64,000 nucleotides of DNA from Chlorella sorokiniana (Eukaryota; Chlorophyta; Trebouxiophyceae; Chlorellales; Chlorellaceae): the NCBI GenBank assembly GCA_025917655.1, contig CP084608.1, positions 372,001-436,000 of the forward strand. Direction: 5' to 3'. Of this stretch, positions 1 through 64,000 are shown piece after piece. Every line of letters begins with the position of its first letter. The first letter of the stretch is position 1. The notes under the pieces were generated by a model. The model was not told where the DNA came from, searched no databases, and saw only the letters and a program-made list of their open reading frames with translations. The position numbers were made by a program, and so were the translations under genes.

Positions 1-1472
1 GCAGCAGCAGCAGCAGGGGCAGGGGCAGGCTGGCCATGAGCAGCTGCAGGGTGAGGAGCGGCGAGGGGGAGGGGCGATCCTGGCTGCGCCGCACGCTCCC
101 ATCGCCCAGCCAGGCAGGCGTTCTTTGGAGGCCCCACCACGCCCGCCAAGGCCGAGCAGCGCTTGCCGCCTGGCGACCCTGCAGCACCGCCTGCAGAGGC
201 TTCACGCGGGCAGCGTCTGTTGCCAGCCCGCCCGCAGAGACGCATGAAGCTTCCAGAAGCGTGCAGCGCGCAGAGCTTGAGCGGACCGCGGCCGCGGAGA
301 TGCCAGCCTCGCTGGCCGAGCAGCCGCTGCCCTCGCCCTTGCCGCCGTTGCCGCTGGCGCAACCAGCCCTGGCAGCCCGCGGCGGCGGCGCAGCTTTGGT
401 GTGCCCCTCAGTCCCGGATCCATGGCCGTCTCCCTCATCACATCCCAGGCTGAGTGGGATGCGCTGAGCGTGAGCAGCACGAGGCCCCGGCACAGCGGGC
501 ACAGCACGCCACTGCCGCATGGCGGCGGCGGCCTCGCCGCTCCCCCTGCGACGAACGCCGGCTTCAGCCCCGGCAGCCACCGCGTCCGGCTGCAGGGTGA
601 TTCAGAGGCGGAGGATGAGGGGGAGGGGGAGAGGGCACCGCAGCTGCAGCAGGTGGCGGTGCCGCAAGCAGCCATATCAAAGTACTGCCGCTCAAGGGCC
701 TCACCATGTTTTGGGCTTCTGCCCGCACAGGTGAGGACGGGGAGGGGGCAATGGGAGGGCATGATGACAGCATCACAACCAACTTGTGTGTGTGTGTGGT
801 GGGGGGGGGATAGGGGGGGCGCGCGATCGCCCCTCTCTTGCTTTCTTGGATGTCTTAAGTGAATGGCTTGCACATCTCCATGTTGCCTCAGGCTGCCCTT
901 CTGTTTGCCCCCTCGCTGGCACCACCCAGCAGGTGATGGCGCCGCCGAAGTCTTCCAAGCCATTGTTCAAGCGGTGGTTGACGAGCGGCAGCATCATGGG
1001 CAGCAGCAGCAGCAGCTGGGACCCAGCGGGCCGGGTGGCAACAGCGTCAGCTCGACCTTGGTGCGGCAGGGGGAGGGGCTGGAGCAGGGCAGGGCAGGCA
1101 GCAAGCCGCTTGCCTTGCAGAGCCCAGAAGGGCCACGCTGGGCGCGGCACGCAGCCCCGGCACAACGCAGGCCGCCCCCAGCGAGCAGCCAGCGCGGCAG
1201 GCAGGGCAGCGGCCGGCATCTGCCTACAGCGACCGCACCCCAGACTCTGGCTCCGCCACCGCCGCTTCCGAGCACATCAGAAGCGCCTCTGCGCAAGCAG
1301 GGGCCGTCTGGGGCTCTGGGCTTGCGCAGCCAGGGAGCCGCCCGGCAGCGGCGGTGGCGCGCAGATCACCAGCGCACGTGGCAGGGCCGGCCGGGAGTAT
1401 CAGTTTGGCGTGGCTGATTTCGAGGGCGGCGTGCGCAGGCCCTCCGAGGAGCAGCCGTGCTGCATCAGCTGA
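1..1472 (+). CDS. Unrecognised low-complexity protein, 3' part of a gene cut by the window start
   Basis: I do not recognise this gene and its direction is only inferred. Plus-strand open frames have coding-like composition: a Gln/Gly stretch at the left edge, an Ala/Pro-rich stretch at about 210-420, and an acidic patch (GDSEAEDEGEGE) at about 595-635. The acidic exon ends at 730 at a good donor, CACAG|GTGAGG. A downstream exon from about 920 reads AAEVFQAIVQAVVDERQHH followed by a Gln run, then Ser/Pro/Arg-rich sequence. The last open frame stops at 1470-1472 after EEQPCCIS. The frame changes at about 415 and again before the end. This fits the missing-base pattern seen elsewhere in the window, but it also means exon borders are uncertain. 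No domain, signal peptide or membrane segment is visible. It could equally be non-coding low-complexity DNA. Confidence 0.3.
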
Positions 1473-1919
1473 ACATGCGTTTCTTTGTTTTAAGCTGCCG
1501 TGGCATACCTCCTGCAGAGCAACACAGCGCATGAGAGGCCTGCACCTGAGGCTTGCGTGTTGGCTGCTGATCTTACTGGTGCAGCAGTAGGGTGCAACTG
1601 TGCCAGTTGGCGCTCTCGTCCTACTTTGCAGTTTCAGCTGAGTAGCTGAGCTTATCTTGCAGAGCATGCAGACTGCTCTGATCTTCATGAGGCTGCGCTG
1701 CGGTCGCATTCAGCGAGGCAATGCCACATGCTGGGCCACAAGCAACCCAGGAAATAAGCAGGCGCAGCAATGCCACCTGCATCGACATGCGCTGCCGGCA
1801 CATCAACATGCATTACATGAGCTGTACAGCTATCAACCAACTTGCAGGGGCTGGCATGAGCACACACCCCACCAGCGCTTTGTTTCCGAGAGGGCAGCAG
1901 CTGCCTGGCTGCAGCCTGC
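1473..1919. other. Gap between convergent gene ends
   Basis: No gene is recognised here. The stretch lies between the presumed 3' end of the partial plus-strand gene and the stop of the minus-strand secreted protein. The open frames are short and compositionally random. It probably holds two 3' untranslated regions. Confidence 0.4.
1813..1817 (-). terminator. Putative TGTAA poly(A) signal of the secreted orphan
   Basis: TGTAA reads on the minus strand about 100 bases after the stop codon of the secreted protein. TGTAA is the established green-algal poly(A) signal. A five-base match can be chance, so this is tentative. Confidence 0.35.
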
Positions 1920-2890
1920 TCAAGTGCACGTGAACGAGCTGGAGGGCTGGCCGCCCTCAACCAGGGTGAGCACGTTCAGGGGAGTGCCCAGCGCCAGGCT
2001 GGACTCGGCAAAATCGACGGCGGGGCAGCTCTCCCCACGGTGCGCGTGTCGAAAGAGGTTGCATCAATGCCTCTGCTGTAGACCAGAGTCAGCTGCAGGG
2101 CAGGAGCGCCAAGCGTGGGATGGTGGACAGCGCTGCGGGGGCTCCCCGCCCGGTGGGCTGCGAGCACAAGTCTCCTTGCTCCCAGCAGCATGTTTGCCTT
2201 GAGGGATCCCAGCTTGGCGGCAGGCAGCCCCGGGGCTGTGGGCCCACAGCCAACCCCACCCGGTTTCCGGTGCGGTGGAACGCCACACAAGCAGCTCCGG
2301 CCCTGGGGCGCAGTGAGCCTGTGTTGAAAACGTAGCCCGCCCCTGGGCCCTCGCAGAACGTGTTGCCCACGGCCCTGTAGGTGTTGACCTGTTCAGATGG
2401 CACGTCGGCGGCCGAAGAGGGGACGGTCTCGTTGCACAGGTACCCAATCTCAGTGAAGGTGCCGCCCCTGATGGTGATGTCCTCGCAGTGCTCCTCCGCA
2501 AAGAAGCCTGCACAAGCACACGCGAGGCAGCGCATCCAGTGGACATGCGACCGCATGAGCGCGAGCTGAAGCCTGAAGGGTGATCGGGAGCGAAGCCGCA
2601 GAGCCATGCATTCACCGAGTTCAACAGAGAAAAACCTAAAAGTGAACTGAAGGCCTTCTTCCCACTGAAGGCCTTCTCCCAATGTTCCGATGTAACTGCA
2701 CCCCCTGACACTCGCCTTGGGCAGGCAGGTCGCCGGCGGAGATGGGGCCCAGGCGCCAGTGGCCCTGCATCTCGTTGGGGTACTGCCCGCCCGTCTCCCT
2801 GGTCTGCAGGCTGGCTGTGTTCACCTGCTGGCCCGCTGCGCCAGCCGACACCAGCAGCACAGCGATGAGAATGCATGCGGTACGCTGCAT
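1920..2890 (-). CDS. Small secreted Cys-containing protein of unknown function
   Basis: Three exons fit: 2890-2710, 2507-2260 and 2092-1920. Splice phases agree and the result is about 200 residues. The ATG at 2890 opens a clear signal peptide (MQRTACILIAVLLVSAGAAG), so the product is likely secreted or luminal. The mature part reads HCEDITIRGGTFTEIGYLCN and GNTFCEGPGAGYVFNTGS and holds several cysteines, possibly disulphide-bonded. The C-terminus is VEGGQPSSSFTCT. In exon 3 one G seems to be missing from the GGGG at 2033-2036, because the frame before it (IDATSFDTRTVG) and after it (ESCPAVDFAESS) are both clearly coding. No known domain is recognised. The gene lies tail-to-tail with the partial gene to its left. 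Confidence 0.55.
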
Positions 2891-3905
2891 CACCCTGCAA
2901 AGAATCCAGGCAGCCGGGAGGGTGTCAGTTCGTCCAGATGGCGATCTCCAGTCTCGGATGTGTGGACCCTTGCAGTGAAGAGCAGCTGGAGTTCTGAGCA
3001 GAGCACAGCCCAGGCCAAAAGCCTGCAGAGATCTGCGGCCAAGGCGGCTGAAGCGCGCCGGTCCCGCCGCTAGGGCCGGGTTCGCTCTTGCCACAAACCC
3101 AAGGGCTTACGAGCTTACGAGCCCCATCCCGGCAGCGCGCCTCTTTCACCTGTGTTTCAGCCGGGAAGGCTGTGGAGCCAACTTGTATCAGGCCTGTTGT
3201 GCCTTGGACGCCTTTAAATGCCCTTGGAGAGCACAGCGCAATCCGAGATGACACTGCAACGCGGGATGATGCGAGGATCAGCATTCAATGCCATTGCAAT
3301 GGGTGCTACCAGCAGTACATCCCTCGGACGCCACGCTGGGTTGCGCTGTGCCCACCTGCCTGAGTTGGGTTATGACCAGCAACCAAGCACCGCCGCACAT
3401 CTTGATGGCTTCTCAAACGGCTGATGCTGTCAACCAGCGAAGGCATCGTCAGTGACGTCGGGCTGGCAGCCCAGCGCAGGTGTGGCATGCGGCGCAAACG
3501 GTGCACTCATGCAGACTGCTGCCAGCATGGCTTACTGGCCTTGGGCGGCAATACTTCCTGGCAGTGTACTGTGACCCGCAAACTTCCCTGCTCAAGCTTG
3601 ATTCGAGTCGTTGGGCGGGGCCACAGTGGCGGATTCGCTGGCCGCGCCAAGCAAGAAGCCCGGAAGGCAGAATGCAGGGGCAGAGGCCTGGCAGCCACCA
3701 TTTGCCGCTGTTCCCAATGCTCTTTTGCGACACTGTTAGAACACGCCTGATCTGCAGAACTGCCGCAAGTGCACCTTCAAGCTGCTATACAGGAAACGCC
3801 CGCTGGTGGAGCAGCCCCCAGAGGCTGTGCACCCCTCACAAGCTGGTGCTGCTCCACGCCAGCAGACCTCGACAGCTCCACACTAGCCCGCCAACCTCCA
3901 GCACA
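2891..3905. other. About 1 kb between two minus-strand genes; no gene seen
   Basis: This stretch lies upstream of the secreted orphan and downstream of RAD50. It should contain the orphan's promoter and the RAD50 3' untranslated region. Several 60-200-codon open frames exist on both strands, but none has an initiator in a sensible context, a domain or coding-like composition. Confidence 0.4.
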
Positions 3906-6900
3906 TCACTCCATGATGTCCTCCTGCGCGATGTGCGAGTGCTGGCGTTCGTCCTTGGTTATGCGCCACATGTACTCGGCATGCTCGCGGGTGCCGATAA
4001 GGCGCGCAAACTGCGGAGCACAAGGGCGCGGCTGGATGCTTGTGTGAGGGTGGGTGGGGGTGGGGGCAGGGTCGCGCTTGGCTGGGGCAGGCCGGCCGCT
4101 GCTAGCCTGCTCTGAGGTGCAGCAACTGCCCAGCCGCAGGAGCAGGGGGTTGCTGGGGAAGCAGCGCTGCACCTGTTCGTCATGAGTGATGACCACCAGC
4201 TGGAAGTTTTCCTGCAGAAAACACCGATTTGATAGAAGAGTTTGAGGGGCAGATAAAGAGGGAGGAGCGGGTTGAAGCCGCCTGGCAAGTGCGGCGCGCG
4301 CAGCGCACCAGCGGCCGGCCAGCAAAGTGCAGGGTGATGAGCGAGGAGCGGCGGGCAGTGGCAGCGGCAAGCATCGCGCGCCTGGTCACGCCGGGCAAGC
4401 ATGATCGACCGCAGAGCCTCCGCCAGGCTGGCGCTGTTGTCTGTGTGTGGGTGGGTGTGTGGGGGGGGGCAGCCAGCCAGTGAGTGATGCTTCGTGGCTG
4501 AGGAGCTGTGCCTGGTGGCCTCCCCACATCCGCACACAGGGCCCGCAGCAGCAGCGGGCCCCAAACCCCACAACTCCCCATTCCGTCTGGCCGGCAGCAC
4601 AAGCGGGCGAGATGGCTGCAGCGCGCGAGGCACAGACATGCGAGTGCGGGCGCATCGCCGCCGCCAGCTGCAGGGGCACCCACCCGCATCCAGGTTGGTT
4701 GTGGGCTCATCCAGAGCGAGGATGCCGCAGTTCAAGCAGAACGTCTCTGCCAGCGCCAGCCGGATGATCAGGCAGGCCAGCACCTGCGGTGTAAAACAGC
4801 AACGCAGCATCGGTCTGCGCTTTTCTTAAGACCGGTGGGGGTGCTTCCAGGGCTCACGGCCGCTTTGACAACCTGCTAGCAAAAGCTGCGGCCAGCAATA
4901 GCTCCCCCACCCCGCCTCTCCCTTCTCCCTATATACAAGCAACAAGCGGCTCGCCTTTTGTCCCGCTGAGCAGCGGCCGCGCATGTCCAGCTCCGCGCCG
5001 CCCGTGTGCATGACGACGCGGTAGTTGTAAGAGCGGCCCGCGGCGCCCTCCTGGTCAGCCTTGATCTGGGACGTGTGTGTGGGGGGATGGGGGGGGGCAG
5101 GGTAGAGCGGTGGTGGGTGGGCGGGTGGGCGGGTTCGTGGGTGTGACTTTGGTTTGCGGTGAGTGGTAAAAGTGCGCGGCGAAGCGGCACGCTGGGGCTC
5201 TCAACTCAGCAATGGGGTAAAGCGCTCGAGAATGCCCCCAAGCACCTCGACCATGGCCCCACCCCTTCAGCAAGACTAATGCAACACTTCCAAAACCAGT
5301 TGTGCATGGCTACAGCATTCCCACGCTTCCGCCGTGGCCGGGCGCACCTGGATGTAGTCAATGTCGGAGTTGCGGTACGTCTTCTGCCACAGCTCCTTCA
5401 CTATCGCGTTGATGTCCGCCATCTTGGAGGTGTGGAACGACAGCAGCGCCTTCTCCAGGGCCTGCATGAGTGTGTGTAGAAGGGGCCCAGGGGAAAGGTG
5501 GAGGGGGCACAAGGTAAACGGCGGGTTCCACGCAGACCTGGAGCAGCTGGGCACAGGAGATGGAACTGTGTGCGGAATGGCTGGAACAGGATGGCAGCAG
5601 CCGACAAGAAGACGGCGGCAAGGACTCGCGGGAGGCTCCAACGCATGCAGCCTCCGCCCGGGAGCGTTTGGTTGGGTGGTGCCTGCAGTACAAGCAGTAC
5701 ATTCAAGCAGTACCTTGTGGTACTTCTCCAGGTCGCTGTTGGCCATCTCCGTGGTTTTCAGCCCCACCACCTCCGCCCTGTACCGCTCGTCGATGTCGGC
5801 GTACTGCGCCACCTCCAGCTCAGAGCGGCACGTCGCCACCTGGCACGGAGGGATAGGAAAGGTGCGTGCAGGGAGGAGAAAGCGGGGATGGGGCTCACAC
5901 TGGCCATCTGCTGACCAGTGGCTGGCCGGCATTACGCTTACCAGCCTGGCTGCGCAGAATGGGAGCGGCGCAGTCTGGCTTGAAGCGCACGCCATCCCAC
6001 GCAAGCTGGCAGCCAGCGTGCAACAGGCACAAGGCGCAGCGCGGCCTTTCCAGCGCACTCCATTGCCAAAGAAGCAGAAGAGTCGCAGAAAGCCGCACCC
6101 GCTCCAGTATGCTGCCCAGCGCGCCTTGCTTCATTGCGCGCTCAGTGCGCAGGCGCTGCAGGGCCGACTCCACTCGCGAAAACTCCTCCTCGATCGCCGC
6201 CTTGCTGCCCACCTGCACAAGCACGCATCGGGAACGGCAGGCAGGCGCTGTTCATAGCAACAGCTATCGACAGGTCGCAAGGCGCAAACACAGCTCTTCA
6301 ACAGTTGACAGGCTTAGACGGACGGCAAGAAAACTGCAGGCTGCGAGCTGCTCTCAAATGCAGCAAGCGCAGGACCAGTCGGGCAGCACGCAGCTGAGGC
6401 AGCTATCGCACGTTGCCCTGCGCCGCGCCAAGGCGGTCGATCGTTGCCGCCAGCTCAGCCTCCTGCCGCTTGCTGCGCTGGTAGGCGAGCAGATCTTCGA
6501 TCTGCAGGGCAGCATGACCACAGCAGGCACAAAGCGTGAGCACAGCATACGAGCAGCATGAGCAGGCACATGCTCAATCAAAGCTTGCCATCGATCGCGG
6601 CACAGCAAAAAGAGTGGCAAGAACACTGCAGGCAGCTGGGACTGGCTGGCCACGCAGGCCCCAAAGCTGGCCGCTCGCCTGTCGCTTGGTCTCCTTCTGG
6701 TTGTTCTGGTCCAGTTCCAGTTCCCGCTGCTCCGCCTGGAGTGCCTGCAGGCAATGAAGGTGGCCAAGCGTGTATAACCCTGGTGATGGCCAGTCGGCTC
6801 GAGGACGGCAGCAGGGCTCTTGCAGAGCCGGGGGCAAGACGTTGCACCCATCCCTGAATCACTGGGCCCCCAGCACAGCCCCCCAGTACTCACGCTCAGC

Positions 6901-9900
6901 CAAAACCTGCATCGTGTGGAACAGGCCCCCTCGCACCTTGAGCCGCGCGTCGCCCGCCTCCTGCTGCTGGCGCAGCGCATCCAGCGCCGCGTTTACCTTG
7001 GCCAGCTGCTGCGCCTTGCCCTGAGGGGAGCACATGGAGGAAGGGCAAGCAAAGCAAAGCAGGTGGAGGTCCAGGGTTAATGCCGCGATTGCCTGCCGAT
7101 CTCCCTCTGCCAAAAGAGGCAAGGCTCGATGCCTCTCTGGCACCGCCCTGCAGACCTTGCTGCCCTGCCTTGGCCTGGCCCTGTGATGTGCACCGCAGCA
7201 GCGTTGCGGCGGCACCAAAGCTGCGCCACGGCGCGGTACCACCCACCAGCGATACGTATTCGTCCACCGCCCGCTGCTTGGCGCCCAGCTGCGTGTCCCA
7301 GGTGTGCAGCTCCCGCAGCCGCGCCTCCAGCTGCGCCTCCGCTGCCGCCATCTCCCGCCGCTTGCCCTCGCGCTCACTGCAAGCGACAGGGCAGGGTTAG
7401 CGTGGCGTGACGGGGATTGCGGCAAGGAGTTGGGAAGCTCATGCAGGATGGGATGTGAAAGAACCGCAGGTCTGGCAGGCGACGGCCTCCATTTACTTTA
7501 AGCAGCTGCCAAACCAGACCAGCAGCCTGTGCCTTTAACCAGGCTGCGCTGGAGTGTTGCCTCCCGCTGTGCTGCCACCCAGCTGACAGTGAGGCGAGCG
7601 CTTGCCACCCCGCAGCAGCAAGGCAGCGACGCACCGCTGCAGCTCGGCTCGGCGCTGCTCCAGCGGCTGGCGCTGGCGCAGCAGCTCTGCGGCCTCCGCC
7701 TGCAGCGCGTCGTTCTGGGCTCCCAGGTCCCGGATCTGTGCCTCTGCGGGCAGGGTGCCGGAGGAGGAGCGAAAAAAATAAAACAAAAGCGAGCAGTGAG
7801 CTTCGGGTGCACAAGGCCACAGCAACAACAGCACAGCGCTCAGCAGCGCAGGCTTCTCCGGATGGCTGCGAAGCGCAGACCAGCCGGTGGTGAGTGCAGG
7901 CAGCGAGCGCAGCGGGGAGCAGGGGAGGAGGCAGCGGGCAGCGAGCACAGCGCACCCAGCGCGGCGCGCTTCTCGGCGGCGGCGCCCAGCCGCATCGACT
8001 CCTCTCGCGCCTTGTGGTACTCGCTGCGCACGTGGGCCACCTCGTCGCTGCGGAGCGGAAGGAAGAAGGAAAGGCGACAGATCAGTGCACTTGACATGGG
8101 TGGCGCATTCCATGCGGGCCATACACCACAGGAGGCGGTTCCCACTAACCATATCAGGCAGGCAAGCAGGACGGTGTACAGAACAGTAGGAGCTGAGGAG
8201 GGGACTGCAGGCGTGGGCCAGCCAAGAGGGGTGGGGCATGACGCAACGCAAGCAGGGCTCGAGCCCACCGCTCACCGCAGGCGGGCCTGCCGCCGCTGCG
8301 CCTCGTCCCTCTGCAGCTCCAGCGCCGCCTTGCGCCGCTCCACGTCCTCCAGCTCAGCATCCACGTCACCCACTGCACGACCAAAGCAGGGCCACAGCAC
8401 GCACAGCACGAACACGACGTGACTACAGCACGAGCGTGTGCTCACGAGTGCCGCCCACGCATTGCACTGCGCAACGCAACAAAGAAGCCGAGACAACAAA
8501 CAGCATCAGCCACTGAGCCCCCTGGGGCGCCCGGTCGGCAGGCTGCACAGGCTGCTGACCCCCTAACTGCAGCACACCTGTGCGCGTGGCGGCAGTGGCT
8601 GCTGAATCGGCTTTCAGACGCTCGACCTCAGCCCGCCGGTCCCTGCAGGCAGTAACACAAACAAAACAATGCACGCAGCTTAAATGCAGCCCAAGCAACT
8701 TTCAGCGCTGTAAAGGCAACCTGACAGCATGCAACAGTGCAGCCCGCATGGTTGCGGGAGCAGCGGTTTCAAGGCGAAAAGGGGTTGAGCAGCGGCCAGC
8801 TGCGGCTGCAGGGGGCGCGCCTGATCTCCCGAGCCAGCTCTGAGACAGGACCCAGCGCCTCCAGAACCCGCCGCCCCTCCTGCAGGTTGGAGTGGAGGCA
8901 GAGAAGGTAGGAGCAAACGGTTGGGACCAATGTTGTCAAAAGCCCCGTAGCAGTTGCAACGTTGTACACATCGGCAGGCCTGCATGAAAAGCGCTCGAGC
9001 GCATGCCAGCCAGGTAGATGCGATGAGAAAGAAAGAAAGGCGGTGCAACAAGGCGGCAGCCCCACCGCCAGCTCAGCCTCGGCGGCCGCCGCCGTCTCCT
9101 GCACTTCCTCCAGCTCCTCCTGGCTCTTCTGCGGTACATAAGCAGTACAAGACATAAAACTGCAGGGGAACGCTGCTTGATTGCTGCATGCACGTCCAAG
9201 AGCATGTGTGAGAGCTGCTGCCTGAGCATGCGGCTCCTTGAGAGCGGCGCATGCATGCGCATTGGCAAAAGCGGTAGTGCCAGTGGGGCTCAGCGTGCAC
9301 AGCGTGCTGACCTGGCGGGTGGCCTCCAGGCTGGCGATGCGGTCCCGCAGCTCCGGCACGTCCTTGTGCTGCAGCGAGTCGTGCCTGCGAGGTAAGCGTT
9401 GTGTGTGTGCAAATGCGGGCAAGTGTTTGTGTGTGCAAGAATTGGCGTGCGCATGTGTGCCACTCAGCTCTAATGGCTCTGAGTATTGTGCCAAGACAAC
9501 AAAAGCCAATACGGCTCCTAGAGTTGCCCCAACCCCTCAACCTGCCCAACCCCCAATGTAATTCCCGGTGTGGCACGCGCATCGCACCTCAGCGCCACCG
9601 GCTGCAGCTGCCGTAGCTGCGCCAGCTGCCGCTGCACGCGCGCCGTCGTCTCCTGCAGCTGCGCCGTCAGCTCGGGAACCTTCGCAACCTCCGTATCCTG
9701 CCAGGTGGGAGCGAGCAAGAAAGTGCAGGTTTCAGTGGCCAGAAATCACGAAAATGGCAGGGGAAAGAGACGCCCTTGGTTTGGGACATGAGCGCTGCAA
9801 GCGCAAGCAGGTGCTGCAGGGAAGCAGCAGGCGGGTGGGCAGGCACTTGTACGAGGCGCATGCTGTGAAAGTGCAAGGGCGGGCATCCTGAGCGTGTGGA

Positions 9901-12900
9901 GACCCACACAGTCGAGCCACACAGGCGTCCCGTGCCAACCGGGGGCGCAGCATGCAGGGAGCGGAGGGCAGCGGCTCGCAGCCTTCTCGCCCAGGCGCCC
10001 CTGGCCGGTGGCGCGGCGGCCGCCGCCCACCTGTTTCTGCAGGAAGTTTTGCTGCTCGGTCGGCGATGCAAAAGGGCGGCCGCAGGTGAAGCACGCGTTG
10101 CTGGTGCGGGCAAAGTTCTTGAAGTTGGCAGCCATCGCTTCATAGGTCTTGGCCTGCGGGGTGTGCCTCAGCGGAGGGGGCGGCGGGTGTGGCTGGCACG
10201 GCTGCGTCTGACCAGTGTGCGCCTTCATCTCTAGCCACAGCCAAAGGTGGCTGGGCAGACAGTGAAGGGAAGGATTTGTTCATGCGGCAGCCATCAATAC
10301 AGCAGCTGGACGGCGGTTCCGGCAACCACGCAAGTTTGACCACACAGAAACCCGCAAAGAAGTGTCAGCGGCGCTTGTGTGCCAGGCTCACGTTCGCCAG
10401 CTGGCTCCCAGCCTTGGCCATCTCCTCTTCCGCCTGCTTAGTGATCTCCTGCAGGCGGGCAGGGGTGCTGGGGCCCGCTGGCCCCGCGTCGCCGCTGCCG
10501 CTCGCGCCCTCGCCGCCGCTGCCGCCGGCCGACGCCAGCCCTGCAGCCAGCTGGCTCGCCAGGCGGGAGCTCTCCTGTTCGGCGGCTGCCAGCTGGCGGC
10601 GGGTAGCGGCCAATGTGCCTTCTGCCTCGGACAGCTATGTGGGGCAAAGGGGCCATTGCGGTGGGGCTAAGCACCAAACAAACGAACTGAGGCCTCTGCT
10701 TTACTGGCCTGACAAGACTTGCATGTGGCACACCCGCTCACGTGCTGTGCAGCTTGCAACAAGTTCAAGGGCGGCTGCCTCGCCCGCTGCCCGACCCGCT
10801 CCACGTGTCTGCACCGCCTACCTGCGCCTGCAGCGCACGCGTGCGCTCCCCAGGCCTTGGCTCTCCCGCCGCCGCCCCTCCACCACCTGCTCCACCCGCC
10901 CCCGCAGCTGGTCCATGGGGGCAGCTCTGCGGGAGAGGGGGTGGGCAGCAGGGCTGTGTGGAACAGCTGGGCAGGCAGCTGCAGAGGGCGAGCGCAGACT
11001 CCATGAAAGGCCAGGGCTGGGCAGCCAAGTTGAATTTTGGACTGTGGAGCAGGCAGCAAGCTCATTGGCAAGCACCTGGCAGGAGCAAGTCTGGTGCAAA
11101 AGGGCCTCACCCGACTGCGCCACTGCCAGCAAGGTTGCCAGGCGGGAGCGCTGCGACAGCATCATCGTCTCCAGGCGGGACTCCTTCTGCGGTACACTTG
11201 TGGCAATGAGCGCGTGATGGGACACAGTTGCAGGGGCCTTGCCTTGCAGCAGCCACCATGCGCTCGGCTAAAGGGCGGCAGAAAGGGCGGCAAGTGCAAC
11301 AGCCACCCAACGGTGCATTGGTATTGCAGCGACACTGCAGTACCTCGCCAAGCTCCTGGATCTTGAAGCGCAGGCGGGAGGCGCCCTCGGCTGTGGCTGC
11401 CAGCTGGTCCCGCTCCTGAAGTGGGTGGGGGAGGCAAGGCAATGAACAAGCAAAGCAGGAAGGAAGGCAGGGCATCTGGGCTGCCACAGGAGCTTGCCCT
11501 GAAAGGAAAGCAGGCCAGTGAACGAACAACACAATGCAGGAACACGCAAGGGCCAGGGCAGACATGGCAAACGGGAAGCAAAAGCGCCGTGTGTCGCAGT
11601 TGGGGTCGGGAAGCGCAGGCAGCACAGAAAGCGCAGCGCCTGCTGACCTGCCGAAGTGCAGAAGCCTGAGTACCCAGCTCAGCAAGCTTCCCGGCGCACT
11701 CTCGAGCCTCGGCCTCATACCTACCAGCAAGCAAACAAGCAGGTCCGCGTCAGCATGAGCTTTCCAGCGCACCTCGATCCGCCCGAACAATAATGGAACC
11801 GCTGTCGCTGCTGCCGGCCCAGCCCCACCTGCTGCCAGCCAGCTGCGCCTGCTTGCTTTCCAAAGAGGCCTGAAGCTCCCTCTCAGCCAGCTGCGCCCCC
11901 TCCAGCATGGAAGAGTTGACTATCAAGTGCTCAAACTGAGCAGGGAGGGGGGGGGGGGCGAAAAGCTGTGGTGCAGCAGTTTGAATTTCACGCTCAAGCG
12001 CAAGCAAGGACGTGGGCCACGACGGCGGCATGCAGCTTCGATGCCCCCGTTATCCAGCTCAGCTTAGCTGCAACGTATTTCACCCCGCAATGGCAGGGCA
12101 GGAATGGAAAGCGTCCCCCCAACCTGCGCCTGCAGCTCCGAGGCGCGGCTGTTGTTGCGGTCCTGCTGCTCCCGCTTCATGCGCTGCGCCTCGTGCAGCC
12201 CCGCCAGCTCGGTGGTGACCTGGGGGCGGCGGCGGTACGGGCGGTACAGTGGTACAAACATATCGTGCAGAAAGCAGTACATGGGTTGCTCCAGCCAGGA
12301 CTGCATAAGGGCGTTGCGGCCGCACCTGGTCCACGCCCGCGCCAGGTTGTCGTCCACCTGGCGGTTGGAGGCCTTTGCGCTTTCCAGCTGCGCCTCCACC
12401 TCAGCCACGCGAGCGCGGAATGCGTCGGCCGCCGCCGCCGCCGCCGGGGCTGCGGGACAGGGGGCAGGGGAACAACCTGGTGGGGGACCGGCAGAGGGCC
12501 GCCGGCAGAGGCCGCCGGCTGCTGAAGGGCCGGAGGTGGGGGTGGGGGCTCAGACGGAAGGGGACAAGGGTGCAGGGACGCAGCATCCAACGGAAACATT
12601 GCAGCATGCCAGGCAGGCGGGCAGCAGCTGGGGCAGCGGCAACGGGGGCAGGGGCGGTAGCGGCGCACCGCCTGGCGCCAGCGAGGCGCCCGCCTGGGCG
12701 CAGACGTGGCGTGCAAAGCGTTCCAGGTCGGCCACGTTGCGCCCGTGCGCCTCAGCCTCGGCCGCCAGGCGGCCCTGCGGGGACAGCGCGGCGGCAAGGT
12801 CTGGTTCAAAACCAACAGGGCGCAGCCTTGCGGGGCTGGATGTCCAAGGGCAAGTACGCATTACGCTGAACGTTGCCTTCTCGACAAGAAGCTGGCCAGC

Positions 12901-13203
12901 CACCGCAAACGGCATCACTGGCATCAGCAGAATGCCAGCTGAGGGGCCGATACTGCAGGCCATGTACCGCACCTGTGATCGCACGTCCCGCGCGTACTGC
13001 TCCTTGGCCGCCTCCACATCTATCAGGGCGGCCTGGATCTCACGCTGCAGCCTGCATTCAATCCCGAAGCAGAGGCCAGAGCTGGTGAAATCGTCCAAGC
13101 GACAGACGGATAAACGGCCCCTCCCCCAGCGCACCCAGTCCTCACCGCCGCTGACCCGCACATATGCGCAACAGTGTGGGCATATCGTCCCCCTTCCCCT
13201 TCC

Positions 13204-13237
<34 letters not shown>

Positions 13238-16200
13238 ACCACCACCACCACCACATGCACCCTCCAACCCCCGCCTCACGTGCAGAGGTCTCCAACACCC
13301 CCCCACACCCGCCTCACGTGCAGAGGTCTCCAACACCCCCCCCACGCGCCTCACGTGCAGAGGTCTCACCCCCCCCCGCGCCCCCCGCCTCACGTGCGCA
13401 GGTCCTGCTCCTTCTGCTTCATCCCCGGCTCCAGCTGGGCGCTGTACCCCTCCAGCTCCTCGACCGACGTGGTCAGGTCCTCCTCGTCTACCTGGTTGGA
13501 CTGCAGGCAGGCAGGGGGGAGAGCGGGGGAAGAATGAGGGGTAAGTGGCCCAGTCTCTGTCGTCGCCCAGGCTACAGTGCGGGGCTGACGGCAGGACCCG
13601 CACAGAAAGGGGAGGGGAGGGGTGCAGCGGTGCAGCGGGAAGCGGTGCAGCACAGCACCGTCCCTCGGAATCCCTGGATCCCGCTTCAACATCAATCTGG
13701 ACCCTTCTAATCTGGCCAACAGGTCCGCAACATCCCCTTGAGTACCCCCAACAGCCCAGCCCCTTACCCTTCCACCCCCCGCCCCCAAAAAAGCAAAAAA
13801 GAACAAACAAGAACACCCGCCCACCCTCAGGCGGTGGTACGTCTCTGCGTTCTGGCGCACAAGCATCTCGTATTGCGTCTGGGTGCGGGACAGGTCCTCG
13901 GCGTAGTCGGCAATCGCGTTCAGCTGCGCCCCCAGCTGCTCCCTGCGCGCGGTGGCGGCCTGCAGGAGGGTGCGACAGCGAGAGTCCGTTTGGGGCACAA
14001 AAGGGGCAGAAGTGCCAGGGGCAGCAGGGAGGTGGCCGGAGCCAGCCAAGTGATGCGGCAAGCAGTCCGCACTTCCTCAGGCAACGGCAGCAGCAGCAGG
14101 CGGTGCCCGGGTGGCAGCATCGACGCCCGCCTACTAGACCCCGCCGGCATGCCACCCGGACCCTGAGACGTCTCTGCGTGCCTGCCCCCTTCCCACCTGG
14201 CTCTCTCCGTCCAGAGCATCGATTTCCTGCTGCAGCTTGTCGCCCTGCTCCGTGCCATGTTCCACCTCCGATCGCAGGCGCTGCGCGGGCAGGCGAGCGT
14301 TGGGGTGCGGGAGAGTCGGCCGAGGGCCGCGTTCAGCGGCAGCAGCGAGCCCTGCTGGCACCCCAGGCACTCAGCGTGCCACAAAGAGTGCGGCGCGCCT
14401 CGCCCTGCCAGCCTGCCGGTGCTGGCAGACCAGAGCTTCATGAAGCTAACAGCAGAGGCGCACTGCTTCCGCTTATACTGTTGCAGCCCCTGCGCGCTTC
14501 AGCCTTCCCTGCCACCCTGGCCGGCAGCGCCGACTAAAAAGATAACCAGCACAGCGCAGAGCAGGGGCAGGCAACCCACGTGCGCCTGGTCCTTGAGCGT
14601 CTTGGTGTGGTTGAGCATCAGGCGGAGCTCTTTGGCCTCCTGCGCCTTCTCCGTCCGCAGCTTGCGCAGCGCCTCCAGCGCCTGAAGGAATGGGGGCGGT
14701 TGGGTTGGTGTGCCAGGTTGACACGCCGGACAACAGGCAGGGCAGCTGTGTGTCGGCTGTGTGACGCGCAGACACATGACGGCAGCAATCCGGAGGCCGC
14801 GGCAGCAGGGAGAAGCACTGGAGGGGGGCGCAGGCGGCAGGCCACGCAGAGCCCCGAGCGGCAATGGCTGCTGCTGAACCAAAACAACAGCGCAACCTGT
14901 TCACTTTTTCATAAAGGCACAACACTAAAACACGCACCTTTGTGTACTTCGTGGCCGCAAAGATGTCGTCGAACTTGCGCTTCAGCACCTGCAGCAGCAA
15001 TAGCAGGAGCGGCAGCAACTTCTCTCAGCAGCAGGGCAGGGCGGCTGGGTCTTGTGCTGTCAGCAGCAGGCGGGGCAGCTGGGTCTTGTGCTGTCAGCAG
15101 CAGGCGGGGTAGCTGGGTCTTGTGCTGTCAGCAGCAGGCGGGGCAGCTGGGTCCAGCGAGGCTGGCAACCAAGCGTGCCGCGCCGTGCAAGCGCCCAGCA
15201 CGGGCTGTCGGCGGGCATGCCGCAGAGCTGGGCCAAGCGGCGGCAGCAGAACACGGCGGCGATGGAGCCAGTTTCAAGGGGCACAGCTGACTGGCGGCAT
15301 GGGCGGCGTGGGCCCCAGCTTCACCTGGCCTTCCGCCAGCGGCCAGTTGGATTCCTCCTGGTGGACGAAGATGACGTTTTCCAACACCGCCTTGGACACA
15401 CCCATCAGCTGCGGCACCACCCTGCAACGCTTCCAAAGAAGGTGGGTGGGTGATTGAGTGGTGTGTGCGCGTGTGAGTGTGTGAGGGGGGACGCGCTGTA
15501 GGACATCACTGGCCGCGTGGGCAGCATCTGCCTACGCCCGCTGTTCGTGGCGCACAAACCCTGCCCACAGCATTTGCCCCAGGAGAGCGTCGAGGCCCCA
15601 GTGCGTGGGCCAACACGCAGACCGCCACCCGTTCCCATGCCCACGCGCCCACACAGAGAGGCAGCTGCCCTGCACTGGGGCAAGCGGCAGCGTCGGGCCT
15701 GCCCCGCCCCGCACCTGTCGATGTCGGCGCAGCGGTAGCTGAGCGCCTCCTTGACCCCGGTCTCCCGGTTGAGCGTCTGCAGCACGTTGTCCAGCGCCTT
15801 GAACTGCATGGTGCTCTTCTTCTGCGCGGTACAAGCCAGTACAAGTCGTTTCGGGGTGCATGAGGGAGGCTGGCGGGGATGGCGGCAGGAGGCCCCGCAC
15901 TGATGCTCCACCGATCCCCATTTAACTCTCCACTCTCAGCCCCGGAACCTCTTGAGTTCCCTGCGCGCCTGCGTGAGCTGGAAGGATCGGATGATGACCA
16001 CTGGCTGCTTTGACGAGGTCATGAAGCGCAGCTTGATCTGGGCCTTCACCTCGCTCTCCCCCGCCACCTGCCAAGGGCGGCACGCACAGCGGGGTGGCTG
16101 TCGGCGGCAACCCCGGCCGTCCATGGCAAACCTTGACAGCTAGCTGGCTGCATGCAATTGAAGCAAGCGGCCACCCAAACGGCTTGGGGGCCTTCGCCAG

Positions 16201-16829
16201 CGGCACTCGCCTTTGGATCGTGAATGAAGGACTGGCCGGAGCGAGTGTTGGGCGGCAGCTCGCCCGTGCAGGCCATTTTCAGGCACTCGATAACGGTCTA
16301 GCAGCCAGAAGAGGGGGGAGGCAGCGCGCTGGGCCAAGCTCACAAGCGCAGCTGCAGTGGTTCAGCTGTCTGCGGAACACCCGGCAAGCAAGCCGCAGCC
16401 CACCGTCTTCCCGGCGCCGTTGTGGCCCACGATGAGTGTCAGGGGCTTGTAGAACTCGATCACATTCTGATTGTCTGGGCTGAAGGACCGGATGCCTGCA
16501 GGCAGATGCAACCTCTGTTAATAGGGCCGCTCGTTGGTGGCGGCAGCGGCGGCACTGCCTGGGCCTGCAACGCGCCGCTGGCGGTCGTGCAGCATTGATG
16601 CGACATTGTAACATACGACAGTCAAGTAAAGGGCGTGCCAAAGTACAGAGTGAGGCTGTGCGTAGCGAGGTGGGCGATTACCTTTAATTAGCATCTGCAG
16701 GGGCAGTAGGGCGCGGCATGTCCGGTGATCACTTGGTATAACGCACCCTCCCTCCCGGCCCGACCCACGGCGCCGGTTCTTCGCACAAGCGTGTCCTCTT
16801 TTATTCACCTTGTCAATGTTGCACCCCAT
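3906..16829 (-). CDS. RAD50: DNA double-strand-break repair ATPase RAD50
   Basis: RAD50 is the SMC-like ATPase of the MRE11-RAD50-NBS1 complex, which tethers and signals DNA ends. About 40 exons are readable. The first are 16829-16809 (MGCNIDK), 16694-16682, 16495-16404, 16297-16211 and 16067-15969. The Walker A motif is GHNGAGKT (16430-16404). [11 protein letters not shown] lies at about 15350, as in all RAD50 proteins. Two long coiled-coil arms flank the zinc hook at about 10160-10030, whose metal ligands are CFTC (10093-10082). The C-terminal lobe has [10 protein letters not shown], then Walker [12 protein letters not shown] (about 4700), then VVITHDEQ (about 4180). The stop is at 3908-3906. 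The estimated length of about 1,300 residues matches the family. Three introns appear to use GC donors, after 16211, 15969 and 4382. All checked junctions keep phase without frameshifts, so the gene looks intact. It shares an upstream region with the divergent kelch gene. Confidence 0.95.
13205..13253. repeat. CA microsatellite running into a CAC tract in a RAD50 intron
   Basis: About 16 AC dinucleotides are followed by about six ACC triplets. They lie in the RAD50 intron between the exon ending at 13394 and the next exon at about 13050. On the RAD50 sense strand the tract is GT/GGT-rich. Confidence 0.9.
13273..13405. repeat. About 38-bp tandem repeat carrying copies of a 5' splice site
   Basis: The core GCCTCACGTGCAGAGGTCT starts at 13273, 13311 and 13348. 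A diverged fourth copy at 13387-13405 overlaps the RAD50 exon end. Read on the minus strand, that last copy is the exon end plus donor GACCTGCGCAC|GTGAGG, and the other three copies keep GCAC|GTGAGG. The array therefore looks like a tandem duplication of an exon/intron border. Confidence 0.85.
15026..15155. repeat. 34-bp minisatellite, about 3.8 copies, in a RAD50 intron
   Basis: Units begin CAGCAGCAGG and end CTTGTGCTGT at 15026-15060, 15061-15094 and 15095-15128, with a partial copy to 15155. Units two and three differ at one base and the first is more diverged. There are no spacers, so this is a tandem repeat and not a CRISPR array. It lies between the RAD50 exon ending ATKYTK (about 14945) and the QEESNWPL exon. 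Confidence 0.9.
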
Positions 16830-17752
16830 TTCGGCGATCTCTGAGCCACCTGCAAACCTTATAAATGTTTCTTATGGCCTGGGGGCCAACAGGAGGCCAG
16901 GGCCCCCGTAAGGTTGCGCTGTCTGCACGCAGTCTGCAACTGCTCTTCAATGTGATCCTAACGACACACAGAGTCACCGAGAACAAACGGGAGTGATGCT
17001 CGCTCAATTCATCGTTGGATTCCTCCAAAAATGTGAGCGTGCTGCGTTCAACCCAGCGCACGCTGAGTCCTGCTGCGGCAGCACACGCTGGATGATGTTG
17101 GACAGGTGCCCTTCCCTGTTACGGATCCCTGCTGAAGTAGTCCCGGATCGGTCATGGCAAAACCATAGGCGCATGCTGCCGGGAGGCACTGCGGACGGTG
17201 ACGGTCGTGCCCTGCTAACCCTCCATCGTCCTCCCCGGCGGCGGCGGACCTCGCAGTGCGAACCCCGTCTACTCAAACCGCTCCGTCCGAGCACGAAAGC
17301 TGCGATGGAGGATGCGTGGGCAGCAGAAATCATGAACACTGCAGGCCAGGGGCAGGCCAGCGGGCAGCTGCATGATGCAGGCCAGGGGCATGCCAGCCCC
17401 AGCCCGGCTTTCAGGCTTTGAAGCCACCCAACACCGCAGGAGCTCCTGCCTTTCAACCAGGGACTGTGTGCAGGTAGAACTATCAAGCAAGTTGCAGTCA
17501 AAACATTCAGACGAAGTGGAAGCGCTGTCTGACAGTGGCTGCTGCTGCTGCTGCTGCCGCTGCCACTGCCAGTTCCACCAACGCCGCTGAGCGCGCTGCC
17601 TTGGGTGGCGCATGCTTGAAGGTGCGCAATGTGCGCCATGGGACATTGTTGTAGTTATCCCGCGGCGCATAGCGAGACAGAAGGAGCAGGCGTGCCCCAC
17701 AACGCGCGTTCCGCGTTTTCATTGACCTCTGCGCAAGTTAGAAGCTGGTCTG
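16830..17752. promoter_or_regulatory. Shared upstream region of RAD50 and the kelch gene
   Basis: These 923 bases separate two divergently transcribed genes and must hold both promoters and 5' untranslated regions. An imperfect direct repeat, GCAGGCCAGGGGCA(G/T)GCCAGC, occurs near 17341 and 17377. A CTG run lies at about 17540. No TATA-like element or open frame with protein features is convincing. Confidence 0.45.
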
Positions 17753-19902
17753 ATGGGGCTTCAAACGTCGCTCTTGTGCGCCTTGGTGCTCGTCGCTGGT
17801 TATCAGGTGGGTACAAATGGCCCGGCAACCCCCAAACGGGTCTCAGTCAGGTGGCATCCTGCCAGCTGAGCCAGCTGCGCACCAGTGCTAGCGATTGAGC
17901 ACCAAGACTGGCGACTAGATGACGAGCGCTCTGATGCCAGGCTGCGAAAGAGCCCGGCAACCCCGCTTCGTCGCCGCCGTGACTGTGGCGGCGGTGGACC
18001 GAGCCAACGGCTTGCTGTGTCTTGCTTCCCTCCTCTGCGACCAGCCCACCACCTGCTCAATCATCAGTCACGCAAGCTGCCCATGCACCTCCATTGGCAA
18101 TCGTCCATGCGCGAGCCTGCCCACGTGTCGCCTCGGTGCAGGCGGCGGCTGCTGGCACGTGGGAGGACCTCCCTGAGATGCCTGCTGAGCTGGGCGAGGT
18201 GACGGCGGGCCTGCTTACTAGCGAGGACGGCGACACCGTGCTGGTGGTGATAGGGGAGGGTGAGCGGGGCGGGCAGGGCGTGGTGGGCGGTGAATGGGCG
18301 GCGGGCGACGGCAGCTGACAGCTTGCGCCCAGCGGGCGAGCCAGGGAGGAGGTGCCAGCAGTGCGCGGCGCGCGACGGGGCCGCCGTGCCGCTTGCCCCA
18401 AGCCCCACCGCCTTTCACAACCACAAACCCACATGTACTGCACACCCTCTTCCTCACAACCCCGGCCAATTCGCCCACTAAACCGTGCAGGCGACCCAGG
18501 CACTTACCTCTACAACACGCGCACCCAGGAGTGGAGCGCCGGAGCGGAGCGCGAGTTCCAGGGCAACCACATCGGCGGCGAGGTCATCAACAACGACCTC
18601 TACCTGTTTGGCGGCCTGCGCCAGGGCGGCGACGCCGTGCAGATTTACAGCCTGGCGGCCGACGAGTGGCGGGCGGGGGCGGCGCTGCCGCACGAGGTCG
18701 GCTCCGCCGCCACCGCGCTCATCAACGGCACAGTCTACCTGTGCGGCGGCATCCTGCAGGAAACAGGTGGGCGGCGGGGGTGACCGGTGGGTGTGGTGTG
18801 TGTGAGGAGGAGTGGTGTGGTGTAGGGTGGGGGCTGGGGGTGGGGGTGGGTGGGGTGTGTACGGGCGGCAGGGGCAGCAGGGCACGACGCGGATACGGGC
18901 GGCTGAGTATGCTGTGGAACATGCTGAATGCGAGGAGCGTAGGACCACAAACGCGGCCGCAGTGGGCGGCTGTGCAGCTGAGCCGCTCTGCGCACCCCGC
19001 CTGAGTGGAGGTGTCACTGCTGGCTTTCCAGCCTGCTGCCGCCCATCCCGCCGTGCCGCCGCCGCTTGTCCAGCGCAGCGCTGCTAACGACGGCGTGGTT
19101 GCTCCCTTTCTTATTCTCTGCCCTGCTGTGCAGACGACACCACCGACAGGTGCATCAAGTATGACGTGGCGGCGGACGCCTGGAGCGATGACGTGGCGGC
19201 GATGCCGGAAGGCGTCAACCACGCGGCCTCCGCCACCGACGGCACGCTGCTGTTCGTGGCGGGCGGGCGCAAGGGCCCCAACCGCGTGGGCCCGGGCTAC
19301 GACTTCTTCCAGGTTTACGACCCCGCCACGAACGCCTGGGAGCTGGGCCCGCCGCTGCCCGAGGCTCGCGGCGGCATGGGCAAGGCGGTGTTCTGGGGCG
19401 GCGAGCTGTATGTGATCGGGGGAGAGAGCGACCAGAATGGGCCCGATGACGAGACCGGCCTCACCTCCTCCAACGTGTATGATAGGGTGGATGTGTTCAA
19501 CCTGACCTCCATGGAGTGGCGCCTGGTGAGGCTCGGGTCTTTCAGCGCCGGGAGAGGGGGTTGGAGAACCCTAAGGGAGCGGGCACCCTGCTGCTGGTCT
19601 GCCAAGCCGCAGCTGGTAGGCAGCCTTTTTGCTTGGCAGAGCGTTGGGAGGGCCAGCACGCGGGAAGGATGCCAGCTGCCGCACCGGTGGCAGCCATGGT
19701 CTGGCGCTATCAAGTGGTCCACGGCCTGACCCACAGCTGCTGCCCGCGGATCCCTCTGGCCGCCGCAGGACACCCCCATGCCGCTGCCGCGCCACGGCAT
19801 CTTCCCAGTGGTGGGCGCTGAGGGCAGCGTGTTTGTGGCGGCGGGGGCGTGCGCCGCGGCAACTCGCAGTCCACGGCAAACACGGTCTTTCGCCCTGAGT
19901 GA
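17753..19902 (+). CDS. Secreted kelch-repeat beta-propeller protein
   Basis: Five exons with consistent phases are 17753-17806, 18142-18259, 18491-18766, 19134-19525 and 19768-19902. The first exon alone encodes a signal peptide (MGLQTSLLCALVLVAGYQ), so the protein enters the secretory pathway. The rest is kelch blades with the usual hydrophobic-Gly-Gly cores and spaced Tyr/Trp: NDLYLFGGLRQ, NGTVYLCGGILQ, DGTLLFVAGGRK, GELYVIGGE and GSVFVAAG, each followed by a W (TWED, EWRAG, AWSDD, AWELG, EWRL). Binding to glycans or wall components is possible for secreted kelch proteins, but no catalytic residue shows this. One G is apparently missing at about 19838-19846. With it the end reads GGVRRGNSQSTANTVFRPE and stops at 19902. 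As written the frame runs to 19969. Confidence 0.85.
18825..18855 (+). other. G-run cluster with G-quadruplex potential in a kelch intron
   Basis: Six G-runs of three to five bases are separated by one or two bases on the transcribed-RNA sense of the third kelch intron. The spacing satisfies the common G-quadruplex pattern. Function is unknown. Confidence 0.5.
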
Positions 19903-20756
19903 GCCACACAGGGGCGGGGTGGGGTTCAACATGGGACCCCTCACATCATACCGAGCAGCCCTTCACTAAATCCGCCAGCGACCACTAGGCGGTTGTTCCT
20001 TGTGCCACCTACTGTCAGTGCACTTGCACCTTTCATTTCAGCTCTGTGGCTGCCCTATGCGCTGCTGCGAGCTCCTCAGCTGCCCTGTCCTGGTCTCGTG
20101 GCGCATTGGCCACGTGTGCACATGCGATGCTCCTGATACTAGATTCCCTTGCGAGCGCCGGCGCTATCGCTGGTTCCCCCGCTCGTCACCCCTTTGATTC
20201 TCTGCTGATACCTCCCTTTATGCGCACGAATATATCTGACGTGAAGATGACAAGTAATAACGTTGTCCCTTCCTGCAGCGCTCATCAGGGTGCTGAGGGA
20301 CTGGACGGTGCGGCGTCGGGTTCAACCCACACACCCACTGCCGTGCCGGAGGGTGCAGCAACCGCAGCAGAGTCTCTTCAGCTGCTTCAACTAGCCATAA
20401 CAGCTTGCACAGTGCTGACATTGGCTGTGCTCTGAAGCATGTCACCCAGAGGGGGCGCCAGTCACGCTACCCCTGCTTTGCCCGCTCCGCGGCAGGAAGA
20501 CCACACCTCTTGCTGCGGCAAGCACTGTACCTGAAGATCGATCTGCACATAGTGAAACTTGCTGTGATTCATTGCTTGTATATGCTGGCGTTACACGCTC
20601 CAGAGTCATTCGCGTGCTCAGCCCAGGAACGTCTGGTTTGCAGCCCGCTTCTGAAGTGACGACAAGGAACACGCCCGGCAGCGCGCTGCAGACGGAAGGA
20701 GCATCCCTTCCAGCCCTTGGATCCTTGCCGCCCGGCTCGACGCTCCCCGCAACAGC
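19903..20756. other. Kelch 3' region and CENH3 upstream region; no gene seen
   Basis: This stretch is less GC-rich than the flanking exons, which fits untranslated or promoter DNA. It contains no open frame with recognisable protein features. It probably holds the kelch 3' untranslated region and the CENH3 promoter. Confidence 0.4.
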
Positions 20757-21827
20757 ATGGCCCGTGTGAAGAGCCAGGCACGCAAGCGCCCGGGTCATCA
20801 AGTCACGGGCGTCGTCACGGCGGCTCGCCAGCCGGCCTTCAAGCAGCCCGTCGCTGCCGCCACCCCAAAGCGCGGCAGGCGCTTGGTTGGCCCCATCCTC
20901 AACCGCGATGTGCAAGCCGCGCAGCGCCGCCATCGCGTGCGACCCGGCGTGCGAGCTCTCCAGTGAGCAATGCTGCGAGCAAGCAGATGGGGGCAAGCTG
21001 CTTGCTGCATGTGGAGCATGGCGCCTCTCCCGCCGCGTTGCATTCTGTAGGCCGTCATGCGCAGCCTGCGCCTCCCTGCGTGGCCACCCTGCAGGGAGAT
21101 TCGGCAGTACCAGCGCGGCACCGGCGCGGATGCCACCAAGCAGCTGATTCCACGGGCGCCCTTCTGGCGGCTCTGCCGAGAGCTCCTGGGATCCCTGCGG
21201 GAGGACTTCCGCTGGAGCGTACTGGTGAGCCTTCTAGACTGGTGTAACAACTTGGACCAAACCATCATCCAAGGCGGGGCCATTCGGCGGTCCTGCCCTC
21301 AGCGTGGGCAGGCAGCTGCCTAGAGCCGGCAGCCACGGCAATTAGCACCTCTGCTGCAGCACTGGCAGCCAAGAAGGGGGGCCCGGAAGCGCAGCATCGA
21401 CGCGGCGCTCAAGCCAACCAGAGGACTGCCCCAGGGCCCTCCACCGACGCAGCTGCGCCACCTGCTCCCCTTGCCCACCGTTTGCCGCAGGGGGTGACGG
21501 CGTTGCAGGAAGCGGCCGAGGCCTACCTGGTGGGCCTGTTTGAGGATGCGCAGGTGCGTTGTTGGGCAGGGGCGCCTCCTCGGTCGCAATGTGCTGCATC
21601 TTCTGGCTCGCATCCGCCCCGCCCTCAGCATGCACTGCGCACCCCGAGGACGGCGCTGCCGCCATGTGCTCTTTCCTGATCATGCTGCCCGCCTTCTCCT
21701 CTCCTTGCACCCTGCTCCACCGCAGCTGTGTTCCATCCACGCCAAGCGGGTCACCATTTTTGTCAAGGACATGCAGCTGGCGCGGCGACTGAGGGGAGAT
21801 CATCACCACGACTACATTGCCGGCTAA
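20757..21827 (+). CDS. CENH3: Centromeric histone H3 variant (CENH3/CENP-A)
   Basis: CENH3 replaces H3 in centromeric nucleosomes and specifies the kinetochore. Four exons with consistent phases (20757-20962, 21095-21224, 21491-21553, 21726-21827) give 166 residues. The N-tail (MARVKSQARKRPGHQ...) is basic and lacks the canonical ARTKQTARKS tail. The histone fold is clear: EIRQYQ (alphaN), APFWRLCRELL (alpha1), EDFRWS (loop 1), ALQEAAEAYLVGLFEDA (alpha2) and CSIHAKRVTIFVKDMQLARR (alpha2-loop2-alpha3). The Trp in DFRW stands where canonical H3 has Phe, a CENP-A hallmark. About five extra residues (within GTGADATKQLIP) lie between alphaN and alpha1, whereas loop 1 has the same length as in H3. 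The introns also argue against a replication-dependent H3. The tail DHHHDYIAG is unusual. No frameshift is needed. Confidence 0.88.
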
Positions 21828-22909
21828 GCCGCTGCGCACTTCGCTCTCCACAGAAACAAACAAAAGCTTGATGCAGTCAACAGTGTGGCGTTGCAGGCCC
21901 CCGAGCTCCGCTGCCTGTCCCGCTCAGCATGCACTTACTCCGTGATGCTTTTTGGGTGTATCATTAGCCAATGACAGCAAGCAACCTTCCGCTGTCTTCA
22001 TTTTGCATGACCACCCTGCTTTCATTCGCCTTTTCAGGTGTGAGGTTGTATCCGTCACGCTCACCCCCTGACACCTTGCATTCCCGCTGCTGCTGCATCT
22101 TTTTCCCGCACTGGCACGCACAACGGCATTCAAGTATGCACCCTTTGTAAATTAGCTGCAACCTCCAGCCTCACACAACGTTTCTGCGTTGGCATGAGCT
22201 GTATTACAGTGGTTGCAGGTTCGCAGGGACAGTTGATCAGAGGCAGGCTGGCCTGGCAAGTTTGGGATGTGGGTCATTGCAGTGGTACGAAAAGCCCAGG
22301 GCTTGCAGAGAGCGCAGTAGTGGAGCAGGCAAAACATTGGCAGGCAGATGCAACAAGGAGGGGCCCCTCACAGAGGAGGAGGGCTGAGAACAGGGCGGGC
22401 ATGGGGGCGCAGCAAGGGCAGAGGCTGGTCATGGCAAGTGTGGAACATGAGAGGATGGAGAATCAAATCTGCCTGGAACTGTGCGGCAGGATGCACATTG
22501 ATTGGTAGGTCATCGATTATGAGGGGACTTGGTTGACGGTCGACGTCGAAAGGTTGGGTGGGCTGGGACACCCAGCCGCACCGCGCACGAGGGCATGTGG
22601 GCTCGCGAGTTGCGCCATATATTGTTGCCTGCAGGCGGCAGTATTGACTTGCATTAGCGTCAAAGAATGCATGGCAAGCAGTGTTGGGGGAACCAACGGA
22701 CCAGCAGCAAGCCAACCAGCCAGCCGCCAGCAGCGGCGCCGACCGCCAGCAACCGTGCTGCCCGCAGCCGCAAGGGCTCATAGCCACCATTTTCTTTGTG
22801 TGATCGCCGACGATACATCTTGCAATTGCGCTGCGGCCCAACAGGGCTGCAGTTCCACAGAATTGCGCACCCAGAATCGCAAGCCAGCCTGTCCCAAGGC
22901 CTCACCTGT
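21828..22909. other. CENH3 3' region; no gene seen
   Basis: These bases hold the CENH3 3' untranslated region and further sequence without a convincing open frame on either strand. The TGTAA at 22146 is the best candidate for the CENH3 poly(A) signal. Confidence 0.4.
22146..22150 (+). terminator. Putative TGTAA poly(A) signal of CENH3
   Basis: TGTAA lies 318 bases after the CENH3 stop codon on the sense strand. It could be chance. Confidence 0.35.
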
Positions 22910-23037
22910 TCACTGCTCGGTCTCCTGCTGGTCGTTAGTCGCCATGTTGTAGACAACCTCAGCGACAGCCACAAAGACAGCGGCGGCGGCGGCGTACATG
23001 TTGAAGCTTGCGGCGGCGGGCGTGGAGGGCGTAATAG
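22910..23037 (-). CDS. Possible last exon of a small membrane protein, unrecognised
   Basis: A minus-strand frame reads TPSTPAAASFNMYAAAAAVF and continues through VAVAEVVYNMATNDQQETEQ to a TGA at 22912-22910. It would be a single hydrophobic helix followed by a short acidic, Gln-rich tail, the shape of a small tail-anchored or organelle membrane subunit. No upstream exon was found with certainty; a possible acceptor CCAG lies near 23060. It could instead be non-coding sequence downstream of FANCM. Confidence 0.25.
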
Positions 23038-23412
23038 GGAGCTTTAAACGGCTTTCTGGCACTCGCACAAATTAATTGGGCCCAGTCACAGGCTTCTGCG
23101 GCTAAAGAGGAGCCCGATGCAGCTGCCAGCTGGGCCCTGCCAGCCAGATGGCCGATGATTCTGACGTCAGAAAAAGAAACGGGGCCACCTCCACTGGAAG
23201 GCGTGGTATGGGGATGCTAAGAAACAAGCAACAAGCAGACCCTGCCCAGCAGCTGGCCGCCGCTGCATGCTCGCCGCCGCTACGGTACGGGAGACCGACA
23301 GTCCATGACAACATCGCTATTGTGCTGTTGTTCGCAAGTGAGGTGATTCAGTTGATTGTTCGGGTGCAAGGGAAGCAATGATAGCAGTCTGCTGTGCCAG
23401 GCGTTCGCTCCA

Positions 23413-26400
23413 TCACCAGCCGCCGCTCCCGTCGTCCTGCCAGCTGCCGCCGGAGCGCCCAGGCGTGGCATCCTGCTGGGGGCGCTGCTCCCGTCGCTGC
23501 CGCACTCCCTGCTGCTGGGGGCGCTGCTGGGCCTGCCCTCTACCTGCGGCGGTCTTGGCCGTCGAGCGCTGGAGCTGCTGGCGCGAGCCGCGCTGGTTCC
23601 GCCTGCCCGCGGGAGTCAGCCCGTCGGCGCACACAGGGCAGAACCACTCGCCTGCAGACGGACCAAGGGCATTAATTCGCTGATTAATTCGCTGCTGCAG
23701 GAACAAGAAAAACCTCCCAGGAACTCTTGTGGTGAGGGCCTGCCGCTGCGTGCCCTGCGGCACAGCGCACCCGACGGAACGCCTGCCAGGCCGCAGCAGC
23801 GCGGGTGGTACACCGAGGGGCAGCCGTCGCAGCACAGCAGCTCGCCTGCGGCAACAGGCAGGGGGCAGCACCCTCAGGACGAGCAGGGCTCAATATGAGC
23901 ATACATGAAGAGACGCAAGGGGAGCCTGAAGGTCGCCTCTAGAAGCAAAGCAGAGGGCCTGGCGGAAGCGGCGTCCCACCCTGGTCGCTGCCGCAGGCGG
24001 CGCAGCAGTCCTCATGTGACAAGGCCTCGCTGCCCAGCTCCGAGCCTGCAGCAATAACAGCAGGCAGCTGCGATCACAGGTCTGGAAGCAGCGCAGCAAC
24101 ATCCGGGGGCCACTGCGCGGTGCAAATGCTAGCGGTGGGAAGTGCTGGCGGCACAGCGACGGCGGCAGGACAGGGGCAAAGCAAGGGCGCCGTTCCCTCG
24201 GCGGCCAGACGGTACCATCAACGAGGAAAGAATCTTCCAGGTCGTACTCATCGTGCTGGTCGGGGTGCCCAGGAAGCTGTGAGGAAGGTGCAAGCCCCAG
24301 CTGGCCGCCGCCGTACGCCCCTGGCGGAGTGTCCTGCACTGCGGCATCCGCCGCCCGCCGCCGCTGCAGCATGCCGCGGAAGGCGGCCAGCGGGGAGGGC
24401 GAGGCACCCGCCAGGCCGGGCGGCGGCAGCCGGAAAGCCCTGCGGGGGAAGCGGGCCCAACCAAAGGTGAAGGTGAGCGGCAGCCAGTCACAGGAAAACT
24501 AAGAGCCCGGCATGCTTTTATGGCAATCCCGCCGCTGTCGCGGCAATGGGCCCCGCTGCACCCGCCTGCCATCGGCGCTCTGCGGCAGCTGGGTGCCATC
24601 GTCGATGAAATCACTCAAGGCACCATCCTCTCCCCCTCGCCCTCGTCCCCTGCACCAAGCGGCAGGTCAGGCGGCAGCGCACGCACAGCTCAGACTTTCC
24701 ACAGCTGCGCAGGGCACAAGGATGCACGAGAATGCCTAGGATGGAGCAACAGCGTCGTGCATTTTACCTGAGCCATCTTCGCCAGACAGCGCGGCCTCAC
24801 AGTCCACAAACCGAGCAGCACGCCGCCGGGCCTCCTCCCTGAGCTGCAGCCGCTCCTGCGCCGCTTCCAGCTGCTGCCGCCGACCCTGCGCCTGCTGGCC
24901 CTGCGCCTGCAGAGGCTGGGCCCCCGCTTGCCACGCCGCGGCAGCCTGCGGGCCGCCAGCTGCGCTGCCGGGCGGCTGCCGCCCTTCTGGAGGCGGCGGA
25001 GATTGGCGCCAGCGGCAGCCCCTTGCGCGCGTGCAGGCGGCAGGCTTGCAGGGGAGTCTGCACAGGACATCGCATCGATTGAGTCAGCTGGTGGCCGCAA
25101 AGTGTGAATCGATCAGAATCCCCCTGCGACGGGCATGGGAAGCTTCAGCAGCTTAGATATGCACAAAAACCACCAGCCTCACCAGTGCCTTGAGTGCTGC
25201 AAGTCACAGTGCGGCTTGGCCTGCACGCTTCGACCGCCGGCCGCCAGTCGGGAGTCTGGCTGCTGAGCACAGCCCTGCGCCGGCCGGCCGCCGCTGCCGC
25301 AGCTGGCTGCCAGTCGGGACTTGCCTCGCTGTCGGCGGGCGTCGTCGCCGGCACCGGCGGGCCGCCTGAGGGCGGGCCGCCGCCCGGAGCTGCCCCCTGC
25401 CGGCCCGCTGGCCGCCACTCGGGGTCTGGCTGTCAGCGACCACAAAGGCGGCCCGGCGGCGGGGCAAGGCCGCCCCCACAGGCTGGTCCCCGGCAGGGAC
25501 CCCCACAGCTCAACTGTGGGGTGTCGCTGCCCCGGGCGCCTGCTGCGGCCTGGGGGCGCAGGCCACAGGGAAACTGAAGCCGCCCCCGCTGAAGCGCGGC
25601 TGCTGCTGCGGCTGCTGCTGCTGAGGTGCCGGCCGAGCCGGCCCGCTGGGCCGCGGCAAGCTGGGCTGATGCACCTGCTGGATGCTGCCCGTGCCATCAC
25701 CCTGCCAGGAGGCTTCCGAGCTGCAGCGCTGGGCTAATGTGGCAGGTGCTGCGAGGGCGGCAGCATCCTGCCGATCGCCAGGCGCGTCCTGCAGTTGCTG
25801 CACCTGCGCACAGCCGCGCTGCTGTGGCCGCCTGTGGACCTCGCTGCCGGGCGTGGCTGCTGTGGCCGCAGTCTGCGCTTGCGGCTGGCTGGCCTTCAGC
25901 TGCTTCCGGCGAAGCGAGAGGGGGATGTCTTCCTCCTCAAAGGCGGCGGCGCCAGGCTGCTTGGGGCCCCAACCCCCTCTCTGCTGCTGCGGCGGACAGT
26001 GGGGCGCCGCAGGAGGCGCAGGCCCCGCCAGATGCCCGGGCTCGCCGACTTGCAAGGCCGCTGGTCGCTGCACCGACCAGCTTCTGCGCTGCTCTGGAGG
26101 GGACATACTGGCTGGCTGTAGGTCCCGCTGCTGCTGCTGCTGCTGCTTCTGCCGCTTGGCCCGGCAAGCCAATGGCTCGTCCTCCTCTGCTTGCTGCGGT
26201 CGGCCCCAGCCAGGTCCTGCAGCTGCTGGGGGCAGCTCGAGCCTGCGGCGGGCGGGGCAGAACCTCCTCCTCTTCCTCCTCCTGCCGCTGCCGCCGCCGC
26301 CGCCGCTCCGCGCTCGACTGCTGCTGCAGGGGCCGGTGAGCTGGCTGCCACGGCTGCTGCTGGCTACGCTGCTGGGAATTGGGCGGGGCTGCCTCCTGCT

Positions 26401-29400
26401 GCGGCGCTGGAAGGGTGGCCGCTGTGGCTGCAGGTGGCGCCAGCGCCGGCTGCCGCCGCTGCGCGAGGCGCTCGGCCAGCGGAAGCTGGGAAAGCGACGC
26501 TGGCTCTGCGGCACCAGCCCCCGCGTTCTCCTTGCCTCCAACGCCTCCCCGCTGGAGGGAGCAGGGGCTGAGCTGGCTGCTGGGCAGGATGTCCCAAGTT
26601 GGCAGCGGGCTGTCGTCAGCCTCAGCCTCCAGGTAGGATGGCAGGCGGGCCGGGCTGCAATCCCCATCCTCCTCAAGCCGCTGCTGCGGCTCCTGCGCCT
26701 GCTGCTGCTGCTGCCGCTCGTACAGCTGTGCTTGCGCGGCCTGCAACAGTTGCTGCTGCTGCGGCTGCTGCGTCTCCTGAGCCTGCTGCTTCTGCTGCTG
26801 TTGCTGCTGCTGCGTCGGCTTCTGCTTCAGCTGCTGCGCGAGCTGCTGCCGCTTGAGCTGCCCTAGAGGGACCTGCGAGAGGGCTACTGCAGCTGCAGGG
26901 TGCTGCGTGGCTCGCCGCGGCGGCTGCGCCTCCACAGCTGTCGGCAGTGCAGCCTGCAGCCGCTGCACCAACGGCGGGGCGGGGCTGAGGGAGGGGGAAG
27001 GCACCCCCTCCTGTCACCACTTTGGCAGCAGGCTGCCGCTGCGGCTGTGGAGGTGCCGCCTGCCACCCAGGTTCGGGGTTTGCCGGCGCTTCAGCCTCGC
27101 CAACGGTACCTGCGACAAGCTCTCGAGGCCGTCCGCCTCGCCAGCTGGCTCGCCCAGCTGCTGCTGCACCTGCTGCAATCGCTGCGGGCGGAGCCCAGCC
27201 GGGGCTGGCAGCGGCTGCTGCCCCAGCGGCGGCGATGGCTGCTGCTGCCGCTGCTGCTGCTGCTGTTGAGCTGGGGCCGGGTCATCTTCATCTGAATCCC
27301 CTACAAGGTCGATGATCTCGTCTAAGTCGTACCCAGCTGCCGCCGCAACCGCCGCAATGTCCTGGCCGGCCCGGCCCGCCGCAACTGGCGCCGCTGCAGC
27401 TGTTTCTTCCACACCAGCCATCGGCAGCGGAGGGATGGCCAGCTTGGCTGCGCTCCCGGCACCTGAGGAATGGCCTGCGCAGGCAGCGCTGCTTGTAGGT
27501 GCGGCGCTGCGGGTGCTGGAGGGCCCTGCGCAGAAGGGCCGGCTGCTTCTTTGCTGCAGCCGCCTTTGTGCTCTGCAGAACCAAGGGCCAGCGGTGCGTG
27601 AGCCAATGGCAGGACAGTTACTAGCAGGCAGAAACATGGCTACCGCACCTTGCGCTTCACGGCTCTCTCGCCGGGGGTGCTGCGACCCCGGTGTCCGCGG
27701 CTGCACCCGCTGCAGCCTGCTTGCGCTTGCGCGGCTTGCTTGCCTTGCCCGACTTCTTGGCTGCCGCGCCTGAACAGGCTCAGCCGCGTCTGCTGCCCCG
27801 CGACCAGCACCATTGCCAGCTGCCGCCCCCTGGCATGCTGCTGCTGCTGCTGCTGCTCGGCTGACGGCTCAGGCGGCGCCGCCTCGGCGCCCGCCGCTGC
27901 GAGGAAGGCCCAGCGATGTGCCGCAGGGCTGTCGAAGCGTATCAGGAGCTCACGGCCCGGCTCTTGTTGCTGCTGCTGCTGCTGGTGGTGAGCATCTGGT
28001 TTGCTGCTGCCACATGGAGGCTGCCGAGCTTCCTGCCAGCGGACCAGCAATCCGTCAGCAGCAAGCTGCGGCACGATCGTGGGCTGCTGTCGGGTGGAAG
28101 GGGTCGGCGGTGGCACACCGTCTGCCTCCGCACCAGCCGGGGCAGCTGCCACCGCCGTCAGCAAGGCTTCCAGCGGCGGCGGCGGCGCGATGCGCAGCTG
28201 GCCGGCCGCGCTCCAGCTGATCGCGGCACCCGACAGTTCGGGAAACAGCAGGCAGTGCTGCACGGGCTCCGGTTGCAGCTGAGGCTGGGGCCGCAGCTCG
28301 TCCTGACCGCCGCTCGGCATCGGTGAAGGGGGCTGGGGGGCGCTGGCGACGCCGGGGCCTCCTCGGCGGGCAGAGGCGGGAGGGGGCCCCAAAACTCCTC
28401 TTCTTTATCCCATGCTGAGGGCGGCATGGCTGCCGGCGGCGCCTCATCGGCCGGATTTGGAAACACCGTGGCTGATGGCGCAGCAGCTGCATCTCCTGGC
28501 CCGATGGCGCCAGCTGGCGCCAGCCCAGCGTTTCCGTCGTCATCGAGCAACTCAGCGACCTCTTCACCATGCTCAGCCCGGCCGCTGCCGCCATCTGCTC
28601 CCCAAGCATGGCCGCCGCGCGCGCCAGCCGCCGCCGCTTTCCCGCCCCTGTCTGTTGCTCCGCACCGGCACCGGCAGGAGGAGGATCCGCAGCGGCATCC
28701 ATGAGAGCCTCAAACTCGGCCGCAGCTTCCGCCACCGGCTGGAAGCGCCACTCGTCAGAGCTGCCGCGCTGGGCTGGCCTGCTGCTGGTGCAATCACCCG
28801 GGCCTGCTGGGCTTCTTCCCTGCTCTTCCTCCTCCTCGCTGCCCTGGCCCCCTTCAGAGTCGCTGTCAATGACGGCCAGGGCGCCGCCGCTGCCCCGCCG
28901 TGAGACTCGCCCCGGCCGGCCCGGCCGCCCGGCCGCGGCCGCTGCGGCCGCTGCCCCGCGCCTTGCCGCGGCCGCGGCCCCGCCCTGAGGGCTTGTCCTC
29001 CGGCTCTGCCTGCACTCCAGAATAGTAAAAAGGCCTTCACAGCTTAAGCGTATCTCTCACCTGGCTGGCTGCCCTCGGCATCGCAGACTCCAGATCACAG
29101 CATGCTGGCCACCGCAGACGGAGCTCACAACCTGGAGGAAGACAGGCAGGCACCCCTACCTTCTCGGGTGTGTGCTCCACCGCAACATCGATGCGGGTGG
29201 GCTCGTACGCGTGCGGCAGCATGCGCGGCGAGCGGCGGCACATCTCGAAGCCAGCGCAGTTGCGCAGCTTGCGCTGCAGCGCCTTGGTGGTCTGCGGGTA
29301 GGGAGGAGGGCAGTGCTGGGGTGAAACGCACGGTGGCGGCGGCGAGACAGCCCAGCCCACGCGACAAGCACGCATGCGCTGTGGCAGCAGGCGGCAGGCG

Positions 29401-32400
29401 GGCTTGCTGTCAGGGCTGGCAGAGGCTGCCTCTTGCACACCCCAGCTTGCCTACAGGGGCCGCAGCCCAGCCACCGCACCCTCAGCATGCCCAGCGCACC
29501 CACACCATGCGCACCGTCAGCGCCCCAGCATACCCCAGCGCCCCCAACGCACCTCCTCGATCTGGCGGTACTTCTCTTCTTCACGCCCCGCAGCCAGGAT
29601 GTACACCACCCGCCCCTCCTTGTGCCGCCCCGTGCGCCCCATGCGCTGCACGGAGCGCGTGGGGGAGGCGGTGGCGTCGAAGCACACGATGAGGTCCACC
29701 TGCGGTAGCACAGCAGGGGCGGCAGCACATCCGGGTGAAGGCAATGAGCAGGGAAAGGAAAGAGCCAGGGAAGGAGGAGTGCAGGAGTTGCAGCAGGGAG
29801 CAGGTAACAGAACAGGACTCAGCCGTCTCAAACGAGCAGCGAGGCCTTGATCTGGCCCTGCAGGCAAGCGTTGCCAGTGGTGACAGTAAAAAACGCAGGC
29901 AGTAAAAAAAACAGCTTCAGCGTGCCTCTGGGATGTCCAGCCCCTCCTCGCCGATGCACGTGGCCACCAGGCAGTTAAACTGACCCGCCCTGCAGAGTGC
30001 GTGTGCAGGAAGCAGTGAAGGGGGCGTCTGGCAGCGAACGCGCAAGTTACAACCCCAACAAACCTCCGACCAGCGCGTGCATAGCCGGCGGCGGACGCAG
30101 CCACACTTATACACGCCCGCCACCCGCTCCTCCTGGTTCCGTGCCGCCCGTCACAAGCGCCCAGGCGCTGTCCCACCTGAACCCGTTGAGCACGGCCTTC
30201 TGCTCTGCCTGCTTCATCCCCGGGCCCTGCTTGCTGCTGCCGCCGCCGCCTTGGCCGATGAAGGGGCGCGCGGTGATCAGGGGCTCGTGCTCCGCCAACG
30301 CGTCACAGATGCAGGTCACGCCTTCGCGGAAGTTGGTGAACACGATGACCCGCCCAAAGGCGCCCTCCTCCGTCGCCAGCGACTGCGAGCGACGGGCGGG
30401 CAGAGCGGTGCGCAGCTGAATGGCGAGCAGAAGGGTGCATGGATCGCTGGGCTGTGCGCTGAAGCCAGCCGCTGCAGCCTTTTGCACGCAGGCCACGAGC
30501 GGGTTGATGGTTGTCTACGAGGGAAGGCGGCCGCTACAGCATGCAGCAGCGGTCCTGGCCGACTAGCGGCGCAGGCCTCGGCTGCGGCGGCAGCGCAGCT
30601 TCGCTCCTTGGGAAAGACATCCACAGCAACAAGGGCAAAGAGCAGGGCAGGCGCCTGACCTGGAAGTGCTGTTGCAGGATTTGCACCAGGGCCTGCATTT
30701 TGGGGCTGGCGCCGCCGCAGCGCACCAACGCCTCCAGTGTCTGCTTGAACTGCGGCAGCAGGGTGCCACACGAGCAGGCAGCATAGGCACAGGCGGTTGG
30801 CTGGGCGTCGTCTGCATGCTCTGCGGCCCACATGTACAGCGGTGGCCGGGGACCCTGCCAGTAGTGCTGTATTGCACTGGCACAGGCCTGCTGGCAAGCC
30901 AGCAGAGTACGAGCGCTCACGTGGCTGAACATGCTGTTCCTCTTCAAGGTTGCCATGTACCCATCATCCATCTTGCTGTGAAGGTAGGCCAGAGCCTGCA
31001 GCACGAGAAACACACGCAGCAGGCACACGTAGCAACGAGTGCTGGGCCGGCGCTGGCACGCAGCAGGCGGGCAGGGATGCTCCAGCCTCGGCGGCGCAGC
31101 CCAATGCCAGCGGTGGCTGGCCCCAGCCCGTGCGTGCATGCCGTGCGGCAGCTGCCCGGCAGCTGCCCCGTGGTCCTGCCTGAGCGAGGCCGTACTGATC
31201 CATGGTGTCCCGCGTCTGAACAAGCACCATGGCCTGGGTGAAAGGGTTGTAGTGGCCCGAGTTCCTGCCCTTGATCGCCAGCCGCGCGTTCAGCAGCGCA
31301 AAGTGCGAGACCGACTCGGGGTTGGGGTTGCCGTGGTACGCCTGCAGAGGCAGGGGCGTGCTGCCGGGCATGAGCAGCGGCTGCTTCGACAGCAGCAGGC
31401 GTAGAGGCGCATAATTAGGTTTCATTGGCGCCCAAGCAACAAGGGGTCAGTATGCGTGTGTGAAGAAGGGGGCTGGGTCGCCAGCATGCCCCACTGCAAG
31501 GCACAGCAGGCGGGCGGCCACCTTTTGGTGCACCAGGGCGCCAGCGCTTGGCGGATCAGGGTGAGCAGCAGCCCGCGCAGCTGGTCCCCCTCCCGGCTGG
31601 GGTGCACCACGTGCACTGCAGGGGGTCCAGGGTCCAGGCAGCAGACCAATCGGCATCATGCGTGCAAGAAAGCACAAATTGGCTGGCGCCAGCTGACAGG
31701 GTGCCCAAGCACGCCGCATGCACCGCTGCTGCGCAGGTCCGGTACCGCCCTTGCCTCACCCTGGACATCCTTTTCGTGGGTGTACTGCGCCACATCGCGG
31801 TCCTGCTCAGTGCGAAACTCGATGCGCGATATCATCAGGTTCCTGATGACTTCCTACAGTACCAAACACCCAGGATCAACCGGCCTGCAGAACACCCTCA
31901 ACCAACAAACACTCTGCACAGGAATTGTGTGCTGCAGCTGTTTCAAAGCCGTAGCAGCACAGGGAATGCTTGCCACCCCCGCTGCGGCCTCGCCTGCACT
32001 TTGGCGCCGTCGGAGCCGGGCGTCGCGCTGAGCCCTAGCACGCGGAACTTGCAGCCGGCGCTGCGCATGGTTTCGACCGCCTGCACAATCTCCTGGTTGC
32101 CTGCCACACAACACGGATCGTGAGGACGGGAGCACAGCAGGCGGGCATCAGCCAGAGCAGACGCAAAAGGCTTTGCGCGTTGTGACGCTGGCTGCGCCGC
32201 CACTCGAGCCAGCCAGCGCTTTCTTCCTCACCCGTGGCTCTGTGGCATTCGTCCACCACCAGGCACACCACCTTCTGGTAAGGACAGATGCCTGCAGCGG
32301 AGCGGGCAAGGTGCTTTTTGTAGATAAAAAAACAGGCAGGCACGGTTGGCCGCCAAGCAGCAGACCTCAGCCTAATGAAAGGAGAGAGGCCCGAATGCGC

Positions 32401-33891
32401 AGGGCGCCCAGCAGCTGCCATCCCGTCGAGCTGCGTGCGCACCGCTCTTGACGTCGCGGCTGAAGGTTTGGGGCGTGCAGAAGAAGCAGCGCTTGATGCC
32501 CGCCTGCCACAGGCTCTTGCGAAGCTCGGACTTGGTGCTGCCTGGAGGCAGGAACAGAGGTGGGGTGGCTTCTGGCAACCCAGCCCGAAGCACAGAGGCA
32601 GGCCAGCGGAAAATGCCAGCCAGCACTGGCTGCAATCGAGCCGGAGCGGCACAATGTCTGACGCCAGGATGGGCTGCGATGCTTCATATCGCCCCAGCCG
32701 GCCCAGCCGGCCCCACCCAACGCCCTGCCGCCGCACCAGTCAGCTCGCAGAACCCGGTACGGCTCATGCCCATGAACGAGTGGCACGCATCCACCTGCTG
32801 CGCCACCAGCGGCCGGGTGGGCGCCACAAACACGAGGATGCCCTGCGAGCAAAAGAGGCAGGCGGCAGGTGTGGACCCAATCCAGGGACGGGTAGCGGCG
32901 GGGCAGCCAGGCCCGCGCAGCAGACATGGCGTGGTGGCACACCGAGATCTCGCGACACTGGCATGGGGACGAAAGTCACACACAACTGAGCCCATGCATC
33001 GCTCTTCTAGGCTCCCTCGCTCACTAAATGAACACCAGACACACGCACACAGACCCATAACAGACAAGCATCAAAACAAACACCGCCTACACCCCCACCC
33101 CCACCCCCTCACCCCACCTCCGGGAACCAACATAACCTTAACATACACACAAGGAGTAACAAAACACCGCCCACACAGAACCCCCCCACCCTCTAGCCCC
33201 ACCTCTGGGAACCAACGCGCAAAGTTGTGCATGACGACGGCGGCGATGAGCGTCTTGCCGAGCCCGGTGGGCAGGCACACCAGCGTGTTGGACAGCAGGG
33301 CCGTCTGCAGCATGGGTGGGGCGGGACACGATGATGGGCTGCTAGGAGCGGGCGAGGTCAAGGCGGAGGGTAGGGCCTGGTGGCACTCGCAGGTGCAGCG
33401 GGACCGCCACCTGGATGCACGAGATCTGGTACTGGCGCTTGGTCACTCCTTTGGGAAACACCCAGTGGCGGGCACAAATCCTGCAGGGGGCGCAACAGCA
33501 GGCTGACGCGTCACCGCAAGCGGGCACTTGAAGCGGCGGCGGCTGCAGCAAAAGGAGCCAGCCGCTCACAGCCGGCGGATGCGCGTCCGCCAGCCACAGC
33601 GCCACCGCAGGCATGATGCACAGGGGCAGAGCTGCCAGATGCAGCAAATCACGGGAGGCAGCGGCGCAGCTGCCGGCAGCTGCCCCAGCACCCGGCTTGC
33701 CTGTGCAGGCGGATGCCGCCGCTCGTGGTGTTCACCTCCACCAGTTCCCCCTCACCGCCCTCCGCAGCCTCGCCCGCCGGATCAAGGCCGTCCGCGGCGC
33801 CGCTGCCGCCTGCAGCACAGCCGCTGGCTCCCGCGGGAGTCGAGGCGCCGTGCGATAGGCCAGGCGGCATGCCAAAGGCTGGCTGCCACGG

Positions 33892-33923
<32 letters not shown>

Positions 33924-35579
33924 CACCGCTGGCTGGATGCCACGGCTGCCAGGGCTCCTGCCGCGGTGCTGCCCTGCCAGCTGGGGCAAATCCTGGGAAG
34001 TCGGTAGCACCAGGGGCGGTGGCCGACTGTGCGTGCTGGCGCTCTCCAGGTTGCTGTGGCTGCTGCTGAGCGCAGGGTGCATGGCCGCTTGTGGCAGCTG
34101 ACAGGGATGGTGTGGGCCCACCTGGGTGGTAAAAATCAGAGTCAAGCCCGCTTGGCTCCTGCTGCGCCTGCTCTGGCGGTTGCACCTGCTGCGGGCCCTG
34201 ACGCAGGAAGCGGGCCGCTTCAGCAGTCGTGCTGAAACCCGGCTGCTGCTGCTGCTGCTGCTGCTGCCTGTGCTGCTGCGCCACCTGGTTCAGCGTGAGC
34301 TGCTGCATCATTGGCGGCGGCTGCTGCAGCTTGTGGGCACGCTCAATGGGGTGGCCTCCAGCTGGCAAGGGATGCAGCGGTGCCCAAGGCTGCGAGTGCT
34401 GCTGCGCCTCCTGCTGCCGATAGCTTGAGGGCCGTTGGGCGGTGCGGCGCCGCCGCCGGGGCCTGGCCCTGCGCCGCCTGCCTTGCTGCTCCAGAGGCTG
34501 TACAGGCTGGCCTGTACTTTCTTCTGTGATGGGGCTGCGGCCACCGCTGCATTGTTCTGCTGGCGCCACTCCTCCTGCTGCTGCTGCGGCGGCAGCTGCG
34601 CCTGCTGTGGCCGCGCTGCCGGGAGCGGCTGCGGCGGCGGGACATAAGCGGTGGTGCCACCAGAAGCACGCTGCAGCCCCCGACATCCTGCTGGCGCCAC
34701 TCATGCTGCGGCGGCAGGTATGGCTGCTGCGGCCGAGCTGCCAAGGGTGCCTGTTGCAGAGGGGCATGAGCGGCAGAGCCACCAGGAGCTCGCGCCGCCA
34801 CCTTGGCATCCTGCTGCCGCCACGGCTGCTGCTGTTGCTGATGCAGTGCCTGCTGCGGGAACGGCTGTAGAGGCGGGCCTGGAGCGGGGCCGCCACCAAA
34901 ACCACGCTGCGGCCTGCACACAACCCCGGCGCCGCCAGCTGCCGGATTCAAGTTCTGCTGCCAGCTGGGCGCTGAAACGTCGCTGGGCCTGGACCCGCTG
35001 GGTGGGTATGCCGTGGGCTGTTGCTGCTTTGCCCGAAGCTGAGGCGGCTGCTGTTGCTGCTGGTAGGGCTGAAAGGGCCGTTGGGCTGGTGCAGCATGCG
35101 CAGGCTGCAAGGTTCGAGAGTGAGCTGGAGCGGGCGGCGGCGCTTGGTTGACTGGCGGGGCCATGCCCACGCCGTTGGTGGAAGATCCATTCGGATTGGC
35201 TCCTCCGTGTGCAGAGCGGCTGTGCCACACAGGAGGGTGCTGCGGCCGAGCAGCAGCAAGCCCTGGCCCGTGCTGCGGCGGCAGGTGCTGCCAGGCAGGC
35301 GGCACCGCCTGCCCTGACGCCCGCGAGGGCGCCTGTCCGGTGGCATGCTGCTGATGGCTCCCTGTAGCGATTACACGCACGCCCTGCCCCGCCACAGGCT
35401 GCGGCTGCTGCTGGCGCTGCGCCAGAGCCGCAGCCTCCAGCGCCTCCAAGGCCGCCAGGTCCTGCATCAATCAATATTATTAGTAGTAGCGTTGTACGAA
35501 AATCAAAGATCAGAACGCCTTCTTTTCCCGCCGTGCCGCGGCCGAGCCCCTCAAAACGCACCCAGTCGTCATCTTCCAT
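23413..35579 (-). CDS. FANCM: FANCM/MPH1-type fork-remodelling helicase with a C-terminal PHD finger
   Basis: FANCM translocates on branched DNA, remodels stalled forks and limits crossovers. Early exons are 35579-35562 (MEDDDW), 35461-33701 (about 590 Gln/Pro-rich residues), 33480-33411 and 33304-33203. Core motifs in order: [20 protein letters not shown] (Walker A), [22 protein letters not shown] (motif II), [35 protein letters not shown] and [12 protein letters not shown]. After Gln-rich, acidic linkers come [27 protein letters not shown] and [13 protein letters not shown], matching conserved segments of animal FANCM. The last four exons (24439-24216, 24045-23980, 23845-23771, 23651-23413) keep phase and add a C4HC3 PHD finger ([26 protein letters not shown]). 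No ERCC4 nuclease domain is visible. The linkers need several single-base corrections. The intron after 33701 has a GC donor. Confidence 0.9.
33895..33923. repeat. CTG/CAG run coding poly-Gln in FANCM
   Basis: Nearly ten CTG triplets read as CAG (Gln) on the FANCM sense strand. Similar but shorter or interrupted runs occur in the same gene near 26120, 26790, 27250, 27840 and 34240. Confidence 0.85.
34555..34830 (-). repeat. Three-copy internal protein repeat in the FANCM N-terminal region
   Basis: The block (P/E)WRQQ(D/N) recurs near 34830, 34710 and 34575, about 125-130 bases apart. Between copies the protein repeats GGxxAxxP, then LAARPQQ or its variant PAARPQQ, then LPPQ. The unit is about 42 residues. 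It lies in the disordered Gln/Pro-rich region before the helicase core. Reading it in one frame needs a base restored in the C run at 34677-34681. Confidence 0.6.
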
Positions 35580-35834
35580 CGCTTCGTAGGATCATCATTG
35601 GAAGCCAATAGACTTAAACGCACACGCATGCCCCGGGAAGCCTTGCCTGCTCGCAGCAGATGCACAGCATGCGCGCCGTGGGCAGCCGCCGACAGCCGCA
35701 CGACCAGCCAGCCGAACGGTACGTGGCATGTGCCTCAAAGCCACCGTCGTTCATTTCACCAATGTGCCTAATGCAACGGAATCAAGGATTAGATGCGCAG
35801 ATGCAGGGTTGGGCCAGCGACGCGCTACAGATCC

Positions 35835-38800
35835 TCACAGGCTAGCGGAGGAGGGGCACGCCCGGGCGTCCAGCAGCACGCTCTGCAGCTGCGCAAACTT
35901 GGCGGCGGAGGCTGCCCGCTGCTGCTCAAAGGCAGCCAGCACCTCTCGCAGCTCCTCCTCCACCTCTGCCACGCGGGCACCTGCCGCCGCCGCTGCAGCC
36001 TGGTGCTGCGCCGCCGCTTGGGAGGCGGCCGAGCCGCGAGCCTGCATCGTGGCGGCAGGCGGGCAAGCGTCGGCACCCGCACCCACGGCAGCCGACCAAG
36101 CTCGTGCAGCGACAAACTGCGCAGCCGCACACCCCACCTGCTCCTCCCGCAACCTAGCTTCCAAGCTTTGTGCCTCTGCCTGTGCCTGCTGCGCCATGGC
36201 AGACAGCGCATCACGCTCCGCCCGCAGCTCCGCCGCCGTCGCCTGTGCGTCTGTGCGGTCGGCCGTCAGGCGCGCCTCCTGCACAGGGCACAGAAAGAAC
36301 CCACGTCTCACGCCCGCAATCATCCAGCACGTGTGTGCTGCCATTAAACGAGGATTGCAGATGTGCAAGACGTAAAAGGGAGGGCTGCCTGCCTGTAGCA
36401 CGTGCACCACACCCCAGCACGCAGGCTGTTGCAGCACCCACAACAATCCCAGCGGCCCCCCGTCTTCGGCTTTCTGCGCATATCGATGGCCCTTGCCTGT
36501 CCCACAGCACACACGGGATGCACACACACATACCCTCCCTGAGTGGCCAGCCGCCCACCTTTTGCTCATACAGCGCCTTCACCCGCTCCACCTCCTCCCC
36601 CACGTATGCCAGCATCCCCGCCTTCTCGGCAGCCGCCCGCCGGCCCCCGCCGCCCGCCGCCCGCATCGGCTGCCCGCCGCTCCGCCTCCGCCAGCTGGCG
36701 CTCCAGCTGCTCAATGGCTGCCTCTTGCGCCTCCACCTCGGACCTGCAGGGGCCGCACCAGCAGTGAGCACTCAACACACCCGTGGCACCCAGTGAGCGG
36801 CCCATGGGGCAGCCTTAAGACGAACAAATGGGGCAGAAAGCCTCGTTTGGAGGCTGTCCGCAAGCAGCGCTCTGCGCACGCAGCACAGAGCCGCAGGACC
36901 AGGCAGTCGAGTTCATGCTGTGCTGAAGCAAGAGGTAAGGAGGAGATGCATGGCAGGAGTGTAGCGTTCCCACTCATGAAGGCTGCCCCAGGCAGCCCAC
37001 TCACAGCCCCCCGCAGCCACCTGAGGCCCTCCCGCCGATCGCCCTCCGCCGCCCGCAGTGCCGCCGCCTCATCCTCCGCCTCCTCCGCCGCCGCCCGCGC
37101 CTCGGCTGCCGCCGCCCGCGCCTCGGCCACCGCTCGCTTCAGGTCTGCGATGCGCTCGTTGGCTGAGTCCACCATGGCCTCCTTGACCCTGCGCAGTAGG
37201 CGCCACAGCCGGGAGGGCAAGGCTGGGCAGCGACGATCTCGCGGAGCTGGTGATGCAGCCTGACGGGCGCAGCATTGCAGCAGGCGCGCCGCCGTGCCCA
37301 CAGCGCACAGGCGCCGCAGCGCGGAGGCAGCCCCTAGTGCTGCCGCATGGGGTAAGGGCTCACTTGAACGCGTCCCGCAGATCCTGCGCCTCCTCAGCAA
37401 GCTGATCAGCCCGGCGGCGGGCCTCGGCGGCGGCGGCCTCGGCGGCCGCCGCCCGCTGCGAGGCCTCCTTCAGCCTAGCATTCAGCCCCGCCTCGGCATG
37501 CACCAGCCTGCAATCACGCCGGCGGGGCAGACAAAGGCGCAGCGGGTCGCAGAGGCCAGCCGGCGTCAGGAGCAAAACAATGGTTCTAAACAACAGGGCT
37601 GCAACTGGCTCCACAGCGCTGCTGCCCACAAGCAACCCGGGCGCTGCGGCTGAAGCGGGCAGCGCACGCCGCACCTCTCCGCCTCGCCCTGCCTCGTCTC
37701 CAGCAGCTGCTGCTGCGCGCCCGCCAGCCGAGCCTGCAGCGACTCGCCCAGCCGCCGCTCCTGCGCCAGCTGGTCACGCACCGCCGCCAGCTCGCCCGCG
37801 CGCTCTCGCAGCGTCAGCAGCTCCCGCGCAGGCGATCCAGCTCCTGATGGTCGTGTGGGTGGTGTATGTGGGTTGGTGGTGTGTGTGTGTTTGTGTGTGC
37901 GGGGGGGAGGGAGGGGTAACGGGGGCAAAACGCAGCTGGGGGTGGAACAAGTGGCCAGCCATGAACAACTCCGGCCCAGGCAGGGCAGCACTTGACTGCA
38001 CCTCATGAAGCCGCCCTTTGTTTTGTGCAGCGGCAGGCGAGACGGTCGCCCGCAACCGCCTGTTTCAACACACACATACATCCCAGGCCGCCGCCCGCCC
38101 GCGCCCGGCGACCCACCTGCGGGTTCATGGCCGCCAGCCGCGCGCACGCGTCAGCTCGCTCCTGCGCCAGCCCCCGCATGCGCAGCTTCTGCTGCCGTAC
38201 CACATCCCCAAGCTCCCCCGCCAGCCCCTCCGCATCCTGCTCAGGCAGGCGGGCCAGGGGGCGCTGTTTTGTGAGGGGGAATGCCCTTCCGCAACGCTGC
38301 GGCGCTGTGCGCTGGTCTCCAGAGGGCTGCGCAGACTCCCCTACGGCCTGATGCGCAGGCCAGGTGCATATGAGGCCGAGAACAGGATGTGTGGGGAAGC
38401 CAGCCCTGCACGACGCCGCACGCCCTCAGGCGCACATGCCTGCCCCTGCCACCTGTCAGCCACCGCAGATGCTGTGCACCGAGCAACACATGCCCGATGC
38501 AACACATCATCCCTGACTCCTCCCTGACCCAGCCACCAAACCCCGAATGCCTGTCAATCCCAGCGCGCACCTGCCGCGCCGCCCGGCTCTCCTGCAGCGC
38601 GTCCCGCAGCTCCACGCACTCAGCAGCCAGGGCCTCCAGGTCGCATCGCAGGTCTTGAGCCTCGCGAGCCGCCTCCTGCTGGGGCGCGGCGCATTGCACA
38701 CACCTTTTAGTGCAAAAGGGTAAGAGGCGGGAGGGGAGCCTTTGGGACAATAACAATGATGATAATGATGACACCAAGGAGCGGCGGTAAGAAGTGCAAG

Positions 38801-41377
38801 CGGTGGGCCGCAGCACCCGGGTTGGTGTGCCACTGCGGCACCCACCCACCCACCCGCAGCCAGCCGGAAACACTGTCTCAACAAACCCCACCCCACCCTG
38901 CCTTGCCTGCAGAGCGCAGCGGAACCCCCTCCGTGCCAGCCAGCCGCCGCTGCAGCTCGTCCCGCTCCCCCTGAACCGCCGCCAGGGTGTCGCGGTGCTC
39001 GGCGGCGGCGGCCTCCAGCTCACGTGCGTGCTGCTGGCGCAGCGTGCCCAGCGCGGCGTCGTGCTCCTCGTGCACAGCGGCCAGCGTGGCTGACAGCTGG
39101 CGCAGCTGCTGCGTGGCTTCGCCCTCGCGCCGCGCCGCCTGCTGCGCCTGCTGCGCGCGCTCCTCCGCCAGCGCGCGGGCCGCTGCCAGCTCCTGCCGCG
39201 CCTGCTGCTGCTGCCGCTCGCGCTCCGCCTCGCTGGCGGCGCCCTGCGCCTGCAGCCGCTCCGCCAGCTGGCGCTGTCGCTCGGCCTCCTGCCGTGCAGC
39301 GGCCAGCTCGGCCCGCCCTGCGGCCAGCTCTGCCCTGCAGGCCTCCAGCTGCGCTGCCTGCTGCTCCTCGCTGGCCGCAGCGCTCTGCTGCTCCTCGCTG
39401 GCCGCAGCGCTCTGCTGCTCCGCGCAGCGCGCCGCCTCGCAGGCATCCAGCTCCTGCCAAGCCCTGGCGAGCTCATACTCCAGCTCCTCCTGCCGCCGCT
39501 GCCCCGCAGCGGCCGCTCCCTGCGCGTCGCCCAGCTGAGCGGCGAGGGCGCCGCAGCGGGCCTGGGCCGCAGCCAGCTCTCCCTGCGCCTGCTCCTGCTC
39601 CAGAGCAGCATCCCGCTGGACCTCTGCAAGCCGGGCCTGCGCCGCTTGCGCGGCCTCGGCAGCCTCCTGCTGCGCACGGCGAGCCGCGGCGGCGGCGTCC
39701 TGCTGGGCACGCTGTGCTGCCTGCGCCTGCACTTCCAGCTCAGCCTGCAGCGCCTGCGCCTCATCCCGCAGGGCCCCAACCTGCTCCTGCAGCCGCTGCT
39801 CCTCTCCACCGCAGCCTGCTCCGCTGCAGCCGCCGCGGCATCCACCTCCGTCTGCACGGCAGCGGCGGCGAGCTGCACGCCGCACACCAGGTCTGCATGC
39901 TGCGGGCCGCCGCTGCCTCCTGCACCGCTCTCCTTCCCCTCCTTCCCCTCCTCCTGCCCGCCGTCCCGCGTCTCCTTTTGTTGGTCACAGGGCTGCAGGC
40001 GCTCGAGCGCTGCGCGCAGAACTGACGCCACCTGGGGGCAGCTGTGAAGAAGCTCCAGCAGGTCAGCCTCCCACGCTCCGCCGCCGCCGCCCTGCGTCTG
40101 CTGGCCAGCTGGCCCCGGGTCTGTGCAGCTGGCAGCCGCCAACGACCCCGCCACAGACTCGAGCGCCTGATGGACGTGCAGCAGCTGCAGCGCTGTTGCG
40201 CTTTGGTCGCCCTCATGCTGTGTAAGCTGAGCTGCCTCCGGGTTGTTGCCGCGCGGCTGCTGGGTGGCCGGCACTGCATCCGCGCGGGACTGGCCTGTCC
40301 AAGGCTGCATTGCCAGCTGCGCTAGGGGCTGCGGATGGGCAGGCTGGGCAGCTGGCTGGAAGGCCTGCAGCTGTACCGCCGCAAGGTACTGCATCGCCTC
40401 CGCTGGGCTGACGGGCTGCCCATCCAGCTCCTTCAGGCCGGGCAGCGCAGCCGCTAGGGCTGGGCGGCACTGCGGCTGGCTGCACACAGGGTTCCCTGCA
40501 GCAAGAGGGGGGTGGGGAAGAAAGCAGCGGCCGGGTGAGCAAGCGGCGACAGTGGCTGAACTAGACCGTTCGAACAAGAGCTTCCCAGCCCCACCCAACC
40601 ACAGTCCCCCATCCACTCAGTGCAGCACAGAATTACTGAGGGCTGGGCAGGGGCTGCGCGTGTGCCGCCCTGCGTGCCTGGCGTGCCGCCCGTTACGAGC
40701 AGCTCCGCCAAGCGCGGCAGGCCCGCCAGCACCGAAAACTCAGCCAGGCTGGCCAGGGCATTGCCGCGGATGTCCAGCCGCTGCAGGGGGCCGCCATGCA
40801 GCGCCGCGAGCGCAACCAGGGATGGCAGGCTGTTGTGGGCCAGGCTGAGGCTGCGCAGGCGGGGCAGGCCCGCCAACGCGGTGGGGGCCAGGTGCGCCAG
40901 GCGGTTGCAGGCCAAGTTCAGGGCTGTGAGCTGGCTCAGGCCCGACAGGGCACCCGGCGGCAGCTCGGCGATGCGGTTGGAGGAGAGGTTGAGGTCTTGC
41001 AGCGCGCTGAGCCCGCTGAGCCCAGCCAAGGCCGTGATGACGTTGCCGTGCAGGCACAGGCGCCGCAGCGCGGGCAGGCCGGCCGCAAGGTTGGAAGGCA
41101 CAGCTGTGAGGCCCTCTGCAACAAGGCTCAGCGCCGTGTCCTCCTCTGCATTGGCGGCGCGGTCCCAGCGCTCGCCCTCGGAGTCGCTGCTGCTCAGCTG
41201 GCCGTCCTCCAGCGCCCGCGCCAGCTCAGACGCGCCGAACGAGTCCTCTGCGTCGCTGACAGCTGCTGACAGGAGGGGGGCCCCCACACTGCCTGCCCCG
41301 GGACCCACGAGTGCCAGCTGGGCTCTGTCGTCGCCTGGAGGGGGATCCAGGAGGGGCGCGGCCACGGGCAAGGCCAT
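35835..41377 (-). CDS. LRR plus long coiled-coil protein, LRRCC1/VFL1-like centriolar candidate
   Basis: Exon 1 (ATG at 41377) encodes an acidic, Ser-rich leader and about five to seven LRRs (ALQDLNLSSNRIAELPPGAL, LTALNLACNRLAHL, LRSLSLAHNSLPSL, LQRLDIRGNALASL) ending with the LRR cap GNPVC. The next exon (40497 to about 38930) starts a long Ala/Glu/Gln/Arg coiled coil that continues through exons near 38690-38590, 38240-38115, 37850-37680, 37505-37365, 37190-37000, 36745-36560 and 36285-35835. The total is roughly 1,200 residues. N-terminal LRRs followed by a long coiled coil is the layout of animal LRRCC1 and Chlamydomonas VFL1, which sit at basal bodies. That assignment rests on architecture alone, and other LRR coiled-coil proteins remain possible. 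Missing bases are inferred near 39815 and 36640. The first intron seems to use a GC donor. The ATG lies only 64 bases after the REV7 stop. Confidence 0.75.
39358..39420 (-). repeat. 27-bp in-frame coding repeat in the coiled-coil gene
   Basis: Two exact 27-base copies (39358-39384, 39385-39411) and a partial third encode repeated EEQQSAAAS. The repeat keeps frame and helix-forming character, so it probably lengthens the coiled coil without harm. Confidence 0.85.
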
Positions 41378-41441
41378 CGTGCGGCGCTGCGGAGGCAGCT
41401 GCGGCAGCCACACAGGCCTGCTGGGCTCCGCGCGCGAGCGC

Positions 41442-42414
41442 CTAGCTTTCCGCATACAGCTGCAGCTGGAAGGCGCCCGCCAGGCTGCAGGACTTGATGG
41501 GCACGATCTCGGCCTGCGCAGCGTGCAAAGCGGGGGCCATGGCACAGTGGAGTGCAAGACGGAGCCGACAGCACGCGGCAAAGGCTTCTTCAGGCGAGCT
41601 CCCCTGCCCGCTCAAAATACAGCGGTGCTTGCCTGCTGCAACTCCAGGTGCCCCGGCGAGGGCTGCTCTTCCACCCAAGCCTCCTGTGGCACGCCGCCGC
41701 GCCGGCTGGTGTAAGCCACCACCTCGAAGCGACAGTCCCGCGGCAGCTTCCGCAGGTACGAGTCGGCGTACTGCAGCTTCAGCAGCACGCCCGCAGCTGC
41801 GCCTCGATTGCCTCCACGTCCAGCCCCTCCGGCAGGCTGGCGCCGCCAGGAAACAGAATCTGCAGCGGTCGATGTGGAGGTTCCACGGTGTCAGGCCAGG
41901 CCAGGCAGGCGAGAAGCGTAACGCCGATACAGGCTGCAGCTGTGCGGGCACACACTGTCCTTCCTCCCCATACGCGCCAGCCCTTCCAGGCCCACCCGCG
42001 GCTCTACCACAAAGCGCTCCAGGGGCGCCCCGTCGGCTCCCAGCACCACCACGGCCACCTTGGCGAGGCTGCCAGTGGCCAGGGGGTCTGCTGGGGACAC
42101 CATGCGAGCCGGGGGTGGGCTTGTGACCGGACTGCTGCACTCAACAGCAAGCTTCCGCAGCATGGGAAGCCGTGTGTTGCACACTGCACAGCCACGTACT
42201 GCACAGAAAAGGTGTGCTGCCCCACCTTCAGGCCTGCGACCGCTTCCGAGATGTACGAGTTGAGGTCCGGGTGACGCGAGCGGCGTACCGCGATGCCGTA
42301 CAGGCGCTGCCGCTCGAACAGCTCTGGGCTGTACAGCTCGCGCACGAACAGGATCTGGTGCACGAGGGCCTCCAGGAACTCGAGCAGCACCTCCACCAGC
42401 GAGTCAGAGGACAT
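41442..42414 (-). CDS. REV7: HORMA protein REV7/MAD2L2, DNA polymerase zeta subunit
   Basis: REV7 bridges REV3 and REV1 in translesion synthesis through its HORMA domain. Exon 1 starts at the ATG at 42414 and reads LLEFLEALVHQILFVRELY then SPELFERQRLYGIAVRRSRH, matching the conserved REV7 N-terminus. The second exon holds SLAKVAVVVLGADGAPLERF. The third (from about 41860) holds ASLPEGLDVEAIEAQLRA, VLLKLQYADSYLRKLPRDC and FEVVAYTSRRG. The last ends EIVPIKSCSLAGAFQLQLYA and stops at 41444-41442, covering the HORMA safety-belt region. Length is about 210 residues, as in the family. Two junctions need a missing base, one inside exon 3 near 41790 and one at the start of exon 2. The gene is divergent from the plastid fibrillin and runs head-to-tail into the LRR gene. 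Confidence 0.88.
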
Positions 42415-42768
42415 GCCCGGGAGGTCGAGGCGCGGGCCGCCGCCGCCGCCGCCCGGTCAAGGCAGTGGCTGTGCCAGGAATGAGAGGGGGTGGGAGGCCT
42501 GCCGGCGTTCTTTTACGGCGAATCAAGCCCTGCTATGGAGCAGCCAAGCAAAGCGACCAAAATTCAGCAGTCTGCGACAGGCGAATGTGATCGACTGTGG
42601 GGAGGGCTACTGCTACGATGTCTATGACAAGTGCACGGGCTTGTGAACAAACTCCCGAACCAGGCGGCTGCTGAATGCACATGCTGCGCCTGTCCGGCTG
42701 CCGTGGAGGCTCGAGGCAGGAGGGGCTTTCAATCGGTGTTTCCGATCAGCAATTACAATTTGAGCATA
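42415..42768. promoter_or_regulatory. Shared upstream region of REV7 and the fibrillin gene
   Basis: Divergent transcription implies that both promoters lie here. No TATA box or other defined element is convincing. The right border depends on which ATG the fibrillin uses (42769 or 42910). Confidence 0.4.
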
Positions 42769-43805
42769 ATGTTTATCGGCATAGTGCAACGTCCAGCCAC
42801 ATGGTGGCCCTCCAGCGGCCCGGCGTCAGGCCCTCGCCGTGCACGCTGCCCTGCCCGCCTTACTGCCCGTAGCAGCCCCACAGTGAGTAATTATTCATCC
42901 GCCGGCCACATGTGCAACCATCACGGTGTTCACAAGCTGCCGCTGCGCCGCCGCGTGTCGACTGCGGTCCTGCAGGCAGACTGCTGCACTGCGGAGCTCG
43001 AGCTGCTTGCAGCGGTGGATGCCCTGGGCTACCCAGCCAGCATATTCCCGGGGACGAGACCGCGCGGGCCGACATAGACCGCAGCATTGAGCGGCTGGAG
43101 GCGGCGACGCCGTCGCCGTCGCCGCTGCGGCCGCCCAGCCCGGCGCTGCTCGGGGACTGGCAGCTGGTATACGCCTCGGACGGCACCTATGTCACCCGCA
43201 CCGGTGCTGCACAGGCGCTCTTGGCAGCCAGCCAGCTGCCGGGGGTGGGCGTGGCCGACATTCGGCAAGCCCTGCAGCTGCCGGGAGACGCGGACGATCC
43301 CGCCAACACTGGCAGCAGCAGCGCTGGCAGCAGCGGCGGCGGCGGCGGGGGCAGCGGCGGCGGCGGCACGCAGCTGCGCACTTCCAACGCCGCCTGCTTC
43401 GGGCTGGGGCCCCTGGGCGAGTGGGAGGTGTGCATCCAGGGCGTGTGGGACGTCGTGGATGCCAGCCTGGCACGAGTCAGCTTCACCGGCTTCGACCTGC
43501 AGCTGACGGGCCTCTTTGGCGTGCTGAAGCTGCCACGCATGGCCAAGGTGTGCATGCGTGGCAGTCTTTGTGGGTGCCAGTGCGGTGCCTGTGCGGCGGC
43601 GGGGGGGGCCTCTGGTGTTTCTTGGACGCCAAGGCAGCCTGAGAACTGAGATCTCCTGCTGGCCCCCGTCTTTCTGTGCGCACAGGTCAGCGTGCCCATC
43701 CAAAACAGCCGCTCCGCCGACTTTACCACCACGTACCTCAGCGACAGCGTGCGGGTGGCGCGGGGCAAGACCCGCAACATCTTTGTGTTCAAGAAACTGG
43801 CTTGA
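42769..43805 (+). CDS. PAP/fibrillin family plastid lipid-associated protein
   Basis: Fibrillins are plastid lipocalin-like proteins of plastoglobules and thylakoids, with roles in lipid and quinone metabolism. Two exons are clear: up to 43547, and 43686-43805. The conserved start of the domain is ELELLAAVDAL, then ARADIDRSIERLEA, then LLGDWQLVYASDG. The end is FTTTYLSDSVRVARGKTRNI followed by FVFKKLA, typical of the family. A Gly/Ser-rich insertion at about 43310-43370 interrupts the barrel. In-frame ATGs at 42769 and 42910 both precede Arg/Ser/Ala-rich sequence that could be a plastid transit peptide; I chose the upstream one with low confidence. One G is inferred missing from the GGGG at 43050-43053, because the frame before it holds LLAAVDAL and the frame after it holds the rest of the domain. 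Confidence 0.82.
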
Positions 43806-43820
43806 CAGTCGGGCGCGTGC

Positions 43821-43825
43821 TGTAA
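43821..43825 (+). terminator. Putative TGTAA poly(A) signal of the fibrillin gene
   Basis: TGTAA lies 15 bases after the fibrillin stop codon. The position is unusually close, but the sequence is the green-algal poly(A) signal. The facing ARP2 stop is about 200 bases further on. Confidence 0.45.
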
Positions 43826-44028
43826 CCCACAGCAACCGAGGGCAGAGCGGCAGGCTATTTCTGCGTGCGCGGTCCAGTTTGAGAGCATTGGGAGCGGAGG
43901 TCGGATCTTATCTGTCTGCTATCAGTGTCCATGCCAGGTGCTGCACGGATACCAGGCTGGGCTGGCTCCTCCAAGGCACAGGCCGAGGTTGAGGCTCGCG
44001 GTGGTGTCCCGTCAAGCCGGCGTGCTCG

Positions 44029-47000
44029 CTAGCCGAGCCCGCCGCATTTTGCCATGGCCCTGTTGGGGTCCTCCGCCCAGTCCGCCTTGCTGCGTTGGCA
44101 GGGGCGCCAGAGGCACAGATAGTACAGGTCAAACGTGTTGGCGGCAAGTTGGCCTGCCATTTCAACCCACGCTGGCGGGCACAGCATTGGGAGCATGTCC
44201 AAGGGCGTGCATAGACATCGGCTGCTGCTCTTCTGTCTGCGCCTGCTGCCCCCACTGCCACACCGCACCCCTTACTGCACAAGTAATCGTACGGTACTGC
44301 ATCTTACCTTATCCAGTACTCGTCTTGGTCCCGCATGATGTCGGCCAGCACCGCGGCGCCCAAGAACACGGCATGGCGCCGCCGCGGCGGGTCCTCGATC
44401 CGCAGCTTCAGGCGGCGAAGGCCCTCGCGCTCTCCCTTCAGCACCCTGCAAGCAGACAAGAAAGTGAAACGCTTTACCCCAAGTGCTGCACGCGCCATGG
44501 AAACACGCCCAGGGTGTTTGTGTCCTGTTTACTGAGTGTGCGAATAAAAGGTGGAGGGTGGGGGCCAGCGGGACGAAAGACAGCAATGCGTGCCTGTCAA
44601 GGTACAGCTGCTGCAGCTCCCGCTCCGTCCTGCTCGCCAGCCCAGGGTACATCGTACTGCCGCCGCTGCAGGATGGGGGGTAGGGAAGGAAGAAGACATG
44701 TGTGCCACAATGCAGCTCACATGGCGGCCGGCCGGGCGTGGCAGCAAGGCCCGCTGTACGGCAGGCGCAGCGTGCGCCGCGGCAGCTGCCGCCCCCTGGG
44801 CCCCAGCTGTTCGTGGGTTCGTGCGGGAGCTCACCTGAGCACAATGTTGGCGTAGAGGCGCAGCCGGTTGTCGATGTCGCTGTCCTGCGGGCAGGGCACG
44901 GCGCAGCAGGCCGGTCAGCTTCCTTGGCGACTTCCTTGGCAATGTAGGCAGGCAGGCTGCAGGCCGCTGCCGGGCCAGCTGCGGCGAGGCGGGGGCGCCA
45001 CCAGCTCGGTGCCAGCCAGAGGCAGCGGCGGTGGCGAGGGTGCAGGGAGGCAGAGAGGCACAGGCGGCCGCAGGAGGCATCCGCCGGAAGCAGCAGCAGG
45101 CAGAGGGGCAGGTCGGCAGCGCGCCTGGATAACGTTGTGCACCATCTCCGGCAGGCCGGGCGCCTCAAGACCCAGAAGGCTGCGCAGCGGGGATTGGGAA
45201 CAGCATGAGCGGCATTGTGGGGAACAGGCCCCTTGAGGCCGCCGCTGGCAAGCCACTTGTGCAAACCCGAGGCAGCTGCGCAAGCAATGTTCAGGCCTGT
45301 GATGACACAATCAGGGGTGCAAAGGGTCAACAGCATGACTGGCAAACCAGGGGTGCACCTGGGGTTGATGAGGGCCTCGGGCGCCATGAAGCGCTCGGCG
45401 CCCACCCGTATCGTCCGCCCGTCTGGCAGCGTGTACGTCTCGTTCACACAAGTCGTCTCCCGAGCCAGCTGCGCCCAAGTCACAGGAGCGAGGGCGGGGG
45501 AAGGGCGGCGGTCGCGGGCCGGGAGCGCCGATAAGCAGCGCTGCCTGCCATAGGCTTTGGTGCGCAGCCGCTGGACAGGGCAGGAGCCGGCAAGAGGGAA
45601 AGCTGCCCTGCCCTGCAAAGCCGCTCCCGTGCTCTCAAAGTCTCCCCTGTGCAAGCAAGCCTCGATGGCTCTCAATAACCTCCACCATGCGGCCCCCACC
45701 TTGGCCTCCTGCTGGTAGTCAAAGGCGCAGTAGCACAGCCGCTCCTTGATCTGGCGCACGGTGTCGAAGTCGGCAGACCTGCGGGCGCCCTCGCATGCTG
45801 TCAGCCAGCAGCTCAAAGAGGGCAAGCGCTCGCCAACAGGGCGGGGCGGCAGTCGGTCACTGCAGCCTGGCCATGCAGCTCCAAGGCACACTCCTGAGAC
45901 GGAGCAAGCCCTTCCAACAACACGTGCGCCCTGCGCCGCTGCGCCCGCACGTGCGCATGCGCCGCCGGGCTGCCCTCCCGCCCCTTCCCCCAAAAACCCA
46001 AAAGAGCACCCGGGCCGCCCACTTGTTGAAGGAGTAGCCGCGCCTTGTCAGCAGGTCCGCCAGGTAGGCGGTGAGGTGGCGCCCCGCCAGGTTGAGACGC
46101 CGGGTGAGGTGCGGCGAGCTGAAGCCCTCCACCACTGGCACCTGCCCACATCACCCCAGAGGGCACAAGGGGGTGCACAACCAGAGAAGCGTTCAGGCGG
46201 GAGCCAGACAGCAGCACCATGGCGCAGCGAAGGCTGCCGTCGGGTCCAAAGGCCCCCAGTGGAGCAGACGCCCGCTCAGGGAGGAGCAGCAGCAAAGGGG
46301 GCACTCCCACGGCGCCCGCCCGCCCCGCCCGCCCACCACATGGGTCACGCCGTCGCCGCTGTCCACCACCAGGCCTGTGAGGGCGCCCTGGGAGTAAAGC
46401 GTGAGCACAGCCTGGACCTACGCAGCGGGACGGGCGAGGGGCGCATGTCCGGGTCGACCCACGGCCAGCAGGGCGGGCAAACAGCCAGCAGCGCTGCCAG
46501 CCAAGCGATGCATCCACCACGCGCCCGCCAGGCTGGGAGCTGACCGGCAGCTGCGGATGTCTGGCAAGCAGGATAAAACGCGGCCAGTTGCAGCGTCCCA
46601 CGTACGCCAACCCACAGAAATGCGCAGCCCCCTGCATTCCTGGCCCTCGCGTGTCGCGCACACACTTACCAGAGACAACCGCCCGCTGCCGCGCCGCCGA
46701 CGCCGTCGTCCCTCTCCCCCCACACCCCCACACCCACACCCACACATTCCACACACATTTTGCTTGCCAACCCTGACGCGCCTCACACAAACCTGCACCG
46801 CCCACCTGCACAAAGGCCGCCTGGAAGCCGTACCCCTCAAACATGGCCTCCAGCATGCGCCGCCGGTTCTGCCGCGGGTTCATGGGCGGCTCGGTCAGCA
46901 TGATGCGGCAGCCGGCGGCCGGATCCACGCGCAGGACGTCGAAGAAGGCGTGGTCCCACACAGACTTCATGTCGCCCCAGCTCTCCACGATGCCGTTGCT

Positions 47001-47796
47001 GCAGCAGCACAGGGCGGACAGGGGTTGAAAGAGGAGGTGGGTGCTGCATGAACTTTGGGAGGCGCAAGGGGCGGTGGGTAAGGGAGTGGGCGGGTGTATG
47101 CATGCTCGAAGCGGGGGCAGGGGAGGGACGGGGGGGGCCGCCGGGCGGGCACGGGGACCTAAGAAGGCGGTTGGGCAGCAGCGGCGGCAAGGAGGCGCAG
47201 TGGGCCCGTCACACTTGCCGGCGGCAACAACAAGCAACTATGGACACGATAGAGTGCGTGTTAGTCAAAAATTGACATGCAACAGCGTGCCTGACGGGGT
47301 AGGAAATGTCCAGCTGCTGCTTGTGGGCTGCCGCCTCTGCTCCCACATACAGCGGCTGCGAGCAGGACGGCCGGGCGGGGTCGAGGTGGGTGCTGACAGA
47401 TGGCTGTTGAATAGGGGATTCAAAGTTGACGATACGCGCATCACACCAGGGCCGATTGAAGCGGGGTGCAGTCGGGTGGTGTGCTGCAGCGGCGTGCAGC
47501 TCCCCACCTTCAGTTCGGGCCCGCCCGGGATGCGGCTCGCCCGTGCGTCTGTCAGCGGCCGCCCCACCATGCAGGGGAAGCTGCGGGGGAAGCCATCCGC
47601 CGCGAAGCCGCACTTCACAAAGCCTGTCCCATTGTCGCAGACCTGCAAGCAGCATGGCAGGGCTGCCAGGCTGGGCTGGGCCCAGCTGGAGCCGGCTGTC
47701 GGCGGCGGCGGCAGAGGCAGCTGGCAGCCCGCCCCAAGCTATCCGCTCGTATGGGCTTCGATAACACACCACGACTTGGTTGCGTTCTACAGGCAT
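44029..47796 (-). CDS. ARP2: Actin-related protein 2 (ARP2), Arp2/3 complex subunit
   Basis: ARP2 is one of the two actin-like subunits that nucleate branched actin. Thirteen exons with fully consistent phases run 47796-47770, 47642-47508, 47355-47291, 46998-46806, 46411-46337, 46141-46023, 45778-45700, 45468-45359, 45179-45125, 44884-44835, 44665-44594, 44445-44308 and 44089-44029. They give about 390 residues, the usual length. Markers are [15 protein letters not shown] (nucleotide loop), ILT-type [66 protein letters not shown] and [16 protein letters not shown], which distinguish ARP2 from actin and ARP3. Three introns (after 47291, 45125 and 44594) use AG|GC donors, because only those ends restore the conserved SYPVSNGIV, HNVIQDSDI and LYLDRVLKG junctions. 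No frameshift is needed. Confidence 0.95.
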
Positions 47797-48162
47797 AGCT
47801 CGGGGCCCCGCCGGCAGCAAGGAGGAGCTGCGGGCTCTGTCGTGACGGGGAGCCGTGTAACCGTACGCTGATCGAAGGCCAACACTCGGCAGTGTGCCGA
47901 GGAAGGCGGTCCAGCTCGGCCAAAAGGCCGCACCAACTTCAAGCAAGTGCTGTCACAGCGCACGCAGCAGACACTCCTTCATCCCCTGCCACCTTTCCAA
48001 AATTCATCGCAGACGAGGCATGGCTGCACAGCATATCATTACAAACCACAGCCGATTGTGGTTCAGGTGCAAACAGCAGAGCACAATGCATGGCAGCTGA
48101 TCATATCGTGTGGCAGGGGGCCAGCGCTGCCGGGGCCGCCCTTCCCAGCCTGCACAGCGCCT
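47797..48162. other. Upstream region of ARP2 and 3' region of the LIN1-like gene
   Basis: Both flanking genes are on the minus strand, so this interval should hold the ARP2 promoter and the 3' untranslated region of the LIN1-like gene. It has no coding-like frame. Confidence 0.45.
48039..48043 (-). terminator. Putative TGTAA poly(A) signal of the LIN1-like gene
   Basis: TGTAA reads on the minus strand about 120 bases after the stop codon at 48163. Distance and orientation fit a green-algal poly(A) signal. Confidence 0.45.
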
Positions 48163-50693
48163 TCACTGCTGCTTCCACTCCACAAACTCCGCCTTGGCCG
48201 CGTCCCAGCTGTACCACTTGCCATCGCTGCTGCTGTAGAAGCCACCGCTGGAGGCATCCCAGTACATGCCCGTGTCTGCGGCAGCAAGACGAACTACTTG
48301 TTTCAATGCTCACTGCAGAGCGGGATGTCAGCCCTCCACCAGACTAAGCCCCTCCTCCCCGAGAAAATCTGTGGCAAAAGTATGTCTGACCCACAGCGTG
48401 CTGAATAAAAAAACATACTTGAGCAGCACCGCAGGTGTCCCCCACTTCGCAGGCAGCACATCAGGCAGATTGAGCCACCGCCACCGCGCTGCACAAGCAG
48501 CCAGCAGCAGGGCCCACAAACGCGTCAGCAGCAGCAGCCCACCGGTGCTGTAGAAGTAACCGGTGGCTGGGTCAAGGTGTACCCTGCCGGGGCCTCGCCC
48601 TCCGGCCCCGCCGCCGCCGCTTGTTTCACCCTGTCCACCAGCTCGGCCTTGTCTAGAATGCCTGTGCTGTCCTGCAGGGAGGCAGCAGGGGGTGCTGTGT
48701 ATGTTGTGTGTATCCGTGTGCGGCTGTGGCAAAGACACGCGGACACACCCAGCCTGCCCAAGCCGCAACGCAGGGCAGCTTTCTCTGGGCCTCCCACGCA
48801 CCACGCCCCGCTCGTCCAGAAACCGCCGCAGCTCCTTGATCGGCCAGCTGGCATAGTCGGTGGTGTCACTGGCAGCTGCTACGGGGCGGGCGCCGGCGCC
48901 GCGCCCCGCCCAGGCGGCCCGCCCGCAGGCAGGCGGCGGCGCCGCCGCCGCCTCAGCTCTGTCGCCCGATGCGCCTGCTTTGCCTCCCTGCTCCTTCTCC
49001 TTCTCGTCGTCAGACGCAAACATGTCTTCGTCGGCATCTTCGTAGGCCGCCTTACCGGCGCCCGCGGCCAGCGGGTTGTTGGAGGGTCCCTCGCCGTTGT
49101 CCACATCGATGTACACGGCGGCGGCCCGCAGGAAGTACTCCTGCGGTACAGACGCAGCACGCACGTGACTCGGCAGTAGCAGGAGGGCTGTATCCGTGGT
49201 GCGGAGCAGGGGGCGGGCTTGAGGTGCGCAGCCGTGCTGGAGCGTGCGTTGGTGTGCAGAGACGCGGGGAACAAGCCTGTGAGCTTGCTGGCGGCCGCTT
49301 CCACCTTGGTCTGGCTGTACACGTCGTTCTCGCCGGCATCCATCAGCTTCATGGCAGCTTCCGTGAGCCGCTGGAACCGCTCCTTGGCTGCCGGGTCGGG
49401 CGCCGCATCCGCCGCGCCGCCGCCGCCGTCGCCGCCGCCGCCCGCGCTTGGCTGGCCGCCGGCCCTGGCCGCCCAGGCGCTTGAGGCCCGCGGCCACCGT
49501 CTCCCCCGGCTGCAGCGCCTGTGCCGCAGTGTACTGCAGCCGCGCTATCTGCGTGGCCGACAGCGGCGCCGCGTCGGCTGCGGCCGCCGCCTCGGCCTGC
49601 CGCTGCGCTCCTCGATCCGCCGCCGCACCTCCTCGCTGACCACCTTGGCTGCAGGGTTGAGGCGGAGGGGACCAAGGCGGCGTCTGCAGTTGCAGGCACG
49701 CAATAAACCCAGAAAAAGACAGCCGCGCAACACTAGCACCCCTCCGCCTGCCCCGCTGCTACGGCCCCCGGATGCCGCGTCCGCCGTGCGCGCGCGCCCG
49801 CCGCGCGCTGCACCGCAGGCCCCCTGAAGCAGCAGCGGCAGCGGCGCTCTGCCGCACCCTCGTCCGACAGCAGCCACGCGTCCTGCGCATCCGCCTCCTC
49901 CTTGTCCTCGCGCTCCACGTAGTTGCCAGACTCGTCGAAGAAGCCGCGGGCGCGCTCCTCCTGCGCGGGGAAGGCAGGCGGGGGGGTGTTTTTACGTTCT
50001 ATCTCTGCTCTATGTTGTTTTGGGGGGGGAGGGTGGTGGTGGTGGTGGTGGTGTGTGTGGGGGGGGTAGTACTTAGGGAGCTCTTGCAGATGAACTCACT
50101 GCTGCCAGGGGCTGTCCCCCTGCCGCAGCGTGTCGCAACCAGCGCCGCCGCGCTCGCGACTTGCCGCCTCATTTCCTTGACCCCAGTCGTGCGCACCCGT
50201 GCCCTTCCCCCACCCCGCACCAGCCCCCACGCCCCCTCTCTCCCTCCACCGCTTGCCTTCAGGTTGAAGGCCTCCAGCTTGATTCCATCCTCCTCCTCCT
50301 GCTCCAGCTCCTCCTCCACTCCCTCCACATCCTCCACCAAGTCGGTGTCGTCCACGACGCGCCCAGCCTTGCGCTTGGCGGCGCGCTTGCTCTGCGCCAT
50401 GCCCACCATGCTCTCCTTCACCGGGCCGCCCTCCTCCGCCTCGATCTGCTGCAGCGTCTTGCCCTTGCGCGCGGCCTTGCGGGCCTTGTCTGCGCGCGCG
50501 GGCGGCAGGTTGAAGCGGGAGACGTCAGCAGAGCGGCGGCAGCAAGGTGGGCGACGGCTTGTGCTCAAACCCGGGGCTGCTGCAGCGGCTTCTATACGAC
50601 TTCACCTGCTTCATGCTTTTGCTGCTTCTGCAGCTTGCGCTCCGCTTCCTCGGCCTTGAGCGCTTCCTGAATGAGGGCGTCGGTTTCGCTCAT
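48163..50693 (-). CDS. CD2BP2: LIN1/CD2BP2-like U5 snRNP factor with SAP-like and OCRE-like C-terminus
   Basis: CD2BP2/LIN1 binds the U5 snRNP during spliceosome assembly. Exons 50693-50606, 50489-50257 and 49960-49858 are exact. Later exons begin near 49655, 49140, 48675 and 48277. The family N-half is clear: KAGRVVDDTD, IKLEAFNLKEERARGFFDES then GNYVERED, DAWLLSDE, ALQPGETVAAGLKRLGGQG, and RLTEAAMKLMDAGENDVYSQ. EDADEDMFASDDEKEKE follows. Where animal proteins have a GYF domain, this one has WPIKELRRFLDERGV plus DSTGILDKAELVDRVKQ, resembling a small SAP-like helical domain. It ends with an OCRE-like aromatic repeat (PATGYFYST, TGMYWDASSGGFYSSSDGKW). The intron after 50257 has an AAG|GCAAGC donor. 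Missing bases are inferred near 49600, in the Gly-rich stretch near 49450, and near 48575. It diverges from the Mpv17 gene. Confidence 0.85.
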
Positions 50694-51248
50694 ACTGAAT
50701 ACACAGAAATGGATACTTTTTGAACGAGATCGTGCGTTCGGGATCCAAAGGCTCCACTCAGGAATGGCGATCGGTTGATCGCACTGTGGGTCTCGCACAG
50801 GCCGTTGATGCAGCACAAGAGAAACTTGGGGCCTCCAGAACTCGATCGGGCCAGCCATTGGGGCCTCCAATGCCTCAGATACAGGGAACAACGCCACGGC
50901 AGTCCAGCTGTCAGCTGGGGGAGTGAATTGAGAGCGATTCGGGCGTCTGTAGTATTCATCGCACGGTTTATCAGCGATCGCAAGTGTCGCAGCGGCAGTT
51001 GGGTCGCTTTCGGGTCTGTCGCAATCGCTTCGATCGCTCTCACTGCGCCTGCTGCCTGTGGCGCAATGCAGATCCTGCGAATGAGTTGCAGGGCTGGCCG
51101 CGTCATGTGCCAGGCGGCCCGCCGGAGCGGCGGCGGCCTTCCGCCCGCTGCAGCCCCCGCTGCGCGCAAGTTTGCTGCAGCGCGCGGGGCTGGCTGGCAG
51201 CGGGCCAGCGCTGAACAATGACAGCGGCCTCTTAGGTACGCTCAAAAC
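50694..51248. promoter_or_regulatory. Shared upstream region of the LIN1-like and Mpv17 genes
   Basis: These 555 bases separate divergent genes. CGATCG/GATCGC words recur here (near 50768, 50970 and 51030) more than in the flanks, but no function is known. No gene is evident. Confidence 0.4.
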
Positions 51249-51365
51249 TTGAATTGCAAGGATGAGCATGTGCAGTTGAGTGCTTCAAAAGCGTGGCCAT
51301 TGCCGCCGGTCTTGCGCAGGCTTGCTGCGCCGCTTGCGCGAGCAGCGCCCTCCTTCCGCACGTTT

Positions 51366-51399
<34 letters not shown>

Positions 51400-52732
51400 G
51401 CAGCAGTGGCGGCGGCGGTGGCGGTGGCGGCGGCGGCGGCGGCCTGTGGGCGGCCTACCTTGCGCTGCTCGAGCGCAAGCCGGTTGCCACCAAGTCGCTC
51501 ACAGCTGCACTGCTCAACGGCCTCGGCGATGCCATCGCCCAAACCCAGTTTGAGAAAGGCGACTTTGACTGGAAGCGCTTTGGCATCTTCAGTTTCCTGG
51601 TGAGGCTGCAGGGACTGGGGGTGGGGAAGGATGCCGGCTGACCTGGCACAGGCGGCGGGCTGATCTGTGCAGAGGCAGCAGCGGCGGCTTTCCGCCCACC
51701 CACTGCCGAGGCCGCCTGTTCGGCATGGGCCGCATTGAGCACCAGCGCACCGCTTGCCCTACCGCGCCTCAAGGCGCCCTCCTGGCCCCACTGCGCGCCT
51801 CTGCGTGGACCCTCTCCTTCCTTTGAGAGAACAACAACAACGTTATACACAGACATGGCGTCGCCCACCTCGCCCCCTCAACCTCTACAACCCAAACCCG
51901 CAGGGCCTGGTGCTGATTGGGCCCGCCCTGCACGTGTGGTACGGATCCCTCGGCTCGATCGTCAAGGCGGGCGGCAACAGCGGGGCGCTGCTGCGCATGG
52001 CTGTGGACCAGCTCGCCTTTGCCCCCGTCTTCATCTCGAGTGAGTGAGCAGCTGCAGCGCTGCTGCTACCTGCCGTGCTGCCGCGTGGGAGGTGCCGACA
52101 GCAGCGGGACCCTGCAGCGGCACGCGGGGACTGTGCTAGAGTGCCGCGCAGCCCTCGCCGCCGCTTCGGCCGCCCCGCGCCTGCAGCACCGCCCCTGCCA
52201 CTCATTCCTTTGCTAGCTCATGCCTTCCTCTCACCTGCCGGGCTCTTATCCGTTTGCTTATGCTGCCCTCTCCAGCTGCGGCCAGCAAGGCTTCTATCAA
52301 CTCCCCTTTTCTATTGTGTGCCCCCACCACCCCACCCCCTCCTGCAGCCATCCTGGCATCCATCATGGCGCTGGAGGGCAAGGGGCGGAGGCGCCTGCTC
52401 GCCTGCGCCGCGACCTGCCCGATATCGTGCGCTCCAACTGGCTGCTCTGGGTCCCCTTCCAGTTCGTCAACTTCCGCTTCGTGCCGCCGCAGCTGCAGGC
52501 GAGGCGCGGGGGGCCAGGGGCCGCTGGGTTGGTTTGGTGGGATGCGGCGGGCAGGCAAGGATGGGGGATGCAGGCGAGCAGGGAGGGGGAGGGGCGCGCC
52601 ATGGGGGTTTTTTGCGGCCATGGCCTGCCCAGGCACCCTCATGTGCGGTACACTGTGGTACCGCAGGTGCTCATGGCCAACATGGTGTCCCTGATCTGGA
52701 ACACCTACATGTCCTGGAAGAGCCACGCGTGA
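51249..52732 (+). CDS. Mpv17/PMP22 family inner-membrane protein
   Basis: Mpv17/PMP22 proteins are small four-helix proteins of mitochondrial, peroxisomal or plastid membranes. Exons are about 51249-51599, 51904-52039, 52348-52498 and 52667-52732. The first encodes an Arg/Ala-rich leader (RRLAAPLARAAPSFRTFSSG), a long Gly run, then YLALLERKPVATKSLTAALL and GDAIAQTQFEKGDFDWKRFG. Exon 2 holds GPALHVWYGSL and VDQLAFAPVFI. The family signature follows as DIVRSNWLLWVPFQFVNFRF and MVSLIWNTYMSWKSHA. The leader suggests organelle import. No in-frame ATG precedes the leader. The start is therefore unresolved; an upstream exon or a missing base near 51262 are the main options. A G is inferred missing in the run at 52382-52385. 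The third intron uses a CAG|GCGAGG donor. Confidence 0.85.
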
Positions 52733-53487
52733 GGCGCAGCTGCCAGCCCAACAGCAGCCCTTGCAGCCAGGCGAGCCGGCAAGCGGTGTGCCAGCAGGCG
52801 TGCCTGCTCTGGGCTGCACCATTTTTTGCAATGGTACGTCAGCACTGGCGGACAGCTTTGGCAGGATCACGCTGGGCGCAAGCATCACTGGCAACCCAAA
52901 CATCTGCTGGTTTCTTGAGATAATTACAGAGCGGGAGGCGTCGCCGACGCGTCACTACTGCAACTACGAAGGGCGAGAGGTGGCGGGGAGGATGGAAACG
53001 AGGCAGGATTGAGAGTTTGGTTGGTTCGTTGGGCTGTGGGGTGTAGGGTACAAAGCAATCGAGGGAAGCATGGGGAAGAGGCGTGGCTGGAGCAAAACGC
53101 GGCAGCAGGGCACAGAACAATCGTGCCGCCTGCTGCCATGGCCAGGAGAGAAGGAGGCGCGCTGTGAGCCTTGTACACAGCATGGGATTTGCTGCTGCAG
53201 GTGCATTTGTTGTAAGAGCGTCTGCCCAGGCAGAAATACAGGAGCGAAAGGGCAACAACCTCGAGAAGCCTATGGCAACCGACAGTAGCAAAGGGCAAAG
53301 AAAGAATGGGAGGAAAATAAAATAAGGAGTCTTTGTGTGCATTGCAGGCATTGTCGATGTTTGATCGATCAGGTGGGAGCGTGCGATTGGGCGCGAGAGG
53401 GTGGACGAGAGAAGCGGGAGAGCCGCGGGGGAGAGAGGTTGCAGGGGATGGGACGTTGGGCCGCCGCGGGGACCGCGGCCGGCTGGC
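52733..53487. other. Convergent 3' regions of the Mpv17 and BTB genes
   Basis: The two genes converge here, so the interval should hold two 3' untranslated regions. A sense TGTAA for Mpv17 lies at 53211-53215 and an antisense one for the BTB gene at 52928-52924. If both are used, the transcripts would overlap tail-to-tail by about 290 bases. No coding frame is convincing. Confidence 0.4.
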
Positions 53488-54816
53488 TCACTGGATGCGG
53501 CCGGCGGCGGCTGCCGCGGTCGCCAGCAGGCTGCAGGCACGCTCGGGAGGGGTGCAGGCCCAGCGCGCATCCCGCAGGAGGTGGGCGTAGTGCTGCGCGG
53601 CGCGCGCGTGGGCGGCGCTGCCGGGCGACAGGCTGGCGCCGCCGCCCGCGACGATGCCCATGCCCGGGTGGATGGGCGCCGCCCACTCCAGGCGCGTGTC
53701 CCAGCTGCCCGCGATGTCGGCGGGGCGGCAGGGGCAGCGGGGGCAGCCCTCCTGCGCCTCGCGGCTCCACCAGTAAGCATCCAGGGCCAGGCACTTGAGC
53801 TGCGAGTCGTCAAAGGCGGCCCGCAGCCGCCGCACACCTGCCGCCCGTCGTGCCACACGGCGCAGCAGCGTGAGCCCCGCGCCAGGCACTGCAGCGCCCA
53901 GGGCAGCAGCAGGGCGGCGGCGCCGCCCAGGCGGTGCCGCGACGCCAGCTGGAAAGCCGCGGCCGCCTGCTGCGGCTTCAGCGGCGCCGCCGGGTGCGCA
54001 TACTGCTCGCACAGCCAGGTGTCGGCCTGCTGCAGCACATCGCCCACCCCAAAGTAGTCTGCCAGCTGCAGCACGCCCGAAATGGTGTCCCACTGTAGCA
54101 AGGGGAGCGGCGGGCGCGGTGCGGCGGGTTGCAACAGCGGGGCACGCCTGACCCTGGCTGGCGCATGTCACATCCTCAAGCCTGTCACGGTTCCTGGCAA
54201 GCAGATGCACAGCAACAGCAAGGGCAGCATGGGGGCTGGAGGCAAAGGGGGCGCGGAGCGCCAGCGGCGGCGGGGCGCACCTGAAATGCCACCTCGCTTC
54301 TGTACAACAGCCTCAGGAAGCTGCTGAACTCCTCGCTGGTGGCTTCCCTGACGCCCTCCGGCACCGTGGAGGGCTCCGAATTGGGCAGCAAGGACAGGTG
54401 CGGGCAGCGCCCTTCGCGCCCGGCTTCCCGCTGGAGAGCCACAAGAGACGCCAGATGTTTGGATGACATGGCCAGAACTTGCGTGTGGGCGAGGTAGAGC
54501 CGGCCGCCGAAACTCAGAACAATATCGGCAAGCCCCTCCAAGTCCTCACGACAAACGCCGGGCAGGTGGGACGCCTCCACCTCCCCATCTCCGCTCCGAG
54601 GGACCATGGCGAGATTAGGATAGGGCGAACAGATGTCGAACGGAGCATTCACGTCCACTTCACGTCCCTTCATGCCATCGCAGGACAGCAGCCGAACCCG
54701 TACTCGCCGGGTTAAGGGCACCGCTTGGGGAATGCGACACGCAGAAGCAGCATGAACCGTAAGGAAGGGCAGCGCGAACGACGCCTCCCCGCCCCGTGGC
54801 AGGACAGCCCCGCCAT
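53488..54816 (-). CDS. BTB/POZ-domain protein
   Basis: Two exons are seen, about 54816-54281 and 54092-53488. The BTB fold is recognisable from LADIVLSFGGRLYLAHTQVL and AMSSKHLASL, through EEFSSFLRLLYRSEVAF, to VLQLADYFGVGDVLQQADTW and LCEQYA. BTB proteins usually dimerise and often serve as cullin-3 adaptors. No kelch or zinc-finger partner domain follows. The C-terminal 150 residues are Ala/Arg-rich and contain a Cys pair (CPRCPC). I place the start at the ATG at 54816 (MAGLSC). Joining it to the long open frame requires a missing G in the run at about 54787-54795. A second base is missing at about 53875-53878, where the frame passes from ALQCLARG to LTLLRRVARR. The start is the least certain part. 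Confidence 0.75.
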
Positions 54817-55033
54817 GTCGGCGCCGTTGGCACCATCTTTACTGAGGGAGCCCAGGCATGTTTGTAAATGGCGGAAGGGGAAATCGATGATCTGAATGTT
54901 GACCGCAAGATTGAGCAAGGCTGCGGAGTGTGGAGCTGGCAAACGCCGTGCAAAACTACAAATAAAGCAGCCCTCCGCCTCCCGGGCGTTGGGACAACCG
55001 ACGGTCCTGTGTCGCAACAACAGAAGCACTTCC

Positions 55034-57043
55034 TCAAAGCGACGGCTGAACCTGCTGCAGCAAAGTGGCCAGCTGGGCCTCCAGGGCATCCAGGCGCGCA
55101 TTCAATTCGCGCCGAGTGTCTGCCACAGCCCGCTGCAAAGCGCACACGGCGTGCACGACCACGGGAGGCACGCCCGCTGGCGGCTCAGCAGCCGTGACTG
55201 CCTGTCGTGTACGCGCACTCACGCCTCCGTTGTTGACGCCTGCCAGCATGCCGGGCGGCAGCCTGTAGCAGCACAGCCAGACACGAGACGGCGCCGCAGC
55301 CAGGTAACCGCTGCGCGTCAGAGCTGCGCCCATGAAGGGTGGCGGGGCCAGCTTGGGTGTGGCCGCCAGCAAGGCCCACACGTGAACCTGGCCTCCCTCA
55401 GCCGCAGCAGCCAGGCCCCTGACGCGCACGCTGCTGCCCTCTGGGACGTCTTCGGGCAGCGGCAGTGCCGCCGTGCTGTCTTGCTGCGTCAGGCCGCCGT
55501 GCAGGCTGCACACGGCCAGTGCGGGCTGACAGGTGCTGCCTGCCAGCATTGCCATCCCGCCTGCCTCCACCAAACAGTCAGGGGTCAAGTCCAGATCGAT
55601 GCTTTCAGCCTCGCAGCTGCCAGGGAAGCCCAGCAGCGTCGCGTGGCCCAAGGCCGGCTGAGGCGCGCCGGGCTGCGCGCAGCGGCAGCTGCTGCCACCA
55701 CCTGCCTGGGCTTCCTGCTCTGCCGGCTGCCACTCTGTGCTCGCGGCTGCCGGCAGCAGGAACATGGCTGGGATCGAGGGCGCTGCACCATCCGAGGGCG
55801 TTGCCGTCGAGCGTAGGATGCCGTGGCGGGGCAGCAGCACCCCTCTGGCTTCGGCCTCGCTGGCGTCCTCCTCGCTGGTAGCAACGGCAGTTGCCACACC
55901 GACATGCGCCTCTGCACTCTGGGCGAGATCCACGGCCGCCCCGCTCGTAGACGTCAGCAGTGGCTGTGCTGTGCGGGCCGCGACAGCCTGCAGCCCGCGC
56001 TGCAGCACGTCCGCATGCAGCTGCTGTGTGCCGCCCCCGCCGCCTTGCAGCCAGGCTCCTATTGGCCGTCCGGAGGCCACAAGCAGCCCGCCCTCGCCCG
56101 CGGCTGCAAGCCCGCGGACGGGGCCTGGCACGCTCGGCAGCACCTGCCGCCGCTCCAGCAGCTGCCAGCCTGCGAGAGCAGCCACGGTGACCGGCATCAT
56201 GCCCTGGTCTGGCCCTGCTTGGTCCCTGCTGAAGTCGGGGCAGTTGAGAACACAGGCTGGAAGCACCCCGACAGGCAGAGCCAAAGGCTGGTCAAGGCTC
56301 ACCCCTGCCAAAGCTCAACACCTCCAGCTCCTGCCCGCCCCAACAGATCGCCAGCTGGCCGTCCTCAGCGCCTGCGCAGCGAGGCCGCCGCATCCAAGCA
56401 ACGCTGCAGCGCAGGGCACCGCCGCTGCGCGCCGCGCTGGCTGGCTCCGGCACTGTCAACAGCAGGCTGCAGCCGCCGTCCAGGCCGGCCGCCATGCGCA
56501 GCAGCTGGAGCTGCCCAGGCGCCAGCAGGGCGCAGACTGGCTGCAGCGGGTGCCAGGCGCAGGCGGCCCAGGCTGCATCGCCGTCGTGGCCCGGCAAGCT
56601 GCTGGCAGGAGCCTTGGCGACGGAGGCAGGCAGACTGCTGCCGCTGCTGCTGGCTTCAAGCGGGACAAAGTGGGCCTCGCTGCCGGCCAGCGCGGCTGCC
56701 CAGCACAGCGCTGCCTCGCTGCCTGCGTTGCTCGCTACGCCGGACAAGGCGCCGCCACTGGCCCCGCTCGCCTCGCTGCTGCTGGCTGCCACAGCCGTGA
56801 TGCTGGCCGGGCACTCCAGCAGGCACCGCACCGGCTTCACTGCATCTGGCGCGGCAGCGAGCAGCAGCAGGCGGCGCTCCACGGCCGCGATCGCCAGCCG
56901 GCGGCCCGCGACATACGCCAGCAGGTGTCCGCCGGCGCCTGGCCGCCCGGGATGACGGCGTCTGTGGCCAGGCACTTTGCCTGCGTGAGCTGCACGGCAG
57001 CGGCTGGCCCTGCCTGCATGCCGCTTTCAACTGCGCTCCCCAT
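55034..57043 (-). CDS. Beta-propeller plus C-terminal coiled-coil protein, possible WDCP homologue
   Basis: The ATG at 57043 opens MGSAVESGMQAGPAAAVQLT. Exon 1 runs to about 56302 and is followed by a large exon from about 56217 to 55034. The protein is Ala/Gly/Leu-rich with beta-strand patches typical of a degenerate WD40 propeller: HLLAYVAGRRLAIAAVERRL, AACAWHPLQPVCALLAPGQL, GQLAICWGGQELEVLSF and GQVHVWALLA. It ends in a predicted coiled coil (RRELNARLDALEAQLATLLQ). The segment MAMLAGSTCQPALAVCSL resembles the second half of animal WDCP, which also ends in a coiled coil. The similarity is weak and is inferred by eye. A missing base is inferred near 56945. TMEM230 lies 148 bases upstream and the BTB gene 217 bases downstream, all on one strand. 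Confidence 0.6.
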
Positions 57044-57191
57044 CCGCTATGCCGCCGCCGCCGCTGCCGCTGCCGCCGCCGCCGGCACTGCTGCTGCTGG
57101 GTGCTAACAAGTTTGTTTGTTGAGCTGCACACGTTGAGCTGCACACAAAATCTAGAGGAGGCAGGCGCCTGCCTGCGGAAACCAGGCAGCG

Positions 57192-57680
57192 CTACTGCAG
57201 CGCGGGCAGGTCGGGGATGTCGTCCCAGGAGTAGCCACGGCGCCCCTTCCACACCATGTAAGCGATGCGCCTGCATTGGAAACAAAGCGGAAGTGGCAGG
57301 GTCACGAAGGGCGGATGCATGTGTGTGACGGTGCTTGACCGGGAAGGCCTGCACAGGCAGACGCTCACGTGAAGTGGAAGCCGGGGATGAAGACCAGCAG
57401 TCCCAGCACCCACAGTCCAATCAGTGCATGGGAGCCCTCGGTCTGCCACAGCACAAGGCCCGAGATGAACATGGCCAGGCCTGCAGGAGCGGTGCGGCCA
57501 GCGTCGGCCGGGCGGCAAGGTAGAGCTCGCGGCACTGCTGCGTCCGCCGCCCTGCTCAGGCACAGTTGACCAGGAAGCTTCCAGCAGGAGATTGCAGCAG
57601 ACAGTGCTGCCCTCGCCTGCCACGGTCAATCCGATCGCCAGATAGACAGACTTCCAGGGCACTTGCTGGACCGGCATCAT
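57192..57680 (-). CDS. TMEM230: TMEM230 family two-helix membrane protein
   Basis: TMEM230 proteins are small vesicle/endomembrane proteins with two transmembrane helices. Exons 57680-57617, 57480-57369 and 57270-57192 keep phase and give about 85 residues, shorter than animal TMEM230 because the polar N-tail is reduced. Helix 1 is SVYLAIGLTVAGLAMFISGL. Helix 2 is ALIGLWVLGLLVFIPGFHF. The family signature RIAYMVWKGRRGYSWDDIPD ends the protein. The first intron has a GC donor (GCAG|GCGAGG), required to join helix 1. The first of two consecutive ATGs is at 57680; an upstream exon extending the N-tail cannot be excluded. It diverges from CPSF2. Confidence 0.88.
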   Translation of the reverse strand: MMPVQQVPWKSVYLAIGLTVAGEGSTVCCNLLLEASWSTVPEQGGGRSSAASSTLPPGRRWPHRSCRPGHVHLGPCAVADRGLPCTDWTVGAGTAGLHPRLPLHVSVCLCRPSRSSTVTHMHPPFVTLPLPLCFQCRRIAYMVWKGRRGYSWDDIPDLPALQ

Positions 57681-58104
57681 GGCTTAGAACAAATGAATGC
57701 AGGCAAAGAGGAAGGGGCGGGCCCCCAGGCTCCAACTCACGAAGACTGATCGAGATGCAGCAGGGTGACGTAAGTCGCGTCTCGGAACAACTGAATCGAG
57801 TTTCAGAGCTTACGCAGCATGCTCCACCGGCAGCGCGAGGCTTTAAAGAGGCGCCCTGGATTTTTGTTGCCAGGTTGGCAGCCAGGACAAGCGCCATCGC
57901 TCCATGCAACGTTCGCCTCTTCTTTATACAGGTGTGGATCGCTGTCAGCCTCACCCTAGCGCGCCTTTCTCTCAGCACCTGGGCAAAGAGTTTGCAGGCA
58001 GCTGTTCTTCGCTGATTCGCCCAAATCGGGCAGGCATCGATTACCAGCGAGGTTTACAGCTGTCAGGCAACTAGCAGAACGACCCTGCCGCCAGGGGCCG
58101 ACCC
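57681..58104. promoter_or_regulatory. Shared upstream region of TMEM230 and CPSF2
   Basis: These 424 bases lie between divergent start codons and must contain both promoters. No defined element is recognised. Confidence 0.45.
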
Positions 58105-61100
58105 ATGGCGGCGGGCGGCAGCCCAGCCGCTGCCGCCGCCGGCGGCGTGCGCTTGTGCCGCTGCTTGGCGTGCACAGCCAGCAGCCCCTGAGCTACCTGT
58201 TGGAGCTGGATGGATTCACGTTTTTGCTGGACTGCGGCTGGAACGATGCCTACGACCCTCGGCTGCTGCAGCCAGTGGTGGAGGTGCTGCCGCACATTGA
58301 TGCAGGCAAGCAGTACAGAGCGACAGCGGCTGCTGCATGCCTCCGGCCCCTGCCGATAGGCGCTGGGTCGCAGCAGCACGGCGCTCAAACGCACAACCTG
58401 CACTTGCTGGCTGGTGGCTGCCACCCAACTCGCTGCGCAACCTCGGTTCTGCCCACTTCCCTGCTCAAGGGTGCCCACTCTGACCCCAGCAACCTCCAGT
58501 CTTGATGGGGAACTCAGCCGCAATGCTCGCCCCCATGCACCCCCACCGGCTGCAGTGCTGCTGTCGCACTCCGACCCCGCGCACCTGGGTGCGCTGCCGT
58601 ACCTGGTGGGCCGCCGCGGCCTGCGGGCGCCCGTGTACGCCACCTCCCGGTGCACAAGATGGGCCAGATGTTCATGTACGACCAGTACCTCAGCCGCCAG
58701 GTGGGCCTGGTCTTGCAGCCGACAGCTGCCAGGGGCAAAGACTGCAATGTGTAGCCCCACAACACATTGTTCCATCAGTACCCAAGGCACGGCGGTCGCC
58801 GCGCGCCTTACCCCGACGCTCACACCTTGTTCCGTTGTTTGTGCCTGTTTGTGGCCTCGCAGGCGGTCAGCGACTTTGACGTCTTTAACCTGGACGATGT
58901 GGACACCGCCTTTGCGCTGGTGCAGTCGCTGCGGTACCAGCAGAACCTGTCCCTCAGGTGCGGTACCGCAGTATTGGACTGCCGAAGGGGCCGCCGCCGC
59001 GAGCCGTTTGCCGGTGGCACCTGTGAAGCAATGCGGCGCCTGCCCGACCCACCCTGATGCCCCTGGCGCCCACCGACCGTCCTGGCTGCTTCCTTCCCTG
59101 CTGTCCGCAGCGGCAAGGGTGCCGGCATCGTCATCACCCCGTTTGCGGCGGGCCACATGCTGGGCGGCGCGGTGTGGCGCATCTCCAAGGGCGGCGAGGA
59201 CTACGTCTACGCTGTGGACTACAACCACAGGTGGGTGTGGGTGGGCCGCCTTGCCTGTGCACGGTGCAACTTCTGTTTACTACCTGGTGCCGGCAGAACA
59301 GCCTGCAGGCTGCGGGCACACGCAGGCTGTAGGCGGCCCAGGCCCGCAGGAACGGCGCTCGTGGCCCGTCATTGCACAGCTGCCTCCTAGACGGGTCCGC
59401 CCAACGACCGCCGTCAGCGTTCGCAGTCGCGCGCTCACCCCGCCCTGCCCCACCCTTCGTGCCCGCTGCCGCCAGGAAGGAGCGCCATTTGAGCGGCACG
59501 ACGCTGGAGTCAGCCTTCCGACGCCCCGCCCTGCTCATCACTGACGCTTTCAACGCGCTGCAGCTGGCGCCCGAAAGGTGCGCCTGTGAGTGCCGGTGGG
59601 TGTGTGGTTGGGGGTGTGCACAGGGGTTGCTGGGAGCAGGCACAGCCGCCGCCGCTGCTGCTGCGCACCACGCTGCAGCCTCCTTGCTGCACACAACCCA
59701 GCCTGGCATCAGGGATGCCGGCAAGGCTGTGCCGTGTGCTGCCGGCCGCTCCATGTGGCTTGCTTTCCGAGCAATGCGCCCTGCATGCACATCTCCAGCC
59801 CACCCACCCACCCCTCCTCCCTTGTCAACCTCCACACGCAGGCCCGGCAGGGAGCAGCAGCTTCTGAATGCGGTGATGGCCACGCTGCGAGGCGACGGCT
59901 CTGTGCTGATGCCAATAGACACAGGTGGGCGGTGTGTGTGGGTGTGTGGAGGTCGGGGACGGGGCTGGTGGCGGTGTGGGGTCCAGCACGCGTGCACGGC
60001 GCAGCAAGCCACGAAATGCTGGTACAGCAGAGAGGTTGCGGTGGGGAAGCTTGGCATCCAAGGTTGTCCGCTGCCTGTGCTGCGCAGCGGGGCGCCTGCT
60101 GGAGCTGGTGCTTCTGCTGGAGCGGCACTGGGCGGAGCACCGCCTCACGTACCCGCTGGTCCTGCTGTCAGCCATGGCGTACAGGCAAGGGCCCCGCGGC
60201 TTCTCCCCAGCTTCTGCCGGCGCCCGCGCTGCCGCTGCAAGGGCTGGGCTGCGAATGCACGCTGTTGGGGCTTGCAGCAGTGACCCGCAAGCCATCGACC
60301 GCACCTCCAATCAGGGGGACAGCTCTTGCGCCTACATCACTCCCTCATGTTTCATCTGTTATGTTTCTTTTCCCTGCACTGGCACACTTCCTCGCCGCCG
60401 CCTCACCCCACCCCCAACCCCTCCTTCCCCGCGCAGCACCCTTGAGTTTGCCAAGAGCCAGCTGGAGTGGATGAACGAGGCCCTGGTGCGCTCGCTGGGC
60501 CACTCGCGCGACAACCCCTTCAGCACACGGTGAGGCGGCGGAGGGCGGGCCCTGGAGGGAAGCCTTGCGGTTGCGGCGGCGGCGGCGGCGCCCTGTACCT
60601 GGCAGCCCGGCTGCTGGCTGCCGCGTCCGGCTGCTGTTGGGTGGATTGGGGGCGTTGTGGGGAGCCCCTTGATCTGTGCTGCAGCAGGCGGTACGCAGCT
60701 GCTGCCGCTTCCCCCTATACATAACGACCCCCGACAAACACATGCGCTTCACATAACCCACCCATCTACTTATTCGCCCGCCCCTGCCGCCCGCCAGGTT
60801 TTGAAGCTGTGCAGCAGCCGCGAGGAGCTGGCGCACCTGCCCCGCGGCCCCAAGCTGGTGCTGGCCACGCTGCCCTCCCTGGAGGCGGGCTTCAGCCGCC
60901 AGCTGTTCCTGGAGTGGGCCGCGGAGCCGCGGAACGCCGTCGTTTCGTGACCCGGGGAGCCGGGCACGCTGGCGGAGCGATTGTTGCGGCTGGGGGCGGA
61001 GCGCGACGCGGCGGGCCCGGCGGCGCCGCCGCCCACGCTGCGGCTGGTGCGGGCGCGGCGCGTGCCGCTGGAGGGGCGGGAGCTGGAGGAGCACCTGGCG

Positions 61101-63836
61101 CAGCAGGCGCGGCGGGCAGAGGAGGAAGCTGCCGCAGCGGTGGCGGCGGCCGCCGCGGCGGAGGCGGTGGCGGCAGAGGCGGCGGAGGCTGCGCTGCGCG
61201 ATGGGGCCACGGCCGCGGAGCTGCTGGGCCCCCGCACCTCGGTGCAGCGCGTGAGCTCTCTGGCCATCGGCCACCTGCGGTCTCAGCGAGGCGGTACCGG
61301 TACCGCTGTACTGGGCGAGGTGGTGGCCCCAGACGGGCGGCCGGTGGCCGAGGTGCAGGCCCCGCTGCGGTTGCAGCGGCGGCGTGCCTGGTGGAAGGCT
61401 TTGAGGCGCCCGGGTGAGCGGGACCGTCAGCTTCTGCGCAGCTTCCTGCGACATGCATCGTCGCCGGGAGCAGGGCGCCTGCCCTGGCGTGATGTCAGCG
61501 CCGCACACGCCCAGCGACGGCCTGCACTCCCCTTCGGCTCCGCTGGCACGCCCACCGGCGGCGAGTCGTGAGCAGCGCCGGGCCAACCAGGCCCCAACGC
61601 ACCTCCTGTACACACACTCTTCCAAGGTTCTCCCCTCCTGGCGGGTGCTGCAGGGCGGCGGCACCCATGTTCCCGTTTGAGGACGAGTGGGAGGGGATGG
61701 CGTATGATGAGTATGGTGCCGCCCTGGACGAAACCGAGTTTGAGGCGGCCCAGGCCCCAGGTGGGCGTGTTGCCGGGTGGAAGAGTTGGTGGGGGTGGGG
61801 GTGGGGGTCGGGGGAGGAGGGGGGTTGGGGGCGAAGCTGTTTGTGTGTGTGTTTGTGTGTGTGTTTTGGGGGTGGCGGCGGAGGGGTTCAAAGAGGGGGA
61901 AATGGAGTCGTGTGCGGCGAGCCAAGTCGCATCCCTTGCCCCACCCATTGTTGGGCTGGTTAGTGATGAGTATGTACGCTGTCATCGTAATCCAGATGAT
62001 TGATTCTTTTGTTGAAGCAGGGTGCCCAGTTCCTGCCTATCCAGCCTATCCCCCAGTTCCTTGCTTCTCACTGCCCTACCCAATCAACCGAACACGCTTC
62101 TCGCTGCTATACACAAGCAACCACATGCGTCGCGCCACGCCTGGACACGCACACACACACACACACGCGTGCGCGCGCACACTTGTGCCTCCCGCTGCAG
62201 CCTTCAAGGCGATGGAGGCGGAGATGGAGGCGGAGGCGGAGGCGGAGGATGCCGCCGCTCCCCCAACCTGCCCACCAAAATCGAGTCAAAAGAGATCGAC
62301 GTCATGCTGCGCTGCGCTGTGCTGCGATTCGACTTTGACGGCCGCTCCGGTGTGTGGCCCTTGCCCCTGTGCCCTTTATGAGCAGTCCAGTCCGTGCTCT
62401 TTGCCAACAAGCGGTTGCCGCCCTGCCTTTTGACTGGCCAACTGCAGCCTGGGCAAGCCAGCATGGGGCCTTGTGCGCGTGTGCATACTGGCAGCCGCCT
62501 GGCTTTGCGTTTGAACTTGCAGCATCACATCCCATCACATCTCGCTCAATGCGCACGCCTGCTGCACGCCCGCCTTGCGGCCGCAGCCCCACCGCCACTC
62601 CCCCCGCCCCCCATCCTGTGTGCAGACGGGCGCAGCGTGCGCACCATGCTGGCCCACGTGGCGCCACGTCAGCTCATCCTGGTGCACGGTACCGCCGAAA
62701 GTTCCGCCGCTCTTGCGGAGCACCTGCGCGGCGAGCTGGCCAGCCTGCTGACCCGGGTGCACACGCCGGCCGCGGGCCAGGCGGTGGAGCTGGCGGCGGA
62801 GCCGTCGTACCGCCTCGCGCTCAGGTGGTGTACCGCTTTTGTCGCGCCGACTGGCGCCGCCCAGCTGGCCGGTCGGGGCCTGTCGCTTGCATTCAAGCCT
62901 TGTGACCTGCCTGCATTCTGGTCTGGGGTGGTCTGGGAGAGCGGCTTGGTGAAGCAATTTGTCGGCCTGGGCCCTCCTCCCCCGCGCGGTACACACGTTG
63001 GCACCGTACTCCTTCCTGTACCGCAGCGACGAGCTGATGGCGGGGCTGCGCCAGCACCGTATCGGCGACTACCATCTGGCGTGGGTGGAGGGGGTGGTGG
63101 GCCCCCCGCAGACGGCTCCGAGGTGCGCTGGCTGCCGCTGCGGTGCGGTGTCGCCTCCACGTGTGACCTCCATGCATGCTGGCCTCCCGCTGCCGGAGCC
63201 TTCCCTTCTGCACCCGCCCTGCGCCCTGGCGGGTCCAAACTGCCGTCCACAGCCCTGCCTTGCGCCCCCTGCCAACCTGCCTCGTTCCGCTCTTTCCCCC
63301 TGTCTACCCCCCGCAGAGCCAGCTGCCGCAGCTGCGGCCGGCGGCAGGCGCCGGCGCCGAGGGCGGCTACGGCGGCGTGTTCATCGGCGATGCGCGCCTG
63401 TCGGGTGCCGCGCCGCCCGCCGCCGCTTGCTGGGGCCGCGTGCTGGCTGCGGGGGCCTGGGCGGCTGCAGGGGGCAGACAAACAGCACAGGCGACAGACG
63501 CCATCCCAGTCTGACAGCAAGTCAACGCCTCGAGTGTGTTCCCGCAGCGATGCCAGGCATTGAGCCCACCACTTCACTCCGCTTCGCTCACTCACCGCCC
63601 ACCCATCACTCGCCCTCCCCACCTCCCCCGCCACAGAGCTGAAGCAGGCTCTGGCGGCGGCTGGCATAGCCTCCGAGTTCCATGCGGGCGCGCTGTACTG
63701 CTCAGGCCATGTGGTGGTACGGCGGCGCCAGGCTGGCGGCGGCGCAGACGGCGGCGGCCTGGAGCTGGAGGGGGCGCTGTCGGAGCAGTACTACCGCATC
63801 CGGGAGGTGGTGTACGGGCAGTACCACATCTGCTGA
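58105..63836 (+). CDS. CPSF2: Cleavage and polyadenylation specificity factor subunit 2 (CPSF100)
   Basis: CPSF2 is the non-catalytic metallo-beta-lactamase/beta-CASP partner of the CPSF73 nuclease in mRNA 3'-end cleavage. About 16 exons include 58105-58305, 58556-58700, 58863-58957, 59111-59230, 59476-59577, 59842-59924, 60088-60184, 60437-60529 and a long one from 60798. Markers are [39 protein letters not shown] (lacking the HxHxDH motif, as expected for CPSF100), [57 protein letters not shown] and [20 protein letters not shown]. An Ala/Glu-rich insertion lies near 61120-61200. As written, TGA at 60948-60950 interrupts the conserved NAVV...GTLAERL block. Restoring bases in the T and G runs beside it recovers the family length exactly. 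Other missing bases are inferred near 58155, 58650, 60798 and 62260. Donors after 58305 and 60184 are GC. Confidence 0.92.
61788..61832 (+). other. Dense G-runs with G-quadruplex potential in a CPSF2 intron
   Basis: At least six G-runs of four or five bases, separated by one to three bases, lie on the RNA-sense strand just downstream of the donor at about 61760. A G-rich start of an intron can act as a splicing enhancer, but nothing here proves it. Confidence 0.5.
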
Positions 63837-64000
63837 GCAATACCACGTCTGGTGCCAGCAGAGGTGCCTGCGGCGTCAGAACACGTCGTTCCTCCCTCTT
63901 CCCCGCTTTTCCCCCGCCTGCCCTGCTGCCCTTCCTCTCCTCCCGTCCCTGCCCTCCCCTGCCTCATCCCAATTGCATCATCTAAACATTTGAACATCTA

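Follow-up and report, generated by a model that had tools for sequence, protein, structure and literature searches.

The question raised by this locus of Chlorella sorokiniana is whether its FANCM helicase ends in a PHD finger and, if so, which state of histone H3 such a finger would recognize. We addressed it in a window of 64,000 nucleotides (66% GC), to which the coordinates below refer. The helicase exons were assembled by homology and splice sites, with some piece ends cut by hand, into a product of 564 residues. In the PDB its best match was human FANCM (9el5, E 5.3e-110), followed by Hef (1wp9, 5.1e-61) and then by an entry at 8.1e-25, which upholds the FANCM identity put forward in the original prediction; a PHD finger follows the tail of this helicase in phase. 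A 93-residue piece also matched the NCBIfam Hef model (E 2.6e-10), at a level well under the whole-protein cut-off of that model. When part of the helicase was compared with the 38.8-Mb genome, six matches were obtained, all of them at the FANCM locus; thus, as far as this partial search reaches, FANCM appears to be single-copy. The MHF-binding region that follows the helicase (PF16783) had 0 matches in this genome and likewise 0 in 14 control genomes.

The gene lies on the minus strand. Splice sites and PDB matches support helicase exons at 33411-33479 (its 5' end being the first matching codon), 33203-33304 (motif I, PTGLGKT), 32737-32842 (motif Ia, APTRPLV), 32443-32541, 32232-32291 (motif II, DECH), 31994-32100 (motif III, SATPGSD) and 31760-31853. 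The gene was continued through a piece at 31545-31615, from the splice assembly, whose 3' end was cut by hand without a splice site, and, between the helicase halves, through two pieces outside the region aligned with the human protein, one at 31180-31416 with both ends set by hand and the other at 30921-30995, from the splice assembly. The second half, again supported by splice sites and PDB matches, comprises an exon at 30660-30749, HELICc exons at 30177-30415, 29925-29989 (3' end approximate) and 29553-29699 (motif VI, QRMGRTGR, also placed by the human alignment), and the exon after motif VI at 29160-29291 (RRSPRMLP). Motif II (32291-32232) reads DECH here and DEAH in human FANCM in the PDB alignment, and the intron that starts at 31993, behind the motif III exon, is of the GC-AG type, with the donor GCGAGG. 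In the Gln-rich N-terminal part (34947-33700), inspection by eye revealed frame changes near 34670 and 34430 with no obvious intron; these are possibly assembly indels or short introns.

The four exons originally proposed for the end of the gene, 24439-24216, 24045-23980, 23845-23771 and 23651-23413 on the minus strand, are all present, with an AG before each, a GT after the first three and a TGA closing the last. The exact phase fit claimed for them was found at 3 of 3 junctions, all of phase 1; by chance alone, a match at the one decisive junction would be a 1-in-3 event. The spliced frame is open to the TGA and holds a single intact C4HC3 PHD finger, which the Pfam PHD model recognizes along its entire length (positions 1-47 of 47) with 28.4 bits (E 1.6e-6; cut-off 24 bits), as expected from the full finger that had been predicted. 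The first PHD exon (23980-24045) carries the first zinc knuckle and the Asp predicted to contact K4, and is supported by splice sites, Pfam and the alignment with AIRE; splice sites and Pfam likewise support the second (23771-23845) and the third (23413-23651), the latter with GEWFCPVC, a Gln/Arg-rich end and the stop codon. A phmmer search of the PDB with the finger returned CHD4 as the best match (E 2.4e-13), then NSD3 and PHF12, and AIRE, BHC80 (PHF21A) and TRIM proteins were among the best 60 of 68 matches. A loose Cys-His pattern matched three unspliced places in the window, and for this reason we take the profile scores, and not the pattern by itself, as evidence for the finger.

A splice-site model built from 12 introns of the FANCM gene placed the four acceptors within the top 1.3, 0.8, 0.2 and 2.4% of the AGs of the strand, and rated the three donors as ordinary, since 26, 15.7 and 6.4% of GTs score equally high. 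Below the donor at 24215 there are 20 AGs at a distance of 50-420 bases, and the one used by the finger is in the top 0.8% of the strand. At third codon positions the GC fraction reaches 0.906 in the finger, compared with 0.873 in the helicase exons. The internal PHD exons have lengths that are multiples of three and phase 1 on both sides, so that skipping either of them preserves the frame. Across the 38.8-Mb genome we found 22 PHD matches; the best one other than the finger itself, on contig 1, is 51% identical over approximately 45 residues, which suggests that the finger of FANCM is probably not a recent copy of another PHD in the genome.

Which histone state might this finger read? The original prediction proposed that a histone mark may direct the helicase to chromatin, PHD fingers being known to read methylation of histone tails; a methylation mark is not supported here. 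In the alignment with AIRE, NEDECAVC pairs with HEDCCAAC of the finger (Asp297 being numbered by spacing), and the Asp that precedes the first zinc Cys is therefore present. Excerpts of PMC3214078 describe this conserved Asp as key for unmodified H3K4 (D297 in AIRE, acting with N295, and D489 in BHC80, acting with E488) and a conserved Trp as the mark of H3K4me3-reading PHD fingers, and an excerpt of PMC3471955 names BHC80, AIRE, CHD4 and TRIM24 as H3K4me0 readers. The sole Trp of the finger is the one in GEWFC, and between its knuckles it has one residue more than AIRE. The Trp-cage position, which we take to be two residues before the His, is occupied by Val. With an Asp aligned to that of AIRE and a Val where the Trp would stand, the finger is predicted to read unmethylated H3, that is, the opposite of what had been worded originally. 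It could be argued that, even in a real fusion, the target of the finger is H3K4me3, a different histone site or a partner protein, or that its role is unrelated to histones, given that excerpts of PMC10124903 and PMC9640981 describe, respectively, PHD fingers that bind elsewhere and PHD superdomains of plant VEL proteins without H3 binding; however, the best PDB matches and the HED-x-C motif point toward the H3K4me0 class, making such other targets improbable. Provided that the fusion is real, a finger that reads H3K4me0 is the likely outcome.

The link between finger and helicase runs through the tail, for which a relative proved informative. Scans for FANCM relatives found none among viral contigs and two loci among genome contigs. 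One of these, L020, was dropped, as the match sits in a bacterial helicase ORF of 1433 residues that we judged not to be FANCM. The other, L019 (6601-10570), is a eukaryote-like FANCM gene; its contig of 38 kb is assigned to a Verrucomicrobiaceae MAG of pond origin, probably as protist contamination of that bin. Its helicase is 43% identical to that of Chlorella in the best segment, and the helicase is followed by tail motifs in the order FVDVEAEW...FIVADATQ, joined at a guessed splice. No PHD-like pattern was present in the six frames of L019; its end looks ERCC4-like by eye, and the Pfam and PDB searches gave no such match.

In Chlorella the motifs FVDCEAAL and DFIDDGTQ lie upstream of exon 24439 in the same frame. 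The FVDxEA and FI..TQ elements are thus common to both genes, L019 being the sole relative compared and its motifs being joined at a guessed splice, and their shared order lends some independent support to the identification of the region as a FANCM tail. The tail exons are placed at 24768-24900, with a 5' end that is not fixed and with the motif order of L019 as support, and at 24566-24641, which is backed by L019 and by one of four gene-finder settings; the acceptor of the latter is uncertain (a weak AG at 24641, or 24649 paired with donor 24787) and its donor may be the GC at 24565. The third, 24216-24439 (AFRLPPP...), is supported by splice sites and the site model; its GC content by codon position is atypical (0.838, 0.554 and 0.757 for positions 1, 2 and 3). 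The tail end DEYDLEDSF had no alignment in L019, and we take it to resemble the acidic tail of human FANCM.

Reaching exon 24439 from upstream is the least regular step of the model. An in-frame TAG (24499-24501) stands between the DFIDD and AFRLPPP parts and must be either spliced out or a sequence error. The exon start requires a phase-2 donor, and only three phase-2 GT donors were listed, with phases assigned by hand: 24811 and 24787 bypass DFIDD, and 24499 recreates the stop. DFIDD is kept by a GC donor at 24565 (GCGGGT), for which the GC-AG intron after 31994 is a precedent in the same gene, or by donor 24561 with a weak acceptor at 24498 (score -0.1). The junction preceding DFIDD is irregular too, and small sequence errors in the tail region are possible.

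Gene prediction did not recover the complete structure. A first dynamic-programming gene finder, trained on the Gln-rich parts, lost the DEYDLEDSF tail end and most of the finger in 3 of 3 settings. A second one, run with neutral amino-acid frequencies in four settings, used the donor right after the tail (24215) every time and without a frameshift. In three of these settings it took donor 24787 and skipped the DFIDD exon and the first PHD exon; in the remaining one it retained DFIDD by using the GC donor (24565) but broke the finger. All four exons were obtained exactly in 0 of its 4 settings, and the whole finger in 0 of the 7 settings overall. The skipping of PHD exons may reflect regulated isoforms or merely a weak gene finder. 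We count it as a weakness that our exon model is based on manual splicing and homology rather than on a gene finder.

These runs bear on the possibility that FANCM ends without the finger, either by retention of the intron at 24215 or at an earlier point, the PHD exons being a relic or part of a minor isoform. As the donor at 24215 is ordinary and read-through leaves the frame open until a stop at 23890, an isoform lacking the finger is possible; moreover, among the routes found to remove the TAG, all are either irregular or leave out a motif of the tail. A relic, however, would be expected to decay, whereas this finger is intact over the full Pfam model, has no stop and keeps the high third-position GC given above; we therefore hold a FANCM that generally lacks the finger to be unlikely.

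The reading frame itself argues that the finger belongs to a longer gene. The frame of the first PHD exon has no ATG back to the stop at 24076, and there is no Met in any of the three PHD exons, so the finger does not form an independent ORF beginning with ATG and needs an upstream coding exon, unless another codon serves as the start; the next upstream exon in phase is the one carrying the FANCM tail. On the minus strand no TGTAA signal occurs from 22209 to 26000, and hence tail and finger are not separated by such a signal; neither does one closely follow the FANCM stop, the nearest being at 22208. It is accordingly very unlikely that the finger, alone or with the tail, forms a distinct gene following FANCM, even though the helicase-tail junctions are not firmly placed within the Gln-rich middle and an ATG lies within the tail exon (FRGMLQRRR), because the PHD frame lacks a start, no TGTAA intervenes and L019 also has the two tail motifs behind its helicase in the same order. 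We regard a PHD finger fused to the C-terminus of FANCM as probably real.

Two further features of the window were recorded. An ORF of 29 codons, MYAAAAAVFVAVAEVVYNMATNDQQETEQ (22999-22910, minus strand), noted by eye, lies some 410 bases past the FANCM stop in the same orientation and resembles a small membrane protein. A minus-strand ORF at 44275-46047 gave a weak and partial actin-family match in Pfam (E 2.3e-7) and may represent a single exon of an actin-related gene; for the other 9 of the 10 window ORFs searched, Pfam returned no match.

A FANCM fused to a PHD finger is probably a new domain architecture. Among the matches listed, titles and abstract openings on FANCM with PHD, in plants or in green algae, contained no description of it, and a word search of the available portions of three FANCM papers (PMC10085685, PMC5876677 and PMC8604939) found no mention of a PHD domain. 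The protein would carry its SF2 helicase on the N-terminal side, then a long linker rich in Gln and an acidic tail, with the PHD finger as its last folded unit. The finger would bind the unmodified N-terminus of H3 (A1, R2 and K4me0), in the manner of AIRE, BHC80 and CHD4, and would thereby hold a fork-remodelling helicase on nucleosomes devoid of H3K4 methylation, in chromatin that is new or lies outside promoters, close to stalled forks or D-loops. From the sequence we infer that the exons share one transcript, that H3K4me0 is preferred and that the finger has a recruiting role; taken as a whole, this model of a FANCM held by its terminal finger on H3K4-unmethylated nucleosomes is somewhat favored. 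That in a branch of green algae FANCM ends in an H3K4me0-reading PHD finger, tying the sites of fork and D-loop remodelling to missing H3K4 methylation, is a tentative and rather doubtful extension.

Under that extension, FANCM would be kept off promoters and off break sites marked by H3K4me3 and be placed on newly deposited chromatin. A built-in histone reader would directly connect chromatin state with fork repair or crossover control. According to an excerpt of PMC10085685, recruitment of FANCM to DNA damage is promoted by MHF1-MHF2, and excerpts of PMC8604939 and PMC9110296 report that the Chlamydomonas FANCM functions in the repair of crosslinks.

The contrast with animals drawn originally, in which an ERCC4-like nuclease occupies the place of the finger, stands in part. 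A frame-wise search of the genome, from which an intron-split divergent copy could escape, gave two ERCC4 matches, located on contigs 12 and 5, and none on contig 7. The contrast is nonetheless weaker than stated, since plant FANCM reportedly also lacks the nuclease part. Compared with human FANCM (9el5), the helicase is 49% identical over the aligned pieces and the likeness continues through the exon after motif VI; the human protein presumably also has acidic tail motifs like those of the Chlorella gene. Its C-terminus is an ERCC4-(HhH)2 fold, as stated in an excerpt of PMC5876677, whereas here it is a PHD finger. In the alignments, AIRE PHD1 and CHD4 PHD2 share with this finger the C4HC3 arrangement and the GEL-CCD-C core, the PHD of BHC80 being known from its match and from the excerpts of PMC3214078, and AIRE shares the Asp before the first Cys. 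Those fingers belong to proteins of transcription or remodelling, unlike the present one, which sits in a FANCM-family fork helicase. ATRX is a Snf2 ATPase and not a member of Hef/FANCM, and its ADD domain is N-terminal, whereas the PHD finger of Chlorella FANCM is C-terminal. As described in an excerpt of PMC13372662, ATRX remodels chromatin and protects against replication stress, and its ADD domain binds both H3K4me0 and H3K9me3; ATRX provides a precedent for a replication-stress ATPase equipped with an H3K4me0-binding domain.
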